NCBI GenBank assembly: GCA_016838895.1
Contig: JAEKNU010000005.1
Location: forward strand, 1-64,000
Length of the DNA: 64,000 nt
From: Chloroflexota bacterium
GTDB taxonomy: Bacteria; Chloroflexota; Anaerolineae; Anaerolineales; Anaerolineaceae
Reading direction: 5' to 3'
Shown here: positions 1-64,000 of the stretch, piece after piece
How positions within the stretch are numbered: position 1 is the first letter of the stretch
Layout: each line of letters begins with the position of its first letter
Position numbers and translations under genes: made by a program
The notes under the pieces: generated by a model
Seen by the model: only the letters and a program-made list of their open reading frames with translations
What the model was told of the DNA's origin: nothing
Databases searched by the model: none

Positions 1-61
1 ACGCGCTTCTCAAATTAATTTGGGTTGGTCTTTTCCTAAATCTTAGCTCTACCCCGTTTTA

Positions 62-90
62 TTGAGATGATACTAATTTAGGTCTATTTT
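62..90 (+). promoter_or_regulatory. Weak candidate promoter for the LysM gene
   Basis: TTGAGA at 62-67 and TATTTT at 85-90 are separated by 17 bases, so both boxes have four matches to the sigma-70 consensus. It lies 35 bases before the start codon of the LysM gene. AT-rich sequence makes chance matches likely. Confidence 0.3.
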
Positions 91-124
91 ATTAAATATA
101 AAATGAGTGAGGAGGAATATTAGT

Positions 125-568
125 ATGACAGAGAAAAAAGGGATTTTTGATAAAGCAATCGATGCATTGACAAATCGTGATGAAAAAGAAGCGGCATTAG
201 AAGCAGCAAAGCAAGCCGCTGAGGCTGAAGCTAGAGCAAAGGCAGCCGAAGAAAAATTAGAGGCAATTAAAGACGCAAAAGAAAAAGAAGCAGCCAAGGC
301 AAAAGCCAAAGAAATACGCGATGCAGCGGTTGCTCGTGCGCGCGAAGCTGCTGATAAGATGAAAGCAGCAAAAATCATTGCAGAACATACCGTAAAGCAA
401 GATGAGACGTTGAGCCATATTGCACTGAAATATTATGGACACGCGACTCCCCCCTACTGGCAGTATGTCTATGATACAAACAAAGAAGCCATCGGTCCAA
501 ATATGAAACTTATGCAAGTTGGTACCAAGCTTGTTATTATGGAATTAACTGACGAGTTGAAGAAATAA
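125..568 (+). CDS. Cytoplasmic LysM-domain protein with charged coiled coil
   Basis: This 147-residue protein has two parts. Residues about 20-84 are an Ala/Glu/Lys-rich stretch with strong coiled-coil or long-helix character. Residues 88-139 form a LysM domain that begins with HTVKQDETLSHIALKYYG. There is no signal peptide or membrane segment, so it appears cytoplasmic, as in the Kbp/YgaU-type LysM proteins rather than cell-wall hydrolases. I chose the ATG at 125 because GGAGG at 111-115 is placed for it; a GTG at 107 would put the Shine-Dalgarno inside the gene. The next gene starts 20 bases downstream and probably shares its transcript. The ligand is unknown. Confidence 0.8.
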   Translation: MTEKKGIFDKAIDALTNRDEKEAALEAAKQAAEAEARAKAAEEKLEAIKDAKEKEAAKAKAKEIRDAAVARAREAADKMKAAKIIAEHTVKQDETLSHIALKYYGHATPPYWQYVYDTNKEAIGPNMKLMQVGTKLVIMELTDELKK

Positions 569-588
569 AGGGCTGATAGGTCAATATT

Positions 589-1200
589 ATGGCAAATAAT
601 CAAATTGATTTAGCAGCAATATTTAACACTGTCAGCAAAGCATTGGCAAATAATCAAACTCAACTAAATGCTGCAGATACTTATAATCAAGATCATGGTG
701 ATCATATGGTTGAAGTATTCAACATGATCTCCAAATCTGTAACTAAGAAACAAGATGCTGATGTTGGAGATCAATTGAAATATGCAGGCGATGAATTGCT
801 GAAAAATGCAAACAGCGGATCTGCTGCTATGTATGGTGAAAACCTGTTAAATGCTGCTCAAGCATTTCAGGGGAAAGAAATTAATGCACAAAGCGGCCTG
901 CAATTAGCACAATTACTTTTAGGTGCTCAAGGCAATACCACAGAGCAAGAAGGTGGTTTACTCGGTTCATTACTCTCTGGCTTTACAGCTGGTGGTTCTA
1001 GTGAGGGTTTAGATGCCGGTGATTTGCTCAACGCAGGGATGGCATTTTTCCAATCTAAACAAGAAGGCGATTCTAACGTAGAAGCTGCTCTTGATGCACT
1101 TGTTGCAGCTAGTACTGCTGGGCAAACACCCCATCGTGCTGAATCAGGGAAATTAGTAGCCAATACGTTATTGCAGGCACTATCAAGTTTTAACAAATAA
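589..1200 (+). CDS. Possible DhaL/DAK2-like helical protein
   Basis: This soluble 203-residue protein has no signal peptide and is rich in Ala, Leu and Gln with predicted helices throughout. Near residue 30 it has LNAADTYNQDHGDHMVEVF, which resembles the metal-binding GDGDHGxNM region of the DhaL (DAK2) fold. The C-terminal ALDALVAASTAGQTPHRAES region is also where DhaL proteins have a conserved segment. Not all the Mg-coordinating aspartates of true dihydroxyacetone kinase L subunits are present, and no DhaK or DhaM gene is nearby, so kinase activity is doubtful. It sits 20 bases after the LysM gene and is closed by a strong terminator, so the two form a small unit. The family assignment is from weak motif resemblance only. 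Confidence 0.5.
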   Translation: MANNQIDLAAIFNTVSKALANNQTQLNAADTYNQDHGDHMVEVFNMISKSVTKKQDADVGDQLKYAGDELLKNANSGSAAMYGENLLNAAQAFQGKEINAQSGLQLAQLLLGAQGNTTEQEGGLLGSLLSGFTAGGSSEGLDAGDLLNAGMAFFQSKQEGDSNVEAALDALVAASTAGQTPHRAESGKLVANTLLQALSSFNK

Positions 1201-1217
1201 CAAAATAATTTTATATA

Positions 1218-1246
1218 ACAGGCTGGAGATTCCAGCCTGTTTTTTT
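1218..1246 (+). terminator. Rho-independent terminator
   Basis: A perfect 10-bp stem (ACAGGCTGGA at 1218-1227 with TCCAGCCTGT at 1231-1240) closes a GAT loop and is followed by seven T. It ends the LysM/DhaL-like unit. Confidence 0.9.
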
Positions 1247-1287
1247 ATATATGCAACAATAATATCTACACAATTTTTCACAAAACC

Positions 1288-1316
1288 TTGACCATTTAGA
1301 AACACTTTGGTAAAAT
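1288..1316 (+). promoter_or_regulatory. Promoter of tRNA-Asp
   Basis: TTGACC (1288-1293) and TAAAAT (1311-1316) are 17 bases apart, 14 bases before the tRNA 5' end. Confidence 0.75.
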
Positions 1317-1330
1317 CTTTATCATCAAGT

Positions 1331-1407
1331 GGGGGTGTGGTGTAGTGGTTTAACATGCGGCCCTGTCAAGGCCGAGATCGCGGGTTCAAATCCCGTCACT
1401 CCCGCCA
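1331..1407 (+). tRNA. tRNA-Asp (GTC)
   Basis: The cloverleaf folds: acceptor GGGGGTG pairs with CACTCCC, the anticodon stem CGGCC/GGCCG carries loop CTGTCAA with anticodon GTC, and the T arm is GCGGG-TTCAAAT-CCCGT. The 3' CCA is encoded (1405-1407). This is the only one of the four tRNAs here with an encoded CCA. Confidence 0.95.
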
Positions 1408-1409
1408 AA

Positions 1410-1440
1410 AAGACCTGGATATTCTCCAGGTCTTTTTTTA
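1410..1440 (+). terminator. Terminator after tRNA-Asp, probably bidirectional
   Basis: AAGACCTGGA (1410-1419) pairs with TCCAGGTCTT (1425-1434), followed by a T run. The A run on the left side means that it could also stop transcription from the minus-strand DUF362 gene ending at 1508. Confidence 0.88.
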
Positions 1441-1507
1441 TTCTTATCAGCAAATAATTTACGAAAAATTCTATCTAGACTTTTATTGCAAAATAAATCA
1501 ATTCGTT

Positions 1508-2683
1508 CTATGTCGTTGCAGGTAAGTATTTCACGCTTAGGTTTGACACTGACTCCCCGACAACCTGAATTTTATTAATATCCATACATCCAAAATCCGC
1601 TCCTGAGGCGAGCAATAAATGATTTAAACCTCCATTAAATGGACTCTTTCCAGCTGGCATCTCAGGATCAAAACCCATACACATTGTACCAATGGTATCC
1701 ACTGCCAAAGCATCTTTCCCTGCAATTAATATTTCAGGCTTGATCTGCCGCATATTGCTATCCCAAGGTCCAGCACCACCTTCTGCCGTATAAATACCAT
1801 CGATAATTGCCAGATCAATGGGACGCACCTTATTTAGATCGATAATTACTTTTGGCAGGCGTTCATCAAATTGACTATTCCCATGAAAGGCTGAGCGATT
1901 ATTATCATTGACATTATTCCTATACGCAGTTATCGGAGCAATACCGATCAAATTCTTCATAGACAAAGTCACACCAGCCGTTGCATGTACCTTCAATTTC
2001 GCCATGGAAATAAATACATCTACTTCATTTAGTATTGGATGAAGCAGAAATTCTGGGTAAACCAGATAATTGTCACCCACTGAATACCTGCTAAATGAAG
2101 CAAAGGGTGCCGGTTCACATAAATCAATTAATTCAATATCAAGCCGGTCTGCAACGTTTTGATATCCCCATTTAACAAAATTTGTTTTATCCCCCAACCC
2201 ATCCATCATGGTAATTTTACTTGCTCCAGCATCAAGCAAGAGTTCAGCTAATACAGATGCAACAGCGGGGTGTGATACAAAATATTCTGTTGCTGGGGGT
2301 TTATCTGGTGTATCCCACCAGGTGCCACCCGTCAGGTTTAGCTTTATTCCCACATGCGAGCCCGGTTTTACAATATCTGTAATGCCACCTATATCGCTAA
2401 GCATTCTAATCAATGTTTCTTTGAGTTCGGATTCCTGATAATTACGCTGATTTGCTAGCGCTACTATCGTTTGGAATGAAGGGGTCTCACTTTGCTTGAT
2501 CAATGGACTCACTGTTGCTGAAGGAATTTCAACTGTTGAGACGGTGCTGGAGGCTTGAGATGTGATCGGCATAACAGTTTTCTTACCACTTTTAATCAAT
2601 GATTGACAACCAGAAAGAAATATTGAAACACTTGCCAAACCAGTAGATTTAATAAACTCTCGCCGACTTATTTTCTTGCCCAT
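1508..2683 (-). CDS. Tat-exported DUF362-family lipoprotein
   Basis: The 391-residue product begins with a twin-arginine signal (SRREFIK, Arg7-Arg8) followed by a hydrophobic stretch and a lipobox LSGC with Cys26. It should therefore be exported folded and lipid-anchored. The rest matches DUF362 proteins: a GVKLNLTGG-type segment, MMDGLGD, and a C-terminal IIDGIYTAEGGAGPW region. DUF362 proteins are often found with Fe-S or radical chemistry, but no cluster-binding Cys group is evident here and the substrate is unknown. The start at 2683 is an ATG with GGGAGGG just upstream; an in-frame TTG 12 bases earlier would include the Shine-Dalgarno. No partner gene is adjacent: the flanking 228 bases to the glycosyltransferase are AT-rich and contain nothing I recognise. 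Confidence 0.82.
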   Translation of the reverse strand: MGKKISRREFIKSTGLASVSIFLSGCQSLIKSGKKTVMPITSQASSTVSTVEIPSATVSPLIKQSETPSFQTIVALANQRNYQESELKETLIRMLSDIGGITDIVKPGSHVGIKLNLTGGTWWDTPDKPPATEYFVSHPAVASVLAELLLDAGASKITMMDGLGDKTNFVKWGYQNVADRLDIELIDLCEPAPFASFSRYSVGDNYLVYPEFLLHPILNEVDVFISMAKLKVHATAGVTLSMKNLIGIAPITAYRNNVNDNNRSAFHGNSQFDERLPKVIIDLNKVRPIDLAIIDGIYTAEGGAGPWDSNMRQIKPEILIAGKDALAVDTIGTMCMGFDPEMPAGKSPFNGGLNHLLLASGADFGCMDINKIQVVGESVSNLSVKYLPATT

Positions 2684-2923
2684 TTTCCCTCCCAACCCGA
2701 TCTCGATCTGTTCAGATCAATATCCAAAAAAAATATGATATAAATTCTGACCTAATATATCAAGAATAGCAATATGCACTGTTATGTTTGAAATGTATTT
2801 TTTACGTAATCATTCCCTGGATTATCAAATCGTATGCATTTTTTAGTAGACTATAAGCCTTTTCAAAAGTAATGTCATAAAGAAAAATACTGGAATTTCA
2901 CTAATAGATATTTCCATACCCAA

Positions 2924-3889
2924 TTAATGAATTCTCCGGTTTTTTGGAAGGTAAGGTACATTTTGAATATCGATTGATAAAAATTGCAAAATCAATTGAA
3001 AACCTAATATCACAGGTAGTGCTGCAATAATTACAGTTCCTGCGGTAGCAGGAATATTAGTAACCATTGATTTCCACCAATAATAAATACCCCAAATTCC
3101 ACCAAACAAAAGAAATAACATTCCGAATATGAGGGATATTGAAGCTACCGAAAAATCTAACACAAAATATCGCAACCAAATTCTTTTGAGAAAATTTGTA
3201 AACAATAATGGGGGAAATTCCAGCAAAGATTTCCCAGCGGATAGTGAACTTCGTTCATTTGCATAAACTGCAGGCATCGGTATATCCATCACCACCGCTC
3301 CAACACGGTACAAGGTACACAGTAGACTACTTTCAAAAAAATATCGTTTGTGCAATGTTTCAAGTCGCAGTCTTTTCAAAGTGGTAACATCCATTGCAAA
3401 GAAACCATTTGTGGGATCAAATATATTCCAATAACCTGAAGCTACTTTTGTTACAAAGGATAACCCCAGATTGCCTATCCGTCTGATTGTCGGCATAGAT
3501 ATGATCTCTTCCATATTTGCAAATCGATTTCCTTTGGTAAAGTCTGCTTTGCCATTCAGGATTGGGACTAACAAATCATCTAAAAATAGGATTGGCATCT
3601 GCCCATCACCATCAATTTTTACGATGATCGTAGCTTCTTTATCAATAGCTGCCTGAAATCCCGTTTGCATCGCTCCCCCAACACCCGTGTTTTTTTTATG
3701 TTGTAGTAGTATCAACCGTTTATCATATATTTTATTGACAATCATCCAGGTATTGTCAATAGAGCAATCATCTATAGCAATAATAAAAGCAACACTATCA
3801 GGGATGGTTTGAATCACTTCAGCAATGTGTGATTCGACATTATACATTGGAATAATTACTGCAATTTTTTCTGAGATTTTATTTTCCAT
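2924..3889 (-). CDS. Family 2 glycosyltransferase with C-terminal membrane helices
   Basis: The N-terminal part is a GT-A fold: IIPMYNVESHI, then the nucleotide-binding IDDCSIDNTW segment, and the metal-binding IVKIDGDGQMP motif. Two membrane helices follow, roughly 245-275 and 285-312 in this numbering. The overall plan is that of polyprenyl-phosphate sugar synthases (dolichol-phosphate-mannose synthase-like enzymes), which load a sugar from a nucleotide donor onto a lipid carrier at the cytoplasmic face. The sugar cannot be told from the sequence. ATG 3889 is preferred over GTG 3913 because AGGTGA lies directly before it, although the spacing is short; the upstream start would add eight residues. 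It is a single gene on its strand with a 240-base gap to the DUF362 gene. Confidence 0.85.
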   Translation of the reverse strand: MENKISEKIAVIIPMYNVESHIAEVIQTIPDSVAFIIAIDDCSIDNTWMIVNKIYDKRLILLQHKKNTGVGGAMQTGFQAAIDKEATIIVKIDGDGQMPILFLDDLLVPILNGKADFTKGNRFANMEEIISMPTIRRIGNLGLSFVTKVASGYWNIFDPTNGFFAMDVTTLKRLRLETLHKRYFFESSLLCTLYRVGAVVMDIPMPAVYANERSSLSAGKSLLEFPPLLFTNFLKRIWLRYFVLDFSVASISLIFGMLFLLFGGIWGIYYWWKSMVTNIPATAGTVIIAALPVILGFQLILQFLSIDIQNVPYLPKNRRIH

Positions 3890-4030
3890 GATCACCTGTT
3901 GAACGATCTCCACCTGATTTTTGCATATTATACCCTATCTAATTTGATCATCATACAATTTCCTGATATATTAGTTCACAAACCAAGTACAATTATTGCA
4001 CATTCATTCTAGGTATACGAACTACGTTAA

Positions 4031-5023
4031 ATGGACTCTATTTCAATGGATACAAAACTTACAGGTAGTCATGCTTCTTCAAATGTAACATTTTATATTG
4101 GCAAAATACCAATTATTGGGAATGCAATCCTCGCACCTATGGATGGCATTACTGATTCCCCCTTCAGGCAGTTATGCAAAAAGATGGGCTCGGCTGCCAG
4201 TGTTTCCGAGTTTGTCAATGCATTGAACCTTATCAATGGGCATCCTCATATTGAGGAACAGCTACCATTTTCCGAAAGCGAAAGACCTTTTGCCTATCAG
4301 ATTTTCGATAATAATGTATCCCGCATCGTGGATACGGCAAAATATTTAATGAAATACAAACCCGATTTTATTGATATCAATATGGGCTGTTCAAATCGAT
4401 CTGTCGCCAATAGAGGTGCTGGAGCAGGTTTAATGCGCGATCACAAAAAAGTTGAATTATTGTTCAAAACAATCACGAATACACTCACAGTACCAGTAAC
4501 GGCAAAGATACGTCTTGGTTGGGATGTAAATGAATTAAACTTCCTGGAAATCGCCCATATCCTTGAAGATAATGGATGCTCATGTATTTCTCTGCATGCC
4601 CGAACGCGTGTACAACAATATGGTGGGAAAGCCGATTGGGATAGTATTGCAAGCCTGGTAGATGCAGTAACTATACCTGTAATTGGAAATGGCGATATTC
4701 AACACTCAAATCAGATCACTGAGCTAATTTCCTATACTGGCTGTAACGCCGTGATGATTGGGCGAGCTGCAATCGGCAATCCGTGGATATTTCAAAAAGA
4801 AAAACAGGAACAAATCAGCAACCAGGACCGTTATTTAACAATGAAGGACCATCTTGATTTAATGGTTGAATATTATGAGCATCGAGGGATTATCTTATTC
4901 CGTAAACATTTGAAAAAATACTTATCTATACCTGATATATCAAAGGAAAGTATTCAAAAAGCCTTTACTTTTACCAATCCTGATCAGTTGGCACAATATC
5001 TGCAAGGGATACTACATTGTTAA
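4031..5023 (+). CDS. dus: tRNA-dihydrouridine synthase
   Basis: This FMN-dependent enzyme reduces uridine to dihydrouridine in tRNA D-loops. The 330-residue protein has the TIM-barrel motifs in order: APMDGITD (35-42), DINMGC with the likely proton-donor Cys120, TAKIRLGW (158-165), HARTR (189-193), GNGDI (219-223) and IGRAAIGNPW (243-252). The residue after the catalytic Cys is Ser (GCSNRSV) where most family members have Pro. The N-terminus is about 30 residues longer than a minimal Dus and the start codon has no good Shine-Dalgarno; ATG 4046 is an alternative. The 3' end overlaps the converging AhpD-like gene by four bases. Which D-loop position it modifies is not evident. Confidence 0.92.
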   Translation: MDSISMDTKLTGSHASSNVTFYIGKIPIIGNAILAPMDGITDSPFRQLCKKMGSAASVSEFVNALNLINGHPHIEEQLPFSESERPFAYQIFDNNVSRIVDTAKYLMKYKPDFIDINMGCSNRSVANRGAGAGLMRDHKKVELLFKTITNTLTVPVTAKIRLGWDVNELNFLEIAHILEDNGCSCISLHARTRVQQYGGKADWDSIASLVDAVTIPVIGNGDIQHSNQITELISYTGCNAVMIGRAAIGNPWIFQKEKQEQISNQDRYLTMKDHLDLMVEYYEHRGIILFRKHLKKYLSIPDISKESIQKAFTFTNPDQLAQYLQGILHC

Positions 5024-5379
5024 TTGTCAGATTGATACAAGTGATAAAGTTCGATGGATTCAATTGCATGCCTTAAATGTGGGATCACGATGCTGCCACA
5101 AACAACCAGACCCACATTTAGTGCTTCAATTATTTCTTTGTCACTAAAACCAGCATCAATACATTGTATGATATGGTAATCTACACAATCATTGCACCTT
5201 AAAACGAGAGAAGCAGTTAATCCTAATAGTTCTTTTTCTTTTGCTGACAACGCACCATCAGTATATGCGCTTGTATCTAGATTGAAAAAGCGTTTAATAC
5301 CAAGATGATTTGTTTCCAAAACCTTTTCATTCAAAATCACGCGTTGCTCAATAAACTGTTGTATTCTGTTATTTTCCAC
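5020..5379 (-). CDS. AhpD-like / carboxymuconolactone decarboxylase family protein
   Basis: This small all-helical 119-residue protein contains CNDCVDYH (Cys62, Cys65, His69), the CxxCxxxH redox motif of AhpD-like alkylhydroperoxidases, in the usual position after LLGLTASLVLR. Such proteins act as peroxidases or disulfide-relay partners in the cytoplasm; catalytic Glu and His residues of AhpD proper cannot be confirmed by eye. It stands alone on its strand between two plus-strand genes and overlaps the end of the dus gene by four bases. Confidence 0.85.
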   Translation of the reverse strand: MENNRIQQFIEQRVILNEKVLETNHLGIKRFFNLDTSAYTDGALSAKEKELLGLTASLVLRCNDCVDYHIIQCIDAGFSDKEIIEALNVGLVVCGSIVIPHLRHAIESIELYHLYQSDN

Positions 5380-5471
5380 GAATATTCCTCTCGATATATT
5401 GGTTCAAATTCGCATTATAATAAAAGTAGGAAGTCACTCTTTGGGAAACCATTGGGATAAAAGAATCGAAA

Positions 5472-6368
5472 ATGCCAAAATTTTTGAAGTTCGTTTTTAG
5501 TGCGCTATTAATTTCAGTTGTCGGGTTTATTATAACCTCACAATCTCTATTACTATTTAACCTTATTAAGCCAATTAGTGTATTACTGCAACCAGCCCCC
5601 GAAAGTACCCAAACACCTGAAATTATCTACGTTACGACTACGTACACCCCTTTCCAGCCAGTGACGAATACGGCAACCTATACAAACACTCCCACACCCA
5701 CAAATACATGGACGCCTACGGCAACTTCTACCTTTACTGCTACCTTTCCACCTACAAATACGCCCATTCCCTATATTCCCCCTACAACAGACCCGGAAAC
5801 AGATAATGACTCTGGTGGTGATAGTTATCGTATCTGGAATATTTCCGGGCATCATCAATACATGCCGTTGTCATGTGAAGCCAGTGCAGCTGTCGACTGG
5901 GCGAATTATTTTGGGGTATCCATTGATGAATATGATTTCCAGGCAGCTTACCCAATAACCGATAATCCTGATACCGGTTTTGTTGGCGATGTCTATGGCG
6001 AGTGGGGGCAAATTCCACCAAATTCATATGGTGTACATTCAGAACCAGTTGCAACGGTCTTGCGCTCCTATGGCCTCAGCGCGCATGGCCATCGCTGGAT
6101 GACCCTGGATGACCTTAAAAATGAAATTCGCAATGGCGATCCTGTTATTGTCTGGGTGACAGGTAATGTCTGGACTGGCTATCCGATTTCATATACTGAT
6201 TCTTCGGGCATTACCACAACTGTGGCGAAGTATGAGCATGTCGTACTGGCGATTGGTTACACCGAGAGCACCATTGTCATTCAAAATGGTGCTGGGGTAT
6301 ATGAATATACTTATGAAAAATTCCTTTCTGCCTGGAATCCATTAGAAAATCAGGGAATAACCAATTAA
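5472..6368 (+). CDS. Membrane-anchored C39-type (papain-like) peptidase with Thr/Pro linker
   Basis: Residues 5-30 form an N-terminal signal anchor. Residues 45-108 are a Thr/Pro/Asn-rich linker of the kind common in Anaerolineae extracytoplasmic proteins. Residues about 120-295 match the peptidase C39-like family 2 fold: oxyanion Gln129, nucleophile Cys135 in MPLSCEASAA, His256 in YEHVVLAIGY and Asn272 in the following strand. The catalytic domain should lie outside the membrane. The substrate is unknown; relatives cleave peptides or cross-linked proteins. Nothing next to it suggests bacteriocin export, the classical C39 role. The gene converges with the fructosamine kinase and overlaps it by four bases. 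Confidence 0.82.
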   Translation: MPKFLKFVFSALLISVVGFIITSQSLLLFNLIKPISVLLQPAPESTQTPEIIYVTTTYTPFQPVTNTATYTNTPTPTNTWTPTATSTFTATFPPTNTPIPYIPPTTDPETDNDSGGDSYRIWNISGHHQYMPLSCEASAAVDWANYFGVSIDEYDFQAAYPITDNPDTGFVGDVYGEWGQIPPNSYGVHSEPVATVLRSYGLSAHGHRWMTLDDLKNEIRNGDPVIVWVTGNVWTGYPISYTDSSGITTTVAKYEHVVLAIGYTESTIVIQNGAGVYEYTYEKFLSAWNPLENQGITN

Positions 6369-7273
6369 TTACCCAAATAATACGTGCAAATATTTTGTGC
6401 TTCCCGCAAATACATTTGTCCAAATAAATTCAAATGATTAAGAATATGGTATAGATTATATAAATTCTTGTTTTCCTTGTATCCATATGGTATAGGTAAA
6501 ACTGAATCATATGCTTGATAAAAATCCTTGCTGAATCCCCCAAATAATTCTGTGAACGCTAATTCTGCTTCAGGAACCCCAAAATATACAGCTGGATCAA
6601 TAAGAACTGGTATGTTGTCTTTATTGAATAAGACATTCCCACCCCATAAATCCCCATGTAGCAAACAAGGCGTGAAATGTCCTGCTCCCAGTAAATCAGG
6701 GATTCGCTCGCATAATCGATTCAATTCATCTCGAAAATGATTGTCGATCAATCCTTTTTTAGTCCCCAATTTGATTTGTGGTTTTAGTCGTTGTGCTACA
6801 TAGAAATCTGCCCAATGCTCCATCCATTGATTATATTGAGGGTTATTCCCAATATAATTATCATCATTAAATCCAAATTTGTTTATACTGAAAATCTCAG
6901 CAGATGCATCATGTAAGGCGGCTAACTCCTCCCCTAATTGGTTCTGCCCTGATGCTGATAGTTTTGATCCCTGCTCAATCCACTCCATTAATAAGTAGGC
7001 TGGAATAGTTTCATCAGCATCATGATAGTCGAATATTTTCGGTGTATGCACACATTTTGAATCATGAAGATATTTTAATCCGATATACTCACAGCGAATA
7101 TTGCTCTCGAAACGGGTTTCAGCATACTTGATCAGGTATTTCCGCATGCTGGTCTCAATCTGATATGATGAATGCGCTATTGTATGATGTGCAGGCCTGA
7201 TATTTAAAATTGTTGCACTGTCCCCGATTTCAGTAATAATCTTTCTAAGATATTCCTGTAATCCGGCATCCAT
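6365..7273 (-). CDS. Fructosamine/ketosamine-3-kinase family protein
   Basis: The 302-residue protein has the aminoglycoside-phosphotransferase-like kinase fold: LLMEWIE hinge (95-100), catalytic LLHGDLWGGN (204-213, Asp208), metal-binding VLIDPAVYFG (223-232, Asp226) and the family-typical EAELAFTELFGGF, then LYHILNHLNLFG near the C-terminus. Fructosamine kinases phosphorylate ketosamines on glycated proteins so that they decompose, a protein-repair role. The start overlaps the stop of the phosphatase gene upstream by one base (TAATG). That pairing is common, because low-molecular-weight phosphatases can act on phospho-ketosamines, and both are the last genes of the aromatic operon. Confidence 0.9.
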   Translation of the reverse strand: MDAGLQEYLRKIITEIGDSATILNIRPAHHTIAHSSYQIETSMRKYLIKYAETRFESNIRCEYIGLKYLHDSKCVHTPKIFDYHDADETIPAYLLMEWIEQGSKLSASGQNQLGEELAALHDASAEIFSINKFGFNDDNYIGNNPQYNQWMEHWADFYVAQRLKPQIKLGTKKGLIDNHFRDELNRLCERIPDLLGAGHFTPCLLHGDLWGGNVLFNKDNIPVLIDPAVYFGVPEAELAFTELFGGFSKDFYQAYDSVLPIPYGYKENKNLYNLYHILNHLNLFGQMYLREAQNICTYYLGN

Positions 7274-7743
7274 TATCCAAGACCTTGTTCTTGACAGATT
7301 CTATCTAATAACTTGCTGCAACCTTGTTTTACTAATTCAAATACATAATTGAAATTGCGTTCATAGTATGGATCAGGTACATCTTTGACTTCTCCATCAA
7401 CTATCTCGTCCAACAATAATGTCGCATTACCTAATCTCTTCAAATCACTTTGATTTGAAGTATCCATGGCTATTACATAATCAAAACTGGTAAATAAATC
7501 TGATTTAATTTGTTGGGCACGCTTGCCATTTATTGCAGCCATATCATGTTGACGTAAAACCTGTATGGTTCCAGGATGAGGACGTTCGCCAACATGCCAT
7601 GGCCCTACACCAGATGATTGAATTTTAAATCGCTCTGATAAACCTCGTTCTTCTACCAAATGTGTAAATACTGCTTCAGCCATTGGTGAGCGACAGATAT
7701 TGCCCAGACAAACAAACATGACCCCAATTTTATCTTTATTCAC
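7273..7743 (-). CDS. Low-molecular-weight protein-tyrosine phosphatase family
   Basis: The signature CLGNICRS sits at the N-terminus (Cys12 nucleophile, Arg18) and the general-acid Asp lies in VPDPYYE (Asp124). The 156-residue length is normal. The start is GTG at 7743, preceded by GAGGAA. It lies 24 bases after aroQ and directly before the fructosamine kinase. Family members dephosphorylate tyrosine, arginine or sugar phosphates; coupling to fructosamine repair is an inference from the neighbour. Confidence 0.92.
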   Translation of the reverse strand: MNKDKIGVMFVCLGNICRSPMAEAVFTHLVEERGLSERFKIQSSGVGPWHVGERPHPGTIQVLRQHDMAAINGKRAQQIKSDLFTSFDYVIAMDTSNQSDLKRLGNATLLLDEIVDGEVKDVPDPYYERNFNYVFELVKQGCSKLLDRICQEQGLG

Positions 7744-7767
7744 AGCAGTTCCTCTCTATCAAAATGA

Positions 7768-8217
7768 TTATTCTGCACTAAGATAACAGATCATTGCCTC
7801 AAATGCCAGTATATATCCAATCCAGCCCAAACCGCAGATTTGCCCTAATGCAATCTCTGCGATCATTGAGTGATGCCGGAATGTTTCGCGCTGATAGATA
7901 TTCGATAAATGAACCTCAATAACAGGTTTCTTGACTGCGATTAATGCATCCCGGATCGCTATACTGGTATGGGTATAAGCAGCAGCATTGATGATAATGC
8001 CATCTACATCCTGACGATGTTGCTGAATAATATCAACAAGTTCGCCTTCATGATTGGATTGCATAAATATTACCTGGGATTGAGTTTCGTTGGCTTTAAC
8101 CAAAAGCTTCTTTTCAATCTCATCCAAAGTTGTGCTGCCATAAATGGTTTGTTCTCGAAAACCCAGCATATTTAAATTTGGTCCATTTAAAACCAAAATC
8201 TTTTTTCCATTGCTCAT
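7768..8217 (-). CDS. aroQ: Type II 3-dehydroquinate dehydratase
   Basis: It catalyses step three of the shikimate pathway, dehydration of 3-dehydroquinate. The 149-residue flavodoxin-like protein has VLNGPNLNMLGFRE (9-22), Tyr26 on the lid, NHEGELVD (55-62), INAAAYTHTS (76-85) and EVHLSNIYQRETFRHHS (101-117, His103). These are the active-site segments of the type II, dodecameric enzyme. Its ATG overlaps the aroKB stop by four bases (ATGA) and AGGAG lies at the end of aroKB. Confidence 0.96.
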   Translation of the reverse strand: MSNGKKILVLNGPNLNMLGFREQTIYGSTTLDEIEKKLLVKANETQSQVIFMQSNHEGELVDIIQQHRQDVDGIIINAAAYTHTSIAIRDALIAVKKPVIEVHLSNIYQRETFRHHSMIAEIALGQICGLGWIGYILAFEAMICYLSAE

Positions 8218-9809
8218 ATTTCTGCTCCTAATTTTGATAAGACATCATCCAATCGATCCAATGATAAGGAAGAGGTAATGAAACCTTCTCCAATTTGGTG
8301 TAAAAGAATCCACCGTAAATTATCATCTTTTTTCTTTTTATCCATTTTAATAAAGGATTTCAATGTACGAATCGAAAAACCATCCAATGATCTGGGTAAG
8401 TTTAATCGGGTATAGATTTTATCAATCATCTGAAATTCATCTTCAGATAAATATTCTAATTCACGAGATAACATGATTGCAAACCACATACCAATAATCA
8501 CCGCTTTGCCGTGGGGAATTTTGTGTGCTGACCCTTTTTCTATGGCATGCCCCAATGTATGCCCAAAATTTAACAGCATTCGTTCGTTTTTTTCAAAGGG
8601 ATCCTTTTGCACAATATATCTTTTTACCTGCAAGGACTGAAATAGTATGTTTGGAAAGGTTTCTTGATCGATGATTTCTGGGATAGTGCATTGTAGATCT
8701 TCAATATGTTTCACAATATTCCGATCTGCGATGAAACCGTGCTTTATTAATTCTCCAAATCCATTTAATATTTCTTCCTCTGGTAGTGATTTCAAAGTAT
8801 TTAGATCCATAACAACCATCTCTGGTTGTTTAAATGATCCAACAAGATTTTTTCCCTGAGTTATGTTGACACCGGTTTTTCCCCCAATCGAGGAATCCAC
8901 CATTGAGACAAGTGTGGTTGGCACCTGGATATAGGATATACCTCTCATATATGTGGCCGCTGCAAATCCGCATATATCGCCGGTTATCCCTCCACCTAAA
9001 GCCAGCAATATACTTGAACGATCTGCATTTAATTCAACAAGTTGAGAATATATAGCGCTGACAGTATCCAGATTTTTGCCTTGTTCACCATCAGGTATGA
9101 TAATAGTTGAATGCTCAATTGCCGCTGCTTTCAGTGATTTTAATACGGGTTCCAAATATAAGTCTGCGACAATAGTATTGGTAACAATTGCGACTTTTTT
9201 GGTATTTTTCCTGCTCAGGATGAATCGCCCGAGAGAGGATAAAACATCCCGTCCGATGAAGATTGGATAAGAACCACCAGGAAATTGCACACGCGTCATG
9301 CGCAATACAGCAAATTCTTCAATCATTAAGGCTGCCCGATCAGGCGTGACTTCGGTTGTATCAATTTGAATATCAAAATTCTGATATACAATCTCACGTT
9401 GTTTGAGCAGTGCATTAACTTTTTGCAATGGCTCTTCTGTTTCACTGTTCAACAAGGGTCTGACCGCTTTATCTTGATATACTCGCTTGAGTATTTCCTC
9501 TGCTGAGCAGCACAGCCCGACCAGAAGATTATCCCCTGATAAAACCAATTCCAAATTTTCTGGATTGGTTAAAGCACCACCACCTAATGCAATAACGCCA
9601 TCCTGCTCAAGGATAGATGACAATTTTTTCGTTTCCAGCTTCCGAAAACCTTTTTCACCCTGAATGGAAAATATTTCAGCAATGCTTGCTTTCTGATCTT
9701 GTTCAATCAATGCGTCAAGATCAAAGAATTGGCAATCCAATCGATGCGCCAGAATCTTGCCAATCGTTGTTTTACCGGTTCCCATAAAACCATTCAAGAT
9801 GATTTGCAT
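8214..9809 (-). CDS. aroKB: Fused shikimate kinase / 3-dehydroquinate synthase
   Basis: The 531-residue product joins two pathway enzymes. Residues 1 to about 170 are shikimate kinase: P-loop NGFMGTGKTTIG, DLDALIE, GEKGFRKLE, ALGGGAL and the lid with AVRPL. Residues about 172-531 are dehydroquinate synthase: PDGEQGKNL, LALGGGITGDICGF, PTTLVSMVDSSIGGKTGVN, and the metal ligands in GELIKHG, NFGHTLGHA and IPHGKAV. Both halves look intact. Fused aroK-aroB genes are known in several bacteria. The two steps are not consecutive (second and fifth), so the fusion ensures equal amounts rather than simple channelling. It overlaps aroC by one base (TGATG) and is preceded by AGGAGG. Confidence 0.96.
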   Translation of the reverse strand: MQIILNGFMGTGKTTIGKILAHRLDCQFFDLDALIEQDQKASIAEIFSIQGEKGFRKLETKKLSSILEQDGVIALGGGALTNPENLELVLSGDNLLVGLCCSAEEILKRVYQDKAVRPLLNSETEEPLQKVNALLKQREIVYQNFDIQIDTTEVTPDRAALMIEEFAVLRMTRVQFPGGSYPIFIGRDVLSSLGRFILSRKNTKKVAIVTNTIVADLYLEPVLKSLKAAAIEHSTIIIPDGEQGKNLDTVSAIYSQLVELNADRSSILLALGGGITGDICGFAAATYMRGISYIQVPTTLVSMVDSSIGGKTGVNITQGKNLVGSFKQPEMVVMDLNTLKSLPEEEILNGFGELIKHGFIADRNIVKHIEDLQCTIPEIIDQETFPNILFQSLQVKRYIVQKDPFEKNERMLLNFGHTLGHAIEKGSAHKIPHGKAVIIGMWFAIMLSRELEYLSEDEFQMIDKIYTRLNLPRSLDGFSIRTLKSFIKMDKKKKDDNLRWILLHQIGEGFITSSLSLDRLDDVLSKLGAEI

Positions 9810-10912
9810 CAGCGAAGTACCTCCTGAACGGAATCTCCACCAAATTTTTCCATATAGGCATCTGCCAAAACCCAGGCCAACATGGCTTCACATACAACGG
9901 TCGCCGATGGTACAGCACAGGTATCTGATCGTTGATACTCAGCTTTTTTCTCTTTCATCGTAGATAATTCAATAGATGGCATACCAAGCGTAACGGTTGG
10001 AATAGGCTTCATATAAACTTTTACAACGATAGGCTCGCCATTGGATATACCGCCCTCTATTCCGCCAGCTCGATTTCGTTTTCTGCTAATTTTTCCGTCT
10101 ACGATATGAATCTCATCATGTACATTGGATCCGGTTCTCTCTACATTGGAGTAGGCATCACCAATTTCCATGCCCTTCATTGCAGGAATCGATAACATTG
10201 CACCGCCAATGCGTCCATCCAACCTTCGATCCCAATGTACATGGGAGCCCAAACCTACTGGAACAGATTCTGCAACAACCTGAATGACCCCACCGATCGT
10301 ATCTCCATTTTCCTTTGCTAAATCAATGGCAGCTTGCATCTTCTCCGCTGTTTCAGGTACCGGGCAGCGTAATTGACTTGCTTCAGATATATTAAAAGCC
10401 TCTTCAAACATTTCTGCGACGGGTTCTGTTTTTACACTACCGATTTGAACAACATAACTATAAATATTAACACCAGCCAGTGCCAGTAATTGTTTACAGA
10501 CAGCCCCTATGGCTACGCGCATCGCAGTTTCTCTGGCGCTGGCCCGTTCCAATATGATACGTGCGTCATCCAAACGATATTTCTGCATCCCAGCTAAATC
10601 AGCGTGTCCAGGACGGGGAATATTAAGTTTATCTAATGTTCTCTCTTTCCACTTCTCTTCCCAATTTTCGTAATCTTTGTTTCGAATAGCCATCACCAAA
10701 GGAGCCCCGGTTGTTTTTCCATATATAAAGCCACCCCGAATTTGCACCTGATCGTGTTCAATTTGCATGCGTAGATTACGACCATAGCCGGCTTGTCTTC
10801 GGGCTAATTCATGATTAATTTTATCAATATCCAGTTCTATCCCTGCTGGTAAGCCTTCAAGGATACCTGTAAGCTCTGGGCCGTGTGATTCTCCACCTGT
10901 TAAAAATCTCAT
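9809..10912 (-). CDS. aroC: Chorismate synthase
   Basis: It converts EPSP to chorismate using reduced FMN, the last step of the common pathway. The 367-residue sequence has the family signatures: GESHGPELTGILEGLPAG at the N-terminus, RRQAGYGRN, the Arg-rich RASARETAMRVAIGAV, and RAGGIEGGISNGEPI with the C-terminal RSDTCAVPSA. The start is supported by GGAGGA seven bases upstream. Its 5' end overlaps the aroE stop by four bases. Confidence 0.97.
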   Translation of the reverse strand: MRFLTGGESHGPELTGILEGLPAGIELDIDKINHELARRQAGYGRNLRMQIEHDQVQIRGGFIYGKTTGAPLVMAIRNKDYENWEEKWKERTLDKLNIPRPGHADLAGMQKYRLDDARIILERASARETAMRVAIGAVCKQLLALAGVNIYSYVVQIGSVKTEPVAEMFEEAFNISEASQLRCPVPETAEKMQAAIDLAKENGDTIGGVIQVVAESVPVGLGSHVHWDRRLDGRIGGAMLSIPAMKGMEIGDAYSNVERTGSNVHDEIHIVDGKISRKRNRAGGIEGGISNGEPIVVKVYMKPIPTVTLGMPSIELSTMKEKKAEYQRSDTCAVPSATVVCEAMLAWVLADAYMEKFGGDSVQEVLR

Positions 10913-11781
10913 TGCGTTATCCTCCGTAAAACTGCTTCTTTCATAACATTAATAGGCGCATCCTTACCTGTCCAGATTTTGTAAGCGGCTGCAGCCTGAT
11001 AAATTAACATATTGATGCCATTCCATGCCTTTCCGCCAGCAGATAAGACCTGTTTCATCATCATTGTTTCAGTCGGTTGATAAACAAGATCAAGAAATTT
11101 TACATTATCATGTATGACGACATTTTCTGAAAAGAACGTTTTTACCTCATTATGGTGCATGCCAACTGTACTGGCATTGATCACTAAATCTGAGTTATCC
11201 AGAGCGTTTTGTATTGATTCATCATTAATTTGCCTGGTATTTAATTCTTTCCAATTTTGAGTCCTACCTGAAAATGCATCAATTACCTGTATGGACCGGC
11301 GCTGATTCCTTGCCAGAATATCAATCGCATTAATATGCAAATCATCCAATACAGACAAAACTGCTCGCGAAACGCCCCCATTTCCTAAAATTGTAACCTT
11401 TGTTGTGTTTTTTTGATTGATGCCAATTTCTTCTAATACACACTTTAGACCAATTACATCGGTATTTGTACCCACCCATTCATCCATTTCATTTTTATAA
11501 ACAGTGTTCACAGCTCCCAAGAGTTGGCCTATTTCATCACATGTACTTAGAAAAGGCACAATTAGTTCTTTATAGGGCGCGGTAATATTAAATCCACGAA
11601 TATCGGATTGTAATAGAATCCGGATATCTGATTCAAAGGAGTTTGTATCTATTGGAAATAATTTATACTTCCAATTTAAATTTTGATCATCAAAAGCAGA
11701 TTGGTGTATCACTGGAGACAGGCTGTGGGATATTGGCCAGCCCAGCAAACCAACTTTCATTGTTGTTTTGCTATCACTCAT
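10909..11781 (-). CDS. aroE: Shikimate dehydrogenase
   Basis: It reduces 3-dehydroshikimate with NADPH. The 290-residue protein has GLLGWPISHSLSPVIHQSAF at the substrate site, NITAPYKE with the catalytic Lys, VNTV, NTDVIGL, and a nucleotide-binding ILGNGGVSRAVLSVL motif (family consensus GAGGA/GxGG). I placed the start at ATG 11781, which overlaps the aroA stop by eight bases (ATGAGTGA). An upstream TTG at 11793 gives no better ribosome site, and ATG 11760 is a shorter option. Confidence 0.95.
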   Translation of the reverse strand: MSDSKTTMKVGLLGWPISHSLSPVIHQSAFDDQNLNWKYKLFPIDTNSFESDIRILLQSDIRGFNITAPYKELIVPFLSTCDEIGQLLGAVNTVYKNEMDEWVGTNTDVIGLKCVLEEIGINQKNTTKVTILGNGGVSRAVLSVLDDLHINAIDILARNQRRSIQVIDAFSGRTQNWKELNTRQINDESIQNALDNSDLVINASTVGMHHNEVKTFFSENVVIHDNVKFLDLVYQPTETMMMKQVLSAGGKAWNGINMLIYQAAAAYKIWTGKDAPINVMKEAVLRRITQ

Positions 11782-13066
11782 ATAACGCCCCAATGCTTGC
11801 CATGATATCTGTAAATCCAGGGAATGAATCTGTTACACATTCAAAATGATTAATCGTCGTTTGACCGTCAGCAATACATCCTGCAATGAATAATGCCATC
11901 GCAATACGATGATCTCCGTGGGAATCCACCAGGGTGCCTTTAAGTGGCGTGGGGCCCTGAATAATCATGCCATCCGGCGTAGCTTCAATTTGAGCACCTA
12001 ATTTGTTTAATTCTTCGCTGATAGACTGAATTCGATCCGTTTCCTTAACGCGCAATTCAGCGGCATCACGAATCACTGTTTTGCCGTTTGCCTGGGTAGC
12101 TAATAAAGCCACCAGGGGAATTTCATCAATGGCTCTAACAATCATATCCCCGCCAAGTTCAATGGCGTTTAATGCTGAATCTTGTATGAATAGATTTCCA
12201 ATAGGTTCAATGGCTTGCTTATCAATCACATCAATTTTTATTTTTGCGCCCATACGGACTAATATATCTATTAATCCCGTGCGCGAATCATTTAGCCCTA
12301 CATCCCGGATGGTCAACTCAGCTTGTGGACTAATCACTGCTGCAGCGATCGGAAATGCTGCAGAGGAGATATCTCCAGGTATCACCATTTCAATAGGCGC
12401 TAGTTTCTGTGTTGGCGTTACTTTGACAGAATAGACATCTCGTACAATCGAAACACCCTGTGCACTCAGCATACGTTCGGTATGATCTCTGGTTGGCGCA
12501 AATTGGGTAATGACAGTGTTGCCTTGCGCGTATAATCCTGCATAGATCAGCGCACTTTTAACCTGCGCGCTGGGTACATCCAATTTAATTTCTTTACCGT
12601 GTAATTGCGTTCCAATGATTTCAACTGGCGCTGTGCCATTCGATGTATTTATCGTTGCCCCGAATTTCCTTAACGGCTTGGCAACTCTTTCCATGGGTCG
12701 TTTTTGCAATTGGGTATCGCCATCCAGCACAAACTTCTTTTGATCCATACCGCACAGCAACCCCATCAACAAACGCATTGTGGTTCCGGAACGCCCACAA
12801 TCTAACGATTTACTCGGCTGTTTTAATCCATTTAAACCATGCCCGGTTATGGTTAACTGCTCATTTTCTTCAACGATTTCCACACCCATGCCTCGCATAC
12901 AATTTATTGTGGCCTGGCAATCATTTCCATTTAGGAAATGGGTGACGCTGGATGTGCCAGTAGCCAAACCAGCATGCATGATTGCGCGATGTGTGATGGA
13001 TTTATCCCCATCTACTGAGATTTCTCCAGTTATTTTTTTGCTTGGGAAGACGGTAATTCGCGACAT
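11774..13066 (-). CDS. aroA: 5-enolpyruvylshikimate-3-phosphate synthase
   Basis: It transfers enolpyruvyl from PEP to shikimate-3-phosphate. The 430-residue protein shows SVDGDKSITHRAIMHAGLA, LDCGRSGTTMRLLMG (the LxxGNxGTxxR region), KRPMERVAKPL, VKSALIYAGL and DHRIAMAL. The GRSGTTMR segment, with Ser rather than Ala at the Gly-Ala position, is the place that separates glyphosate-tolerant class II from class I enzymes; I do not assign a class. The start codon lies 37 bases inside tyrA, the longest same-strand overlap in the operon, but it is the only Met before the conserved first strand. Confidence 0.96.
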   Translation of the reverse strand: MSRITVFPSKKITGEISVDGDKSITHRAIMHAGLATGTSSVTHFLNGNDCQATINCMRGMGVEIVEENEQLTITGHGLNGLKQPSKSLDCGRSGTTMRLLMGLLCGMDQKKFVLDGDTQLQKRPMERVAKPLRKFGATINTSNGTAPVEIIGTQLHGKEIKLDVPSAQVKSALIYAGLYAQGNTVITQFAPTRDHTERMLSAQGVSIVRDVYSVKVTPTQKLAPIEMVIPGDISSAAFPIAAAVISPQAELTIRDVGLNDSRTGLIDILVRMGAKIKIDVIDKQAIEPIGNLFIQDSALNAIELGGDMIVRAIDEIPLVALLATQANGKTVIRDAAELRVKETDRIQSISEELNKLGAQIEATPDGMIIQGPTPLKGTLVDSHGDHRIAMALFIAGCIADGQTTINHFECVTDSFPGFTDIMASIGALYE

Positions 13067-13923
13067 TGATAGGCTCTCTCTTTTAATTTTTTTGCTGTTT
13101 CAAAATTCTGCCTCAATTCTGCTGATTTGCCTTTTTCTATTAATGATTTCAGGGATGACAACTCTTCAATCAATTTATCCAAAACATATGATATTTCCTT
13201 TGAATTTGTTGCCACGATATCTTGAATCATGGATACATCGCTGCCCGCTAATCTTGTCATATCAAAAAATCCATTTGCAGCAATATTCCACAATTCCTGC
13301 GGATCACTTTGTTCATCTCTGCTTGATATTAGCGCTAATGCCGCAGAAGATAAATATGGTACATGGCTGATATATGCCAGTTGTCTGTCATGTTTTTGCG
13401 GATCCAGCTCAATCATTCTTGCGCCTAGATTATTGACAAGCTGAACGAGTACATCAAATGCCCACTTTTCAGAATGCATTGCATGATACAAGAATGGCTT
13501 GCCAATATAGAGTGTTTTATCACTCACAAAAGGTCCCGACATTTCTTTTCCGCACATGGGATGACATGCAAAGCATTGAAAATTTTTCGGCAGTACTGAC
13601 ATTTTTTTGATGATATCGTTTTTTGTACTGCCAAAATCAATAATGATGCATGGTGTTTTAATATTTAATACTTCTGCATCAAGATATTTAAGAATCTGCT
13701 GAACCGGAATCGTAAAGATAATGATATCGGGGGTGTCGTCAATATCTGCAAAATCCTGATATCCAGCATCAATCCAGTGTTTATGCAAAACATATTGAAT
13801 TGTTTCGCCATCACGATCAACACCGATAAGCTTTTTGCATTTACCAATAAGTTGCTGAGCTGCTGATGAACCCATTAACCCCATTCCAATAATACATACA
13901 TTGGCGCCAGCAAAATCAATCAT
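13030..13923 (-). CDS. tyrA: Prephenate dehydrogenase
   Basis: It oxidatively decarboxylates prephenate to 4-hydroxyphenylpyruvate for tyrosine. The 297-residue protein starts with a Rossmann nucleotide site ([17 protein letters not shown]), followed by [31 protein letters not shown] and the helical dimerisation region with [14 protein letters not shown]. The length leaves no room for an ACT regulatory domain, so tyrosine feedback by that route is unlikely. ATG overlaps the aroF stop by four bases. No prephenate dehydratase (pheA) is present in the window. Confidence 0.94.
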
Positions 13924-14801
13924 AGGGTTCTACCTACTGCCTCAACAATCGGTGCAATACCGCGCATGAAATCTGCGAAATCTTTTAAATCTAACGATTG
14001 TGGACCATCAGACAATGCCTGATCCGGATTCGGATGAACTTCAACAATGATACCATCTGCCCCGGCAGCGATCGCCGCCCGTGAAACCGGTAGCACGAGT
14101 TCTCGAATGCCAGTCGCATGGCTAGGATCTACAATGACGGGTAAATGGGTAAGTTGTTTTAATATGGGGACAGCACTGATATCCAATGTATTCCGCGTAT
14201 GTGTCTCAAATGTTCGGATTCCACGTTCACATAAAATGACATTTGGATTTCCTTCTGAAAGAATATACTCCGCAGCATTTAATAATTCCTGGATGGTTGA
14301 CATCATGCCCCGCTTGAGTAATACAGGTATATGGGTCCTGCCAACTGCTTTGAGCAATTCAAAATTTTGCATATTTCTAGCGCCAATCTGGAAAATATCG
14401 GCATATTTTGAAACAACATCTACTAATTGGGCATCAATAATTTCTGTAATAATGGGTAAACCGGTTTTATTTCTCCCCTCGGCTAAAATCTTCAATCCTT
14501 GAACCCCCAACCCCTGGAAACTGTAAGGCGATGTACGGGGTTTGTATGCTCCTCCACGCAATGCTGTTGCACCTTCCTTCTTGATACTTTCTGCAGTCGT
14601 CACGATTTGCTGCATACTTTCTACAGCACAAGGTCCCGCCATCACCACAACTTTATCTCCACCGATCACGGTATTCCTCACCTGGATAACTGTAGTATGT
14701 GCAGGATGTTTTTTATGAACAAGAGGAACATCGCTATGCTCACAACTTACGCTAATTTCTATTGATTCATCTGGAAGTGTAATTAAATCAGTTGCTTGCA
14801 T
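13920..14801 (-). CDS. aroF: 3-deoxy-7-phosphoheptulonate (DAHP) synthase, type I beta
   Basis: First committed step: PEP plus erythrose-4-phosphate. The barrel motifs are [72 protein letters not shown] and a final [16 protein letters not shown]. This is the microbial beta type. At 293 residues it has a short N-terminal extension of about 50 residues, without the full ferredoxin-like domain of Thermotoga-type enzymes or the chorismate-mutase domain of Bacillus-type ones. Allosteric control therefore looks limited. The start at 14801 has GAGGT five bases upstream and overlaps aroH by 14 bases; the in-frame ATG at 14813 would swallow that site. Confidence 0.95.
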
Positions 14802-15168
14802 TTTGTACCTCATGTATTAAATCAGGTCTGAGTTTTTCCGCCTCATGTAAATATACATGACGTGGTTTGATTTCTTTTTTAGTATTAAATACAATCATTC
14901 GGATACATGCCGGTAAGGCATCCACAACGGCCATTTCCTGAAAACACATCATAGGAATATCATCCCAACCCATTTCTCGAATTGCAATCGCCGGGTAGAC
15001 AGCAGTTAAATCGGGTGTCGCGGAAAACAGTATGGCTTCTACCTCTTCCTGCTGTAGCTGGTTTCTATCTACAATGGTCGAAAACAATTCAGCAGTGGCT
15101 GAAAGAATAGCATCTCTACTATCTTCCGATACTGATATTGCTCCACGAATCGTATTTCTTTGGTACAT
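14788..15168 (-). CDS. aroH: Chorismate mutase, AroH type
   Basis: It rearranges chorismate to prephenate, the branch to Phe and Tyr. The 126-residue protein matches the trimeric Bacillus AroH fold from end to end: [71 protein letters not shown]. The catalytic Arg (in RGA), Glu (in QEM) and the C-terminal Arg (in CIRM, family Arg90) are kept. I placed the start at ATG 15168 because GGAGG at 15176-15180 precedes it by seven bases. The frame stays open for 26 more codons, but that part is the attenuator hairpin and is not coding. First structural gene of the aromatic operon. Confidence 0.95.
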
Positions 15169-15182
15169 CCAGTTGCCTCCGA

Positions 15183-15224
15183 ATAAAAAATAAAAAACCC
15201 ACGGAGTCCGGCTCCATGGGTTTT
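15183..15224 (-). terminator. Attenuator terminator of the aromatic operon
   Basis: On the minus strand, AAAACCCATGGAG (15224-15212) pairs with CTCCGTGGGTTTT (15206-15194), with one T-G wobble and a CCGGA loop, followed by two runs of six T. It lies between the leader peptide stop and aroH, so read-through is needed for operon expression. Its 5' arm contains ATGGAGC (15217-15211), which can instead pair with GCTTCAT (15265-15259) at the end of the leader gene. That alternative pairing would act as an antiterminator. Confidence 0.88.
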
Positions 15225-15249
15225 CCCTTTTACAAAATTTTCTCATTCA

Positions 15250-15336
15250 CTAGGAAATATGAAGCGTCCTCCGCACAGTTCGTGTGTAGAAATAAAAATA
15301 ATAGCTAAAAAAGTAGAGGACGAAGTTTGTTTTCAT
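15250..15336 (-). CDS. Phe/Tyr-rich leader peptide (attenuation)
   Basis: A 28-codon frame begins at ATG 15336, eight bases after an AGGA, and ends with TAG. Phe is at residues 5, 9, 10, 14 and 16 and Tyr at 8, 12, 13, 15 and 17: ten of thirteen codons from 5 to 17 are aromatic. There is no Trp. Codons 5-7 contain CGTCCTC (15322-15316), which is complementary to GAGGACG (15271-15265) in codons 22-24; the adjacent GCTTCAT can pair with the 5' arm of the terminator downstream. This gives the 1:2, 2:3 and 3:4 pairings of classical ribosome-mediated attenuation. A ribosome stalled for lack of Tyr-tRNA or Phe-tRNA would cover segment 1 and allow the antiterminator. The peptide itself probably has no other function. 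Confidence 0.88.
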   Translation of the reverse strand: MKTNFVLYFFSYYFYFYTRTVRRTLHIS

Positions 15337-15361
15337 AGTTTTCCTAAATCTATTGTATATC

Positions 15362-15389
15362 ATAGTACCACGAAAACAATTTATGTCAA
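15362..15389 (-). promoter_or_regulatory. Promoter of the aromatic amino-acid operon
   Basis: On the minus strand a perfect TTGACA (15389-15384) is followed after 16 bases by TACTAT (15367-15362). The expected transcript start is about 20 bases before the leader peptide ATG, leaving room for its Shine-Dalgarno. Confidence 0.8.
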
Positions 15390-15500
15390 CCTTTGTATTG
15401 ATCGACAGTATAATTTTCAAAAACCCATCATCACCTAAAATAATTAACATATATTTTCAAAAAAAGTTGCGAAATTCTGGAAGTAATCCCGGTAATTTCT

Positions 15501-15509
15501 TGCTATACT
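15501..15509 (+). promoter_or_regulatory. Extended -10 promoter of the AIM24-family gene
   Basis: TGCTATACT combines the extended TGn with a five-of-six -10 box (TATACT at 15504-15509). No good -35 box is present at the right distance. It is 37 bases before the start codon. Confidence 0.5.
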
Positions 15510-15545
15510 ACTCATAGAAATTAATGTAGATTGGAGGAGATGAAA

Positions 15546-16229
15546 ATGCAATACAAGGTAGAGGGTTCTTTGTTACAATACTTGACCATATCTATGGATC
15601 AAGGCGATTCAATGTATACGGAGTCTGGTGGCATGGCATGGATGAGCGATGGTATTAACATGGAAACCAACACAAAAGGCGGTTTGCTAAGTGGCTTGGG
15701 CCGCTCACTTGCCGGAGAATCATTATTTATGACAACCTACCAATGTGCTGCTACCAAAGCACTCATTGTTTTTACCCCCGAAGCACCCGGAAAAATTGTT
15801 GATATGGCTTTGGCACCCAATGAGACCATTATTTGTCAGAAAGACGCCTTTATGTGTGCTGAAGGTTCAGTAAAATTAGAAATGCATTTCCGCAAGAAAC
15901 TCGGAGCTGGCTTATTTGGTGGAGAAGGTTTCATTTTGCAAAAAGTAACCGGACCAGGTACTGTCTTCATGGAATTACCTGGTGAAGTAGTGGAGTATGA
16001 GTTAAAAGCCAATCAAACACTTAAAGTGGATCCAGGACATATTGCAATGTTTGAACCTACGGTAAATTATGATATTGCCATGGTAAAAGGATTGAAGAAT
16101 ATCTTTTTCTCTGGTGAGGGATTGTTCCTGGCTACATTAACCGGTCCGGGAAAAGTTTGGATGCAAACAATGCCGATTATCAACCTCGCAAAGAAAATTG
16201 CACAATATATTCCAACGAAGAGTGGCTAA
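15546..16229 (+). CDS. AIM24 family protein
   Basis: This 227-residue beta-rich protein has no signal peptide. It belongs to the AIM24/TIGR00266 family, recognisable by MQYKVEGSLLQYLTISMDQGDS, the GGLLSGLGRSLAGESLF segment, the GEGFILQKVTGPGTVFM motif and its repeat FLATLTGPGKVWMQTMP. The family forms a double-stranded beta-helix-like fold; its bacterial role is not established. I chose ATG 15546 because GGAGGAG ends six bases before it; a TTG at 15531 lies before that site. It is a single-gene unit with its own promoter and terminator, divergent from the aromatic operon. Confidence 0.88.
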   Translation: MQYKVEGSLLQYLTISMDQGDSMYTESGGMAWMSDGINMETNTKGGLLSGLGRSLAGESLFMTTYQCAATKALIVFTPEAPGKIVDMALAPNETIICQKDAFMCAEGSVKLEMHFRKKLGAGLFGGEGFILQKVTGPGTVFMELPGEVVEYELKANQTLKVDPGHIAMFEPTVNYDIAMVKGLKNIFFSGEGLFLATLTGPGKVWMQTMPIINLAKKIAQYIPTKSG

Positions 16230-16247
16230 TACCCAGATATATAATTA

Positions 16248-16282
16248 AAAATGCTGGTCGTTAATAGACCAGCATTTTTTTT
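16248..16282 (+). terminator. Bidirectional terminator between converging genes
   Basis: ATGCTGGTC (16251-16259) pairs with GACCAGCAT (16267-16275), extended by AAAA/TTTT, followed by eight T on the plus strand. Placed between the AIM24 gene and the minus-strand hydroxylase gene. Confidence 0.88.
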
Positions 16283-16297
16283 GTTTGTTAGCAAAAT

Positions 16298-19207
16298 TTA
16301 TTTATGTAAATTTTTCCAAACACGTTCTGGTGTTAGCGGCAAGTCTCGCATCCAGACACCTGTCGCATGATAAATTGCATTCACGATAGATGGCGCTACA
16401 CCATCAATAGAAATTTCCGATATGGATTTTGCACCAAATGGCCCGGTACTTTCATCTGTTTGCACGAAAATCACATCCATTGGCGGCATGTCATTGGAAC
16501 TGTACGTATGATAATCCTTCAGGCGAGCGTTTAACATTTTGCCATTCGCATCAAAAATTGAATCTTCACTCAATGTAAAGCCAATGCCCTGCTGTAAACC
16601 GCCTTCTACCTGACCACTGGCAGTGATTGGATTAATTACTCGACCGCAATCCACAATCATTAGTAATCGATCGATCTTAACCTCACCTGTTTCCGTGTCA
16701 ACTGTGATCTCAGCAAATTGGGCCGCGGTCGGTGGTGGGCTGCTCAAACTGAAATGTGAAGCGGTTGTCATAATTTGATGTTGATTTAAATTATGCAGAC
16801 TGCTTAGCGCGATATCTTCATATGTAATCATACGGCCATCCGCAGTTTTTACTTTTTTATCGCCAACTTCCAAACCAGTTGTATCGGGTAAATCCAACAT
16901 CGTTGCGGCATGTTCCAGAATTTGCTGCTTGATTTGTTCTGCCGCTTTCTTCACGGCACCGCCAGAAATATAGGTAGTACTACTTGCATAAGCACCGGTA
17001 TCAAACGGCGTAAAATCTGTGTCGGCCGTGTACACAATGAAATCATTCACTGGTACCTGAAGCACTTCAGCTGCAATCTGCGCCAAAATTGTATCAGATC
17101 CTGTTCCCAGATCCGTGGCACCCATTTGCAAGTTGAAGGAACCATCATCATTCATCTTGATCGTAGCAGCCGCCATATCCAGCCCAGCCACACCACTACC
17201 ATGGAAGACAACGGCCATGCCAATTCCTTTACGAATTATGCCACTCTGGTTCTCATACAGTTTTCGTTTATTGTAATAATCTGTTGCCTTTAAACCAATG
17301 GCCACACAGGCGTCCATACCGCTGGTTTCCATCATCTGATCAATACCTTCACGGCCTTCGCCCAATTGCTTGGCCATGTGCATTGGTTCGCCAATTTTGA
17401 TCCAGTTTTTGCGTTTGAATTCAACTACATCCAGATTCAATTTATCAGCAATCTCTGCCATTAATACTTCAATGGCATATTCACATTGCATACTGCCATA
17501 CCCACGATAAGCGCCCGCTGGAGGAGTGTTCGTATATACCACATCACATGTAAATCGAGCGTTATAGGGGTTATATAGCGTTAATCCTTTGAAACCGCCT
17601 ACCATTTGCACGGTAAGCCCATGTGAGCCATACGCACCAGTATCACCAATCAGATTCATATCGATACCAGTCACAATTTCATCTTTAATAGCGACCTTGT
17701 AAGTAATAATCTGCGGATGCCGACTGCGGGAGCTGATAAATTCCTGTTTACGTGAGTATTCCATGCGTACTGGTCGACCTGTTGCAATCGTGAGGTGACC
17801 ACACATATCTTCCATGATAATCTCTTGCTTTCCACCAAATCCACCGCCTAGTCGAGGTTTTATGACTCTGATCCTCTTTACAGGCAAACCCAACAATGGT
17901 GCCACAATGCGTCGGGCATGATAAGGTACTTGCGTACTACTGCGCAGAACCAAACGCTCATCTTCATCCCAATAGGATATACAAACATGGGGTTCCATCT
18001 GCGCATGCTGCTGTTTTGGCGTACGATACGTTCCCTCAAAGACATGGTCAGCATCTTTCAACGCTTGATCCACATCACCATGACTCGCTTCAATATGATA
18101 GACAATGTTATGTTTGGGATCAAAAACACCTTCGGTGTCTTCTTCATCATGAATCACTGGCGCACCATCTTTCATGGCTTCTTCCGCGGTCAGAGCAGCA
18201 GGCAGTACTTCATATTCAACTTTTATTAAACGCATTGCTTCTTCGGCCAGTTCAGGTGTTTCCGCTGCAACCAGGGCAACTCGATCTCCCACATGGCGAA
18301 CTTTATTATCCAGTGAGGCCTGATCATATGGCAGCGGCTGTGGATAACTTTGCCCACCTGAAGCATATTTTACTCGTTCGATATCCTGGTATGTAAGAAC
18401 TGCTTCAACACCTGGCAGGGCTTTTGCTCTACTGGTGTCAATATCCTTGATTATTGCATGAGCATGCGGACTGGTTAATAATGCGCCGTATAACATTCCT
18501 TCTAGTTTGAAATCATCAGTAAACACTGGTTTTCCCATGGCGAGTTTTTTTGCGTCTACTTTGATTTCCGCTTGCCCAACAAAGTCAGTATCTTTCATGC
18601 TGGCCGGTGTATATACAATTGGCAGCAATGTTTCTTGTGCGTTATCCTTTCTAAAATATGCTTCGGGGATATTGATATCCTTGAGGTTATCATTCAATAC
18701 GAAATGTTCCACAACAGGCACACCAGTTGGTTGCTCCTGCATATATTTCGAGGCCATATGAACAGCATCAATAATCCGAACATAACCTGTACAGCGGCAC
18801 TGTACACCGCTAATTGCATTCCGGATTTCTGTATCAGTTGGATTTTTATCACGATCCAGTAATGCCTTCACGGTTAAAATCTGTGCAGGGGTGCAGAATC
18901 CACATTGAATCGCCCCGGATTCCATGAATGCTTTCTGAATAATATGTGGCGTATTGCCGTCAGATATGCCTTCTAGTGTGATGATATTTTTTCCAGTAAT
19001 TTCTGATAATTTCAACATACAGGATCGTACAGGATTTCCGTTTACCAAAACGGTACACATGCCGCAATCGCCTTCTCGGCAGCCATTTTTTACACTATAC
19101 AGCGATTTAGATCGCAGATAATCTAACAGTGTTTGTTTCGGATTCAAGGATTCATCGACAGATGTGCCATTTAATGTGAATTGAATCATCTTGCTTTCAG
19201 ATTTCAT
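16298..19207 (-). CDS. Molybdenum hydroxylase (xanthine dehydrogenase family), fused 2Fe-2S and Mo subunits
   Basis: The 969-residue product fuses two usually separate subunits. Residues 5-85 are a plant-type 2Fe-2S domain (Cys43, Cys48, Cys51, Cys63), and residues 90-155 the second 2Fe-2S domain (Cys102, Cys105, Cys137, Cys139). From about residue 210 on is the molybdopterin subunit: DDFKLEGMLYGALLTSPHAH, LGGGFGGKQE, GAYRGYGSMQCEYAIE, and the C-terminal PFGAKSISEISIDGVAPS with the Glu expected as the catalytic base. The substrate is an N-heterocycle, purine or aldehyde; it cannot be read from the sequence. Its start overlaps the FAD-subunit-like gene by one base (TGATG). No XdhC-type maturation gene is in the window. 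Confidence 0.92.
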   Translation of the reverse strand: MKSESKMIQFTLNGTSVDESLNPKQTLLDYLRSKSLYSVKNGCREGDCGMCTVLVNGNPVRSCMLKLSEITGKNIITLEGISDGNTPHIIQKAFMESGAIQCGFCTPAQILTVKALLDRDKNPTDTEIRNAISGVQCRCTGYVRIIDAVHMASKYMQEQPTGVPVVEHFVLNDNLKDINIPEAYFRKDNAQETLLPIVYTPASMKDTDFVGQAEIKVDAKKLAMGKPVFTDDFKLEGMLYGALLTSPHAHAIIKDIDTSRAKALPGVEAVLTYQDIERVKYASGGQSYPQPLPYDQASLDNKVRHVGDRVALVAAETPELAEEAMRLIKVEYEVLPAALTAEEAMKDGAPVIHDEEDTEGVFDPKHNIVYHIEASHGDVDQALKDADHVFEGTYRTPKQQHAQMEPHVCISYWDEDERLVLRSSTQVPYHARRIVAPLLGLPVKRIRVIKPRLGGGFGGKQEIIMEDMCGHLTIATGRPVRMEYSRKQEFISSRSRHPQIITYKVAIKDEIVTGIDMNLIGDTGAYGSHGLTVQMVGGFKGLTLYNPYNARFTCDVVYTNTPPAGAYRGYGSMQCEYAIEVLMAEIADKLNLDVVEFKRKNWIKIGEPMHMAKQLGEGREGIDQMMETSGMDACVAIGLKATDYYNKRKLYENQSGIIRKGIGMAVVFHGSGVAGLDMAAATIKMNDDGSFNLQMGATDLGTGSDTILAQIAAEVLQVPVNDFIVYTADTDFTPFDTGAYASSTTYISGGAVKKAAEQIKQQILEHAATMLDLPDTTGLEVGDKKVKTADGRMITYEDIALSSLHNLNQHQIMTTASHFSLSSPPPTAAQFAEITVDTETGEVKIDRLLMIVDCGRVINPITASGQVEGGLQQGIGFTLSEDSIFDANGKMLNARLKDYHTYSSNDMPPMDVIFVQTDESTGPFGAKSISEISIDGVAPSIVNAIYHATGVWMRDLPLTPERVWKNLHK

Positions 19208-19899
19208 CAGGCCACCTCACCTTGTGTTAAGCATGCGGATAATGATCTTTGTGTCAGGCATTTTGCCATTTCGATACGATATTCAGCACTTGCCTGAAAA
19301 TTAGTTACAGGTTCAATCTCTTTTAAAATGCTGTCAATTACCTTGCTAATTTGCTCGTCTGATAAAGATTTTCCTATTAGTAAATCAGCACTTTTAACCA
19401 GAGCCAATTTATTGCGCCATGTTCCAGTAATCGCAATTCGGGCGTCCTTTACAATTTCGCCGTCCATTTCCATGAAAGCACAGATAGATACTGTCGGCAA
19501 ACTGGCTGGGGTTGGACGAACAGCCTGATAACACATCCTGCCATTTCTAAATTCAATCGGAATTAGTAATCCTACTGCTGCCCCTGATCCATTTATTCTT
19601 TTTTTCATAAATTCGGGGATTGATTTTCTAGCTTCATCCGGGAAAATTACCTGCGCCCCAACTGCCATCAAGGTCGCCACCCATGGATATGTACTGCCAG
19701 GAGACAGTATTGAACGTTCGACTGTTAATTCTGAACGAATTTGCCAGTTGATACCATCTTGCAATGTTTGATAATAAATTTCCGGTAAATCGGTCATTGT
19801 CGAAATTTCTTCCAAAATGACGTCCAGTCCGGTGTATAGATACTTCTTTCCATTCAAATCATGTTTGCTAAGGGAATCTCGAGTCATCATGAATTCCAT
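19207..19899 (-). CDS. Shortened FAD-subunit-like protein of the molybdenum hydroxylase
   Basis: The C-terminal half (about 115-225) matches the flavoprotein C-terminal domain of CoxM/XdhB-type subunits: YQAVRPTPASLPTVSICAFM, DARIAITGTWRNK, and the helical end. Residues 65-110 fit the second half of the FAD-binding region (SPGSTYPWVATLMAVGAQV). The first FAD-binding lobe with its AGGT dinucleotide motif is missing: canonical subunits are about 280-300 residues, this one is 230. The start looks real, with GAGGAG three bases before ATG 19899, and I see no frameshifted missing part in the 167 bases upstream. It may be a structural partner that no longer binds FAD, or a divergent form. Confidence 0.75.
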   Translation of the reverse strand: MEFMMTRDSLSKHDLNGKKYLYTGLDVILEEISTMTDLPEIYYQTLQDGINWQIRSELTVERSILSPGSTYPWVATLMAVGAQVIFPDEARKSIPEFMKKRINGSGAAVGLLIPIEFRNGRMCYQAVRPTPASLPTVSICAFMEMDGEIVKDARIAITGTWRNKLALVKSADLLIGKSLSDEQISKVIDSILKEIEPVTNFQASAEYRIEMAKCLTQRSLSACLTQGEVA

Positions 19900-20054
19900 T
19901 TTCTCCTCACAATCCTTTAAATTGATTGGTTATTTTGCCGAATTCTATTGATTTTAACTTCATAATCTACTTTTTATTGTACAGAGCAAAGCAAAGAAAC
20001 TCAAGAAATATTATTTGTCTGACAACTATATTTATAGCATAACTTCAGTGCAAA

Positions 20055-20063
20055 TGCTATAAT
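20055..20063 (+). promoter_or_regulatory. Extended -10 promoter of the cyclophilin gene
   Basis: TGCTATAAT is a perfect extended -10, 31 bases before the start codon. The -35 region is weak. Confidence 0.6.
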
Positions 20064-20093
20064 GATGTGAATCCTATTATGAAAGGAAATGAT

Positions 20094-20579
20094 ATGAGTA
20101 GTAAACAATGGAAATCAGCACCAGAAATGGTAATTGAACTGAAGAAAAAATATGAAGTTCTTATGAAAACAAATCGAGGGGATATTGTCATCGAATTAGC
20201 ACCTCAACATGCACCAAAAACGGTAAATAATTTCGTGTTTTTAATCAAAGAAGGTTATTACGATGGCGTTACCTTCCATCGCGTTATCCCTGATTTTGTG
20301 ATTCAGGGTGGTGATCCGACAGGTACTGGCGCAGGCGGCCCAGGATACAAATTTGAGGATGAGCTCTTTGAAAATCCTCTGAAACATGAAACGGGGATGA
20401 TGTCCATGGCAAATGCCGGTCCCAATACCAACGGCAGCCAGTTTTTTATCACCCATTCACCACAGCCCCATCTTGATGGTAAACATACCGTATTTGGTAA
20501 AGTAACCAGCAGTATGGATGTTGTCAATGCCATTAAAGCCGGCGATGTTATGGAAAAAGTTACTGTAACTGAAAAATAA
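20094..20579 (+). CDS. Cyclophilin-type peptidyl-prolyl cis-trans isomerase
   Basis: The 161-residue protein has the whole cyclophilin core: [40 protein letters not shown] (catalytic Arg in FHRV), [29 protein letters not shown] and [12 protein letters not shown]. There is no signal peptide, so it acts in the cytoplasm on X-Pro bonds. ATG 20094 follows AAAGGA; the GTG at 20067 is an upstream in-frame codon with no ribosome site. Monocistronic, with own promoter and terminator. Confidence 0.95.
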
Positions 20580-20601
20580 TCAAATAATAATTTTCTTTTG
20601 G

Positions 20602-20636
20602 AATAGTCGGCGATTACCTCGTCGGCTATTTATTTT
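20602..20636 (+). terminator. Terminator after the cyclophilin gene
   Basis: AATAGTCGGCGA (20602-20613) pairs with TCGTCGGCTATT (20619-20630) with two wobble pairs, followed by TTATTTT. Confidence 0.75.
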
Positions 20637-20644
20637 GCTATAAT
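20636..20644 (+). promoter_or_regulatory. Extended -10 promoter of the helix-hairpin-helix gene
   Basis: TGCTATAAT at 20636-20644, the same sequence as upstream of the cyclophilin gene, 32 bases before ATG 20676. Confidence 0.6.
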
Positions 20645-20675
20645 GAAACTATGCTGAATAAGTATGGAGGGAATC

Positions 20676-21101
20676 ATGAAATCCAAATCTGATAATACTG
20701 ATGGTACGATATACAAATCGCCAATATTGCGATTCATTGTTTTCTTGTTTTTTGTCTTTATTCCGTTTCAAATTTTCCTGATATATTTTATTCAACAAAT
20801 ATCTGTACGTCTGCATATACAAAAGCAAATTACTGCACCCAAAAAACCAACGCAAACTCCTCAAAAAAAGAAGATTCAATCACCCCGTGCTGCGGCAGTC
20901 AAAAAAAAATCTCAAGATGATTTACAGTTAATCTCCGGAATTGGGCCAAAAACACGTGAAGCCATGAATAATCACGGCATTACAACTTATACACAAATTG
21001 CTGATTTGAAGCTGGATCAACTGAATCAATTATTGGAAGAAGCTGGTATTCGTATAAAAGCAACTCAATCATGGATTGATCAAGCCAAACAATTAAAATA
21101 G
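20676..21101 (+). CDS. Membrane-anchored helix-hairpin-helix protein
   Basis: The 141-residue protein has one membrane helix (about 14-42, very Phe/Ile-rich), a Lys/Pro/Gln-rich linker, and a C-terminal domain from about 85 with LQLISGIGPKTREAMNNHGI and LDQLNQLLEEAGIRI. This is a helix-hairpin-helix fold as in DUF4332-like or ribosomal-protein-fused HhH domains that bind DNA or other proteins. The start at 20676 has GGAGGG five bases upstream; ATG 20664 lies before it. The topology suggests the HhH domain is at the cytoplasmic face. Function unknown. Confidence 0.75.
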   Translation: MKSKSDNTDGTIYKSPILRFIVFLFFVFIPFQIFLIYFIQQISVRLHIQKQITAPKKPTQTPQKKKIQSPRAAAVKKKSQDDLQLISGIGPKTREAMNNHGITTYTQIADLKLDQLNQLLEEAGIRIKATQSWIDQAKQLK

Positions 21102-21205
21102 AATTACAGGTAATTCTATTACAAATTACGAAACGATTTCTGATTTTTTCCGTATATATTAATAGATATATAGGAAAAGTTATTTGATTGAAAAGGAAAA
21201 TATAA

Positions 21206-21427
21206 ATGGAAAAGAAAAAATCTGTCCCTTGGTTCTTATGGCCATTCAAATTGATATGGGATTTATTGGCATTCATCTTGAATGTCACAGGTCGCATTGT
21301 TGGTGCTGTTCTAGGGCTCGTATTATTAATCGTAGGACTATTACTCACCATTCTGATTTTTGCAGCACCCATCGGAATTCCGTTGATGGTTTTTGGCTTC
21401 ATGTTGATGATACGTAGTTTATTCTGA
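21206..21427 (+). CDS. Small membrane protein of unknown function
   Basis: A 73-residue protein with two hydrophobic segments (about 13-45 and 46-70) and a basic N-terminus (MEKKKS). An AAGGAAAA precedes the ATG. It follows the HhH gene after 104 bases and is closed by a strong terminator, which supports a real gene. I do not recognise a family. Confidence 0.6.
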   Translation: MEKKKSVPWFLWPFKLIWDLLAFILNVTGRIVGAVLGLVLLIVGLLLTILIFAAPIGIPLMVFGFMLMIRSLF

Positions 21428-21448
21428 TATTAGCTGAATCAATATTGT

Positions 21449-21473
21449 AAACCGCCTGAATAGGCGGTTTTTT
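21449..21473 (+). terminator. Rho-independent terminator
   Basis: AAACCGCCT (21449-21457) pairs perfectly with AGGCGGTTT (21462-21470) across a GAAT loop, followed by TTT, giving six T in a row. Confidence 0.88.
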
Positions 21474-21485
21474 AATTGCTATATC

Positions 21486-21510
21486 TATCATCCTGTATAA
21501 TAGGATGATA
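21486..21510 (+). promoter_or_regulatory. Perfect dyad overlapping a -10 box: possible operator
   Basis: TATCATCCT (21486-21494) and AGGATGATA (21502-21510) are a perfect 9-base inverted repeat. The 7 bases between them, GTATAAT, contain a consensus -10 box (21496-21501). It lies 25 bases before the M48 protease start. A protein bound to the dyad would block the promoter. No T run follows, so a terminator is unlikely. Confidence 0.5.
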
Positions 21511-21534
21511 TCTTTAATACAAGGGACAGGATAA

Positions 21535-22662
21535 ATGAGCACAGAACGACAAGATAGTGCAAAAAAATATGCCAAACAAAAACGTTGGGTATTCATTCTT
21601 GATTTCTTAATTAATGGATTTGTAGCCCTGATCTGGGTCTTTTCTGGTTTTTCAATTTGGCTCCGTGAATTCATTTCCCTTAATAATTTTCCTCTTATCG
21701 TCACAAATGGACTTTTTATTCTTGTATACGGATTTGTGGCTTTCGTCATCTCATCACCACTTACCTATTATTCTGAATTCCTATTACCCAAAAGATATGA
21801 ACTATCACATGAACGTCTCTCATCCTGGCTTACTGATCAGACAAAAAGTTTGGCAATTTCCGGTGCGATTGGTATTCCATTGCTGTTGCTGATCTATTGG
21901 TTTTTATCAATCGCCCCGCAAACATGGTGGATTTGGGCAGCAGCCATTGTTGTAACCATCAGTGTCCTTTTTGCAAATTTATATCCGGTTCTGATTGCGC
22001 CAATATTCAACAAATTTGTTCCCCTTGCGGATCAGCATAACGAATTAGAACAGAAATTGACCAATCTGGCACGACAAGCCAACACTCATGTTGCCGGCGT
22101 CTTCCAATTCGATATGAGTCGTCGAACAAAAACAGCCAATGCCGCCTTGATGGGCTTTTCAAATACAAAGCGTATTGTTTTAAGTGATACGATTTTGGAA
22201 AATTACACAGATGATGAAATCGAAACCATTCTGGCGCATGAATTGGCCCATCATGTTCACAATGATTTGCCACTTTCCATACTGGTAAACTCAGTGATCA
22301 TTATTTTGACATTTTTCCTGGCATCTTTTGGATTACAGTGGGGAATACATTTTTTCAACTTCGCGTCCATATCAGATATTGCCAATTTGCCCTTACTTGA
22401 GATCATTTTTGGTTTATTCAGCATATTGGTGTTTCCCATTCAGAATACTTTTTCTCGGATTCTTGAGAAACGAGCTGACACATACGCCCTTAAAATAACC
22501 AATAAACCAATTCCATTTGCAACTGCATTGACAAAATTATCAGATCAAAACCTTGCTGAACTGGATCCGGACCCATGGATTGAATTTTTTATGCATTCTC
22601 ACCCTTCGATATCCAAACGTATTTTAATGGCCGAGCAATATGCGGAAAACCAAAATGAATAA
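21535..22662 (+). CDS. M48 family (Ste24-like) membrane metallopeptidase
   Basis: The 375-residue protein has membrane helices around 20-42, 55-75, 107-127, 131-152, 247-268 and 285-303. The zinc site is HELAHH (His235, Glu236, His239) with the third ligand Glu311 in LEKRADTYAL, as in Ste24/HtpX-type M48 enzymes, and the N-terminal M48_N region is present. Ste24-like enzymes degrade or process membrane proteins; bacteria have no obvious CAAX substrates. GGGACAGG precedes the ATG. Its end overlaps the next gene by eight bases (ATGAATAA), so the two are translationally linked. Confidence 0.9.
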   Translation: MSTERQDSAKKYAKQKRWVFILDFLINGFVALIWVFSGFSIWLREFISLNNFPLIVTNGLFILVYGFVAFVISSPLTYYSEFLLPKRYELSHERLSSWLTDQTKSLAISGAIGIPLLLLIYWFLSIAPQTWWIWAAAIVVTISVLFANLYPVLIAPIFNKFVPLADQHNELEQKLTNLARQANTHVAGVFQFDMSRRTKTANAALMGFSNTKRIVLSDTILENYTDDEIETILAHELAHHVHNDLPLSILVNSVIIILTFFLASFGLQWGIHFFNFASISDIANLPLLEIIFGLFSILVFPIQNTFSRILEKRADTYALKITNKPIPFATALTKLSDQNLAELDPDPWIEFFMHSHPSISKRILMAEQYAENQNE

Positions 22663-23752
22663 ATACTCATTCGCCTATTTAATCACATCACATGGTTTTG
22701 GACACGCATCTCGTGCATGTGCAGTGATGCAAAGCCTGCAAAATAAAAGACCTGATATGCATTTCCATATATACACCACTATACCAGAGTGGTTTTTTAT
22801 TGAATCTGATATAAAATCTTTCACACTGCATCCCATGGAAACTGATATCGGATTAGTACAAACCTCCCCTTTTGAAATAGACTTCGATACGACATTATCA
22901 AAGCTTTCAAGTTTTTTTGAATCTTATAAACAACAAGTTGAACAATTATGTATAGAATTCCACAAACATGACATCAAAGCTGTACTCTGTGATATTGCTG
23001 TTTTGGGTATCTCCGCCGCTCAAAAATTGAAACTTCCAGTTTTTCTAATCGAAAATTTCACCTGGGATTGGATATACGAAGCCTATCAAAATGAATACCC
23101 TGCCTTTAAACCATTTGCAGATACAATCAGAAATAATATCAAAAAGGTCAAAAATCATTATCTCACTGAACCATTTTGCCAATACCCCCGCTCATTAAGT
23201 GCCATTGCCAAACCAATCAGTCGACCAGCCAAACAACCCGCTCATCTCACCAAAGAACGATTGGGTATTCCAGATACGCATAAAGTTGTGCTCTTGTCAT
23301 TGGGTGGTATACCTGATCAAATCCAAATTAACGCCTCATCCATGAATAAAACTGGGGTTACCTTTATTGTTCCGGGAATTGGACAGGAAATCCAAAAAAT
23401 TGAAAACACGCTATTTCTGCCCCATCATTCATCTTTTTATCATCCAGACCTGGTCGCATGTGCAGATGCCATTATCGCCAAAGTGGGCTACAGCACCATC
23501 GCAGAAGCATATGCCAGCAGAATTCCTATGGGCTATATCCCCCGATACGATTTTCCGGAATCAAAATTTCTGTCAGCCTATAGTAGAGATAAACTGTGCG
23601 GTGTTGAAATAAAACTAAATGAATTTTTATCGGGTCGGTGGACTGAGAAAATTGATCAAATATTGCAAACCTCATTGGATCAATCAGAAGTGCTTAATGG
23701 CGCGGAACAAATTAGTGAATGGATCCTGAATGGCGTTTCCCTTAATCAATAA
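22655..23752 (+). CDS. Glycosyltransferase-like protein related to the N-terminal domain of plant L-arabinokinase
   Basis: The 365-residue protein has a GT-B-like layout with ITSHGFGHASRACAVMQSL at the N-terminus, VLCDIAVLGISAAQKL, the distinctive LIENFTWDWIYEAY, then VVLLSLGGIPDQIQ and ADAIIAKVGYSTIAEAYASR in the C-terminal half. The GHGFGHxxR and NFSWDFIYAEY-type motifs are those of the glycosyltransferase-like domain fused to the sugar kinase in plant arabinokinase; the kinase part is absent. The C-terminal GYSTIAEA segment is the nucleotide-sugar site of MurG-like enzymes. Donor and acceptor are unknown. I use ATG 22655, inside the M48 stop, rather than TTG/ATG at 22640. Confidence 0.75.
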   Translation: MNKYSFAYLITSHGFGHASRACAVMQSLQNKRPDMHFHIYTTIPEWFFIESDIKSFTLHPMETDIGLVQTSPFEIDFDTTLSKLSSFFESYKQQVEQLCIEFHKHDIKAVLCDIAVLGISAAQKLKLPVFLIENFTWDWIYEAYQNEYPAFKPFADTIRNNIKKVKNHYLTEPFCQYPRSLSAIAKPISRPAKQPAHLTKERLGIPDTHKVVLLSLGGIPDQIQINASSMNKTGVTFIVPGIGQEIQKIENTLFLPHHSSFYHPDLVACADAIIAKVGYSTIAEAYASRIPMGYIPRYDFPESKFLSAYSRDKLCGVEIKLNEFLSGRWTEKIDQILQTSLDQSEVLNGAEQISEWILNGVSLNQ

Positions 23753-24389
23753 CAGGGAAAATCGAATCTGCATTTGTGCTGACAATCACTGGTTCAATTG
23801 TTCCGCTGGATAACTCTGTAAGCCCAACGGCAAAATCTTCATACGTATCAACCGGAAAAGTACACGATAGCACGACAATTTCGCTATATTCCTCATCATC
23901 AATGATGCCTTGATGAACAGGGATGAGTCGTCGAATGGGTTCTAGGAATGTATATGGTATTTCAATTAATATATTGTGAGTTGGGATTTTTATTGCCCTT
24001 CTGACCAATTTAAGGACTTCCTGAGCGCTTTCAGTGTAAGCTTTTACCAAACCACCCGTTCCTAATTTAATGCCCCCAAAATAACGCACAGTGACTAAAA
24101 CAACATCACCCAAGGCACTTCCCTGCAGAACAACCAGAGTTGGTTTTCCTGCCGTTCCGGATGGTTCTCCATTGTCACTACAATGTGAAATCGTACTGGG
24201 TCCATGGCCGATAACAAAAGCCGGCACATGATGCGCTGCGCCGGGATGGTTTTTCTTTATTTCACTGATGAAATCTCGGGCATGTTCCACCGTAGCAGCA
24301 TGCGTACAGTATGAAAGGAAGCGGGAATTCTTAATGATAATTTCGCTGGAAACTTTATCTGCTGGTAAATAATAACTTCCCTCATTCAT
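23742..24389 (-). CDS. yigZ: YigZ/IMPACT family protein
   Basis: The 215-residue protein has the UPF0029 signature SDNGEPSGTAGKPTL and VTVRYFGGIKLGTGGLVKAY, preceded by KNSRFLSYC and PGAAHHVPAFVIG, plus the C-terminal ferredoxin-like domain (about 140-210). Bacterial YigZ proteins are uncharacterised; eukaryotic IMPACT regulates translation. Last gene of the minus-strand unit, 10 bases after the ABC exporter subunit. It converges with the glycosyltransferase-like gene and overlaps it by 11 bases. Confidence 0.93.
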   Translation of the reverse strand: MNEGSYYLPADKVSSEIIIKNSRFLSYCTHAATVEHARDFISEIKKNHPGAAHHVPAFVIGHGPSTISHCSDNGEPSGTAGKPTLVVLQGSALGDVVLVTVRYFGGIKLGTGGLVKAYTESAQEVLKLVRRAIKIPTHNILIEIPYTFLEPIRRLIPVHQGIIDDEEYSEIVVLSCTFPVDTYEDFAVGLTELSSGTIEPVIVSTNADSIFPVID

Positions 24390-24399
24390 CTAAACACCA

Positions 24400-26214
24400 T
24401 TATTGTTCCTTAAACTGATATGCCTTGTTTACATAGTCCAGACTTTGATGACGGAAATACGTCTGGTATAAATCTGCGTATCCACCATTCAATGCAATGA
24501 GTTGATCATGATCCCCTGATTCGATGATACGGCCTGAATCCAACACAATAATGCGATCAGCTGATTTAATTGTTGATAAACGATGAGCAATTAATATGCT
24601 GGTTGTTTTGGATAAAATGATGTTCAGTGCTTTCTGTATTTGACGTTCCGTAAATGGATCTATACTGGCAGTTGCTTCATCCAGAATAAAAATGGCTGGT
24701 TTCTGCACTAATACACGCATTAAAGCAACAAGTTGCTTTTGCCCCATCGAGAGCAAATTTCCCCGCTCTCCTACTTGTGTGTAAAATCCATTGGATAATG
24801 ATTCTACCCATTCACCATTCCCGATCGAATAAGCTATTTGATGGATTTCATCTTCAGGTACATTTTCGCATGCATAACGTATATTATCCATAATCGTTCC
24901 TGAGAAAAGAAATGGTACCTGGGTGACGATGCCAAGATTATTGCGATAGCTATTTAAATCAAAACTGCGAATGTCTTTACCATCAATCAGTAACCGGCCA
25001 GATTGATACTCATAAAACCTGGCAATCATACGTGCAATCGTGGTTTTGCCCGCCCCTGTATGGCCAACAAATGCCACACTCTCTCCAGCCTTAATATCCA
25101 GCTCTAAATCCTCAACCACAGGTTCCCCTGTTTTATAGCGAATACCAACATGATCAAAAGTTATTTTGCCTGATAAACCTCCCGCCTGTATATTGTCAGT
25201 TTGCTTCACGCTGGATTCTGCATCAATCAGTGCAAAAACACGTTCCGCAGCAGATAAGCCGGTTTGGATTTGAGTAATAAATGACGATAAATTCATCACC
25301 GGATATAAGAAACGATCCAAACTGATGGTAAATAAATACCATGTCGCGGCAGTAACCATGCCTTGTTGCACTGTCATTGATCCGAAATATACCAAAGCAG
25401 CAATAGCAAAACCAGCAAACAAATGCAGCACCGGGAAAACAAACGAAAGCACAAAACCACGCTTGATATTTACTCGATATGATAACTGATTTGCCTCAGT
25501 AAATAATTCAAACACACTTTTTTCCTGCCGGAAATTCTTCGCAACTGAGATCCCGCTAATCGTTTCCTTAATGGTCGTATTTACTTCCGCCATCGCCTGC
25601 ATACCAGCCCGGGTAACGCGCCGCGCCAGGTTTCGGTACAAATAAGTAAAGATAAATACAACCGGAATAATTGTAAAAACAATTAAGGATAGTGTAACGT
25701 TGATTTGCAATAATATGATCGCCAACAAAATGGATTCAAAAAGCTGGGACACCAGATCAGTAATAATCGCAATTAAGGTGCCGAAGTCACGTGTATCTGA
25801 GGTGATGCGCGATTGTATCCTGCCGGAGGTGAATTCATCATAGAATGAAAGATCATGCATGATTGATGCTTGAAATCCATCTTCGGCCAGCTTAACCGCA
25901 ACATCTGCAATAATTTGTACGGTGTATTGGCGGCGTAATAAATTTGCAAACCAATTGATTGTGTTTAGTGATAATATGCCCAGTACCATCCAACCAATCA
26001 GTGATAAATTAAAGTTTTCGCCAAAATATTCAATTGATTTTGAAACAATTAATGGTTGCACCGCGCCTGCACTAGAGACAATAATCACCATTGAAGCTAT
26101 AAACAATAACATTTTGATATGGGGTTTGAAATAATCTGCAATTCTTCGGATCAGCTCTTTGTCCGAATATTTTCGATCATAGTCTTCTGCACCTAATGAG
26201 CTAAATACTGACAT
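24400..26214 (-). CDS. ABC exporter half-transporter with degenerate signature motif
   Basis: The 604-residue protein has six membrane helices (about 35-315) and a nucleotide-binding domain: Walker A GHTGAGKTT, Q-loop TQVPFLFSG, signature LLSMGQKQLVAL, Walker B FILDEATASID with the catalytic Glu, and IAHRLS. The signature reads LSMGQ instead of LSGGQ. Its upstream partner has the complementary defect (see next entry), so the pair should form a heterodimeric exporter with one full and one degenerate ATP site, as in TM287/288 or BmrCD. Such exporters move drugs, lipids or peptides out of the cell. It lies 10 bases after the partner gene. Confidence 0.93.
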   Translation of the reverse strand: MSVFSSLGAEDYDRKYSDKELIRRIADYFKPHIKMLLFIASMVIIVSSAGAVQPLIVSKSIEYFGENFNLSLIGWMVLGILSLNTINWFANLLRRQYTVQIIADVAVKLAEDGFQASIMHDLSFYDEFTSGRIQSRITSDTRDFGTLIAIITDLVSQLFESILLAIILLQINVTLSLIVFTIIPVVFIFTYLYRNLARRVTRAGMQAMAEVNTTIKETISGISVAKNFRQEKSVFELFTEANQLSYRVNIKRGFVLSFVFPVLHLFAGFAIAALVYFGSMTVQQGMVTAATWYLFTISLDRFLYPVMNLSSFITQIQTGLSAAERVFALIDAESSVKQTDNIQAGGLSGKITFDHVGIRYKTGEPVVEDLELDIKAGESVAFVGHTGAGKTTIARMIARFYEYQSGRLLIDGKDIRSFDLNSYRNNLGIVTQVPFLFSGTIMDNIRYACENVPEDEIHQIAYSIGNGEWVESLSNGFYTQVGERGNLLSMGQKQLVALMRVLVQKPAIFILDEATASIDPFTERQIQKALNIILSKTTSILIAHRLSTIKSADRIIVLDSGRIIESGDHDQLIALNGGYADLYQTYFRHQSLDYVNKAYQFKEQ

Positions 26215-26224
26215 TTATACTTCC

Positions 26225-27991
26225 CTACTCCACAAACAAATCACGATAAGCCTCTGATGTTTTCATCAAAGTATCATGATCGCCATAAGCATTAATTTCG
26301 CCATGTTTCAACACAAGCACTTTATCAGCCCAACGAATTTGAGATAATCGATGCGTAATAATCAGCGTTGTTCTGCCTTCTGCCGCTTTAAATATTGCTT
26401 TCTGAATTTTATCTTCTGTCGCACTGTCAATTGCACTGGTAGAATCATCCAGAATCAAAATCAATGGGTTAGTTAAAAAAGCTCTTGCTAAAGCAATACG
26501 TTGCCGTTGTCCGCCTGATAATGTCACTCCGCGTTCACCAAGGATGGTCTGATAGCCTTTGCTAAATGATTCAATAAATTCATTTGCCTGTGCTGATTTG
26601 GCGGCCTCAACGACCATTTCATGAGTAGCCTGTGGATTTCCAAAGGCGATATTTTCTTCAATGGTCCTGGAAAATAAAAAGATATCCTGTTCAATGATCG
26701 ATATACCGGCGCGAAGGGATTCCATATTCCATTCCCGCACATCCACGCCATCTACGGTTATTACACCAGCATTCACATCATACGTCCGATTGATCAGTTT
26801 CGCCAATGAAGATTTCCCGGAGCCTGTTTGGCCAACAACGGCAAGCGTTTCTCCAGGGTTTAAATCAAAACTGATATCATCCAATATGCTGGACCCCTCT
26901 TCATATCCGAAATCAACATGTTTAAACTCAATTTTGCCAGTAATCTCCTTTGCATAACCGCCCATATTCTGATCCAGCAAAGTCTCCTGGTTCATTAATT
27001 CCAGAATACGTCTGGCGCCGGCAATGCCCAATGATATCTGTGAGTATGCAAACAAAGAGATAAATGTTGGAAAATCAAGCATCATCAGAATGCCAAAATA
27101 AGTGATCACATCTCCCATGATGATTTCCCCTTGTTGATATAAAAACAAGGCATGTCCCAGTCCAACAGCCAGTGCAATACCCAATAACAACATAGGAATA
27201 AAACGTGCCTCGATACGTCCTTGATGTACCAAAGCATCTCGGTATAACTTGGTTAATTTTTTGAAACGAACATTCTCATTTTCTTCCTGAGCAGCGGCTT
27301 TTACAGTTTCAATGCCATCCAATGTTTCGGATAATTTGGTATTCAATTCACCAAAACGAAAGCGTACATCTTCTGTGATTGGTCTCAAGGTTTTTAAATA
27401 ATGAGCAAGCGCAATCGCATAAAATACAATGAATAATAATGGGGTAAGGATCAATTGAGGATGATATGTTGGAGCCACAATGACCGGAACAATCAAGAAA
27501 TTGATAGAACCCAGAACAAGATTTAATCCTGGGCTAAACATCAGATTGATTTCACGCACGTCATTGGTGGCTCGTGCCATAATATCACCGACCGGGTGCA
27601 TACTATGGAATGTCATGCTTTTGCCAAGCAAATTCACATGCAATTCCGCCCGTATAGATCGCTCCATGGCTTGCGCGATCACTTCAAATCCAAAATTCCG
27701 TCCAAACATTAAAAAGACACGCGTGGTTTGTGCAATCAACAGCCAGATAATCAGGCTGTATAGAATAGGATCATGTTGGCCTGCTTGTAAAATGGTATAA
27801 ACCCTACCGATGATAACTGGCAAAACTGCAGCAAGAATCGCGTTTCCTAAAGAGCCGATCAACGCAACAACAATCACCCACCAATAGCGCATGGCATGAG
27901 AGATGATCCAAATCACGGGACCTTTCCGATTACTGACAAATTCGGAAGCCAAAGAAAATTCTGTAGGTGATTGTGCGACTTTTTCACTCAT
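26225..27991 (-). CDS. ABC exporter half-transporter with degenerate Walker B
   Basis: The 588-residue partner subunit has six membrane helices (about 30-320), Walker A GQTGSGKSS, Q-loop EQDIFLFS, a canonical signature LSGGQRQRIALARA, Walker B ILILDDSTSAID and ITHRLS. The residue after the Walker B Asp is Asp instead of the catalytic Glu. Together with the LSMGQ of the other subunit, this gives one composite site lacking both elements and one intact site. That is diagnostic of an asymmetric heterodimer. It begins three bases after the stop of tex. Confidence 0.93.
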   Translation of the reverse strand: MSEKVAQSPTEFSLASEFVSNRKGPVIWIISHAMRYWWVIVVALIGSLGNAILAAVLPVIIGRVYTILQAGQHDPILYSLIIWLLIAQTTRVFLMFGRNFGFEVIAQAMERSIRAELHVNLLGKSMTFHSMHPVGDIMARATNDVREINLMFSPGLNLVLGSINFLIVPVIVAPTYHPQLILTPLLFIVFYAIALAHYLKTLRPITEDVRFRFGELNTKLSETLDGIETVKAAAQEENENVRFKKLTKLYRDALVHQGRIEARFIPMLLLGIALAVGLGHALFLYQQGEIIMGDVITYFGILMMLDFPTFISLFAYSQISLGIAGARRILELMNQETLLDQNMGGYAKEITGKIEFKHVDFGYEEGSSILDDISFDLNPGETLAVVGQTGSGKSSLAKLINRTYDVNAGVITVDGVDVREWNMESLRAGISIIEQDIFLFSRTIEENIAFGNPQATHEMVVEAAKSAQANEFIESFSKGYQTILGERGVTLSGGQRQRIALARAFLTNPLILILDDSTSAIDSATEDKIQKAIFKAAEGRTTLIITHRLSQIRWADKVLVLKHGEINAYGDHDTLMKTSEAYRDLFVE

Positions 27992-27994
27992 GGA

Positions 27995-30136
27995 TTAATT
28001 CTTTTCACCATTCCAGCTAATGCCAATGCGACCACGTTCTTTTTCGATCTTTACCACCGTTACATTTAAGATATCGCCAACGCGAACCTGTTTCCCTTGA
28101 GGTATTTGTGTACGATGTAGTAAAGCATCCTGCTTTACACCAATATCCACAAAAGAGCCAAAATCCACTACATTGCGCACAGTCCCCATTAGCTGCATTC
28201 CGACAATCAAATCTTCCATTGAAAGCACATCACTGCGTAACATGGGAGCCGGTGTATCCAAGCGAGGATCCCGCCCGGGACGAATTAACTGTTCAAAAAT
28301 ATCTGTCAATGTTGGAATACCCGTTTTCAATTGATCTGCCAATGAATCCAATGGCACTGATTGCTTCAATGCTTCCAGCGTTTGTGCTTTCTTTTCCAGA
28401 GAATCATCAAAATCAATATTGGCTTTCTCGATTATTTTCTGGGCAACAGCATAAGATTCCGGATGAATCGAACTGGCATCCAATGGATGTGTGCCCTGAT
28501 GAATTCTAAGGAATCCAGCCGATTGCTGGAAGGCCTTCTTGCCCAATCCAGAGATTTTCAACAATTCTGCTCTGCTTGCAAATTTCCCATTTTCATCTCG
28601 GTAGGCAACAATCATTTCAGCCAATTTAGGACCAATACCGGAAATGTATGTCAATAATGATGGGGAAGCAGTGTTTAAATCTACACCAACGGAGTTCACT
28701 ACACTTTCAACAACACTGGTCAAAGCATTGGAGAGCATAGCCTGATTAACATCGTGTTGATAAAGTCCTACACCGATAGACCTCGGATCAATTTTGACCA
28801 GCTCTGCCAGTGGGTCTTGTACCCGCCGGGCAATGGAGACCGCACCACGAATGCTGACATCCAAATCAGGCATCTCTGAGCGAGCCAATGGACTGGCACT
28901 GTATACACTTGCGCCGGCTTCACTAACGATTAAGTATTTCACTTCCTTACGCTCAACAATGATCTCTGCAGCCAATTGCTCACTCTCACGAGACGCAGTA
29001 CCGTTACCAATTGAAAGTAAAGTCACTTTGTACTTATCAATGACGTCAATTAATTTTGTTTTGGATTCATTCCACTTTGACTGGGGTTTATGCGGATAAA
29101 TTGTTCCAGTATCTACAATCTTGCCGGTTGGATCAATAACGGCATACTTTGAGCCTGTTCGATAGCCCGGATCCAAACCCAATACAGTATGCATCGATAA
29201 TGGCGGCTGCTCCAGTAAAGCACGCATATTTTCAGCAAATACTTGAATGGCATGTGAAGCTGCGGATTCGGATAACTCGCGCCGAACATCCCGTTCAATG
29301 GATGGCAAAAGCAAACGTTCTGCTGCATCATCAATTGCCTCTAGTAAATATGAATGAAATGGTGATTTCCGATTGGGATGGATATGTGCTCCAATCGCTT
29401 CACGCCAATCCCGTTCAGGAACTTGCACTTTCACACGTAATATTTTTTCATTCTCCCCACGATTAATTGCCAGAATCTGATGTGGGCGAATACGGTTTAC
29501 ACTAATTTCAAATTCATAGTAAGTTTCAAATACATTTTTCTGATCTTCCGCAGTTCCGATTTTTTCACAAGACAAGGAAGCCCATTTCATGGCTTTGTCG
29601 CGGGTTGATTTTCGAATATCTGCATGATCATTAATGTATTCAGCCACGATATCTTTTGCACCGGAAAGCACATTTTCAGGATCAGGATATGCTTCACAGA
29701 TATATTCTTCAGCAGCTTTCGTTGGGTTTCCCGGTGTATACGTCTGTTGCAAGATCGCATCTGCCAGTGATTGCAAGCCATTTTCCTTGGCGATCATAGC
29801 CCGGGTACGGCGTTTTGGTTTATATGGTAAATATAAATCTTCCAATTCATTCATAACCATTGCCTTGTTGATCTGCGCCCGTAACTCATCTGTCATTTTT
29901 TCTTGCTTTTCAATAGATGAAATAATGGTCTTGCGGCGATCATCCAGCGCACGATATTTCTCTACTGATTCGGAGATATTTCTAATTTGCTCTTCATCCA
30001 GACTACCGGTTACCTCTTTGCGATAACGTGAAATAAACGGGATGGTATTGCCATCATCCAGCAATTCGATTACAGCCTGTACTTGTTCCATTCGAACAGA
30101 TATTTCTTTCGCAATTAATTCATTGTAATTTAGCAT
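27995..30136 (-). CDS. tex: Tex family RNA-binding transcription accessory protein
   Basis: The 713-residue protein has the complete Tex layout: N-terminal helical domain with IPFISRYRKEVTGSLDE, LEDLYLPYKPKRRTRA, the YqgF-like RNase fold with VLGLDPGYRTGSKYAVID, helix-hairpin-helix repeats (LLTYISGIGPKLAEMIV, ISGLGKKAFQQSAGF), and a C-terminal S1 domain (about 640-710, GTVRNVVDFGSFVDIGV). It binds RNA and DNA in the cytoplasm and affects transcription. The start has AAGGTAAG upstream. It lies between the DUF364 gene (30 bases) and the exporter genes (3 bases), so is probably co-transcribed with both; a functional link is not evident. Confidence 0.96.
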   Translation of the reverse strand: MLNYNELIAKEISVRMEQVQAVIELLDDGNTIPFISRYRKEVTGSLDEEQIRNISESVEKYRALDDRRKTIISSIEKQEKMTDELRAQINKAMVMNELEDLYLPYKPKRRTRAMIAKENGLQSLADAILQQTYTPGNPTKAAEEYICEAYPDPENVLSGAKDIVAEYINDHADIRKSTRDKAMKWASLSCEKIGTAEDQKNVFETYYEFEISVNRIRPHQILAINRGENEKILRVKVQVPERDWREAIGAHIHPNRKSPFHSYLLEAIDDAAERLLLPSIERDVRRELSESAASHAIQVFAENMRALLEQPPLSMHTVLGLDPGYRTGSKYAVIDPTGKIVDTGTIYPHKPQSKWNESKTKLIDVIDKYKVTLLSIGNGTASRESEQLAAEIIVERKEVKYLIVSEAGASVYSASPLARSEMPDLDVSIRGAVSIARRVQDPLAELVKIDPRSIGVGLYQHDVNQAMLSNALTSVVESVVNSVGVDLNTASPSLLTYISGIGPKLAEMIVAYRDENGKFASRAELLKISGLGKKAFQQSAGFLRIHQGTHPLDASSIHPESYAVAQKIIEKANIDFDDSLEKKAQTLEALKQSVPLDSLADQLKTGIPTLTDIFEQLIRPGRDPRLDTPAPMLRSDVLSMEDLIVGMQLMGTVRNVVDFGSFVDIGVKQDALLHRTQIPQGKQVRVGDILNVTVVKIEKERGRIGISWNGEKN

Positions 30137-30166
30137 TTTTGCTTACCTTTATAAAATATCTTTTAA

Positions 30167-30934
30167 TTAACCAGGATTTATCAAGGTGGCCTTGGCCATG
30201 GTAACCAGACGAACACCTGCCCGATGAACCTGTTTAAATGTACCACCTTCACACATGGTTTGGATCACTGGTACTATCTTGTCAACGTACGCACCAGAGA
30301 CAAGATCAAATCCATAATCAAACATCATATCCGACAAGAAGGTACTTGGTCCCAGCATCATTTTCACTGCCCCAGGGTTGCAATACGGCAGTAAATCATC
30401 CAGTGTTTTATTGACTAGCGTCATACCTGTAATAGCAATGACATCCATGTCAGGCAGAATCTTCGCTGCTGCTTCTGGTCCAAATTCACCCTCTGCAGGA
30501 TTCAAATCAAACACATAGATTTTGTTGACTTTATCTTTCAAACGATTTACGAATGGGAAACTACCAATAACGGCAATATTTTTTCCATTGCCTTCTTTGG
30601 CTAATACTTGCTCTGCATTAATTTCCTGCCATTGGGTTGGTTTTGGTTCAATGAGAGCATTCATTGCAGCTATACCAATGCTCGATTTTATATTTGAAGA
30701 AGAGAGTGCAAAATCGGCTAATTGCAGCGCAGATAATGAACACAGATCCCCTGCTGATTCAACATCCGGAATGCCTTCTCTATGATGGGTATTATTTACA
30801 GTTGATGCTAATCCACAGGCATGCTTGCCGTGTTTCTCAACGACCACAGCGGTCCAATGCAAGCCGATACGAACATCGTTTACTTTTGCATCAGTCAATG
30901 TTGAGAGTACATCTTCGATTATTTTCATTGCCAT
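30167..30934 (-). CDS. DUF364 family protein (putative heavy-metal chelatase-like)
   Basis: The 255-residue protein has the two DUF364 parts: an N-terminal domain with VRIGLHWTAVVVEKHGKHACGL-type sequence (shown here only in part) and a C-terminal Rossmann-like domain with IAVIGSFPFVNRL, YVFDLNP, ITGMTLVNKTLDDLL and LGPSTFLSD. Structures of relatives led to a suggestion of metal chelation, and the genes often sit near Mo/Fe transport genes, but no such gene is adjacent here. ATG 30928 (Met3) has better ribosome-site spacing than 30934. It is 25 bases after the unknown gene upstream. Confidence 0.85.
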   Translation of the reverse strand: MAMKIIEDVLSTLTDAKVNDVRIGLHWTAVVVEKHGKHACGLASTVNNTHHREGIPDVESAGDLCSLSALQLADFALSSSNIKSSIGIAAMNALIEPKPTQWQEINAEQVLAKEGNGKNIAVIGSFPFVNRLKDKVNKIYVFDLNPAEGEFGPEAAAKILPDMDVIAITGMTLVNKTLDDLLPYCNPGAVKMMLGPSTFLSDMMFDYGFDLVSGAYVDKIVPVIQTMCEGGTFKQVHRAGVRLVTMAKATLINPG

Positions 30935-30959
30935 TCACCTATGCATTATATTTACAGAA

Positions 30960-31370
30960 TTAGGAGAACAATTTTTTCCAGCTACCAGTCCAGGGTACAC
31001 CCATTCGGTGATTGGGAGATACGTTGACATTATAGAATTTTTGGGCGATCTGTACACAGGTGCCCGCTACTTCTATCCAATTTTCCTGAATCAATAATTG
31101 CTCAAGTTTGTTGCTCATATTGAGGGTCCATTCCCATTCTAAACGGAATCGATCCGCTTTAACCCAATATCCCCTTTTTTCCCAGGCAACAACCGATTGT
31201 TCAACTGTTCCATGAATTCTTCTTAGCGCAATAACAATGAAAGCGGAAGCATCTTTTGCTTCTTGATTGGGTTCTTGTTGTGACATAAAAGCCCTGATAG
31301 CAATGACAATTTTCTTTCTTAATTGATTCCGTTCCTTACCGGCTGAATCCGGATTAAAGACTCTACTCAA
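30960..31370 (-). CDS. Unknown conserved-looking protein
   Basis: A 136-residue soluble protein, mostly helical, with Trp-rich patches (VVAWEKRGYWVKADRFRLEWEW). I recognise no family. The start is TTG at 31370, convincingly placed five bases after AGGAGG, with no ATG nearby. It opens the minus-strand operon that continues with DUF364, tex, the exporter and yigZ. Confidence 0.7.
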   Translation of the reverse strand: MSRVFNPDSAGKERNQLRKKIVIAIRAFMSQQEPNQEAKDASAFIVIALRRIHGTVEQSVVAWEKRGYWVKADRFRLEWEWTLNMSNKLEQLLIQENWIEVAGTCVQIAQKFYNVNVSPNHRMGVPWTGSWKKLFS

Positions 31371-31411
31371 GTGGGCCTCCTTTGTTTGTCATATCTCGAT
31401 TCAAGGCTACC

Positions 31412-31417
31412 ATTATA
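31412..31417 (-). promoter_or_regulatory. -10 box for the minus-strand operon
   Basis: TATAAT on the minus strand, 42 bases before the TTG start at 31370. The -35 region is poor. It lies back to back with the tRNA-Leu promoter, nine bases away. Confidence 0.45.
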
Positions 31418-31425
31418 TCCCATTA

Positions 31426-31454
31426 TTGACGTACCAAAAACGATCGCGTATAAT
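31426..31454 (+). promoter_or_regulatory. Promoter of tRNA-Leu (and perhaps tig)
   Basis: TTGACG (31426-31431) and a perfect TATAAT (31449-31454) with a 17-base spacer, ten bases before the tRNA. Confidence 0.85.
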
Positions 31455-31464
31455 TTACCAATGC

Positions 31465-31546
31465 GGGGAAGTGCTGGAACTGGCAGACAGGCGTGACTTA
31501 GGATCACGTGCCGCAAGGCGTGAGGGTTCGAGTCCCTCCTTCCTCA
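31465..31546 (+). tRNA. tRNA-Leu (TAG)
   Basis: Acceptor GGGGAAG pairs with CTTCCTC (one G-T). The anticodon stem GTGAC..GTCAC-like (GTGA/TCAC) carries anticodon TAG in loop CTTAGGA. There is a long variable arm (GTGCCGCAAGGCGT) as expected for a class II tRNA, and the T loop TTCGAGT. The CCA end is not encoded. Confidence 0.93.
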
Positions 31547-31582
31547 TGATAAGTTTATTACTTCTTTATAAGGATATTAGAG

Positions 31583-33214
31583 TTGAAAGTTGAAACCCAA
31601 GCGCGAGATGATCAGCAAGTAAAGTTAATTGTCGAAATCGAACCAGCACTGATTGAACAATTTCGTCAGCGTGCAGCTCGAAGTTTAGCGAAACAAACAA
31701 AAATACCAGGGTTCCGTCCCGGTAAAGCGCCCTATGATGTAATTCGTCGTTATATCGGCAATGAGTATATTGACAACCAGGCATTAGAGATGCTTGTTAA
31801 TGATATTTATCCCAAAGCAATCGCTGAAGCAAAAATTGAACCTTCCGGTTCTGGCATGGAAGAAAAAATCAGCCTTGATCCACCTGCTTTCGAATTTATT
31901 GTGCCGTTGATGCCAGATGTTAACCTGGGTGATTATCGTGCTCTTCGCATGAAATATAAACAACCAAAAACTACTGAAGAGGATGTAGATCAATATATTC
32001 ACAATTTACAAACCAGCTATGCCACTGCAGAACCAAAAGAAGGAAAAGCAGCCAAAGGCGATTTGGTTTATATTAGGCTCAGTGGAACAATTCTGGATCC
32101 TGACGAAGGTATGGAAGCTGATTTCCTGAAAGAACAGCCGACACAGATGATCGTTGGTGATACCAACCCACAGAACAACGATTGGCCATTTGAAGGTTTC
32201 AATGATAAATTGGCTGGCCTTGAAGAAAATGGTGAAAAGACCATTGATTACACTTATCCGGATGATACAAAGTTTGACCGTTTGAAAGGGAAGAAAGTAT
32301 CTTTCAATGTTGTTGTCCAAAGTGTCAAAAAATTAGATCTTCCTGCATTAGATGATGAATTTGCCAAAAACTTCGGTGATTTTGAATCTTATGCTGCATT
32401 ACGCGAAAAGATCACTGAAGAAATTCAAACTGGAAAAGACCAGGAATATGACAATGAATTCAAGCAGGACCTGATTGATAAAATTGTCGAAAAATCCACG
32501 ATCAAATTCCCTCCCCATTATCTGGAAGAGGAAACCGAACATGTACTAAATCAGATCGCTCAAGATCTCAGTCAACAGCGCATGGATCTGGATTCATATA
32601 TCAAAAGCCTGCAAATGACCAAGGAAGAATTCATTGATAAAGAGGTAAAACCATCTGCAGAAAAGCGGTTAAATCAATCGCTTGTTTTAGATAAGATTGC
32701 CCTTCTTGAAAAAGTAAATTTGGATGGCGAAGAATTAAACATGCGAGTTGCATCCACTATGGCTCAAATTCGTAACATGCCAGAATTCAAGAAAAAGAAA
32801 AATGAAGCCCGCCTTGCAGAGATTTCACGCAATGTAACAATGAATGCAGCCACACAAATATTGCAACAAAATGTATTTGATTTATTGAAACGGATTGCAG
32901 CTGGTGAAAATATTGACGCTGAAGCAGAAGAAACATCAGCTGAAGGTGAAGAAAAAAAAGCAACAAAAAAGAAATCCACTAAAAAAGAAGTAGATGGCGA
33001 TGCCAAACCGGCATCTAAAAAGAAAACTACACCCAAGAAAGAAGCTGCTAAAAAAGCTGACACCGATGGAGAAGCGGAAACTTCACCTAAGAAAAAGGTT
33101 AGCAAAAAGGCTGCTTCTTCAACGGCTGATACACCAGAAAAGAAACCTGCCAAAAAACCTGCAAAGAAAACAACCAAGAAGGACGACTCTGCAGATACTG
33201 GCAGCAAGGAATAG
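31583..33214 (+). CDS. tig: Trigger factor with long lysine-rich tail
   Basis: The ribosome-bound chaperone folds nascent chains. The ribosome-binding loop is present (GFRPGKAP, residues 43-50), followed by the FKBP-like PPIase domain (about 150-245) and the helical C-terminal domain to about 440. Residues 441-543 are an additional low-complexity tail rich in Lys, Ala, Thr and acidic residues with repeated KKKSTKK/PAKKPAKK-like blocks, like a histone H1 tail; typical trigger factors end near residue 430-450. The start is TTG 31583 with AAGGA nine bases upstream, and no ATG precedes the conserved N-terminus. It lies 37 bases after tRNA-Leu with no terminator between them, and 45 bases before clpP. 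Confidence 0.95.
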   Translation: MKVETQARDDQQVKLIVEIEPALIEQFRQRAARSLAKQTKIPGFRPGKAPYDVIRRYIGNEYIDNQALEMLVNDIYPKAIAEAKIEPSGSGMEEKISLDPPAFEFIVPLMPDVNLGDYRALRMKYKQPKTTEEDVDQYIHNLQTSYATAEPKEGKAAKGDLVYIRLSGTILDPDEGMEADFLKEQPTQMIVGDTNPQNNDWPFEGFNDKLAGLEENGEKTIDYTYPDDTKFDRLKGKKVSFNVVVQSVKKLDLPALDDEFAKNFGDFESYAALREKITEEIQTGKDQEYDNEFKQDLIDKIVEKSTIKFPPHYLEEETEHVLNQIAQDLSQQRMDLDSYIKSLQMTKEEFIDKEVKPSAEKRLNQSLVLDKIALLEKVNLDGEELNMRVASTMAQIRNMPEFKKKKNEARLAEISRNVTMNAATQILQQNVFDLLKRIAAGENIDAEAEETSAEGEEKKATKKKSTKKEVDGDAKPASKKKTTPKKEAAKKADTDGEAETSPKKKVSKKAASSTADTPEKKPAKKPAKKTTKKDDSADTGSKE

Positions 33215-33258
33215 CTCCCCATTTATTGGTGAATTAGCAAGGATGGACAGGAGGCACT

Positions 33259-33876
33259 ATGCAAACAAATAATTTTAGTTCAGTTATCCCTATGGTAATC
33301 GAGTCATCCGGACGTGGTGAACGAGCCTATGATATTTACTCACTCTTATTAAAAGAAAGAATTATTTTTGTCGGTACACCGATTGATGATCAAGTAGCAA
33401 ATGTGGTTGTCGCGCAGTTACTTTTCCTCAGTCGCGAAGATCCCGATAAAGAGATTCAAATGTACATCAATTCTCCTGGTGGACAAATATACGCCGGTTT
33501 GGCAATTTACGACACCATGCAGATGATACCGAACAAAATCAGTACCGTGGCAGTTGGTGTGACCGCATCCTTTGGTACTGTGTTGCTTACAGCAGGTTCC
33601 AAAGGCCAGCGCTATGCCTTGCCGCATGCAACCATCCATATGCACCAACCTCTAGGTGGTGCACAGGGACAGGCCACAGATATTGAGATTCAGGCAAAAG
33701 AAATCTTGCGCTTAAAAGAACGTCTGAATGAGATTCTGGCATCACACACCGGCCGTACAACTGATGAAATTGTGCGTGATACAGAACGTGATAATTACCT
33801 CTCGGCTGAACAGGCTGTTGAATATGGGCTGGTTGATCAGGTCCTTGGCACAATGGATGACAAAAAGGAGAAATAA
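33259..33876 (+). CDS. clpP: ATP-dependent Clp protease proteolytic subunit
   Basis: The 205-residue serine peptidase has the oxyanion region NSPGG (71-75), catalytic Ser104 in TASFGT, and His129 in HMHQPLGG, with a processing-type N-terminus. The segment round Ser is ASFGT rather than the common ASMG(A/S). GGAGG lies five bases before the ATG. The tig-clpP order is classic, but the usual third gene, clpX, is absent: a terminator and a HAD phosphatase follow. Confidence 0.97.
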
Positions 33877-33900
33877 TCTCCTTTCGGATTTTATGATTAA

Positions 33901-33933
33901 GCCGGATAGCTTTTCGCTGTCCGGCATTTTTTT
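33901..33933 (+). terminator. Terminator after clpP
   Basis: GCCGGATAGC (33901-33910) pairs with GCTGTCCGGC (33916-33925) with one wobble, followed by ATTTTTTT. Confidence 0.88.
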
Positions 33934-33942
33934 GGAGTATTA

Positions 33943-34758
33943 ATGCCATTCAAAATTGAAGGAATTTCATCAGATATTAAATCCATGATGTTTGATATGG
34001 ATGGCGTTATTTGGAAATCAAATACCCCTACTGGGGATTTATCCTATTTTTTTTCTACTTTACAGAAAAACAATATCCAATATGGCTTTATTACAAACAA
34101 TGCTACAAAACCAATCGATATTGTTCAAAAGCGACTGGCCTCTTTTGGTGTCTACTGTGAAAAAGAATTTATCATCAACTCAGCGATCGCTACGGCTGCA
34201 TTGCTCAAGGAAAGATTTCCGAATGGTGGAAATCTTTACATCGTGGGAGAAGAGGGGCTAATCAGTACCTTGGCAGAAGCGGGATACACTCACCAGAATA
34301 ATCCAACCGAGGATACATTAGCTGTCGTTGCTGGTCTGGACCATGGTGTAAATTATCAGAAACTCAGTACCGCTGCCAGTTTAATTCGCAAAGGTGCCCC
34401 ATTTTATGGCTCTAATGGTGATAAAACTTTTCCAACACCGCTGGGTGAAGTCCCGGGTGCCGGTACGATCCTTGCTGCCATTGCCGCTGCAAGTGGTGTA
34501 GACCCCATCATCGCTGGAAAACCACAACCTTTTTTATTAGATTTGATGATTGAACGAATGCAAACAAATCATGAAAATACACTGATGATCGGCGATCGTC
34601 TGGAAACAGATATCTTGGGAGGGAATAACGCAGGTTGTCCAACTTTGTTGGTACTTTCTGGTGTTTCAACACGTAAAAACATTGAAGAAATGAATATCCT
34701 TCCCAGTATTATTCGTGAAGATATTTTCGAGCTATTAACAGAATTTAATAATGAATAA
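33943..34758 (+). CDS. HAD-IIA family (NagD-like) phosphatase
   Basis: The 271-residue protein has motif I MFDMDGVIWK (two Asp), motif II FITNNATK, a class IIA cap with GLDHGVNYQKLS, and motif III/IV GKPQPFLLDLMI with MIGDRLETDILGG. This is the NagD/AraL/4-nitrophenylphosphatase-like group, acting on small sugar or nucleotide phosphates. GGAG is six bases before the ATG. It overlaps rlmN by eight bases. It is only 10 bases after the clpP terminator, so its promoter is not obvious. Confidence 0.92.
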   Translation: MPFKIEGISSDIKSMMFDMDGVIWKSNTPTGDLSYFFSTLQKNNIQYGFITNNATKPIDIVQKRLASFGVYCEKEFIINSAIATAALLKERFPNGGNLYIVGEEGLISTLAEAGYTHQNNPTEDTLAVVAGLDHGVNYQKLSTAASLIRKGAPFYGSNGDKTFPTPLGEVPGAGTILAAIAAASGVDPIIAGKPQPFLLDLMIERMQTNHENTLMIGDRLETDILGGNNAGCPTLLVLSGVSTRKNIEEMNILPSIIREDIFELLTEFNNE

Positions 34759-35788
34759 TTTCTTTGACTTTACATTTGATGAAATGGTGCAATTTTTTTC
34801 CGAAAACGGATTGCAAAAATTTCGCGTTAAACAATTATGGCAAGGCATGTACAAAGAACTTAAGACACACCCCAGTGAAATAACAACCCTCTCAAAATCC
34901 TTAACCGATCAGTTGGGTGAATTCTTTACTTTTAGCAATCTAAAAACATTGCAAATATCTGCATCATCCGATGGTGAGACCGAAAAAGCGCTACTTGAGT
35001 TACCAGATCAAAACGCGATTGAAACGGTGCGCATGTCATATCATAAGCGTGAAACCATTTGTATTTCCACTCAGGTTGGATGTGCAATGAATTGTGGCTT
35101 CTGTGCAACCGGAAAAATGGGCTTAATGCGCAACTTGAGTGCAGGCGAAATTGTTGAGCAGGTAATCATTTATCAACGTTATCTAGCCCTGGAAGATAAA
35201 AAAGTAACCAATATCGTTTTTATGGGTATGGGCGAACCCTTTCATAATTATGGGGCATTCATCAAAGCAGCCAATATCATAAATGCGCCTGAAGGATTGC
35301 AACTCGGAGAACGCCGAATGACTGTCTCAACAGTTGGATTGCCCGATTTGATTCGAAAATTCGCTGATGAAACCAGGCAAATCAATTTGGCCATTAGCTT
35401 ACATTCAGCAAATAATGAAAAGCGATCAAACATTGTACCTATTAATAAAAAATATCCAATTCATGAATTGCTCTCTGCATGTAAATATTATCTGCAAAAA
35501 ACAAATCGGCGCATCACCTTTGAATATGCAATCATGCGCGGTTATAACGATACTGCAAATGACGCAAAACAATTGGCCTTCCTGCTAAAAGGACTTTTAT
35601 GTCATGTCAATCTAATCAATCTCAATCCAATACCAGGCTCAAAGTATCAACCCACCAGTAGCGAGAATGCAAAGCGCTTCCAGGCAATTCTTGAAGAAGC
35701 GAAAATCCCTGTATCAATGCGTTTGCGACGGGGAATTGACATCAATGCAGGCTGTGGACAACTCGCGAACCAAAATAAACGTTCATGA
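34751..35788 (+). CDS. rlmN: 23S rRNA (adenine2503-C2)-methyltransferase, radical SAM
   Basis: RlmN methylates A2503 of 23S rRNA (and A37 of some tRNAs). The 345-residue protein has the 4Fe-4S site GCAMNCGFCATGKMG (Cys111, Cys115, Cys118), VFMGMGEPFHNY, the MTVSTVG-type segment and a C-terminal DINAGCGQLA with the methyl-carrying Cys. The other resolving Cys expected for the family lies near the C-terminus as well. It overlaps the HAD gene and is followed 14 bases later by ftsY. Confidence 0.97.
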   Translation: MNNFFDFTFDEMVQFFSENGLQKFRVKQLWQGMYKELKTHPSEITTLSKSLTDQLGEFFTFSNLKTLQISASSDGETEKALLELPDQNAIETVRMSYHKRETICISTQVGCAMNCGFCATGKMGLMRNLSAGEIVEQVIIYQRYLALEDKKVTNIVFMGMGEPFHNYGAFIKAANIINAPEGLQLGERRMTVSTVGLPDLIRKFADETRQINLAISLHSANNEKRSNIVPINKKYPIHELLSACKYYLQKTNRRITFEYAIMRGYNDTANDAKQLAFLLKGLLCHVNLINLNPIPGSKYQPTSSENAKRFQAILEEAKIPVSMRLRRGIDINAGCGQLANQNKRS

Positions 35789-35794
35789 TATAAT
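35789..35794 (+). promoter_or_regulatory. -10 box just before ftsY
   Basis: A perfect TATAAT ends eight bases before the ftsY ATG. A transcript from it would begin at or next to the start codon, and there is no Shine-Dalgarno before ftsY. No good -35 box is visible, so the site may be chance. Confidence 0.4.
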
Positions 35795-35802
35795 CTTGCC
35801 CT

Positions 35803-36717
35803 ATGAGTGACTTTTTAACAAAATGGAAACACGGTCTGGAAAAGACGCGCAAGGTAGCCTTTGGCACATTGGCTACTATTTTTGGTGCTTCTGAAATCAC
35901 CGATGAAACTTGGGAAGATCTTGAAGCGGTTTTACTTCAGGCAGATTTAGGACTGAACACATCGGAAAGCATTATTACTGCAATCCAGGCAACGGTTGCC
36001 AGCGAGGGTTTAATTCACTCAGATGAGTTACAAGCGATCTTAAAAAAGGAATTAAAATCCAGATTAATGTCTCCTCCGCAATTTATATATCAGGAAACGC
36101 CACCCACAGTCATTCTAGTCGTAGGTGTCAATGGATCAGGCAAAACAACAACCATTGCAAAACTGGGTTATCATTTTCAACAATTCCAAAAATCAGTATT
36201 GTTTGGTGCAGGAGATACCTATCGCGCTGCTGCGGTTGAGCAACTCAAAACCTGGGGAACTAGGCTCAATATTCCTGTTATCGCTGGTCAATCTGGTGGA
36301 GACCCCGGCGCTGTCGCTTATGACACAGTTGCATCTGCTGTAGCAAAGGAAACCGACATTGCATTGATTGATACAGCAGGGAGATTACATACCCGTTTCA
36401 ATTTGATGGAAGAACTCCGTAAAGTATATCGGGTTACCAGCAAACCTTTAGCTGGCGCTCCACATCACGTTTGGCTGGTACTCGATGCAACCACTGGGCA
36501 AAACGCCATTCAACAAGCTCGCGCGTTCAAAGAAGCAGTCAATGTAAATGGCATCATTCTGACCAAATTGGATTCTTCATCCAAAGGCGGTATGGCATTT
36601 TCAATTCAGCAAGAATTACAACTCCCCATCCTTTTTGTTGGATTGGGCGAAAAAATGGATGATCTTCAAGCCTTCGATCAAGATCAATTTATCAATGGCT
36701 TATTTAGTACAAATTAG
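35803..36717 (+). CDS. ftsY: Signal recognition particle receptor FtsY
   Basis: FtsY docks the SRP-ribosome complex to the membrane. The 304-residue protein has only the N and G domains: helical N domain (about 5-85), then VGVNGSGKTTTIAKLG, GDTYRAAAVEQL, IDTAGRLHT, LTKLDSSSKGGMAF and the C-terminal FVGLGEKMDDLQAFD. The acidic A domain found in E. coli is absent, as in many Gram-positive and Chloroflexota-type FtsY. There is no Shine-Dalgarno. Confidence 0.96.
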   Translation: MSDFLTKWKHGLEKTRKVAFGTLATIFGASEITDETWEDLEAVLLQADLGLNTSESIITAIQATVASEGLIHSDELQAILKKELKSRLMSPPQFIYQETPPTVILVVGVNGSGKTTTIAKLGYHFQQFQKSVLFGAGDTYRAAAVEQLKTWGTRLNIPVIAGQSGGDPGAVAYDTVASAVAKETDIALIDTAGRLHTRFNLMEELRKVYRVTSKPLAGAPHHVWLVLDATTGQNAIQQARAFKEAVNVNGIILTKLDSSSKGGMAFSIQQELQLPILFVGLGEKMDDLQAFDQDQFINGLFSTN

Positions 36718-36725
36718 GAGATAGT

Positions 36726-37812
36726 ATGCAAGAAATAATTGACCGACTTGAAAAAGCGAAAGCTCGACTCCATGAACTTATGGAGCATCTTTGACTTAGC
36801 TTCAATGGAAGCGAAATTAAAAACTCTAGGAAATCAAGCCGAAAATCCTGATCTGTGGAATAACCCCCAAAATGCACAACAAGTGATGAAAAAGCTATCC
36901 GATCTCAAATCTGAAATTGATGGATGGAAGCAATTTTCTGTACGTGTTAGCGAAACAACTGAGTTGGCACATATGGCAGATGAAACCATGCAGGCAGAAA
37001 TTGAAGAAGAATCCATTCAAATCAGTTCAGAATTAGAACAGAGAGAATTAAAAGCATTACTTTCACACCCCTATGATCGTGGTAACGCCATGTTGGCCAT
37101 TCATGCGGGCGCAGGTGGGGTCGATTCTCAGGATTGGGCATCCATGCTGCAAAGACAATACCTGCGTTGGATGGAAAAACACGGATATGAGACCGAGATT
37201 TTGGATTTTACTCCCGGTGAAGAAGCTGGTTTAAAAAGTACCACGATCTCCGTAAATGGACCCTATGCTTATGGCCATTTAAAATCTGAAAAAGGTGTGC
37301 ATCGACTGGTACGTTTATCACCTTTCGATTCTGCTCATCGCCGGCATACCTCTTTCGCCATGATTGAGGTGCTGCCGGAAATTGAAGATACGGATCCGGA
37401 TATTCAGATCCCTACTGAAGACATCAAAATTGATGTTTACAAATCTTCTGGTGCTGGCGGACAGAGCGTACAGAAGAACTCCACCGCAGTACGTATAACC
37501 CACATCCCCACAGGAATCGTCGCAGCATGTCAAAATGAGCGTTCCCAGACCCAGAATCGCGAATTTGCCATGAAAGTACTCCGTGCAAGATTGTACGAGA
37601 TCAGCAAAGAAGCCCACGTACAGCAAATATCTGATTTACGCGGCGAATATACAAAGGCAGAATGGGGCAGCCAGATTCGCTCTTATGTATTGCATCCCTA
37701 TCAGATGGTAAAAGACCACCGCACAAATTTTGAAGTAGGCAACACGCAATCGGTTCTGGATGGTGATTTGGATGGCTTTATTGAAGCCTATCTCAAAAGT
37801 AAAACCCATTAA
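36726..37812 (+). CDS. prfB: Peptide chain release factor 2, +1 frameshifted
   Basis: RF2 terminates at UGA and UAA. Translation starts at ATG 36726 (AGGAG in the ftsY stop region), reads 22 codons up to CTT 36789-36791, meets TGA at 36792-36794, and continues in the +1 frame from 36793 to the stop at 37812, giving about 361 residues. The main part has the RF2-specific SPF tripeptide (VRLSPFDSAHRR) and the catalytic GAGGQSVQKNS motif. Annotating only the open frame from 36739 would give a false N-terminus. Co-transcribed with ftsY, eight bases apart. Confidence 0.96.
36782..36795 (+). promoter_or_regulatory. Programmed +1 frameshift site of prfB
   Basis: The site reads GGAG-CAT-CTT-TGA-C: a Shine-Dalgarno-like GGAG three bases before the CTT slippery codon and the in-frame TGA stop. 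This is the standard arrangement by which low RF2 at its own UGA favours a slip to the +1 frame. Confidence 0.95.
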
Positions 37813-37815
37813 CAT

Positions 37816-37848
37816 AAAACGCCTGAGAAAATCTCAGGCGTTTTATTC
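37816..37848 (+). terminator. Bidirectional terminator between prfB and pfkA
   Basis: AAAACGCCTGAGA (37816-37828) pairs perfectly with TCTCAGGCGTTTT (37832-37844) over an AAA loop. A and T runs flank both sides, suiting either strand. Confidence 0.9.
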
Positions 37849-37860
37849 AAATTACATACT

Positions 37861-38832
37861 TTATCGATCCAGCATCTCAGCCATTTCAAACCATGATCGA
37901 TCCAATTCTTTCTTTTCCTCTACAACAACTTCCAAAGGCGTGGAAACCAATTCATTTTTAATCATACCAATCAATACACCATGATTACCGCCTAATAGTG
38001 CCTTGGCTGCTTCTGAACCTAATCTACTGGCAAGTATCCGATCTGATGCACTTGGTGTTCCACCACGTTGAACATGACCAAGAATTGTCGTGCGAATTGA
38101 AAAACCCAACTCCTCTTTGTGTTCCGCAAAATAGGTTTCAAGGACTTGTGTATTGTTTTTTGCACCTTCTGCTACTATGATTATTGCATGTTGCTTACCT
38201 TTTTCATAAGCTCTGGCAATATCTTTAGCAACATATTCAGGCTCTACCTCGTATTCCGGAATGACAATTGTTTCCGCTCCGCCCGCAATACCGGCCATTA
38301 ATGCCAAATATCCGCAATTGCGACCCATAACTTCGATCATAAATGCACGTTGATGCGATGATGCAGTAACTTTTAATCGGTCAATGGCCTCTAAAACAAT
38401 ATTTAATGCGGTATCTACTCCGATTGTGATATCTGATCCATAAAGGTCATTATCAATCGTAGAGGCGACGCCAACCACAGGAAAACCCTGTTTTGCGAGT
38501 GCATTTGCGCCTGTTTGTGAACCATTACCACCAATGACGACAATGCCTTCAATTCCATGTTGATGCAAATTTCGAATGGCTTCCCTTTGACCTTGTGCTG
38601 TTTTGAATTCATCACAACGAGCTGAACCAAGCATCGTACCACCCCGTTGGATAATTCCAGCAACATCTCGGGCTCCAAGTGGTATTATGATGCCATCAAT
38701 CAACCCCTGGTAACCTAATTGCACACCAAATACTTCTGCCCCCATGCTGATTGCAGTCCTGGTGACAGCTCGGATTGCCGCGTTCATGCCGGGTGCATCA
38801 CCACCACTCGTTAAAACTGCAATTCGTTTCAT
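37861..38832 (-). CDS. pfkA: 6-phosphofructokinase
   Basis: It phosphorylates fructose-6-phosphate in glycolysis. The 323-residue protein matches the ATP-type PfkA: IAVLTSGGDAPGMNAAIRA, GYQGLIDG, GGTMLGSARC, VIGGNGSQTGA, ASTIDNDLYGSDITIGVDTA with the catalytic Asp, EVMGRNCGYLA, and GHVQRGGTPSASDR. GG(N/D)G in the nucleotide site reads GGNGS, compatible with ATP enzymes rather than PPi enzymes. I placed the start at ATG 38832, which has GGAGG four bases upstream; the frame is open further but without a ribosome site. Confidence 0.95.
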   Translation of the reverse strand: MKRIAVLTSGGDAPGMNAAIRAVTRTAISMGAEVFGVQLGYQGLIDGIIIPLGARDVAGIIQRGGTMLGSARCDEFKTAQGQREAIRNLHQHGIEGIVVIGGNGSQTGANALAKQGFPVVGVASTIDNDLYGSDITIGVDTALNIVLEAIDRLKVTASSHQRAFMIEVMGRNCGYLALMAGIAGGAETIVIPEYEVEPEYVAKDIARAYEKGKQHAIIIVAEGAKNNTQVLETYFAEHKEELGFSIRTTILGHVQRGGTPSASDRILASRLGSEAAKALLGGNHGVLIGMIKNELVSTPLEVVVEEKKELDRSWFEMAEMLDR

Positions 38833-39010
38833 AATGCCTCCATAAATTATTATTAATGATTTATATACAAATTTTATCACTTCCATGTATAAATGACATG
38901 TTAATATACGATTAATATCATTCTTTACCGATTTACTTCTTCCAGACCAAAATCCGCAAAGTTGGAATTCTTTATTATAATTAGTCCAATTCTAAAACAG
39001 TAGAGGTTTC

Positions 39011-39682
39011 ATGACAGTAAAAACTTTGATATTTGATTTTGATGGATTAATATTGGAAACAGAATACCCAATTTATAAAGCAATTCGTGATGTTTACCAG
39101 CAATATGGATCAGACTTGCCCCTTGATGAATACACCTATTGTGTTGGTGGATCAGAAGACAACTATCATTTTTTACATCTGCTTGAGAAAAAAATAAATC
39201 GGAAACTCGATATTAATACAATAAATCAGAGGGTCCATTCAGCGATGATGGTTGAAATCAACCTCTCTCAGGCACTACCAGGCGTTGAATCTGTTCTGCA
39301 ACAAGCAAAAGATATGAAATTACAATGTCTTGTCGCATCCAGCTCTGATTTTAATTGGGTTAATACACACTTGCTTAGACTTGGTCTGCGTGATTATTTC
39401 ACTGATCTATGTACAGCGGAAGATGTTCAACACGTAAAACCTGAACCAGATCTTTATCTTCTTGCACTTAAAAAAGCAAATGTTCAAGCCAATCAAGCTA
39501 TCGTATTTGAGGACTCTTCTAACGGTATTGTGGCAGCCTCTCGCGCAGGTATTTTCGGCGTTGCCGTTCCTAATAGAATTACTGAAAATCTGGATTTTTC
39601 AAAAGCAAATCTAATTTTGAAACAAATCGATGAGATACCCTTAATTGAGTTGATTGAGAAAGTTAAATTAGATTTTCACTAG
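39011..39682 (+). CDS. HAD-IA family phosphatase/phosphomutase-like
   Basis: The 223-residue protein has motif I IFDFDGLILETE, a helical cap (about 15-85), motif II VASSSDFNW, Lys in HVKPEPDLYL and motif IV VFEDSSNGIVAA. This is the phosphoglycolate phosphatase/beta-phosphoglucomutase-like group, with unknown substrate. GAGGT lies five bases before the ATG. It lies 58 bases before rel. Confidence 0.9.
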   Translation: MTVKTLIFDFDGLILETEYPIYKAIRDVYQQYGSDLPLDEYTYCVGGSEDNYHFLHLLEKKINRKLDINTINQRVHSAMMVEINLSQALPGVESVLQQAKDMKLQCLVASSSDFNWVNTHLLRLGLRDYFTDLCTAEDVQHVKPEPDLYLLALKKANVQANQAIVFEDSSNGIVAASRAGIFGVAVPNRITENLDFSKANLILKQIDEIPLIELIEKVKLDFH

Positions 39683-39707
39683 ACTTTTCTGATTCCGATT
39701 GTATAAT
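39680..39707 (+). promoter_or_regulatory. Candidate promoter for rel
   Basis: TAGACT (39680-39685) and TATAAT (39702-39707) with a 16-base spacer, 33 bases before the rel start codon. Confidence 0.55.
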
Positions 39708-39740
39708 AAGCAAAATCGCACAGCCAGATTTTGGAGATAT

Positions 39741-41939
39741 ATGAAAATTGATGATTTGATAGAGGTACTTCCAAATACATATAGCGTCGTCGATAAAGAT
39801 CTTATCATGCGTGCTTACCGCTTTGCTGAAGATGCCCATAAGACGCAAACACGAGCCTCAGGAGAGCCTTATATCACGCATTGCGTAGCTGTAGCACAAA
39901 TCTTGGCTGAATTGCGTGTACCGCCAATTGTGGTTATTTCAGCCCTACTGCATGATACTGTTGAAGATACCGATGTCACCATCAAGGATGTCCAGCAATA
40001 TTTTGGAGACGAAGCCTCAAAATTGGTCGATGGGGTAACCAAACTGACCAACTTGCCGCGTGTTTCCCGTGCAGGAGACCAGGTCGACGAAGAAAATGGC
40101 ATTGATGAGGCTTATCAGGAGGCACAAAATAAGTCCAGATTTAAAGATTTACGAAATGAGACACTTCGTAAAACATTTATCGCCATGGGTGAGGACATAC
40201 GTGTCATTCTTATCAAACTGGCAGATCGTCTCCATAATATGCGCACCCTTGGCTATATGCCGGATCATAAGCGAAAGCGAATAGCCCAGGAAACCCTGGA
40301 TATTTTTGCCCCACTTGCTAATCGTCTGGGTATCTGGAGTATCAAATGGGAATTAGAAGATTTAGCGTTCCGATATGTCAACCCAGAACAATATAAAGAA
40401 ATAGCCAATAATTTATCTGAAAGACGCACAGATCGTGAACATAAAGTGGAACAAATCATGGGGGATTTGGAACGACTTCTGAAAGAAAATAATATTGCCG
40501 TTGAAATCACAGGCAGACCAAAACACATATACTCAATTTACCGAAAAATGATGGGGAAAGGCAAACCATTTGAAATGGTTCGGGATTTGCGTGGTTTACG
40601 TGTGATTGTAGATAGTATCCCTTCTTGTTATGCCGTATTAGGCATCATTCACAATCGCTGGCGTCCAATTCCAAATGAATTTGATGACTACATCGCCGCG
40701 CCAAAAGATAACTTTTATCAGTCTCTTCATACTGCTGTCATTTATGATGATGGTAAACCATTAGAAGTGCAGATCAGAACCCCAGAAATGGACCAGAATT
40801 CAGAATATGGTATTGCTGCACATTGGCGTTATAAAGAACAAGGAAAACGAGATGAAGTCTATGAACAGCGTATCAATTGGCTGAGAAAACTAATGGATTG
40901 GCGTCAGGAAGTTAATGATGCCGATGAGTTTGTTGATGGTATGAAAAGTGATGTTTTCGAGGATCAGGTTTATGTTTTCACTCCTCGAGGTGACATCATT
41001 GATCTCGCAGCAGGATCAACCCCCATAGATTTTGCTTACCATGTTCATACAGAAATTGGTAACCGCTGCCGTGGTGCAAAAATCAATGGAAAACTTGTCA
41101 GCCTTGATTATATTCTGAAAACTGGGGATCAAGTTGAAATCTTAACCGCCAAACAGGGTGGACCCAGTCGAGACTGGTTAAATCCAAATTTGGGATTAGT
41201 TAAAACCCAACGATCCAGATCAAAAATCCGAGCCTGGTTTAAAAAGCAGGATCGTGAACAAAATCAAACACATGGCAAATTAATTCTGGATCGAGAATTA
41301 AAACGTTTGGGAATGGCCAATGTTGAAGTTGAAAGCCTGGTAAAGACCTTTGATTTTAAATCAACGGATGATTTGTATGTCGCTTTAGGATGTGGTGATT
41401 TATCCATTGGCCGAATTATTAATCAGTTATCTGAGCTAAATAAAGAAAAAGAGCCATTTCTCGAACCAAAACCAGCCTCAACCAAAACGCATGATGATGC
41501 CAATGCCATTTCGGTGCTTGGTTTAAAGGGATTATTGGTTTCATTTGCGAAATGTTGTAAACCCGCTCCTGGAGATGAAATTATTGGTTATGTCACCCGC
41601 GGTCGTGGAGCGACCATTCATCGTCAGGATTGCCCGAATATTCTCAGGGTAAAAGATAAAGAACGCCTAATTATGGTTTCATGGGGTGAACCTCAAAAAA
41701 CCTATCCAGTCGCCATAGAAATCAAAGCGTATGATCGCCAGGGTTTAATGGGTGATATATATTCTGTTTTATTCAATGAAAATATAAATTTGATAGATGT
41801 TAACTTGAAGGTAACCCATAATCTAGCTGTAATTAACCTCGTTGTGGAAGTATGCGATATTACTCAATTAAGTCGTGCATTAAGCCGAATTGAAAATTTA
41901 CCAAACGTTCAGGAAGCACATAGAAATCGTCCAGGATGA
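39741..41939 (+). CDS. rel: Bifunctional (p)ppGpp synthetase/hydrolase (Rel/SpoT)
   Basis: The 732-residue protein carries an intact hydrolase HD domain (THCVAVAQILAEL, ALLHDTVEDT), the synthetase domain (RPKHIYSIYRKM, LRGLRVIVD, DYIAAPKDNFYQSLHTAV, EVQIRTPEMD), a TGS domain (VFTPRGDIIDLAAGSTPIDFAYHVH), and a C-terminal zinc-finger/ACT part (SFAKCCKPAPGDEIIGY, then IEIKAYDRQGLMGDIY). Since the HD residues are present, it should both make and degrade the alarmone. The synthetase strand has EVQIRT, as in bifunctional Rel rather than RelA. I chose ATG 39741 because GGAG is five bases before it. Confidence 0.96.
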   Translation: MKIDDLIEVLPNTYSVVDKDLIMRAYRFAEDAHKTQTRASGEPYITHCVAVAQILAELRVPPIVVISALLHDTVEDTDVTIKDVQQYFGDEASKLVDGVTKLTNLPRVSRAGDQVDEENGIDEAYQEAQNKSRFKDLRNETLRKTFIAMGEDIRVILIKLADRLHNMRTLGYMPDHKRKRIAQETLDIFAPLANRLGIWSIKWELEDLAFRYVNPEQYKEIANNLSERRTDREHKVEQIMGDLERLLKENNIAVEITGRPKHIYSIYRKMMGKGKPFEMVRDLRGLRVIVDSIPSCYAVLGIIHNRWRPIPNEFDDYIAAPKDNFYQSLHTAVIYDDGKPLEVQIRTPEMDQNSEYGIAAHWRYKEQGKRDEVYEQRINWLRKLMDWRQEVNDADEFVDGMKSDVFEDQVYVFTPRGDIIDLAAGSTPIDFAYHVHTEIGNRCRGAKINGKLVSLDYILKTGDQVEILTAKQGGPSRDWLNPNLGLVKTQRSRSKIRAWFKKQDREQNQTHGKLILDRELKRLGMANVEVESLVKTFDFKSTDDLYVALGCGDLSIGRIINQLSELNKEKEPFLEPKPASTKTHDDANAISVLGLKGLLVSFAKCCKPAPGDEIIGYVTRGRGATIHRQDCPNILRVKDKERLIMVSWGEPQKTYPVAIEIKAYDRQGLMGDIYSVLFNENINLIDVNLKVTHNLAVINLVVEVCDITQLSRALSRIENLPNVQEAHRNRPG

Positions 41940-41962
41940 TAAATATCATTCATAAAAATTAC

Positions 41963-41991
41963 TTTACTGATTTGAACCTATAGGGTAAAAT
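41963..41991 (+). promoter_or_regulatory. Candidate promoter for the VKOR gene
   Basis: TTTACT (41963-41968) and TAAAAT (41986-41991) with a 17-base spacer, 42 bases before the start. Confidence 0.5.
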
Positions 41992-42032
41992 CCCTTCGTA
42001 ATGTCTAGGAACAAAAAACGGTGAAATACAAT

Positions 42033-42464
42033 ATGAAAACTAAGAATAAAATAATAAACGTTGCGCTACTACTATCCATACTGGGTTTAATTGATGCAAT
42101 ATATCTTGCATTAATTAAATTTCTCAATAAACCTGAAATGTGCCTTGAAGGTGTTGGCGATTGCTGGTCTGTCAATCTAAGCCCATATTCATCCATTTAT
42201 GGTATTCCCGTATCTGTTTTAGGTGCTTTGGCATACATCACGATCATTTTCCTTTTGTTAATTGAACAAAAGCGACCTGAATTTAAAGATATTATCATCA
42301 AACTAACATTCGGTATTACCACAATTGGGTTTCTGTTTAGTTTATATCTAACATATCTTGAATTATATGTAATTCATGCAATATGTCCATTTTGTGTTGT
42401 TTCTGCGATACTAATGACAATATTATTCATTGTTTATATCATTCGCATTAAGGAAGTCCTGTAA
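42033..42464 (+). CDS. Vitamin K epoxide reductase family protein
   Basis: The 143-residue membrane protein has four hydrophobic helices, a periplasmic Cys pair in MCLEGVGDCW, and the active CPFC at the start of the last helix (AICPFCVVSAI). Bacterial VKORs oxidise quinone to drive disulfide formation in exported proteins. No thioredoxin or DsbA domain is fused and none is nearby. ATG 42033 is preferred over GTG 42021. Confidence 0.9.
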   Translation: MKTKNKIINVALLLSILGLIDAIYLALIKFLNKPEMCLEGVGDCWSVNLSPYSSIYGIPVSVLGALAYITIIFLLLIEQKRPEFKDIIIKLTFGITTIGFLFSLYLTYLELYVIHAICPFCVVSAILMTILFIVYIIRIKEVL

Positions 42465-42488
42465 GAGGCTTATAAAGAGGAGAAAAAT

Positions 42489-42716
42489 ATGCCAAGAATT
42501 AAATGTCATTACAGTGATTGCGCATTTATTGATGATGGGTATTGCAGCGCAGCTGCAGTTGAATTCGATCCTGATACTGGCTGCTTAACCTTTTCTCCCA
42601 GTGTTATTACTGCAGATGACGAAGATTGGGATCAAGAAGATGATCTCGAAGAATGGGATGAAGTTGATGAAGAAGAAGAAGAATTATGGGTAGATGACGA
42701 GGAAGAGGAGTTCTAA
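42489..42716 (+). CDS. Small DUF1540-like Cys-rich protein with acidic tail
   Basis: A 75-residue protein whose N-terminal half has CHYSDCAFIDDGYCSA with a fourth Cys at 32, a pattern like the small DUF1540 metal-binding proteins. The second half (about 43-75) is almost entirely Asp, Glu and Trp. GAGGAG precedes the ATG by six bases. It is 24 bases after the VKOR gene and followed by a terminator. Function unknown. Confidence 0.7.
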   Translation: MPRIKCHYSDCAFIDDGYCSAAAVEFDPDTGCLTFSPSVITADDEDWDQEDDLEEWDEVDEEEEELWVDDEEEEF

Positions 42717-42743
42717 TTATTCTTGATTTTCAATTGTATTTAC

Positions 42744-42775
42744 ACACTGAGTCAAATTGATTCAGTGTTTTTTTA
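42744..42775 (+). terminator. Terminator after the DUF1540-like gene
   Basis: ACACTGA (42744-42750) pairs with TCAGTGT (42762-42768), extended inward by TCAA/TTGA, followed by eight T. Confidence 0.8.
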
Positions 42776-42779
42776 TATG

Positions 42780-42809
42780 AAAAAAGCACCTGATTTCTCA
42801 GGTGCTTTT
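42780..42809 (-). terminator. Terminator after tRNA-Gln
   Basis: AAAAGCACCTGA (42782-42793) and TCAGGTGCTTTT (42798-42809) form a perfect stem. On the minus strand it directly follows tRNA-Gln and ends in a T run. Confidence 0.85.
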
Positions 42810-42810
42810 G

Positions 42811-42881
42811 CTGGGGGTAAAGGATTCGAACCTCTACATACGGATTCAGAGTCCGCTGTCCTACCATTAGACGAACCCCCA
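42811..42881 (-). tRNA. tRNA-Gln (CTG)
   Basis: On the minus strand, acceptor TGGGGGT pairs with ACCCCCA, the anticodon stem GCGGA/TCCGT carries loop CTCTGAA with anticodon CTG, and the T arm has loop TTCGAAT. CCA is not encoded. Confidence 0.93.
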
Positions 42882-42892
42882 ATAACAAAATT

Positions 42893-42921
42893 ATTTTACC
42901 ACTATGACAATTAATCGTCTA
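42893..42921 (-). promoter_or_regulatory. Promoter of tRNA-Gln
   Basis: On the minus strand TAGACG (42921-42916) and TAAAAT (42898-42893) are separated by 17 bases. It sits in the 58 bases between the gltX stop and the tRNA. Confidence 0.55.
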
Positions 42922-42939
42922 GATTAAAAGGATCAATAT

Positions 42940-44457
42940 TTATTTAATAAATCCTGGGCCTTCAATTTTTGTGTATTTAGTTAATATTCCTCTCGCGTTT
43001 ATTAATCGTTCCATTACCTTATCACGCCCAATGATTTCCAGTGTCTCAAAAAGAGGTGGTGTTACGGTTTGCCCAGTGCTGGCATTGCGTAAAATACCGA
43101 AAACCTGACCAGCTTTGTATCCAGATCGCTCAACATAGTCACGCATGGGTTGCTCAGCAGTGGCTGCAGAAATTTCAGGTAAAGGTTTTAATATTTCAAT
43201 ACAGTTGTTTAATATTTCCAGGGAAGTTGCAGGGTCCAAACCCTTGGCAATTAAAAACTCCGGCGCATAAGACACTTCATCCTTGAACAGGAAACCAGCT
43301 TTTTCAATACAATCATCCAGTGTAACCAGACGTTCCTGAATAATTGGGGTTATTTTTTTTACTTTATCCAAATCTGCCTGACACCCTGCTTTGATAAAAA
43401 CAGGCAGTAATCGATCTGCCAAATCATCAATGGACAAATTTCGGATATGCAACCCATTGAAATGATCCAATTTCGAAAAATTAATCGCTGCAGGCGAAGG
43501 ATTTAAACGATTCAAGTCAAAATCACGAATCAAATTATCCAGGCTAAAGAATTCGGTATGATCATCCAAACTCCACCCCATCAATGATATCCAGTTGATA
43601 ATTCCTTCTGGCAAATATCCCAATTCTTCCATATCTTGTACAAAAATGGAGTGTCCTGTTTTATTCAATTCTTGCGCTTCACGTTTACTCATTTTCCCCT
43701 TACCGGATGGTTTTAGGAACACAGACAGGTGAATCCAGATAGGTTCCTCCCACCCAAATGCCCGATAGAGCATGCTGTGTAGAGGGAAAGTCGGCAACCA
43801 CTCTGAGCCGCGAATAACATGGCTAATTTTCATCAAATGATCATCCACCATCGCTGCCAGATGATATAAAGCCCAGCCATCAGATTTTACAATGATCGCA
43901 TCATCCAATTGTTTGTTCTCAATAGTGATATCGCCACGTACCAGATCAGTAACTGTTGTAGCACCATCTTTCGGAGTTTTAAAACGCACCACATGTCGCT
44001 CCCCATTGGCTACACGCTCTTTTGCTTCTTCCAAAGACACTTTTCGACACAGTCCATCATAATGTGGATTGATTTTATTCTTTTGTTGTTCTTCCCGCAC
44101 AGCCGATATCCGTTCAGATGTACAGAAACATGGATATGCATGACCTGAATCTATTAATTTCTGGGCATATTCTTGATATATCTCTTTTCGTTCTGATTGC
44201 CGATATGGTCCATAAGGACCGCCTATATCTGGCCCTTCATCCCATTGCACACCCAGCCATTTTAATCCGTTTATTAACTCTTCTTCAGCACCTTCTACAT
44301 ACCGTTTACGATCCGTATCCTCGATACGCAAAATAAACTGCCCCTCATTTTGGCGGGCAACCAAATAATCATATAAAGCCGTCCGTGCGGATCCCAAATG
44401 AACCCTGCCTGTTGGTGACGGCGCAAATCGTACACGTACTGGTTTTTGATTTGTCAC
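42940..44457 (-). CDS. gltX: Glutamyl-tRNA synthetase
   Basis: The 505-residue class I synthetase has RFAPSPTGRVHLGSARTAL (HIGH-type motif), a Cys-rich insertion (CFCTSE and later GLCRK), GSEWLPTFPLHSML, the GKMSKRE motif and a long C-terminal anticodon-binding domain. In bacteria without glutaminyl-tRNA synthetase this enzyme also charges tRNA-Gln with Glu; whether that holds here cannot be seen in the window. It begins 17 bases after rodA, so it is the last protein gene of the shape/division operon. Confidence 0.97.
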   Translation of the reverse strand: MTNQKPVRVRFAPSPTGRVHLGSARTALYDYLVARQNEGQFILRIEDTDRKRYVEGAEEELINGLKWLGVQWDEGPDIGGPYGPYRQSERKEIYQEYAQKLIDSGHAYPCFCTSERISAVREEQQKNKINPHYDGLCRKVSLEEAKERVANGERHVVRFKTPKDGATTVTDLVRGDITIENKQLDDAIIVKSDGWALYHLAAMVDDHLMKISHVIRGSEWLPTFPLHSMLYRAFGWEEPIWIHLSVFLKPSGKGKMSKREAQELNKTGHSIFVQDMEELGYLPEGIINWISLMGWSLDDHTEFFSLDNLIRDFDLNRLNPSPAAINFSKLDHFNGLHIRNLSIDDLADRLLPVFIKAGCQADLDKVKKITPIIQERLVTLDDCIEKAGFLFKDEVSYAPEFLIAKGLDPATSLEILNNCIEILKPLPEISAATAEQPMRDYVERSGYKAGQVFGILRNASTGQTVTPPLFETLEIIGRDKVMERLINARGILTKYTKIEGPGFIK

Positions 44458-44474
44458 AATCTTTCTCCAATAAA

Positions 44475-45572
44475 TTATGTCTCGTATATCTTACTGCGAA
44501 TAATGATACTTTCAACCAGGCCCACACCAATTGCCAAGGTCGTTAGCGAGCTTCCGCCATAACTTACAAATGGCAACGTTAAACCTGTTACTGGCAGTAA
44601 ATTTAAATTGACCCCAATATTTACAGTGGTCTGAAAAAGCATTAATACTGCAAATCCGTAACAAATCAAACTACCGTATACATCACCAGCTTTTTGACCT
44701 GCCCGAAAAATGCGATAAATAACAAAGAATATCAGGAGTGTTATGATGAAGGCGCCCACAAAACCAAATTCCGAACTCATGGCAGAAAAAATATAATCAG
44801 TATGGCGCACTTTTTGAAAACGTAATTGTACCTGCGTGCTATGACCGTATCCCTGGCCAAACCATCCGCCGGAACCAATCGTGATTAATGCCTGTTCAAT
44901 ATTATATGTATTTCCATGTCTGGCATTCGGATCAGGATATAAAAAAGTCAGGACACGTAATTGCTGATAATCTTCCAACAATGGAAAAACGGCCAATCCA
45001 CCAACCAGTCCGATTCCAGCGAAGATGAAAAGATATTTTGTTGGCAGTCCATTGATCCAGAGCATGGAAAACCATATCACCATCAATACAATTGAAATAC
45101 TTAAGTTTGGCTGAATAATAACAAGACTCACGATACCAATGGATATAAATAAACTCCCGCCAATCCACATCCAGATATTATCTTTTCTGCGGTGTTTTGA
45201 AAAATAATGTGCCAGTACAAGAATAATTACAATTTTTGCTAATTCCGATGGTTGAACCGCAATCAGCCCTAATTCAAGCCAACGTTGGGCACCAAAACTA
45301 GCTGCCCCCATAACATAAATGACCACTAAAAAAAGAAAAACAAATACATACAGGGCAACGGATAACGCTCGCCAGTAATGGTAATCAATTATCGTTGTAA
45401 TAAATATAATTACCAGAGAAATACCAAAAAAAACAGCCTGGCGCACATCATACCCTGCAAGATCTGTGTTACCAGCAATTGCAGAGCGAATCATGATAAT
45501 ACCAAAAATACTAAGGAAAACAACGATGCCAAGTAAGACAAAATCAAATTGGCGCCAGAATTCTCTACGCAT
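44475..45572 (-). CDS. rodA: Peptidoglycan glycosyltransferase RodA (SEDS family)
   Basis: The 365-residue protein has about ten membrane helices, QRWLELGLIAVQPSELAKI, the conserved ALITIGSGGWFGQGYGHST loop, and LPVTGLTLPFVSYGGSS at the C-terminus. RodA polymerises glycan strands for elongation, paired with the transpeptidase PBP2 encoded upstream in the same operon. Lack of FtsW-type C-terminal extension and position with mreBCD/mrdA support RodA. Confidence 0.95.
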   Translation of the reverse strand: MRREFWRQFDFVLLGIVVFLSIFGIIMIRSAIAGNTDLAGYDVRQAVFFGISLVIIFITTIIDYHYWRALSVALYVFVFLFLVVIYVMGAASFGAQRWLELGLIAVQPSELAKIVIILVLAHYFSKHRRKDNIWMWIGGSLFISIGIVSLVIIQPNLSISIVLMVIWFSMLWINGLPTKYLFIFAGIGLVGGLAVFPLLEDYQQLRVLTFLYPDPNARHGNTYNIEQALITIGSGGWFGQGYGHSTQVQLRFQKVRHTDYIFSAMSSEFGFVGAFIITLLIFFVIYRIFRAGQKAGDVYGSLICYGFAVLMLFQTTVNIGVNLNLLPVTGLTLPFVSYGGSSLTTLAIGVGLVESIIIRSKIYET

Positions 45573-45580
45573 AACCTACA

Positions 45581-45847
45581 CTATCCAATATTTCGCCCTT
45601 GTTGAGATGCTAAAGGAATATCAGCAACCAGGCGTTGTTCTCGTCCATCATGAGAAACTGATATTTGAACCAGATCAGGGTCAATGGATACATACTTGGA
45701 AATTACATCAACAATCTCATCCTTCATTTTGTTAACCACTTTAGGAGAGAGATTAATCCGATCATGGATTAATACAAATTTCAGTCGATCCTTTGCTGTT
45801 CTGGCACTTTTTCGTTTACCAGATAGACGGTCAACTAAATTATCCAT
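45581..45847 (-). CDS. minE: Cell division topological factor MinE
   Basis: The 88-residue protein has the MinD-stimulating helix/strand (KDRLKFVLIHDRINLSP), the linker and the C-terminal dimerisation part (DEIVDVISKYVSIDPDLVQI). It drives MinCD oscillation and places the division site at midcell. GGAGGGG at the end of minD serves as its ribosome site; three bases separate them. Confidence 0.95.
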   Translation of the reverse strand: MDNLVDRLSGKRKSARTAKDRLKFVLIHDRINLSPKVVNKMKDEIVDVISKYVSIDPDLVQISVSHDGREQRLVADIPLASQQGRNIG

Positions 45848-45850
45848 GAT

Positions 45851-46654
45851 TTAATCCCCTCCTGGTTTGAACATCTTGCTCAATCGACCAAGAATGTCAT
45901 CTTTGCCATTTAAAGCGATGAACGGTACTTCCTGTCCCATTAAACGTTTACCGATATTGTCAAATGTAAGACCAATCTTTGACTTCTTATCCAAGGCTAT
46001 CGGTTGTCCTCGATTTGTACTGATAATGACCGATTCATCTTCTGGAATAATACCAATCAATTCAATTGATAATAATTCCTGAACATCAATAGAATCCAGC
46101 ATATCACCTTTACGAACCAAATCCATATTGATTCTATTAATTATTAATTTCGCAGGACCTTTCTCTTCTGCTTCAATCAATCCAATGATTCGATCCGCAT
46201 CTCTGACGGCTGAAACTTCCGGATTTGTTACTACAATAATTGAATCTGCGGGTGCAATAGCATTGCGGAATCCACGTTCGATACCTGCAGGTGAATCAAT
46301 AAGAATCCAATCAAATTCTGGGCGTAATTCATCACAAATCTGGATCATATCGCTGGGCGATAAAGCAGATTTATCCCTTGTTTGTGCCGCCGGAATAAGG
46401 TACAAATCTTGATTCCGCTTATCACGGATCATAGCTTGTTTTAATCTGCAGCGTCCTTCTACAACATCAATAATATCGTACACAATTCGATTTTCTAATC
46501 CCAGTACCACATCCAGATTTCTTAAACCAATATCACCATCAATACAAACAACTTTCTGTCCTTGCTCTGCCAATGCAACAGCAATATTCGCTGTTGTTGT
46601 TGTTTTTCCCACACCACCTTTTCCAGATGTAATGGTTACTACTTTTGCTGCCAT
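45851..46654 (-). CDS. minD: Septum site-determining ATPase MinD
   Basis: The 267-residue ATPase has the deviant Walker A (TSGKGGVGKTTTTANIAV), IDGDIGLRNLDVVLGLE, the WILIDSPAGIERGF Walker B region, TNPEVSAVRDADR and a C-terminal amphipathic membrane-targeting helix (LGRLSKMFK). Membrane-bound MinD recruits MinC and is released by MinE, both flanking. Confidence 0.97.
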   Translation of the reverse strand: MAAKVVTITSGKGGVGKTTTTANIAVALAEQGQKVVCIDGDIGLRNLDVVLGLENRIVYDIIDVVEGRCRLKQAMIRDKRNQDLYLIPAAQTRDKSALSPSDMIQICDELRPEFDWILIDSPAGIERGFRNAIAPADSIIVVTNPEVSAVRDADRIIGLIEAEEKGPAKLIINRINMDLVRKGDMLDSIDVQELLSIELIGIIPEDESVIISTNRGQPIALDKKSKIGLTFDNIGKRLMGQEVPFIALNGKDDILGRLSKMFKPGGD

Positions 46655-46665
46655 AAATTCTCCTG

Positions 46666-47337
46666 TTATGCTTTCCAGGGTTTTGCGATAATTTGTTCTC
46701 CATCAACCTTTGCGATCTCAGGCTGTGGTTTGCCTTTTCTTTTCGGCGGAATCGTTATATAATCCGCAATTCTTAATTGAGTGGGGTTTAAATCCATGGC
46801 ACAAACACATGCCTCCGCATTGCCCATTGCACCAGCATGAACTGTTCCTCTTAACTTTCCCCATATCAGCACATTACCTGTAGCAATAATTTCTGCACCC
46901 GGATTCACATCCCCCAGCACCACTACATGGCCTGCATAACTAATCCGGTAACCCGAACGCAATGTCTTATTTAAAAACACTGCTAATTCTCCATCCGGAA
47001 TAATGGGCTCAGTTTTTCGATTAATGCCAGCAGATGGTCGTGGCAAGCTGATGCCAATACCTAATGATTTGGCATTATCAATTGAACGTTCCATTGTTGA
47101 TAATAGCGCCCATAGTGTAATGCCTTTTTCAGAAAGAACATCTCGCATCCTGCCTAATTGAGAAGCAGTAACGAGAAGATCACCAATATCCAAAGCCAAT
47201 TTTGCACCCTGGAAAAAGGCTTCCTGCTCGCCAATTTTTTGTTGTAGCGCAGAAAAAACATCATCCCATTCATCAGTGCGAACGGTCACAAGGATGCCAT
47301 CCTTAATGCCTTTAATTTGTAGTGCAGGAATATTCAT
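46666..47337 (-). CDS. minC: Septum site-determining protein MinC
   Basis: The 223-residue FtsZ inhibitor has the N-terminal MinC_N domain (1-100) and the beta-helical C-domain with VLGDVNPGAEIIATGNVLIW, the GKLRGTVHAGAMGNAEA segment and LNPTQLRIADYI. Twelve bases before minD. The C-terminal end is a short basic extension. Confidence 0.94.
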   Translation of the reverse strand: MNIPALQIKGIKDGILVTVRTDEWDDVFSALQQKIGEQEAFFQGAKLALDIGDLLVTASQLGRMRDVLSEKGITLWALLSTMERSIDNAKSLGIGISLPRPSAGINRKTEPIIPDGELAVFLNKTLRSGYRISYAGHVVVLGDVNPGAEIIATGNVLIWGKLRGTVHAGAMGNAEACVCAMDLNPTQLRIADYITIPPKRKGKPQPEIAKVDGEQIIAKPWKA

Positions 47338-47399
47338 TATAATTTCCAGATCGCAGAATTAATTTACTTATTTCAGAGAATTATATCAAAAAACAAACA

Positions 47400-49478
47400 T
47401 TATGACCCAGGCACAGCATTATCGATCTCTTTTAGTTCGAAATATGCTTCCATTACCTTTCTTACCACGGGACCAGCGACACTAGCACCTTCACCACCGT
47501 TGTAAACAAAGGCGACAACAACAATTTCAGGATCGTCATAGGGCGCATACCCAACATACCAGGCATGTGTAGGCCAACTACCTCGCTGACAAAGTCCTTT
47601 TTCGTTTGCAATATCATCACAATATTCAGCAGTACCTGTTTTACCAGCAGATTGAATTTCCAAATCAAATTCAGCAAATTCTTTATGAATCGTTCCACCA
47701 TCCATGACGGTCATGCGCATCCCTTCTTTTGCCATCTCAATCACAAATGGATCGATAGTCCGAAATTCGCCAGTTGGTTGATTGTCTTCATCATAGATTT
47801 CAATAAGTGGCTCTTCGGTAATATCTTGTTTGAGACGCTCTTCAAATGGTTTAATGACATCCCCATCGGCATCCAAAATTTCGTGAATTAATGTCGGCTG
47901 CATCATTTTCCCATCATTTGCCAAAGTCGCGAATGATACTAATACCTGCATGGGGGTAGATAATACATAGCCCTGCCCCATTGATGCAATGTATGTATCC
48001 CCTGTGGCCCAAATTTCACCAGCATTGATACGTTTCCACTGCGGATCAGGCACCAAACCAGTCATCTCGCCATATAATTCTATGCCACTTTCTTCACCAT
48101 AACCCAATGCTTCGGCGTATTCTTTCATCCGGTATACCCCTAAACCCTGTTTTACTTCATCCTCAAAACCACCGGATATCTTATAAAAGTAAACATCACA
48201 GGACAATGAAATCGCATGGCGCCAATCCACCTTTCCATGGCCAGTATCCTGCCAACAAACATACTCAAATGGCGTACCAACTTCATTTGCACTATACTTT
48301 TGAATAACTGTGATCTGGCCTTCTTCTGGACAATCCAGTGTCTCATTTAGTTCGACAACACCTTCATTTAATGCGCCAACAGCTGCGGCTAGTTTGTATA
48401 CCGATCCTGGAGGGTATTCTGCAGAGATAGCGTGATTGAATAACGGCTTACGTACATCTTCCAGCAATTGCTGATAATAATACGCTGGGATCAATCTTGC
48501 CATACGATTATTTTCATACGTTGGATGCGAAACGAGTGAAAGAATTTCACCCGTTTTGGGATTCATTGCGATAGCCACACCAACCGTCATTCTTTCTTCA
48601 TTCAAATAGGCGTTCCAGCCCTGCATTTCAGTCACCAATGCATATTTCGTTGCCACCTGTAATCGAGTATCAATTGTCAACTTAACATTATTACCGGGTA
48701 CCGGATCAACGGGTGGCTCCAGATCACTGATGATGCGCCCGCCAACATCAACTTCTACAACCCGTAAACCATTGGTTCCCATTAATTCATCATTCATTGA
48801 GTCTTCGACGCCGGCAAATCCAATTTTGTCAGTACCAATTGAAAACCCTGCACTTTCATATTCATCAGCGACTTCCTCATAAATCGGTCCGAGAAAACCA
48901 ATAACTTCTGAAGTCAGCCAACCAGTGGGATAGTCTCGTACAGGCTCTACCTCAACACTAACACCTGGCCAATCATTCGCTTTTTCCATTACAATTAATG
49001 CCATTTCCCGGGAAACATTGCAAACAATGGATGTTGGGTTATATGGCCAGTTGGTGTCAGCAATAAAAACAATTTCCTCAATACCAAACTCATTGTCACA
49101 TGGTTTGAATGTTTTTACAGCCAATTCGTCTTCTAAATCACCCTGGTTTACGGAAACATTAATAACTTCTGATAATTGCCTGTATACTTCCTGTGTTGCC
49201 GCCTCATCATCTGGCAAGTTTGCAGGAGTAATTGCAATATTAAACGAGGGAATATTCCGTGCAAGCACATATCCATTTCGATCATAAATAACGCCTCGCT
49301 GCGTCGCCACACTGATATTACTAATACGATTCTCTTCTGCTAATGCTAAATAATCCGGACCCTCTATAATTTGTAAACTAAACAATCGGATCATGTAAAA
49401 CAGGAATATCGCCCCTAAGATGATATACAGAAATCGCATACGCGATGAGGATAGGTTCTCTTTCCGCATTTCACTCAT
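47400..49478 (-). CDS. mrdA: Penicillin-binding protein 2 (class B transpeptidase)
   Basis: The 692-residue protein has one N-terminal membrane helix (about 13-33), the dimerisation/pedestal region with NRISNISVATQRGVIYDRNG, and the transpeptidase domain: catalytic SxxK in PPGSVYKLAA, second motif SLSCD, and third motif KTGTAEY. It cross-links peptidoglycan during elongation with RodA. The second motif is S-x-D type as in PBP2-like enzymes. ATG overlaps mreD by four bases. Confidence 0.95.
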   Translation of the reverse strand: MSEMRKENLSSSRMRFLYIILGAIFLFYMIRLFSLQIIEGPDYLALAEENRISNISVATQRGVIYDRNGYVLARNIPSFNIAITPANLPDDEAATQEVYRQLSEVINVSVNQGDLEDELAVKTFKPCDNEFGIEEIVFIADTNWPYNPTSIVCNVSREMALIVMEKANDWPGVSVEVEPVRDYPTGWLTSEVIGFLGPIYEEVADEYESAGFSIGTDKIGFAGVEDSMNDELMGTNGLRVVEVDVGGRIISDLEPPVDPVPGNNVKLTIDTRLQVATKYALVTEMQGWNAYLNEERMTVGVAIAMNPKTGEILSLVSHPTYENNRMARLIPAYYYQQLLEDVRKPLFNHAISAEYPPGSVYKLAAAVGALNEGVVELNETLDCPEEGQITVIQKYSANEVGTPFEYVCWQDTGHGKVDWRHAISLSCDVYFYKISGGFEDEVKQGLGVYRMKEYAEALGYGEESGIELYGEMTGLVPDPQWKRINAGEIWATGDTYIASMGQGYVLSTPMQVLVSFATLANDGKMMQPTLIHEILDADGDVIKPFEERLKQDITEEPLIEIYDEDNQPTGEFRTIDPFVIEMAKEGMRMTVMDGGTIHKEFAEFDLEIQSAGKTGTAEYCDDIANEKGLCQRGSWPTHAWYVGYAPYDDPEIVVVAFVYNGGEGASVAGPVVRKVMEAYFELKEIDNAVPGS

Positions 49479-49975
49479 TGGTTAATTTTCTCCACAAATA
49501 CAACATCAAGGAAATCATTGAGTATATAGTAAACAGGCACTGCAAAAATCAAATTCAACAAAACACTGGGTATTACAATTAGATTCAACGATTCCATAAT
49601 TGGTAAGATGCTACCTGTAAACTTCAGAGCCAATAAAGAGAGTACCTGAAACATGAAAGTACCGATAATTACCAGAAATATATAGGCAAGAACTGGCATT
49701 TGCCAAATTCGTTTTTTGATATATTGTGCTGCAAAAATCATACTGGCAAATACCACAATCGGCACCAAGAATGGCATTTTTGAGATATATCCGTATATCA
49801 ATCCTGCAAGCAGTGCCCAAAACCATGATCTACCTGCGCGCGGGTGCATGGCATACACAATAATTACCAAAAGTAACATATCTGCATAACCATACAACAA
49901 GGATAGCTTGTTGACGACCACCATTTGCATCATAATGCTGAATAAAATCACAGGAAATGCCAGTAAATAACTCAC
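49475..49975 (-). CDS. mreD: Rod shape-determining protein MreD
   Basis: A 166-residue protein of five membrane helices, starting with GTG 49975, positioned between mreC and mrdA. MreD sequences diverge strongly; the call rests on size, hydrophobicity and gene order, with the PRAGRSWFWALLAGLIYG loop similar to the family. It is thought to scaffold the elongasome. Confidence 0.88.
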   Translation of the reverse strand: MSYLLAFPVILFSIMMQMVVVNKLSLLYGYADMLLLVIIVYAMHPRAGRSWFWALLAGLIYGYISKMPFLVPIVVFASMIFAAQYIKKRIWQMPVLAYIFLVIIGTFMFQVLSLLALKFTGSILPIMESLNLIVIPSVLLNLIFAVPVYYILNDFLDVVFVEKINQ

Positions 49976-49979
49976 GCGG

Positions 49980-50828
49980 TTATTGGGTTCCTTCAGGTTC
50001 CAACGGTGATAAATCTGTAGGTCTGAAATTTGTAATCACTAACACAGCTCTCAAACTGTCAAAATCTACCGATGGTTGAACAGAAGCAATTTGAAATAAC
50101 TCATTTTCACGTTTGCGAACATTCGTAATTTCCCCAATAACAATATCTTTGGGGTAATTCCCCCCCAAACCAGATGTAAACAATATCTCTCCAACTGATA
50201 GATTGATTTCCTGAGAAATCATATCCAGATACAAATCAGCGGTAACTGAACCCGTCAATATCGCATCTGTCTGAGATTCTGCTAACCAGACATTCACTGT
50301 TGAATCCGGATCGCTGATCAGTTGAACACGGGCTGCTACAGCAGTAACTGCATCAATACGTCCCACTAATCCCTGATTGGTTACAACAGGCATCCCTCTT
50401 TGTAAACCATCATCAGAACCATGATCAATAATAATGTATTGCAAAAATGGGCTTGGATCTCGTCCAATTACTGAAGCCGCAATATATTTATTTTCAGGTT
50501 TTTCACGAGCAAAATCTAATAAGGCATACAGAATGTCTGCTTCCCGTAATTGTTGTTTATATTGTATATTCTCAGTTTGTAATCGAGCAATTTCATCTTC
50601 CAGTTCATTGTTCCGTTCCAACAGTTCAGTTGTATCTCTCGGAAGGGTTAATAATTCGTAGACACCTAAAAAACGCTCCGCAAAAACACCCTGGATTGAA
50701 ACAAAAGGAGATATGGCTTGATTTAGCATTGGACGCAATAATCCACCGGCAGCCATCAGGATAATTCCGATGAATATCAGCATAATTACCCCGACTTGCC
50801 AATTGCGTATCTTAAATTTAAGTTTCAT
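49980..50828 (-). CDS. mreC: Rod shape-determining protein MreC
   Basis: The 282-residue protein has an N-terminal membrane helix (about 13-33), a coiled coil (60-98) and the extracytoplasmic beta domain with ASVIGRDPSPFLQYIIIDHGS, GMPVVTNQGLVGRI and the FTSGLGGNYPKDIVIGEI segment. It links cytoplasmic MreB to PBP2. There is a weak ribosome site and a 27-base gap after mreB. Confidence 0.95.
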   Translation of the reverse strand: MKLKFKIRNWQVGVIMLIFIGIILMAAGGLLRPMLNQAISPFVSIQGVFAERFLGVYELLTLPRDTTELLERNNELEDEIARLQTENIQYKQQLREADILYALLDFAREKPENKYIAASVIGRDPSPFLQYIIIDHGSDDGLQRGMPVVTNQGLVGRIDAVTAVAARVQLISDPDSTVNVWLAESQTDAILTGSVTADLYLDMISQEINLSVGEILFTSGLGGNYPKDIVIGEITNVRKRENELFQIASVQPSVDFDSLRAVLVITNFRPTDLSPLEPEGTQ

Positions 50829-50855
50829 TTTAATTATTTACTTGGAAATACTGAT

Positions 50856-51920
50856 TTATTGCCTTAATCTATGAGTATCAATTAAGAGCTTATTTTCTTT
50901 ATACATTTCGAGATTTTCCAGAACAATGCCAGCACCACGAGCAACACAAGTAAGTGGATCTTCTGCAACCCATGTGCGGATATTAACTTCTTCAGCCAAT
51001 CTATCCGCTAAACCCTTTAAATATGCGCCCCCACCGGCTAAACAGATACCAGAGTCCAATAAATCGGAAAGGATTTCTGGTGGGGCTTCATCAAGGGAAT
51101 CTTTAACGGTTTCAATAATTACATTTAATGACGAGGCCATTGCTTCTCGGATTTCAACGGAGGAGATTTCGATCTCCTGCGGTAATCCGGTTACTAAATT
51201 TCTTCCACGAATTGCCATCGTCAGTTCAGATGGTAATGGATATGCAGACCCAATGGTAATCTTTACCTCTTCCGCCATCCGTTCACCAATCAATAAATTG
51301 TACTTATTACGGATATACGTCATAATATCCTGATCAAGTTCATCACCCGCTACACGCAATGAGCGGGAGGCAACCACTCCAGCTATGGATAATAATGCAA
51401 CCTCGGTTGTTCCACCGCCAATATCCACAATCATACTGCCCTGAATATCCATAATTGGTAAACCGGCACCAATAGCAGCGGCAATTGGTTCTTCAATTAA
51501 GATGGTTTCCCGTGCGCCAGCATTCATTGAGGCATCAAAAACAGCTCTTTTTTCAACTTCTGTCGCTCCGGATGGTATACCGATAACAACACGTGGCTTA
51601 GGTAGCGGAACCACGGTTTGAGCATGGGCTTTTCCGATAAAATATCCTAACATTTCCTTAGTAATATCAAATTCGGATATAACGCCATCTTTCATCGGAC
51701 GAATAACGATAACATTCATCGGTGTCCGACCAACCATTTCTTTTGCTAATGCTCCAATTTGTAAAGGTTCACGTGTTCTCTTATTAATTGCAACCCAAGA
51801 GGGTTCATTTATAACAATACCCTTGCCACTCACATAGACAAGCGTATTTGCTGTACCAAGGTCAATACCTATATCGAGTGATAGTAAACCGATGAGCCAA
51901 CTTATTGGATTAAATGCCAA
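50856..51920 (-). CDS. mreB: Actin-like rod shape protein MreB
   Basis: The 354-residue protein has all actin-fold nucleotide motifs: DIGIDLGTANTLVYV (phosphate 1), MIVDIGGGTTEVALLS (phosphate 2), and ICLAGGGAYLKGLADRL (adenosine). It polymerises under the membrane and guides cell-wall synthesis. I placed the start at TTG 51920, which has AGGAGA six bases upstream. The frame is open to 51986, but that stretch contains a promoter and matches no MreB N-terminus. First gene of mreBCD-mrdA-minCDE-rodA-gltX. Confidence 0.96.
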   Translation of the reverse strand: MAFNPISWLIGLLSLDIGIDLGTANTLVYVSGKGIVINEPSWVAINKRTREPLQIGALAKEMVGRTPMNVIVIRPMKDGVISEFDITKEMLGYFIGKAHAQTVVPLPKPRVVIGIPSGATEVEKRAVFDASMNAGARETILIEEPIAAAIGAGLPIMDIQGSMIVDIGGGTTEVALLSIAGVVASRSLRVAGDELDQDIMTYIRNKYNLLIGERMAEEVKITIGSAYPLPSELTMAIRGRNLVTGLPQEIEISSVEIREAMASSLNVIIETVKDSLDEAPPEILSDLLDSGICLAGGGAYLKGLADRLAEEVNIRTWVAEDPLTCVARGAGIVLENLEMYKENKLLIDTHRLRQ

Positions 51921-51962
51921 TGAAAATCTCCTGATAACATAATCAGCTAATTTGCGAGTAGC

Positions 51963-51971
51963 ATTATACCA
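51963..51971 (-). promoter_or_regulatory. Extended -10 promoter of the mre operon
   Basis: On the minus strand TGGTATAAT is a perfect extended -10. It lies 43 bases before the mreB start; the -35 region is weak. Confidence 0.6.
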
Positions 51972-52043
51972 TACTGAAAATGCCACATAATCTTGTTAAG
52001 CATACTTCAAAAGCATAGAATTGAATAGCCTATGCTCCAGTAC

Positions 52044-52072
52044 TTGACATCAAACCCAGTGGAAAATATAAT
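52044..52072 (+). promoter_or_regulatory. Consensus promoter of tRNA-Gly
   Basis: Perfect TTGACA (52044-52049) and perfect TATAAT (52067-52072) with a 17-base spacer, 11 bases before the tRNA. The strongest promoter in the window. Confidence 0.93.
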
Positions 52073-52083
52073 AGCCATACATT

Positions 52084-52155
52084 GCGGGTGTAGCCAAGTG
52101 GTAAGGCAGTAGCTTCCCAAGCTACCATTCGTCGGTTCGAATCCGATCACCCGCT
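52084..52155 (+). tRNA. tRNA-Gly (CCC)
   Basis: Acceptor GCGGGTG pairs with CACCCGC, the anticodon stem GTAGC/GCTAC holds loop TTCCCAA with anticodon CCC, and the T loop is TTCGAAT. CCA is not encoded. Confidence 0.95.
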
Positions 52156-52165
52156 CTTTCATAGT

Positions 52166-52198
52166 ATTCTTCATTATTATTATAGTGAAGAATTTTTA
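52166..52198 (+). terminator. Terminator after tRNA-Gly
   Basis: ATTCTTCA (52166-52173) pairs with TGAAGAAT (52186-52193), followed by TTTTATT. The loop of 12 bases is large. Confidence 0.6.
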
Positions 52199-52239
52199 TT
52201 TTAAAATCAACTTATTTAGTGATAGATATAAAACTGTAA

Positions 52240-52267
52240 TTGAATTAACGGGATTTTCGCTTATAAT
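52240..52267 (+). promoter_or_regulatory. Candidate promoter of the signalling cluster
   Basis: TTGAAT (52240-52245) and TATAAT (52262-52267) with a 16-base spacer. It lies about 175 bases before the first receiver gene, leaving a long leader that contains a possible terminator. Confidence 0.5.
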
Positions 52268-52325
52268 TGGGATAACAATCATTATAGTGCGATGCTAATA
52301 TTTCATCCAGGAATATTAAACGAAA

Positions 52326-52352
52326 GGGGAATTTATATTCGCCTTTTTTTTT
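52326..52352 (+). terminator. Possible leader terminator before the signalling cluster
   Basis: GGGGAAT (52326-52332) pairs with ATTCGCC (52337-52343) with one G-G mismatch, followed by nine T. It would lie between the upstream promoter and the receiver genes. The rest of the 285-base gap between tRNA-Gly and 52441 is AT-rich and holds nothing else I recognise. Confidence 0.45.
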
Positions 52353-52440
52353 GATTGATGTACAATATTAAAGGAAGTAGTTTGCATTCATAATGCTTTG
52401 ATACAATATAGCTTATCATCATTATTATTCGTAGGAGATC

Positions 52441-52860
52441 ATGACAAAAAACAATCATACAATCCTGCATATCGAAGACAATTTTGAAAACAGAGTTCTA
52501 GTGCGCCGTTTATTACAATTCGCTGGTTTTGATATACACGAAGCTGAGAATGCTTATGATGCCCTGGAGCAATTAGAATCAGTTACCCCAGATATTATCC
52601 TGATGGATATCAATATGCCGGATATAGATGGATATTCTCTTACCAGGCAATTAAAATCGAATATCAAATTCCGCAATGTTCCCATTATTGCCATTACCGC
52701 AAATGTTATGAAAGGGGATCGAGAAAAAAGTTTCCTGGCTGGTTGTGACGGTTACATTGATAAACCCATTAATGTCGATAGTTTTATTGATCAAATTGAA
52801 GGCTTTCTTAGTAGATTCAATCCCCGCAAGCAAGTAAACAACAATAAGAGAAAACTATGA
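52441..52860 (+). CDS. Stand-alone response-regulator receiver protein
   Basis: The 139-residue protein is a single REC domain: acidic pair in ILHIEDNFEN, phospho-acceptor Asp in ILMDINMPDIDGYSL, Thr in AITANVMKGD and Lys in YIDKPI. A short basic C-terminal tail follows. With no output domain, it should act by protein contact, as do DivK/CheY-like proteins, which it resembles in HIEDNxxNRxLVRRLL. AGGAG lies four bases before ATG. Its stop overlaps the second receiver gene by four bases. Confidence 0.92.
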   Translation: MTKNNHTILHIEDNFENRVLVRRLLQFAGFDIHEAENAYDALEQLESVTPDIILMDINMPDIDGYSLTRQLKSNIKFRNVPIIAITANVMKGDREKSFLAGCDGYIDKPINVDSFIDQIEGFLSRFNPRKQVNNNKRKL

Positions 52861-53297
52861 CAGATGAAAAGATATTCTTACTAAAGGAAAAAGAGACACT
52901 CCCAGAAGATACTTTTGTCTTGGTAGTGGAAGATAATGTGTCCAACTTTGTGTTAATTGCTCGAATGTTGGGTCATATCGGAATTCATTGCGAATGGAAA
53001 ACTTCAGGGTATGAAGTTGTTGAGTTCGCAGATACACTTCCAAAAATTGATCTTATCTTAATGGATATTCGTCTTCCCTATGAAGATGGATATGGGGCCT
53101 TGAAAAAAATACAGGAATCAGCTACATTGCGTAATGTACCCATCGTGGCCGTTACAGCTGAAGTAAGTGAAGCCCAAATAAAGCGTGCAAAAGAAGCAGG
53201 GTTTGATGGCTTTTTAGGAAAACCTCTATCCCCAGATAAATTTCCTGATCAAATTCACAAAATCTTATCTGGTGAACCCGTCTGGGATATGAATTAA
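52857..53297 (+). CDS. Second stand-alone receiver protein
   Basis: The 146-residue protein has VLVVEDNVSNFVLIARML, phospho-acceptor Asp in ILMDIRLPYEDGYGAL, Thr in AVTAEVSE and Lys in FLGKPLSPDKF. Its receiver domain is preceded by about 20 charged residues. It is a paralogue of the preceding gene by layout, but differs in the surface-exposed segments. Again there is no output domain. It is 15 bases before the first GAF membrane protein. Confidence 0.92.
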   Translation: MTDEKIFLLKEKETLPEDTFVLVVEDNVSNFVLIARMLGHIGIHCEWKTSGYEVVEFADTLPKIDLILMDIRLPYEDGYGALKKIQESATLRNVPIVAVTAEVSEAQIKRAKEAGFDGFLGKPLSPDKFPDQIHKILSGEPVWDMN

Positions 53298-53312
53298 GGA
53301 GCTAATGAGCAA

Positions 53313-56300
53313 ATGTCGCTAAAATCTTCCATCACCCATCCTGTTTCCAGGGCCTATGAGTTTAAAGGAAGTCTGGTACGAAACAACTTATTCTTTATTC
53401 TATTAATTTCTTTAATCCCATTAATCTTGTTCGGCACATCTACATATATCCGTACTCAACAAATTATGCTTCAAAATACTGAAGCCCAAATGAATGATTT
53501 TCTGGATAGTAAAACCGCCCACTTCTCATCTATCAACGCATCTGGAAATCAGATTATTACTCAATTAGCAGAATCTGAAGATTTTGTTGGCATACTCACA
53601 CAATATACATCAAATCCGAATAGTGAACAGATCAATGAACAATTGGAAAACTATTTATCTGAATCCATCGTCGAATTTAGCGAAGGTGAGGCGATCTCAT
53701 TGACGGATGTCTCAATCGCTTCACGTGAGGGTTTAATCCTTGCCTCTTCCAATCAAAATTTATCAAATATTGATGTCAGCGGAAATTTGGAACTTCAACA
53801 AATCCTAGATTTTAATGAGCAGCATTCATCTACCTTGTACAATCCTTCACCCATGTATGTAAGTAATCTTGTATTTCTTTATACAATGCCAATCGCAGAG
53901 TTTGATGATCTGATACTCATAGGCAGCTATATTGAAGCAAATCCAACATTATCTATTGAAATGTCAAATTCATTTTATCCAAATGCCCACGCATATTATT
54001 TGATAAACGATGAGATGTTGATTGGTGTAGAGGATATGACAGCCGGTACATTGAAACAGTTGGATTTCTCACCTGAGCATCAAAACATTTTATCTTCCGC
54101 CATGCAAGATATGGATAGTGCTGGGTTTGTAACGTATTCATCATTTGATGAACAAGAAGTATTAGGCGGGACCACTGTGCTTGGAAATACAGGTCTCGCT
54201 ATTCTCCTGGAAATTCCTCAAAATGAAGTTTATAGTGAAGTTCCTGTGTTTGGTACTATCAACCTCCTCCTATTGGTTCCTGCTTTGGTACTTAGTGGTT
54301 TCCTTTTTTATCTGCTTAGTTCAAGGATTATTCGACCACTGATTCGTTTATCCGAACATGCACGTGACTTTGCTCTTGGTGACTGGAACCAGAGAGTAGT
54401 TGTTGACCGCGATGACGAGATTGGTTTGTTGGCTAACTCATTTAACCAGATGGTTGAACAGATTACAGACCTTTATTACTCCCTTGAACAAAAAGTAGAA
54501 AATCGCACTGAACAATTAGGTGTGGCTTCTGAAGTTATGCAAGTTGTCACCTCTTCAACAAAAAGAGATGAGCTACTAAAAGATGCCGCAGAGCTAATTG
54601 CTGAACGCTTCCACTATACCTATGTTAGCTTGTATATCGTTGACGCGCAGGGTGCAAACGCTGTTCTTCAACATGAAACAGGACGTAGCTCAGATTATTT
54701 CGCCCCTATTCGCCCAAGAATTCGCCTAGGCACAGAATCGATTGTCAGTAAAGCCATCGTTGATAGTCATGTTGAAATTAACAATTTAAGTGAAGAGACA
54801 CCAGATAATCCGTTGCCTCAATCTGCACGTAATGAATCTGCCATTCCTATTGCTTTTGCAAATCAGGTGCTTGGCGCCTTATACGTTCAAAGTCCAAAGC
54901 ACGAACCATTTGATGAAGAAATTTTACCGATTTTACAAACAATCAGTAATCAGATTGCTTCAGGTATTCAAAGTACACTTCTTATTGAATCTGCTCAAAT
55001 TAACCTGGAAGAAACCACATTATTATATCGTGCAAGCCGTCAGATTACTCAGGTTCAATATGTTGATGAATTGACAGACATTATTCAGGAAACAATGCAA
55101 CAAACAGCTTATTTGAGTGGTATCTTTTTCACGGAAGAAGGTCATTTATCCACATATTTCTTGCATGATCCTGCAGAACCCTGGCGTACCGCTCAATTTT
55201 CAGATCTGATCAATATTGATCAAGTTGTTGATCAACTATCTTCATCTCAAATGCTTCTTTTTGATGATTTATCAGCTCGCTCGGAGTTTGATTCACTATT
55301 ATCCTATTTCATTCAATATAACTGTACCTCTGCTGTTGTTTTTCCAATTCAGGCCAGCAATAAGTTAACCATGGTTGTCGTAATTGGTTCTCGTGAGCCT
55401 ACTCCGATGACAGAAACATCCCTACAACCTTATGCAAATCTTTTTGAAGTGGTCACTTCCTCAATGGAAAGGCTTGCAGTTCAATCCACACTTGAAGTAC
55501 GTGCAAAACAACTGCAAACCACAGCTGAAATTGCCCGTGATACCAGCGCATCGCTAAATCTTGATGAACTATTGCAGTATTCAATTAATCTAATCCGAGA
55601 TCGGTTTGGTTTCTACCATGCTTCGGTCTTTCTAATGGATCCCTTTAATGAATATGCAGAATTAAAAGAGTCAACTGGTGAAGCCGGAAAACTTTTGAAA
55701 GAGGCTAAACATAGGCTTGCTGTAGGCTCTCAATCCGTTGTGGGTCAAGCAACAGCTCAAAATAAACCGCAAATTATAAATGATGTGACCGCAACCGAAG
55801 ATTACTTTCCAAACCCACAATTACCAGATACGCGTTCTGAGCTTGCCATTCCATTATCAATTGGAGATCAAATATTAGGTGCAATCGACGTTCAAAGTTA
55901 TGAGTTTGATGCTTTCTCGGCTGATGATGTCCAGATTCTACAAATTTTAGCCGATCAGTTGGCAACAGCCGTATTGAACGCCAATCTATTTGAACAAACC
56001 ACCACAAACTTGTCTCAATACCAATTGCTACAGGAAATTACAACGAAAGTATCTGCATCTGGTAGCCCTGAAGAAGCGATCTATACAACTGTATCCGAAT
56101 TACGGAAAGCCTTACCACAATTCCAGATTGCAGTATTTACACCATTATCATCCACTGTACTAGAAATGGAAGCCTCTGCAGGCTTATCAGATGAAGATGA
56201 ACGTAATTTTTCTTCAGTACAGATTGGTGAAGGTATTATCGGCGAAGCTGCCCAAAAGAAAGAAATTGTCTACAAGGAAAATATTCCGGAAACAGATAAG

Positions 56301-56702
56301 ATAGTAGGCTATGAATCTGAATTTGCAGCTCCGATTATGTATCAAAATCGATTTCTGGGTGTCATCTATACAAAAACAAACAATCCTACAACGATTCAAG
56401 AAAACTATCGCGACTTTTTCCAGGCGTTGATTAGCAGTCTTGGATCTATTATTTCAAACTCTGATCTAATTCAACGTATCCGTATTCAGATTGAGCGTCA
56501 AAAACAAATTTATGATGTCACGACGAAAATTCGTCGGTCAGTTGATTTTGAAACTATTCTCCAAACTTCTGCATCAGAAATCGGCAAACATTTAGGCGCT
56601 ACGCGAACAAAAATCATTATCCACCCTGATATTAAGGAATTAACCACTTCAATCGCTGATAATGGCAATCAACCATCCTCAAATAGAGAGGTCTTATCAT
56701 GA
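53313..56702 (+). CDS. Membrane sensor with HAMP and four GAF domains, no output domain
   Basis: The 1129-residue protein has TM 23-46, a large extracytoplasmic region (47-312), TM 313-337, a HAMP domain (337-392), a coiled linker, then GAF domains at about 410-560, 565-725, 735-895 and 905-1050. GAF3 has the Chloroflexota-type loop FPNPQLPDTRSELAIPL. The C-terminus (1065-1105) is the beginning of a further GAF (IYDVTTKIRRSVDFETILQT and one or two strands) that is never completed. There is no histidine-kinase, GGDEF, EAL, cyclase or methyl-accepting domain. It overlaps the next gene by four bases (ATGA). It most likely senses an external ligand and signals by protein contact. The GAF ligands are unknown. 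Confidence 0.85.
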   Translation: MSLKSSITHPVSRAYEFKGSLVRNNLFFILLISLIPLILFGTSTYIRTQQIMLQNTEAQMNDFLDSKTAHFSSINASGNQIITQLAESEDFVGILTQYTSNPNSEQINEQLENYLSESIVEFSEGEAISLTDVSIASREGLILASSNQNLSNIDVSGNLELQQILDFNEQHSSTLYNPSPMYVSNLVFLYTMPIAEFDDLILIGSYIEANPTLSIEMSNSFYPNAHAYYLINDEMLIGVEDMTAGTLKQLDFSPEHQNILSSAMQDMDSAGFVTYSSFDEQEVLGGTTVLGNTGLAILLEIPQNEVYSEVPVFGTINLLLLVPALVLSGFLFYLLSSRIIRPLIRLSEHARDFALGDWNQRVVVDRDDEIGLLANSFNQMVEQITDLYYSLEQKVENRTEQLGVASEVMQVVTSSTKRDELLKDAAELIAERFHYTYVSLYIVDAQGANAVLQHETGRSSDYFAPIRPRIRLGTESIVSKAIVDSHVEINNLSEETPDNPLPQSARNESAIPIAFANQVLGALYVQSPKHEPFDEEILPILQTISNQIASGIQSTLLIESAQINLEETTLLYRASRQITQVQYVDELTDIIQETMQQTAYLSGIFFTEEGHLSTYFLHDPAEPWRTAQFSDLINIDQVVDQLSSSQMLLFDDLSARSEFDSLLSYFIQYNCTSAVVFPIQASNKLTMVVVIGSREPTPMTETSLQPYANLFEVVTSSMERLAVQSTLEVRAKQLQTTAEIARDTSASLNLDELLQYSINLIRDRFGFYHASVFLMDPFNEYAELKESTGEAGKLLKEAKHRLAVGSQSVVGQATAQNKPQIINDVTATEDYFPNPQLPDTRSELAIPLSIGDQILGAIDVQSYEFDAFSADDVQILQILADQLATAVLNANLFEQTTTNLSQYQLLQEITTKVSASGSPEEAIYTTVSELRKALPQFQIAVFTPLSSTVLEMEASAGLSDEDERNFSSVQIGEGIIGEAAQKKEIVYKENIPETDKIVGYESEFAAPIMYQNRFLGVIYTKTNNPTTIQENYRDFFQALISSLGSIISNSDLIQRIRIQIERQKQIYDVTTKIRRSVDFETILQTSASEIGKHLGATRTKIIIHPDIKELTTSIADNGNQPSSNREVLS

Positions 56703-58342
56703 ACCTGAAAATTGCAAATGCCCAAGCATCCTCTCCTGTTGAAGATCATTTGACATCTCTTTCTGAATTAAAACAGAAAGTGTTTGAAAATGCATTATTT
56801 GTCAGTATTGCCGGTGCAAGCATTTTGTTAGTGGCAAGTATATTCGAGTTTTTAGCACAAGGCATTACACCACTGATAAATATCATTTTCACTTTCTTAT
56901 TCCTGGCATCTTTGGTCGCAATAAAACTTATTCGCAACTTATCAAACTATGTTCAAACAATTATCATGGTAGGCAGTGCATACTTATATGCAGTTTGGCA
57001 TTTAGTACTATTTGGTGCGGTAAGTGATGCAACATTAATGCTTGTTTACTTCTTTGTTTTGAGCGCAATATTGTTTCAGAAAGAAATCCACTATGTGCTA
57101 ATTGCAGTAGGCGCCATCACCTGGTTTGCATTCGTTGGTTTGTATTCATTTACAACCCTAAATCCAATTCTTCAGATTGAATTGGCAGGATATGGCAGCT
57201 TTTGGTTTGTCATTGCAATATATTTTGTGATCATTGCTGCACTTATCATTATCACTATTAATAGCTATCTAAAGTCCACTCAAAATTCGATAGATTACTT
57301 CGATTTATTAACATCGAGTGTCAAAGTAGACAATGAAAATTTGCATTCTGAATTACAGGACAATAAAGATACGCTTCATAAAAAATTAATTTATATTCGT
57401 ACTGCCACGCAAATTGCACGATCAATTTCCACGGCCAAAGATGTTGAAGCAGTTCTACCCGTAATCGCTGATCGAATGACAAATCAATTAAACCTATATT
57501 ACACTGGTGTCTTTCTCATTGATCCTACCGGACAATATGCAGTTCTGATTGCTGGTAGCGGCGAAGCTGGTCAAAAAATGCTGTTGGAAAACCATCGTTT
57601 TGGTGTTGGTGGTCCTTCTATGATAGGCTGGACAACCTCACATCACCGACCTCGTATCGCTTTGGATGTTGGTGAAGAAGCTACACGTTTCAGTAACCCG
57701 CACTTGCCATTAACTCGTTCTGAATTATCAATACCAATTCTTAGTAAGAATACAATTTTAGGTGCCATTTCCATTCAATCTACCAAAGAATCTGCTTTTG
57801 ATGATGATGATGTCCTAATCTTTCAAGGTATTGCTGATAACATCGCAACTGCTCTTGAAAATAGTCGTTTATTCATTCAGAACCAACGGGATCTTGAAGA
57901 AATTTTGGCCCTGAATAAGCAGTTCCTTGAGCAAACCTGGGCAAACATCATTCCAAAAGAAGAAACTCTTAGTTATACATTTGAAGATCCAAATATTTTA
58001 AGTTCCGATGGCGAATTTAAAACCATTGAATTTCCAATCGTTCTTCGTGATCATGAAATCGGTCGGCTTGTTGTTGAATCGCCAACTAAGACAATTACGC
58101 CAGAACAATTTGAATTTGTTGACTCCGTACTTTCCCAATCTGCGTTGGCATTGGAATCATCAAGACTGTTATTGACAGCCAACCTTAGAACAGCGCAGGA
58201 AGAAAAAATCAGTCTTCTTACAGCCAAACTTACACAGATGGCGAATGTAGAAGATATTATAAAAACTACACTTCAGGAAGTAAATCAAATTCCTGAGGTA
58301 ACTGCATCAACTATTAAATTGTTTTCTGAATTTGAAGAATAA
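56699..58342 (+). CDS. Polytopic membrane GAF protein, no output domain
   Basis: The 547-residue protein has about six membrane helices (32-190), a coiled linker (200-230), a full GAF domain (240-393, with NPHLPLTRSELSIPI), a helix with a conserved Trp (FLEQTWANI), a reduced GAF-like unit (about 440-490, FPIVLRDHEIGRLVVES) and the incomplete GAF start at the C-terminus (504-547). There is no recognisable enzymatic output. The layout repeats that of the next two genes, so they are paralogues. Twenty-nine bases separate it from the next. Confidence 0.82.
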   Translation: MNLKIANAQASSPVEDHLTSLSELKQKVFENALFVSIAGASILLVASIFEFLAQGITPLINIIFTFLFLASLVAIKLIRNLSNYVQTIIMVGSAYLYAVWHLVLFGAVSDATLMLVYFFVLSAILFQKEIHYVLIAVGAITWFAFVGLYSFTTLNPILQIELAGYGSFWFVIAIYFVIIAALIIITINSYLKSTQNSIDYFDLLTSSVKVDNENLHSELQDNKDTLHKKLIYIRTATQIARSISTAKDVEAVLPVIADRMTNQLNLYYTGVFLIDPTGQYAVLIAGSGEAGQKMLLENHRFGVGGPSMIGWTTSHHRPRIALDVGEEATRFSNPHLPLTRSELSIPILSKNTILGAISIQSTKESAFDDDDVLIFQGIADNIATALENSRLFIQNQRDLEEILALNKQFLEQTWANIIPKEETLSYTFEDPNILSSDGEFKTIEFPIVLRDHEIGRLVVESPTKTITPEQFEFVDSVLSQSALALESSRLLLTANLRTAQEEKISLLTAKLTQMANVEDIIKTTLQEVNQIPEVTASTIKLFSEFEE

Positions 58343-58371
58343 GGGAAAAGTATTTCCGAGGAGTTTATTGC

Positions 58372-60108
58372 ATGAGTCTTTTCCAACGGATTAAACCAGG
58401 ATCACTACCGGATGAAATTAATCCACAGAATACAATTGAAGTCATTAATGAGAAGGTATTACAAACTTCTCTGCTCATTAATGGATTACTTGGTACTCTT
58501 TTCTTGGTATCAGGTTTGCTTATATCAATAAATAATGGCTCCTTACTGATAGGGATCTCAGCAATTTTTGTTTTTGCAGTATCCATTATTCTGGTATTCT
58601 ATCGTGATTTATCACGCAATATACGGTCTGTTGGTCTTCTTTCAATGCTTTATTTAGCAGGTGTATCAGGATTGTTATTTTTCGGTGCAACCGGTATTGA
58701 TATTCCATTTTTTATCGCTATTGTGGTTTGTGCCATGTTTATTTCAACCCTTAGAACATCAATTTACGTTGGAGCCCTGAGTGTTTTCACCCATCTAATA
58801 TTGGGTATCTTCATTTCATATCTTCCAGAATCAGGTTCTTTATTAAATACCTACCTGCAAACAACTGGCGGCGCATACTGGGCTTTAACATCATTTGTCA
58901 TGCTAATTATTAATGCATTAATTTTACTAATCATTTACAGATATAAAAATGATTTGACACAACAGATTCTTGAACATTCTAGGAAAATGGACTCCGTTTT
59001 TGTTGAAAAACAATTACAAAAAGAGAAAATTGTTCAGCAAGAAGAGCTATTAGACATAAAAATCAAAAATATGGAATTTCTGAGTCTCATGGTCCGGGAA
59101 TTCAATCAAATCTCAACACTAGCCAATCTCTACGATTTTTCAGTTGATAAATTACAAAAAGCGCTAAATTTATACCATATTGGTATCTTCATTCTATCTT
59201 CAAATCAGCGAAAAATTTCGCTTGTTGCAGCTTCGGGTGAATCAAGAGATGAAATGCTCCGACAATATCAGGATATGAATCTTCATGAGGTAGGTGTATT
59301 AGAAGAAACATTCCATCATCAGGAAACTCGCATTGCGATTAATCGCGGTGGACAATCAATTAATTTCCTTTTACCTGAGTCATTATCCGAAATCGCTATC
59401 CCTTTACGAAGTCGAAATCAGATTATTGGTATTCTAAGTATTCATCAGAATGACCTGGATGCTTTCACACAGGACAATATTATCCAATTCCAAATTATTG
59501 CTGAACAATTATCAAGTTCAATTGAAAAGCTGCAATTCTTTGAAGAAAATCAGCAAAATATATTTGAGATTGAAAAAGGATATCGTGAATTTACCGAAAG
59601 ATCCTGGCGTGAATATATGGTTGCTGCCAGGAAATCACACAGCATTCGATTTGTCGGTGGCAGTTTTACAGAAGCTGAAAGCGGTTTAGACGATGAAGTG
59701 CTTGCAATTCAAACCACTGGTTTGCCTGTTTTCATCAGAGAAACACAGCAGGGTGATAAAAACCAGAACAATGCAAAATTACTCATTCCTATCAAAATTC
59801 GTAATGCCGTTTTAGGTGCAATGAAAGTTGATTTCAATTCATCTCAAATTTCCGGTAATGTCCAACAATTAATTGAGAATATTTCTGAGCGTTTATCAAT
59901 TTCAATTGAAAATGCGCGCTTATTGGAAGAGGTGCAGATGAGAAGTGCACGGGACCATCTTATCACTACAGTTTCATCAAAGGTTCGTGCTTCAACTGAT
60001 ATTGATGGTATTCTTCGCTCAACTGCTGAAGAAATTGGCAATGCATTTGGTTTGTCAAAGGTTATTGTTCAATTAACCAAGAATTCTGAAATAAATACGG
60101 AAAATTAA
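58372..60108 (+). CDS. Polytopic membrane GAF protein, no output domain (second)
   Basis: The 578-residue protein has about six membrane helices (33-190), a charged coiled coil (195-235), a diverged GAF domain (245-390), an aromatic helix (FTERSWREYM, 407-416), a reduced GAF-like unit (460-520, LIPIKIRNAVLGAMKV) and the incomplete GAF start (525-570, ITTVSSKVRASTDIDGILRS). The TRSE loop of the GAF domain is replaced by LPESLSEIAIPL. No kinase or other output domain is present. A single base separates its stop from the next start. Confidence 0.82.
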   Translation: MSLFQRIKPGSLPDEINPQNTIEVINEKVLQTSLLINGLLGTLFLVSGLLISINNGSLLIGISAIFVFAVSIILVFYRDLSRNIRSVGLLSMLYLAGVSGLLFFGATGIDIPFFIAIVVCAMFISTLRTSIYVGALSVFTHLILGIFISYLPESGSLLNTYLQTTGGAYWALTSFVMLIINALILLIIYRYKNDLTQQILEHSRKMDSVFVEKQLQKEKIVQQEELLDIKIKNMEFLSLMVREFNQISTLANLYDFSVDKLQKALNLYHIGIFILSSNQRKISLVAASGESRDEMLRQYQDMNLHEVGVLEETFHHQETRIAINRGGQSINFLLPESLSEIAIPLRSRNQIIGILSIHQNDLDAFTQDNIIQFQIIAEQLSSSIEKLQFFEENQQNIFEIEKGYREFTERSWREYMVAARKSHSIRFVGGSFTEAESGLDDEVLAIQTTGLPVFIRETQQGDKNQNNAKLLIPIKIRNAVLGAMKVDFNSSQISGNVQQLIENISERLSISIENARLLEEVQMRSARDHLITTVSSKVRASTDIDGILRSTAEEIGNAFGLSKVIVQLTKNSEINTEN

Positions 60109-60109
60109 T

Positions 60110-63040
60110 ATGACAACACCATTACTAAAAAACCTGAATACAAGACCTCTAACGCTTCAAGCCGATCAAGATGCTGAAGCAAATCAAATACAGATTATCT
60201 CCCTGTTTTCGATAATTGCTGCCATCTCCTTGGGGATACTCACGTTATATTCTGTATTCTCGACAATTTTCCGTGCTTCTAATCAAACCGAAATCTGGTA
60301 CTACGCAATCATTAGTGGTTTTGCTCTTATTTCTGGTGTAGCTTGTTTTCTAGTCAGCTCCTATCTCTTCCGAGATACACCTAATATTCGGATTTTCATT
60401 CTTAATGCTGCTTTTCAAATGCCACTGATCATAACATCTCTGCTGATAAACAGAAGTGGACCTTTTGCTGCATTGTTGATTTTGCCCTACACACTTACGC
60501 TTTCTTCCATTATTGAATACGATAAACAAAGTGAAACGATTTTAATTACAGGTATTATCGGTGCTTTTGTTACCGCAGTCATAAGTGTATTTTCTCCGTT
60601 CACACAAATCCCCGATCTATTGATCACCATCTATATGGGCATCGGCATAGTTGTCTTTATTGGATTATTTGCATACTTTCTGATTTCGAAGAAAGTACAA
60701 GCAACGTTACGCCTGAAATTAATCGCAACGGCATTTTCCATTGTTATTGTGCCAGCAGTAATTTTCTCGGTTGTGCAATATCGATCTCTGGCAACACTGC
60801 TTCAGCGCCAGGCATTTGATGGACTATCCTATGCATCAGAAAAAACATCAGATTCATTAAATGCTTTTATTCGTAATAACCAGACGAACCTTGATCGTCT
60901 ATCCACATTTCCACTCTTTGAATACTTCTTAACTATGGATAATCCAGACACATACGCAACAATTATGGACAACACGATCAATACTGCAACCAGAAGTTTA
61001 ATCACCTCTGGACCAAGAGAGTTCATAATTGATTTCATAATTCTGGATATTGATGGGGAAATACTTTATACCTCAGGGGAAACAAATGATGGGATTCGCA
61101 TGAGCACCCATGATAGTTTCCGTAAACCAATGTTGGAAAAAGTACAATACATTAGCCCAATTCGATTTGAGCGATTTCAGAATCCATACTTCGATTTTTC
61201 AATACCTCTTTATGGTTCCACAGATACTACTGAGCCAATTGGTGTTTTTATTGTACGCTATGATTCAAAAGTACTTGACTATATTCTTGAATTAAACAAT
61301 CAATTGTATGGCGAATATTCAGCTCCATTGCTAGTAAATGATTACAATATCGTAATTTCAGATTATTTTAACTATTATGTCAAATATTCACTTCTTTCAG
61401 AACTTACAGGTCTCGAAATCGATTATTTGACACTTGAAAATCGTTTACCGCCTGGAACATTAATAAAAGAAAATCTTGATTATGGACCAATTATCAATGC
61501 GCTTTCAAATCCCGAAACAGAAGCAAACTTTAGTGGGACTTTAAAAGATATTACTGGACCTGTAAATGTATTAGGTTCAGTAAAACCAGTTACAAATACG
61601 GATTGGAAGGTGATTTATGTATTTGATCAATCTTCATCAATAGGCCAAATTGATCGTCAAGCAGATATTCTTGTCTTAATGACCGCAGTGTTGACAGCTT
61701 TGGTTAGCATGATCGCTATCAATCGCGCCAGTACAATTATTTCTCCAATTACAGATCTGACGATCACAGCTGATAAAATCGCAAGTGGTGACCTGACCGC
61801 TAAATCTGGTATTGAAAGTAGTGATGAATTAGGTACGTTGAGTAGCGTTTTTAATCTGATGACCAAACAGCTTCAATCATTGATTAATGATCTTGAAGAT
61901 CGTGTTCTTGCACGTACCAGAGATTTAAATGAACAGAATCAACTTCTTCGATTGCGATCCCAGCAAATTCAAACGGTATCTGATGTTGCTCGAAACATTA
62001 CTCAAACTGTTGAGTTGGAAGTCTTATTACGTCGGGTAACAATTTTAATTAGCGAACGTTTCAACTTCTACCATGTTGGCGTTTTCCTTGTTGATGAGAA
62101 AGGTGAGTACGCTATTTTACGTTCTGCCAATAGTAAAGGCGGCGCGGAAATGCTTAATAATAATCACCGACTGCGCGTTGGTCATGTAGGTATTGTGGGC
62201 TATGTCACTGGTACTGGCCGACCTCGTATTGCAACAAATGTTGGTGAGGATGCTGTTTATTTTGACAATCCATTCCTACCAGATACGCGTTCTGAAATGG
62301 CTTTGCCGTTGATCATTGGGGACACAATTATCGGTGCGCTTGATGTACAATCCACTGAACCAAATGCGTTTTCTAATGAAGATATTGAACTATTTAGTGC
62401 ATTGTCTGACCAAATTGCTATTGCTATCACAAATAACCGTCTCTACACTGAAACGGCTGCTGCGCTGGAAGAATTAGAATCAATTCACAGGCAATACCTT
62501 CGTCAGGAATGGGAAAAAGAAACTGATAAGAAATACATTCAAGCTTATCAATATACCCCGCAAGGTGTAAGTGCATTACAAAATGCACCGGTTGATATGA
62601 TCCCATCTGAAATTCAAGCTGGTAAACCCGTCATTCACCGTACAGAAGCTGATGAAGACGGTATGATGGAAACCACGATTGATATTCCGATTGTAGTACG
62701 TGGTGAATCTATCGGTATGATCCGCATGCAAGATGAAGTAAAAAAAGGTTTGGAATTTAACGAAAACGAAGCAGAAATTATTCAACAAATTTCTGATCAA
62801 ATTGCAATCGCTCTTGAAAATGCCCGCTTATTTGAGCAAACGGTTAAGCGTGCGGAACGGGAAAAGAAAGTTATGGAAATTACAAACCAATTCCGTTCAA
62901 CAAATAATTCACAACAAATGTTAAGTATTGCGATTGAAGCGATTCAAAAAGAACTTAGAACAACTCGTACACAGGTCATTTTCAAAAACCTGGAACGCTC
63001 TACAGGTCAGTTGGATAATGAATATGTAAGTGAAAACTAA
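60110..63040 (+). CDS. Large membrane sensor with extracytoplasmic, HAMP and GAF domains, no output domain
   Basis: The 976-residue protein has about six N-terminal membrane helices (28-195), TM 202-224, an extracytoplasmic ligand-binding region of Cache type (225-518, with ILDIDGEILYTSGET and DWKVIYVFD), TM 519-540, HAMP (540-595), coiled coil, a canonical GAF domain (630-785, FNFYHVGVFLVDEKGEYAIL, NPFLPDTRSEMALPL), the aromatic helix YLRQEWEKE (796-804), a reduced GAF-like unit (850-910) and the incomplete GAF start (918-962). It combines the polytopic part of the two preceding proteins with the HAMP/sensor part of the first. No catalytic output domain follows. Its stop is 19 bases before the ParA-type ATPase gene. 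Confidence 0.85.
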   Translation: MTTPLLKNLNTRPLTLQADQDAEANQIQIISLFSIIAAISLGILTLYSVFSTIFRASNQTEIWYYAIISGFALISGVACFLVSSYLFRDTPNIRIFILNAAFQMPLIITSLLINRSGPFAALLILPYTLTLSSIIEYDKQSETILITGIIGAFVTAVISVFSPFTQIPDLLITIYMGIGIVVFIGLFAYFLISKKVQATLRLKLIATAFSIVIVPAVIFSVVQYRSLATLLQRQAFDGLSYASEKTSDSLNAFIRNNQTNLDRLSTFPLFEYFLTMDNPDTYATIMDNTINTATRSLITSGPREFIIDFIILDIDGEILYTSGETNDGIRMSTHDSFRKPMLEKVQYISPIRFERFQNPYFDFSIPLYGSTDTTEPIGVFIVRYDSKVLDYILELNNQLYGEYSAPLLVNDYNIVISDYFNYYVKYSLLSELTGLEIDYLTLENRLPPGTLIKENLDYGPIINALSNPETEANFSGTLKDITGPVNVLGSVKPVTNTDWKVIYVFDQSSSIGQIDRQADILVLMTAVLTALVSMIAINRASTIISPITDLTITADKIASGDLTAKSGIESSDELGTLSSVFNLMTKQLQSLINDLEDRVLARTRDLNEQNQLLRLRSQQIQTVSDVARNITQTVELEVLLRRVTILISERFNFYHVGVFLVDEKGEYAILRSANSKGGAEMLNNNHRLRVGHVGIVGYVTGTGRPRIATNVGEDAVYFDNPFLPDTRSEMALPLIIGDTIIGALDVQSTEPNAFSNEDIELFSALSDQIAIAITNNRLYTETAAALEELESIHRQYLRQEWEKETDKKYIQAYQYTPQGVSALQNAPVDMIPSEIQAGKPVIHRTEADEDGMMETTIDIPIVVRGESIGMIRMQDEVKKGLEFNENEAEIIQQISDQIAIALENARLFEQTVKRAEREKKVMEITNQFRSTNNSQQMLSIAIEAIQKELRTTRTQVIFKNLERSTGQLDNEYVSEN

Positions 63041-63059
63041 TTATTATAGTTGAGGGCTT

Positions 63060-63827
63060 ATGTTTGTCATTGCAGTTGCAAATGAAAAAGGTGGTGTCGC
63101 CAAAACCACAACTACCCTGTCCTTGGGATCGGTTCTTGCTGCAAAAGGGTATAAAACATGTATTGTTGACCTGGATGCGCAAGCAAACCTATCTCTTGCC
63201 ATTGGATTTGATCCTAATCAAACTCAAAAATCTGTTGCCGGTTTATTTCAAAACACCTCTACATTTTATGAAACCATCCAACAAACCAAAATTCAAAATC
63301 TTTGGTTAGTACCATCCAACCATCAGATGAGTATGTCAGAAAGGTTTTTACCTATTCAGAGAAATTATGAATACCTGCTCCGGGATATCATTCGGAAATA
63401 TTTTCAGGATTTCGATTATGTAGTTATCGATTGTCCACCATTCTTAGGTGCTGTCACGTTAAATGCTTTAGTTGCGGCAAATCTGCTGCTCATTCCTACG
63501 CAGGCTGAGTATTTTTCTGTATTTGCACTGAAAGGATTAATGGCCTGGATTAAACAAATTCGTTCAAAACATAATGCGCAACTTACCTATCGTCTTGTTC
63601 TAACCATGGTCGATAAACGCAATAAAATTCATCGCGTATTAAGCGAACAACTACGTAATTCGTTTAATAATGGGTTGTTCGAAACAACAATTAATATTGA
63701 TACCAAATTAAGGGAATGTCCAATCGCTGGTTTGCCAATTATTCATCATGCTGGCAAAAGCCGTGCTGCATTGCAGTATACAGCACTGGGAGAGGAGATC
63801 GTCAATTATGTCACAGAAACAAATTAA
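63060..63827 (+). CDS. ParA/MinD-family ATPase
   Basis: The 255-residue protein has the deviant Walker A NEKGGVAKTTTTLSLG (signature Lys and second Lys), IVDLDAQANLSLAIGF (switch), YVVIDCPPFLGAVTLNAL (Walker B) and PTQAEYFSVFALKGL. It is Soj/ParA-like, cytoplasmic, and lacks MinD's C-terminal membrane helix and an N-terminal DNA-binding extension. No ParB gene or parS-like 16-base palindrome is nearby. Position after four membrane sensors suggests an orphan ParA that positions a protein complex, as in ParC or PpfA, rather than DNA. That is inference. Confidence 0.92.
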   Translation: MFVIAVANEKGGVAKTTTTLSLGSVLAAKGYKTCIVDLDAQANLSLAIGFDPNQTQKSVAGLFQNTSTFYETIQQTKIQNLWLVPSNHQMSMSERFLPIQRNYEYLLRDIIRKYFQDFDYVVIDCPPFLGAVTLNALVAANLLLIPTQAEYFSVFALKGLMAWIKQIRSKHNAQLTYRLVLTMVDKRNKIHRVLSEQLRNSFNNGLFETTINIDTKLRECPIAGLPIIHHAGKSRAALQYTALGEEIVNYVTETN

Positions 63828-64000
63828 TAACAGACTCAATGAACTGTTCTCCGATATCAGCAATGATTTGTTGCAATCATCCGTCTCCGAACCGAGTATA
63901 GAAAACAATATTGATATCGGTTGGCGATGGGAATGTGATAAGGAAGGACTATACACATTCTGTTCTGATGAGATCTCAACGGTTTTCAATGTAACCCCTG
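63808..64000 (+). CDS. Start of a PAS-like sensor protein (cut by window end)
   Basis: The open frame begins at ATG 63808, overlaps the ParA-type gene by 20 bases, and has GAGGAG ten bases upstream. It is still open at base 64000 (64 codons). After about 37 polar residues comes GWRWECDKEGLYTFCSDEI, resembling the beginning of a PAS domain (W-x-W-x-x-D-x-x-G-x-Y). What lies beyond is not visible; a histidine kinase would be a common continuation. Confidence 0.65.
   Translation, partial: MSQKQINNRLNELFSDISNDLLQSSVSEPSIENNIDIGWRWECDKEGLYTFCSDEISTVFNVTP

Follow-up and report, generated by a model that had tools for sequence, protein, structure and literature searches.

A molybdenum hydroxylase gene pair from Chloroflexota with a short M subunit that lacks the first flavin lobe and probably FAD

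In the standard picture, molybdenum hydroxylases contain a linear chain of the Mo site, two Fe-S clusters, and FAD. The window, i.e. the whole analyzed stretch of 64,000 nucleotides from a Chloroflexota genome, encodes an enzyme of this kind, and the initial annotation had claimed that its flavin subunit is 50–60 residues short exactly where the AGGT motif belongs. This raises the questions of whether the first FAD-binding lobe has really been lost and, if so, where the electrons would go. The locus has the following features:

19207..19899, minus strand: gene of the short M (FAD-type) subunit, 230 aa, xanthine oxidase family (ORF list, Pfam, fold match)
16298..19207, minus strand: gene of the fused 2Fe-2S/molybdopterin subunit, 969 aa (ORF list, domain searches, alignment)
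16415..16417, minus strand: Glu931, counterpart of the conserved catalytic Glu, Glu869 in D. gigas aldehyde oxidoreductase (alignment; excerpt of PMC4726530)
19711..19725, minus strand: TVERS, residues 59–63 of the short M subunit, where TIGGN belongs (sequence, alignments)
19903..19908, minus strand: GAGGAG, ribosome site of the short M gene (by eye)
19212..19217, minus strand: AGGTGG, ribosome-binding-like motif of the fused gene (by eye)
19019..19081, minus strand: Cys 43, 48, 51, and 63, ligands of the N-terminal [2Fe-2S] cluster, intact (alignment)
18791..18904, minus strand: Cys 102, 105, 137, and 139, ligands of the second [2Fe-2S] cluster, intact (alignment)

The short M reading frame opens with an ATG, and one base is common to its stop codon TGA (19209–19207) and the ATG of the fused gene (19207–19205). 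The ribosome site and the one-base coupling to the catalytic gene are thus intact, as had been annotated. The N-terminal [2Fe-2S] cluster is taken here to be cluster II and the second one to be cluster I.

In the short subunit, Pfam detected the CO_deh_flav_C domain (PF03450) at residues 132–220 (54.6 bits, cut-off 25.5), and no match to PF00941, the FAD-binding N-terminal lobe with the AGGT motif, was obtained for the window protein. Residues 4–228 of the AlphaFold2 model (pLDDT 91) could be superposed on residues 57–287 of CutM (1ffu_C; Z 24.9, rmsd 2.9, 217 residues). The equivalents of the first 56 CutM residues, which make up the AGGT lobe, are absent from this fold alignment, in agreement with the annotated deficit. 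The middle and the C-terminal domains of an FAD subunit are retained, and the fold is shared with CutM, CoxM (1n60_C), KdhM (7dqx_E), and GAOR2 (4zoh_B) over 209–220 residues (Z 22.6–24.9). In contrast to M subunits of the CO dehydrogenase/KdhLMS type, however, the window protein has lost not only these 56 residues, but also the second flavin motif, TIGGN, which reads TVERS. The latter loss goes beyond what had been annotated. In the alignment, the second glycine of motif 2 was found in 62 of 70 full-length subunits, but in just 1 of 30 short ones, and arginine or lysine takes its position in 22 of the 30. In the excerpted text of PMC8305194, KdhM has AGGQS within residues 1–61 and TIGG within residues 62–172, and its C-terminal domain does not contact FAD. 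Sequence and model together strongly support that the first lobe was lost and that FAD is probably absent.

A frameshift or a mis-assembly could have removed the lobe from a single gene, and the window genome is a draft of 162 contigs with an estimated contamination of 5.68%. A lobe profile, run on six frames with a threshold of E<1e-3, recovered the lobe at 51 of 53 full-length control loci, but at none of the 30 short loci, the window included (best E 0.2). For the short loci, the whole genes and up to 1 kb upstream were read; 29 were testable, as L157 begins at a contig end, and the upstream region of L149 comprised 234 bases. As 29 further homologues are short as well, such an artefact has a near-zero probability, and the annotation's concern that a sequencing error or an alternative upstream frame might restore the lobe did not materialize. 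Six of the 30 short reading frames look longer, with 74–134 residues ahead of motif 2. The lobe profile found nothing in these six, and their extra length is ascribed to the choice of the earliest start codon downstream of a stop. The sequence IQGGST near the N-terminus of L026 resembles the lost motif and was taken as a chance occurrence because the lobe profile gave no match. In one set of M subunits, PF00941 matched 23 of 36 rows, 22 of which were full-length; at least one short row had a weak match, and the window had none.

The homology search for equally short subunits with fused partners, which had been proposed with the annotation, was positive. A profile built from ten short proteins retrieved 30 distinct short subunits from about 28 genomes (with L070, L072, and L079 counted as separate genomes). 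Most relatives stem from metagenome-assembled genomes, and the cultured Ornatilinea apprima is among the carriers. The fused 2Fe-2S/Mo gene is next after the short gene at all 30 loci, and in L153 the short subunit is even joined in frame to the Fe-S/Mo protein. In the careful tree, the partners of the short subunits form one clade with a support of 100/100 (L121 and L146 were excluded from the trees). The short members found belong to the Chloroflexota or, for the remaining genomes, to the window's class, and matches from other phyla with listed lengths had 267–332 aa, with L138 being shortened by a contig end. The reach outside the Chloroflexota was that of a contig scan with a single C-terminal pattern, from which 80 of 90 matches were retained; a scan with the window protein alone as query gave no match.

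The fused protein contains the MoCoBD_1, MoCoBD_2, and a/b hammerhead domains (Pfam, E 1.4e-79, 4.5e-72, and 1.1e-28, respectively) and two [2Fe-2S] domains with all eight cysteines, and the catalytic Glu and the Mo-loop motifs are present. The eight cysteines were found in all 27 alignable partners of short subunits, and the Glu in all 25 that reach that far; the partner in L121 ends prematurely after 664 aa, and the motifs beyond are unaligned. The best NCBIfam model was NF043082 with 703.4 bits, below its cut-off of 780, and the nearest named family, XdhA xanthine dehydrogenase, is therefore a match under the cut-off. TIGR03313, which presumably represents the XdhD/YgfN type, gave 684.7 bits and did not reach its cut-off of 1101.9. 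The top PDB match was the D. desulfuricans aldehyde oxidoreductase, in a near tie with 4-hydroxybenzoyl-CoA reductase (351 and 350 bits). The gene pair resembles the TIGR03313 type in combining a fused 2Fe-2S/Mo chain with a separate FAD-subunit gene, and the partner in that type has a full FAD domain. It differs from XdhABC (NF043082) by the fused Fe-S part, the absent FAD lobe, and the score below the cut-off. The aldehyde oxidoreductases of D. gigas and D. desulfuricans (1sij, 1dgj) also have two [2Fe-2S] domains and a Mo domain in a single chain and no flavin domain. However, they have no M-type subunit, whereas the window keeps a coupled, trimmed M gene devoid of flavin motifs, and a short M gene accompanies the fused one at all 30 loci.

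We hypothesize that the two genes encode a Mo hydroxylase with an M subunit that has no flavin site, and that electrons leave the Fe-S clusters to a soluble carrier; the probability of this reading is estimated at about 55%. By analogy with the D. gigas aldehyde oxidoreductase, it is most likely that FAD is not bound and that the outer Fe-S cluster would hand the electrons to the carrier. The Mo site would hydroxylate the substrate, and the electrons would pass from Mo to cluster I and on to cluster II. The short subunit, with its middle and C-terminal domains, would probably still pack on the Fe-S domain, and a soluble one-electron carrier (flavodoxin or ferredoxin) would dock at the place of the former FAD lobe and take the electrons directly. 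We infer the absence of FAD in the real protein, the formation of the complex, the identity of the carrier, and the substrate. In the part of PMC10223205 that was consulted, the D. gigas enzyme is described as devoid of a flavin domain and as using flavodoxin in vitro. The window genome has seven matches to the flavodoxin domain PF00258, five of them over the cut-off, and it encodes XdhC. As a point against this reading, no redox gene beside the pair was recognized among the 14 largest clusters listed of 175 neighboring ORFs; the largest shared clusters listed comprise at most three loci each, with the exception of one antisense-looking cluster (six loci). Near L029, a RACo-type protein is encoded that contains a 2Fe-2S domain.

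FAD might also come from elsewhere: a full-length M subunit encoded in another operon could take the place of the short one, or flavin could be bound by the short subunit in an unconventional manner. The genome does contain five other PF00941 domains, and two L subunits share M and S in Sulfolobus tokodaii (excerpt of PMC4726530). Nevertheless, the short and the fused gene are neighbors at all 30 loci, and the short product would compete for the site. The missing lobe and the replacement of the motif 2 glycine by arginine or lysine in 22 short subunits out of 30 also speak against this reading. Such a source of FAD is therefore regarded as improbable.

The dN/dS ratios of six close pairs were 0.13–0.36 for the short subunit, which is consequently under constraint, and 0.03–0.14 for the Mo subunit (the L026/L027 pair reached saturation and L160/L074 came close to it, and L069 and L159 had over-long starts). 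The ratio of the short subunit is thus about two- to fourfold that of its partner, which is a point against export of electrons to a carrier. The faster evolution of the short subunit, together with repeated loss of Fe-S ligands among relatives, would also fit a decaying or non-catalytic complex, in which the Mo protein has another role, e.g. storage or binding of the cofactor, and its partner is a vestige. The low dN/dS of the Mo subunit in all six pairs and the Fe-S ligands and Mo-site motifs throughout the 27 aligned clade partners argue against this, and little credence is given to it.

The fate of the Fe-S clusters was followed in a wider sample of 53 proteins, which were picked for their resemblance to a single Mo domain, that of L206 (E<=1e-80), irrespective of Fe-S state; an upstream M gene was recognized in 19 of the 53. 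This design was meant to avoid the bias of a separate search with an Fe-S-less domain as query, of which the best 30 matches were biased. The Fe-S state could be assigned in 48 fused proteins: both clusters are gone in 8, cluster I alone in 4, and cluster II alone in 4. Wherever the Mo domain of an Fe-S-less protein was read, it has intact Mo-site motifs and the catalytic Glu (L197 ends before the Glu), and dN/dS of an Fe-S-less Mo protein was 0.028 in one pair. An Fe-S-less clade (L080, L086, L163, and L199) is the sister of the window's clade, and the 31 rows group together with a support of 99/99. On a tree of Mo columns alone, the Fe-S state must have changed four times or more, and a single origin of the double loss was rejected (AU p 0.0004), for a group named after the tree had been seen. 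In contrast, the starred branches of the short Fe-S-domain tree demand just one origin of the double loss; this tree came from a quick search, whereas the Mo-column tree and the tree for clade support and AU test came from careful ones. The trees have no inferred root, and the direction of loss assumes that the eight cysteines are ancestral. It seems that in this group the electron-transfer chain has been dismantled on more than one occasion, with the metal site retained.

These results bear on the annotation's conclusion that, without FAD, electrons must pass from the Fe-S clusters to a different acceptor. Such an exit is most likely because all 27 alignable partners keep the eight cysteines, but "must" is too strong: among related fused proteins, some lack a cluster or both, and their Mo site, wherever it was inspected, is preserved. 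Some branches of the family may therefore do without an external electron exit, and sister proteins without any Fe-S cluster do not look like a family that always exports electrons. As an alternative, the Mo site might hydroxylate one molecule and be re-oxidized in place by a second, oxygen-donating one, similar to a transhydroxylase or a nitrite reductase, so that the chain would be dispensable and decay piecewise. The piecewise losses, the retained Mo sites, the sister position, and the low dN/dS described above are in agreement with such a closed cycle, and oxygen insertion and abstraction are possible in one cycle at sites of the xanthine oxidase family, according to section 9 of PMC10420851. 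The same section contains a precedent for a redox-neutral Mo cycle, the pyrogallol:phloroglucinol transhydroxylase, which belongs to another family of Mo enzymes, the DMSO reductase family, and is likened here only in its possible working mode. The eight cysteines in the window's clade suggest continued use of the clusters in that clade, the Fe-S-domain tree forces no more than one origin of the double loss, and no substrate pair is known; a closed cycle is considered a live, though unlikely, alternative. That the xanthine oxidase-type enzyme of the Anaerolineae exchanges oxygen between two substrates without net redox change, and has discarded the FAD lobe, cluster I, cluster II, or both separately, is likewise doubtful. 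If it were true, no electrons would need to leave, parts of the chain could be discarded, and the Mo site would be under strong selection. We know of no member of the xanthine oxidase family with a closed cycle as its natural function, and this would be the first.

Among the matches listed in a search of open-access PMC literature, titles and abstract openings contained no flavin-less M subunits or Fe-S-less family members in Chloroflexota. The flavin-less M clade and its cousins without one or both Fe-S clusters form a natural deletion series of the chain, in which the need for each cofactor, the destination of the electrons, and the ability of the Mo site to run without electron export can be tested. 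One member with a short subunit is available in a cultured isolate, O. apprima.

The gene pair comprises two ORFs, and the upstream one is preceded by a ribosome site:

19207-19899, reverse strand: short M (FAD-type) subunit, 230 aa, ATG start (ORF reading)
just 5' of this ORF, reverse strand: GAGGAG (sequence)
16298-19207, reverse strand: fused 2Fe-2S/molybdopterin subunit, 969 aa (ORF and domains)

The stop codon of the short M gene overlaps the ATG of the 969-aa gene by one base; the ribosome site and the one-base coupling are intact, as described in the initial annotation. The domains of the 969-aa protein are Fer2, Fer2_2, Ald_Xan_dh_C, MoCoBD_1 and MoCoBD_2. The short subunit carries PF03450, the C-terminal domain of FAD subunits, and a domain search did not detect FAD_binding_5 (PF00941) in the 230-aa protein. 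Five PF00941 domains are encoded elsewhere in the genome, and the first motif of these proteins is AGGT, AGAT or LGGT.

Next, the extent of the missing region was analyzed with an AlphaFold2 model built on a 36-row alignment (pLDDT 91.4, pTM 0.90). In VIA-align, model residues 4-228 matched residues 57-287 of CutM (1ffu_C; Z 24.9, rmsd 2.9, 217 aligned). The matches to CoxM, KdhM and GAOR2 begin at residue 58 of each. The domain description in PMC8305194 assigns KdhM residues 1-61, including AGGQS, to the N-terminal FAD domain, places TIGG in the middle domain, and gives no FAD contact for the C-terminal domain. Because the structural match starts at 57/58, the model together with this domain map indicates that the whole first FAD lobe is absent from the window protein, which agrees with the earlier claim that the subunit is short where AGGT (motif 1) belongs. 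Motif 2, usually TIGGN, reads TVERS. An upstream frame restoring the lobe would have invalidated this view. However, a lobe profile run on six-frame translations (threshold E<1e-3) matched 51 of 53 full-length loci and none of the 30 short loci, where the search covered the complete genes and at most 1 kb of sequence 5' of them (best E 0.2, L152). As L157 begins at a contig end, 29 short loci could be judged, and for these a lobe hidden in another frame or upstream is ruled out.

Homologs (L-numbers denote the loci compared) were sought in 101 relatives, in 396 genomes of the class, and by a single pattern scan of genome_contigs. At least 160 bits against the short-subunit profile were reached by 33 distinct proteins, the next score being 123, and in the search of the 396 class genomes the scores likewise dropped from 160 to 122. 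Among these 33 proteins, L086 and L163 are full-length, L153 is a fusion, and 30, including the window protein, are short. Counted across searches, the short subunits are spread over about 28 genomes, including that of the cultured Ornatilinea apprima P3M-1 (Anaerolineaceae; L082, the same locus as L027). The fused gene follows 3' on the same strand in 30/30 short loci, and thus the homology search that had been proposed did retrieve equally short subunits, each paired with a fused 2Fe-2S/Mo gene. Motif 2 is preceded by 43-62 residues in 24 of the 30 short proteins, the other six having longer ORFs, versus 101-147 residues in 69 of 70 full-length proteins (the 70th, L138, is cut by a contig end). 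Its second glycine is kept in 62/70 full-length versus 1/30 short proteins.

Several further features of this family were observed. Trp52 (numbering of the 230-aa protein) is kept in 28/30 short proteins, and the three most frequent residues at this position in the 70 full-length proteins do not include Trp; Cys223 is kept in 26/30 versus 7/70. Neighbor genes of the window at 20664-21101 and 22640-23752 are common to O. apprima locus L027, the former also to L026, which is consistent with vertical descent of the region. In L153:1-2877, a short M subunit is joined in frame to the Fe-S/Mo protein, which is cut by the contig end; as it is known from one draft contig, the fusion may come from a frameshift. 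In L029:1-12001, the neighbors of a short M/Mo pair encode amidohydrolase, creatininase-family and RACo-type proteins and a Bmp-type transporter, and the region may be a cluster for nitrogen compounds or purines.

Of the 30 fused partners, 27 could be aligned; two cut by contig ends and L151, ending at 438 aa, were left out. All eight cysteine ligands of the two [2Fe-2S] clusters and the motifs GGGFG[GN]KQ, RGYG and GTG[SA]DT are present in 27/27, and the catalytic Glu in 25/25 partners that extend to its site. In a careful tree of Mo-domain columns only, the window-type partners form one clade (100/100), with the window in a subgroup of eight (100/98). In six close pairs, pairwise dN/dS (Nei-Gojobori) was 0.13-0.36 in the short subunit versus 0.03-0.14 in the partner; both are under constraint, the short subunit less so.

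The wiring is intact as far as cluster II, and because the window's clade retains every Fe-S ligand, electrons would still exit the Mo site via clusters I and II. Most likely, in the absence of a flavin, cluster II would deliver them directly to a soluble carrier bound at the site that the FAD lobe has left empty, and the remaining M subunit would serve as a structural cap. We thus infer a FAD-free protein, its complex with the partner, and a soluble carrier. The analogy is D. gigas aldehyde oxidoreductase, which is described in PMC10223205 as handing electrons to flavodoxin; the window genome encodes flavodoxins and the XdhC maturation factor. The initial annotation held that electrons must use another acceptor if FAD is not bound: the ligands fit such an exit, but "must" is too strong for what is the most likely route. 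The D. gigas type is already a known flavin-free fused enzyme; in contrast to it, the window clade has a conserved M subunit trimmed of the flavin lobe beside the fused enzyme. Neither such a subunit nor graded Fe-S cluster loss within one family was found reported in titles and abstract starts of the open-access papers listed in the literature searches.

In the adjoining clade (L080, L086, L163, L199), the M subunits are full-length; their motif 1 reads SGGA or AGGA, and their motif 2 is altered (SIAEL, SVGES, SVMES). Glu occupies the motif 2 glycine position in 7/70 full-length M subunits, including all four of these. In their partners, 8/8 Fe-S cysteines are replaced (DSDHSNDE, DSSASNDE, DTDQSTDE) and the Mo motifs are kept. 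The Fe-S-less domain of L080 is predicted still to have the normal fold (pLDDT 92.3; 1rm6_C Z 24.7, rmsd 1.3, 154 aligned), and Mo-protein dN/dS was 0.028 in one Fe-S-less pair.

Such proteins bear on the main rival explanation, a family-wide redox-neutral Mo cycle, in which the loss of the FAD lobe in the window would be a single stage in a broader breakdown of the electron-transfer chain. Section 9 of PMC10420851 argues that oxygen insertion and abstraction in one cycle are possible at XO-type sites. Moreover, some relatives (e.g., L196, L200, L272, L273) have FAD motifs but no Fe-S ligands; as successive KdhLMS cofactors are spaced 13.5, 13.8 and 10.8 Å according to the distances listed in PMC8305194, electron transfer to FAD would hardly be possible there, and the Mo site would have to be re-oxidised another way or be inactive. 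For the window, however, the Fe-S ligands retained in 27/27 alignable members of its clade argue against this cycle.

The best 30 loci for the L080 Fe-S-like domain each keep at most one of the eight cysteines, but this search is biased by its query (L166 among the 30 is the query itself). To avoid this bias, a Mo-domain piece of the normal relative L206 was searched against 110 class genomes, which at E<=1e-80 yielded 53 matches from 52 genomes; a genome with a match almost always had just one. Five were truncated at contig or region ends or aligned incompletely; of the 48 classifiable proteins, 32 have both clusters, 8 neither (two retain one Cys), 4 lack cluster I, and 4 lack cluster II. 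An M gene was recognized upstream in 19/53, and at least 5/53 have the lobe-less type (window, L155, L160, L161, L162). The 50-row Mo-domain tree requires at least four Fe-S state changes, and a single group of nine double-loss proteins was rejected (AU p 0.0004). A quick Fe-S-domain tree with cysteine columns removed also needs four changes and places the L080 group near the cluster-II-less group; if only the well-supported branches are considered, one origin of double loss is sufficient.

In Anaerolineae, seven or eight Fe-S cysteines are replaced in L080, L086, L163 and L199, in L196-L198, L200 and L208, and in L166-L195, with patterns such as STADSSDE or DSDHSNDE and with intact Mo motifs where the Mo domain was read. 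The cysteine alignment gave the following groups:

Cluster II lost: L201, L202, L203, L038, L271, L283, L285
Cluster I lost: L205, L259-L262
Cys102->Ser and Cys139->Glu recurrent in separate loss groups: L080, L086, L163, L199 and L196-L198, L200, L208 (both double loss); L205, L259-L262 (cluster I loss)

In L038:251-4678, F420 genes (cofE, cofD and cofC families) and a luciferase-like oxidoreductase gene lie beside the cluster-II-less Mo enzyme, to which F420 may be linked. In the full-length M subunits of L036, L118, L121, L137, L146 and L206, AGGT is altered (LVSTKP, LIVHPKP, LLGTYP, MFGPRL), but motif 2 retains its second glycine.

Follow-up and report, generated by a model that had tools for sequence, protein, structure and literature searches.

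Half-GAF tails in multi-sensor operons of Anaerolineales: a proposed head-to-tail chain of sensors ending at a hybrid histidine kinase

Here we describe four sensor proteins, designated P1 to P4, which are encoded in a row within a 64,000-nucleotide stretch of a Chloroflexota genome (contig JAEKNU010000005.1, positions 1 to 64,000; hereafter the window) and which all end in an incomplete GAF domain, designated T. Analysis of these proteins and of related clusters indicates that T is very probably a donor element that docks in trans on a truncated GAF domain, designated n, in the protein encoded next, so that the sensors would form a head-to-tail chain ending at a hybrid kinase. The features that argue for this arrangement can be read from the sequences: T is universal on the sensors and mutually exclusive with a kinase core, T and n correspond to two halves of a GAF domain, T of one gene coevolves with n of the following gene, and the coupled positions follow both the GAF register and simple charge rules.

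In the proposed mechanism, the T of each sensor, consisting of two helices and strand β1, would act as the donor, and the n of the next gene's protein as the acceptor. T would complete the GAF fold of n, with β1 paired to the final strand of n in the register usual for a GAF. The links would follow gene order, from P1, which has T only, through P2 to P4, which have both n and T, to the hybrid kinase, which has n only. Because the long helix leaving n enters T, and hence the next composite GAF, a single rod could carry the conformational signals of several membrane sensors into one kinase, and the phosphate of this kinase would then go to receivers. We infer the physical binding of these proteins in the window, its stoichiometry, the assembly of the chain and the relay of signals along it.

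The operon and its half-GAF tails

The operon begins with two receiver genes, followed by P1, P2, P3 and P4, a ParA-type ATPase and, extending beyond the end of the window, a kinase gene (Table 1). The last of these encodes a hybrid histidine kinase, having HisKA, HATPase and receiver domains; its ORF may begin at an internal ATG further downstream. A search for related loci in genome contigs gave one match, outside the region of interest. Just past the window and 3′ of the kinase gene, Pfam matches define a PLP-dependent enzyme of the PALP/threonine-synthase type with a C-terminal receiver (L009:14911-16584, equivalent to contig C31 66810-68483). In many clusters the kinase is followed by an ORF about as long (550-660 aa) that has a receiver match, and the fusion is possibly an enzyme output of the system.

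Table 1. Features of the operon and the roles proposed for them
Feature	Position	Strand	Description
REC1	52441..52860	+	Receiver protein; Pfam Response_reg, E 1.4e-25
REC2	52857..53297	+	Receiver protein; Pfam Response_reg, E 4e-20
P1	53313-56702	+	1129 aa; membrane sensor with HAMP, several complete GAFs and C-terminal T; no n domain; proposed first link, donor only
T of P1	56496..56624	+	Half-GAF (two helices and strand 1), residues 1062-1104; key residue R1074
P2	56699-58342	+	547 aa; MASE11-like membrane part, GAF, n, T
n of P2	57872..58180	+	N-terminally truncated GAF, proposed from coevolution as acceptor for T of P1; key residue Q480
T of P2	58196..58324	+	Residues 500-542; key residue T512
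P3	58372-60108	+	578 aa; MASE11-like membrane part, GAF, n, T
n of P3	59536..59934	+	Proposed acceptor for T of P2; key residue R507
T of P3	59950..60078	+	Residues 527-569; key residue R539
P4	60110-63040	+	976 aa; HAMP-bearing membrane sensor, GAF, n, T
n of P4	62444..62839	+	Proposed acceptor for T of P3; key residue Q897
T of P4	62858..62986	+	Residues 917-959; key residue R929; proposed docking on n of the kinase
ParA-type ATPase	63060..63827	+	Pfam AAA_31, E 9.3e-49
Hybrid histidine kinase ORF	63748..64000	+	5′ end only, running past the window to contig position 66795; PAS - n - GAF - HisKA - HATPase - REC - REC
n of hybrid kinase			About residues 213-294; no T in the protein; proposed acceptor only, chain end

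It had originally been predicted that all four sensors end in half of a GAF domain, and the ORF ends and coordinates agree with this. T comprises the GAF entry helices and the first strand, about 41 residues, and is followed by 5-25 disordered residues, the distance between the end of the half-GAF and the stop being 25 residues in P1, 5 in P2, 9 in P3 and 17 in P4. A complete C-terminal GAF would have strands β1-β6 and a closing helix, whereas T stops after strand 1; by homology it corresponds to the first part of a GAF (helix 1 - helix 2 - β1). Pfam reports no GAF match at the four C-termini and marks complete GAFs elsewhere in these proteins. With a T profile (alignment A2) searched against the whole genome, the four C-termini were the four best matches (E 2.4e-16 to 9.3e-10) and the only further match was a weak one inside P1 (E 7e-5), although the genome holds about 50 GAF_2 matches. 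The profile also matches the start of an intact P1 GAF (18.4 bits), as well as GAFs of distant kinases.

The acceptor candidate, n, is a compact GAF that lacks the usual helix 2 - strand 1 start and was identified by a profile of its own. The n domains open with a helix of consensus Y-x-Q-Y-T-R-E-A-W, which is absent from intact GAFs and lies in the window at 57872-57960, 59536-59640 and 62444-62540. Two AF2 models were obtained, both of single chains and from shallow alignments of four sequences (mean pLDDT 68 and 71). In these models n is predicted to be a GAF-like sheet, with its last helix extending about 45 residues into T and followed by T helix 2, and strand 1 of T is left unplaced relative to its own n. 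Compared with PDB folds, the n-T model matches GAF structures, which indicates only that the fold is that of a GAF.

Clusters of the same kind across the order

Clusters of this kind are present across the order, and 107 of their regions, drawn from this order and phylum, were examined. Among the 3′-complete GAF ORFs in these regions, 579 without a kinase core end in T and 64 with a kinase core have no T. No ORF combines the two; five show neither, and three of those have the look of kinase ORFs that are broken or gapped. The pattern seen in the window is not due to chance and is far more extensive than the four proteins for which it had been claimed. Clusters consist of a REC-REC pair, with which most complete clusters begin at their 5′ end, one P1-type protein bearing T as well as complete GAFs, 1-12 sensors of the G-n-T layout, ParA, and a kinase with n and no T. 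In 501 of 584 tail proteins n directly precedes T; the remaining 83, mainly products of the first gene, have a complete GAF at that place. Viewed from the T-only first gene through the kinase, the number of T elements equals the number of n domains in 25 of 32 clusters and exceeds it by one in the other seven. Only an n directly before T or in the kinase was counted, so that n domains situated further upstream, as in G-n-G-G-G-T genes, escaped the count.

A comparison of the C-termini of homologues, proposed with the original prediction as a check, found T to be conserved through the end of strand 1. Conservation is 2.1 bits up to that point and 0.6-0.8 bits from the very next residue onward; the stretch that follows is variable, rich in E, G, P and S, and has a median length of 13. 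This disordered end might still have a weak second role. It had also been considered that homologues might continue into complete GAF-kinase proteins, making the tails degraded copies. Close homologues do not, and only distant lineages do: in distant single-chain kinases (L130-L134, L137) a T-like start belongs to a complete GAF shortly before the kinase core. These T-like starts suggest where T originated rather than that the tails are degraded copies, and the single-chain form is possibly the ancestor of the split form. By eye, the second part of this GAF, Y-x-W-x3-G-V-x2-L, resembles the Y-x-Y-x3-G-V-x2-L of n; in a "Rosetta stone" comparison, an n-segment profile found no match in the GAFs of these same kinases, and the resemblance is therefore given no weight here.

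One genome (G432) has three separate loci with ParA of this kind (L183, L184 and L185), so several chains of this type may be present together in a single cell.

Coevolution of T with the following n, and remodelling of T

Mean-field direct coupling analysis was applied to n joined to T in several pairings, or offsets. Pairing T of gene i with n of gene i+1 gave a maximum inter-domain z of 12.3 and supplied 24 of the top 50 couplings in the alignment, compared with a maximum z of 3.6 (2 of 50) at offset -1 and 5.2 (6 of 50) at offset +2. Twelve within-cluster shuffles of T gave a maximum z of at most 3.8, and a control pairing of T(i) with the complete GAF of gene i+1 was near background (4.4; 4 of 50). 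Changing the pseudocount or the sequence weighting, down to 157 effective sequences, left the signal intact. This coevolution points to a contact in which T(i) would dock on n(i+1).

The couplings between β1 of T and the last strand of n (β1-β5) lie on one antidiagonal, of sum 260, which is the intact-GAF register and appears at offset +1 only. G17-G143, which links the two parts more strongly than any other pair in intact GAFs (z 5.9), has z 6.3 between the proteins and is one of the strongest pairs there. The between-protein couplings are in the intact-GAF register, as for a GAF split in trans. Overall, the correlation between the between-protein and intact-GAF maps is modest (Pearson 0.12; of the top 25 pairs, 9 lie near an intact-GAF pair, against 5.4 expected), which is perhaps due to noisy intact-GAF couplings and the extra helix of n.

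Two position pairs behave as a recognition code. At n113/T145, Arg or Lys meets Arg or Lys in three of 506 junctions, where 51 such cases are expected and the minimum in 1000 within-cluster shuffles was 39; of these three exceptions, which are Arg/Arg, two sit at kinase junctions. Arg in T goes with Gln in n, and Arg in n with Gly or Ser in T. At n91/T169, opposite charges are found 214 times against 138 expected (shuffle maximum 157), and like charges 14 times against 77 (shuffle minimum 58). These charge rules are confined to offset +1. The absence of Arg/Arg at n113/T145 is also seen within single families, with 0 of 47 in that of the window (f1; 8.2 expected) and 0 of 330 in f12 (33 expected). 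All four junctions of the window obey the rule, reading R-Q, T-R, R-Q and R-Q (T, then n), whereas the n and T of P3 itself would read R-R.

These results bear on the reading in which T turns back onto the n of its own protein, making n-T a single GAF rearranged by circular permutation in cis. The position of n directly before T in most tail proteins would suit it, as would the appearance of T and n as complementary GAF parts. The own-protein pairing, however, gave couplings at background (maximum z 3.8; 4 of the top 50), although shared descent should favour cis, and own-protein Arg/Arg at the code positions is seen 79 times against 69 expected. P1-type proteins with T and no n, and kinases with n and no T, would also have no place in it, and in the AF2 models the last helix of n runs on into T, with no fold-back predicted. 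We consider circular permutation in cis very unlikely and, with own n-T couplings at background, have rejected it.

The original prediction was that the tail may be a docking element, possibly for the receivers or the ATPase; the first part has held up and the choice of partners has not. Docking on ParA or on the stand-alone receivers, for example to place the sensors in the cell, could be imagined from the presence of ParA and two receivers in most clusters. However, five clusters (G070, G291, G005, G037 and G010) have no detectable ParA in the interval from the last T gene to the kinase, where the genes abut or overlap, so that T is kept without ParA in the cluster. ParA was rejected as the partner on this ground, and the receivers are not supported either, since the partner with which T specifically coevolves is the n of the next-encoded protein. 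We consider such docking very unlikely. In one further cluster (G003), ParA lies between the first and second sensors. ParA-type proteins position chemoreceptor clusters, and one may speculate by analogy that the role of ParA here is to position the sensor assembly.

The preferred reading, docking of T on the following n, also makes predictions across families. A model trained without a given family gave a mean score of 0.75 at offset +1 and scores below zero at all other offsets from -6 to +6; a further split set f12 against the others. The n that scored best for a given T was that of the next gene at 129 of 400 sensor-sensor junctions (chance 60), 26 of 51 P1 junctions (chance 10) and 24 of 31 kinase junctions (chance 6). 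The kinase junction is less certain, because the kinase n is shorter and conserved and the match may partly reflect conserved protein types, which may inflate its held-out figure. Applied to the four T/n pairs of the window, the model placed the true order 5th of 24, which is not decisive alone.

It might be argued that conserved gene order, or recombination between gene segments lying side by side, produced the whole T(i)-n(i+1) signal as a side effect, without contact between the proteins. Gene order is indeed conserved in part of the data, and the match at the kinase junction could be of such a kind. Offsets 0, -1 and +2, however, share the same history without the signal, which moreover survives within-cluster shuffles and transfer between families, and is concentrated in strand and helix pairs of the GAF register with complementary charges. 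We regard this explanation as having a very small chance of being correct.

Set against the starts of about 500 intact GAFs of these clusters, T proves to have been remodelled. Hydrophobic residues occupy strand positions 52 and 54 of the T profile (columns 173 and 175) in 19% and 18% of T elements, compared with 93% and 88% of intact GAFs. Position 39 (column 160) is Glu in 89% of T and Leu in 49% of intact GAFs, and position 22 (column 143) is Lys or Arg in 82% of T. Since T143-T160 is the strongest coupled pair of the n+T alignment, T is most simply a folded unit of two helices and a strand. The end of conservation after strand 1, this signature, and polar residues on a face that is hydrophobic in intact GAFs indicate that T is not a decayed GAF, in line with the original prediction, which considered decay unlikely. 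That T is a functionless remnant of a duplicated or truncated GAF, as its plain homology to the first GAF part might suggest, is next to impossible given its conservation in 579 proteins with a sharp end and its own signature (Glu at T160, Lys/Arg at T143), the remodelled strand face and the coevolution with another protein.

Relation to known systems and significance

A close parallel is with the docking domains of polyketide synthases such as DEBS, in which charged residue pairs form a "docking code" that predicts protein order (PMC2661021). As in those systems, a C-terminal element would recognize the next polypeptide, the code is charged, and gene order predicts pairing, the likeness here being one of coevolution rather than of binding. 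Unlike polyketide synthase docking domains, the donor and acceptor would be two parts of one sensory domain, the line would consist of membrane sensors ending in a kinase with no biosynthesis, and the acceptor of a sensor lies near the C-terminus instead of the N-terminus. Tandem-GAF proteins (PF13185/PF01590; multi-GAF hybrid kinases and phytochrome-like proteins) belong to the same family and have GAFs joined by long helices before a kinase, but in the present case the chain would run through several polypeptides, and at each junction one GAF would be divided between two of them. Split or complemented proteins, as in domain swapping and fragment complementation, similarly have a fold completed by a segment of another chain; here, by contrast, completion would be directional, between successive non-identical gene products, and pair-specific.

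As a rule, receptors in bacteria work either as individual proteins or as members of arrays. The present clusters resemble chemoreceptor arrays positioned by ParA-type proteins (PpfA, ParC) in having many receptors without an output of their own, one kinase and a ParA-family gene nearby. They differ in that linkage here would be through split GAFs and ParA is dispensable in some clusters; a Pfam scan of the operon proteins found no MCP signalling domain, CheA or CheW. An open-access literature search, with subscription papers and preprints outside its scope, found no description of a system of this kind.

We lean towards a general scheme in which ordered multi-sensor rods, of up to about 13 sensors per kinase, are built from split GAFs. 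As each split GAF would recognize its neighbour only, gene order would equal sensor order and signal order. If true, a fixed series of sensors in which every member completes a domain of its successor would represent a new principle of signal integration, comparable to the assembly-line docking of polyketide synthases. The n113/T145 and n91/T169 code is now available for testing, and orthogonal split-GAF pairs could be offered as protein connectors. For these bacteria, such a chain would explain why so many of their "GAF domain proteins" have no output domain.
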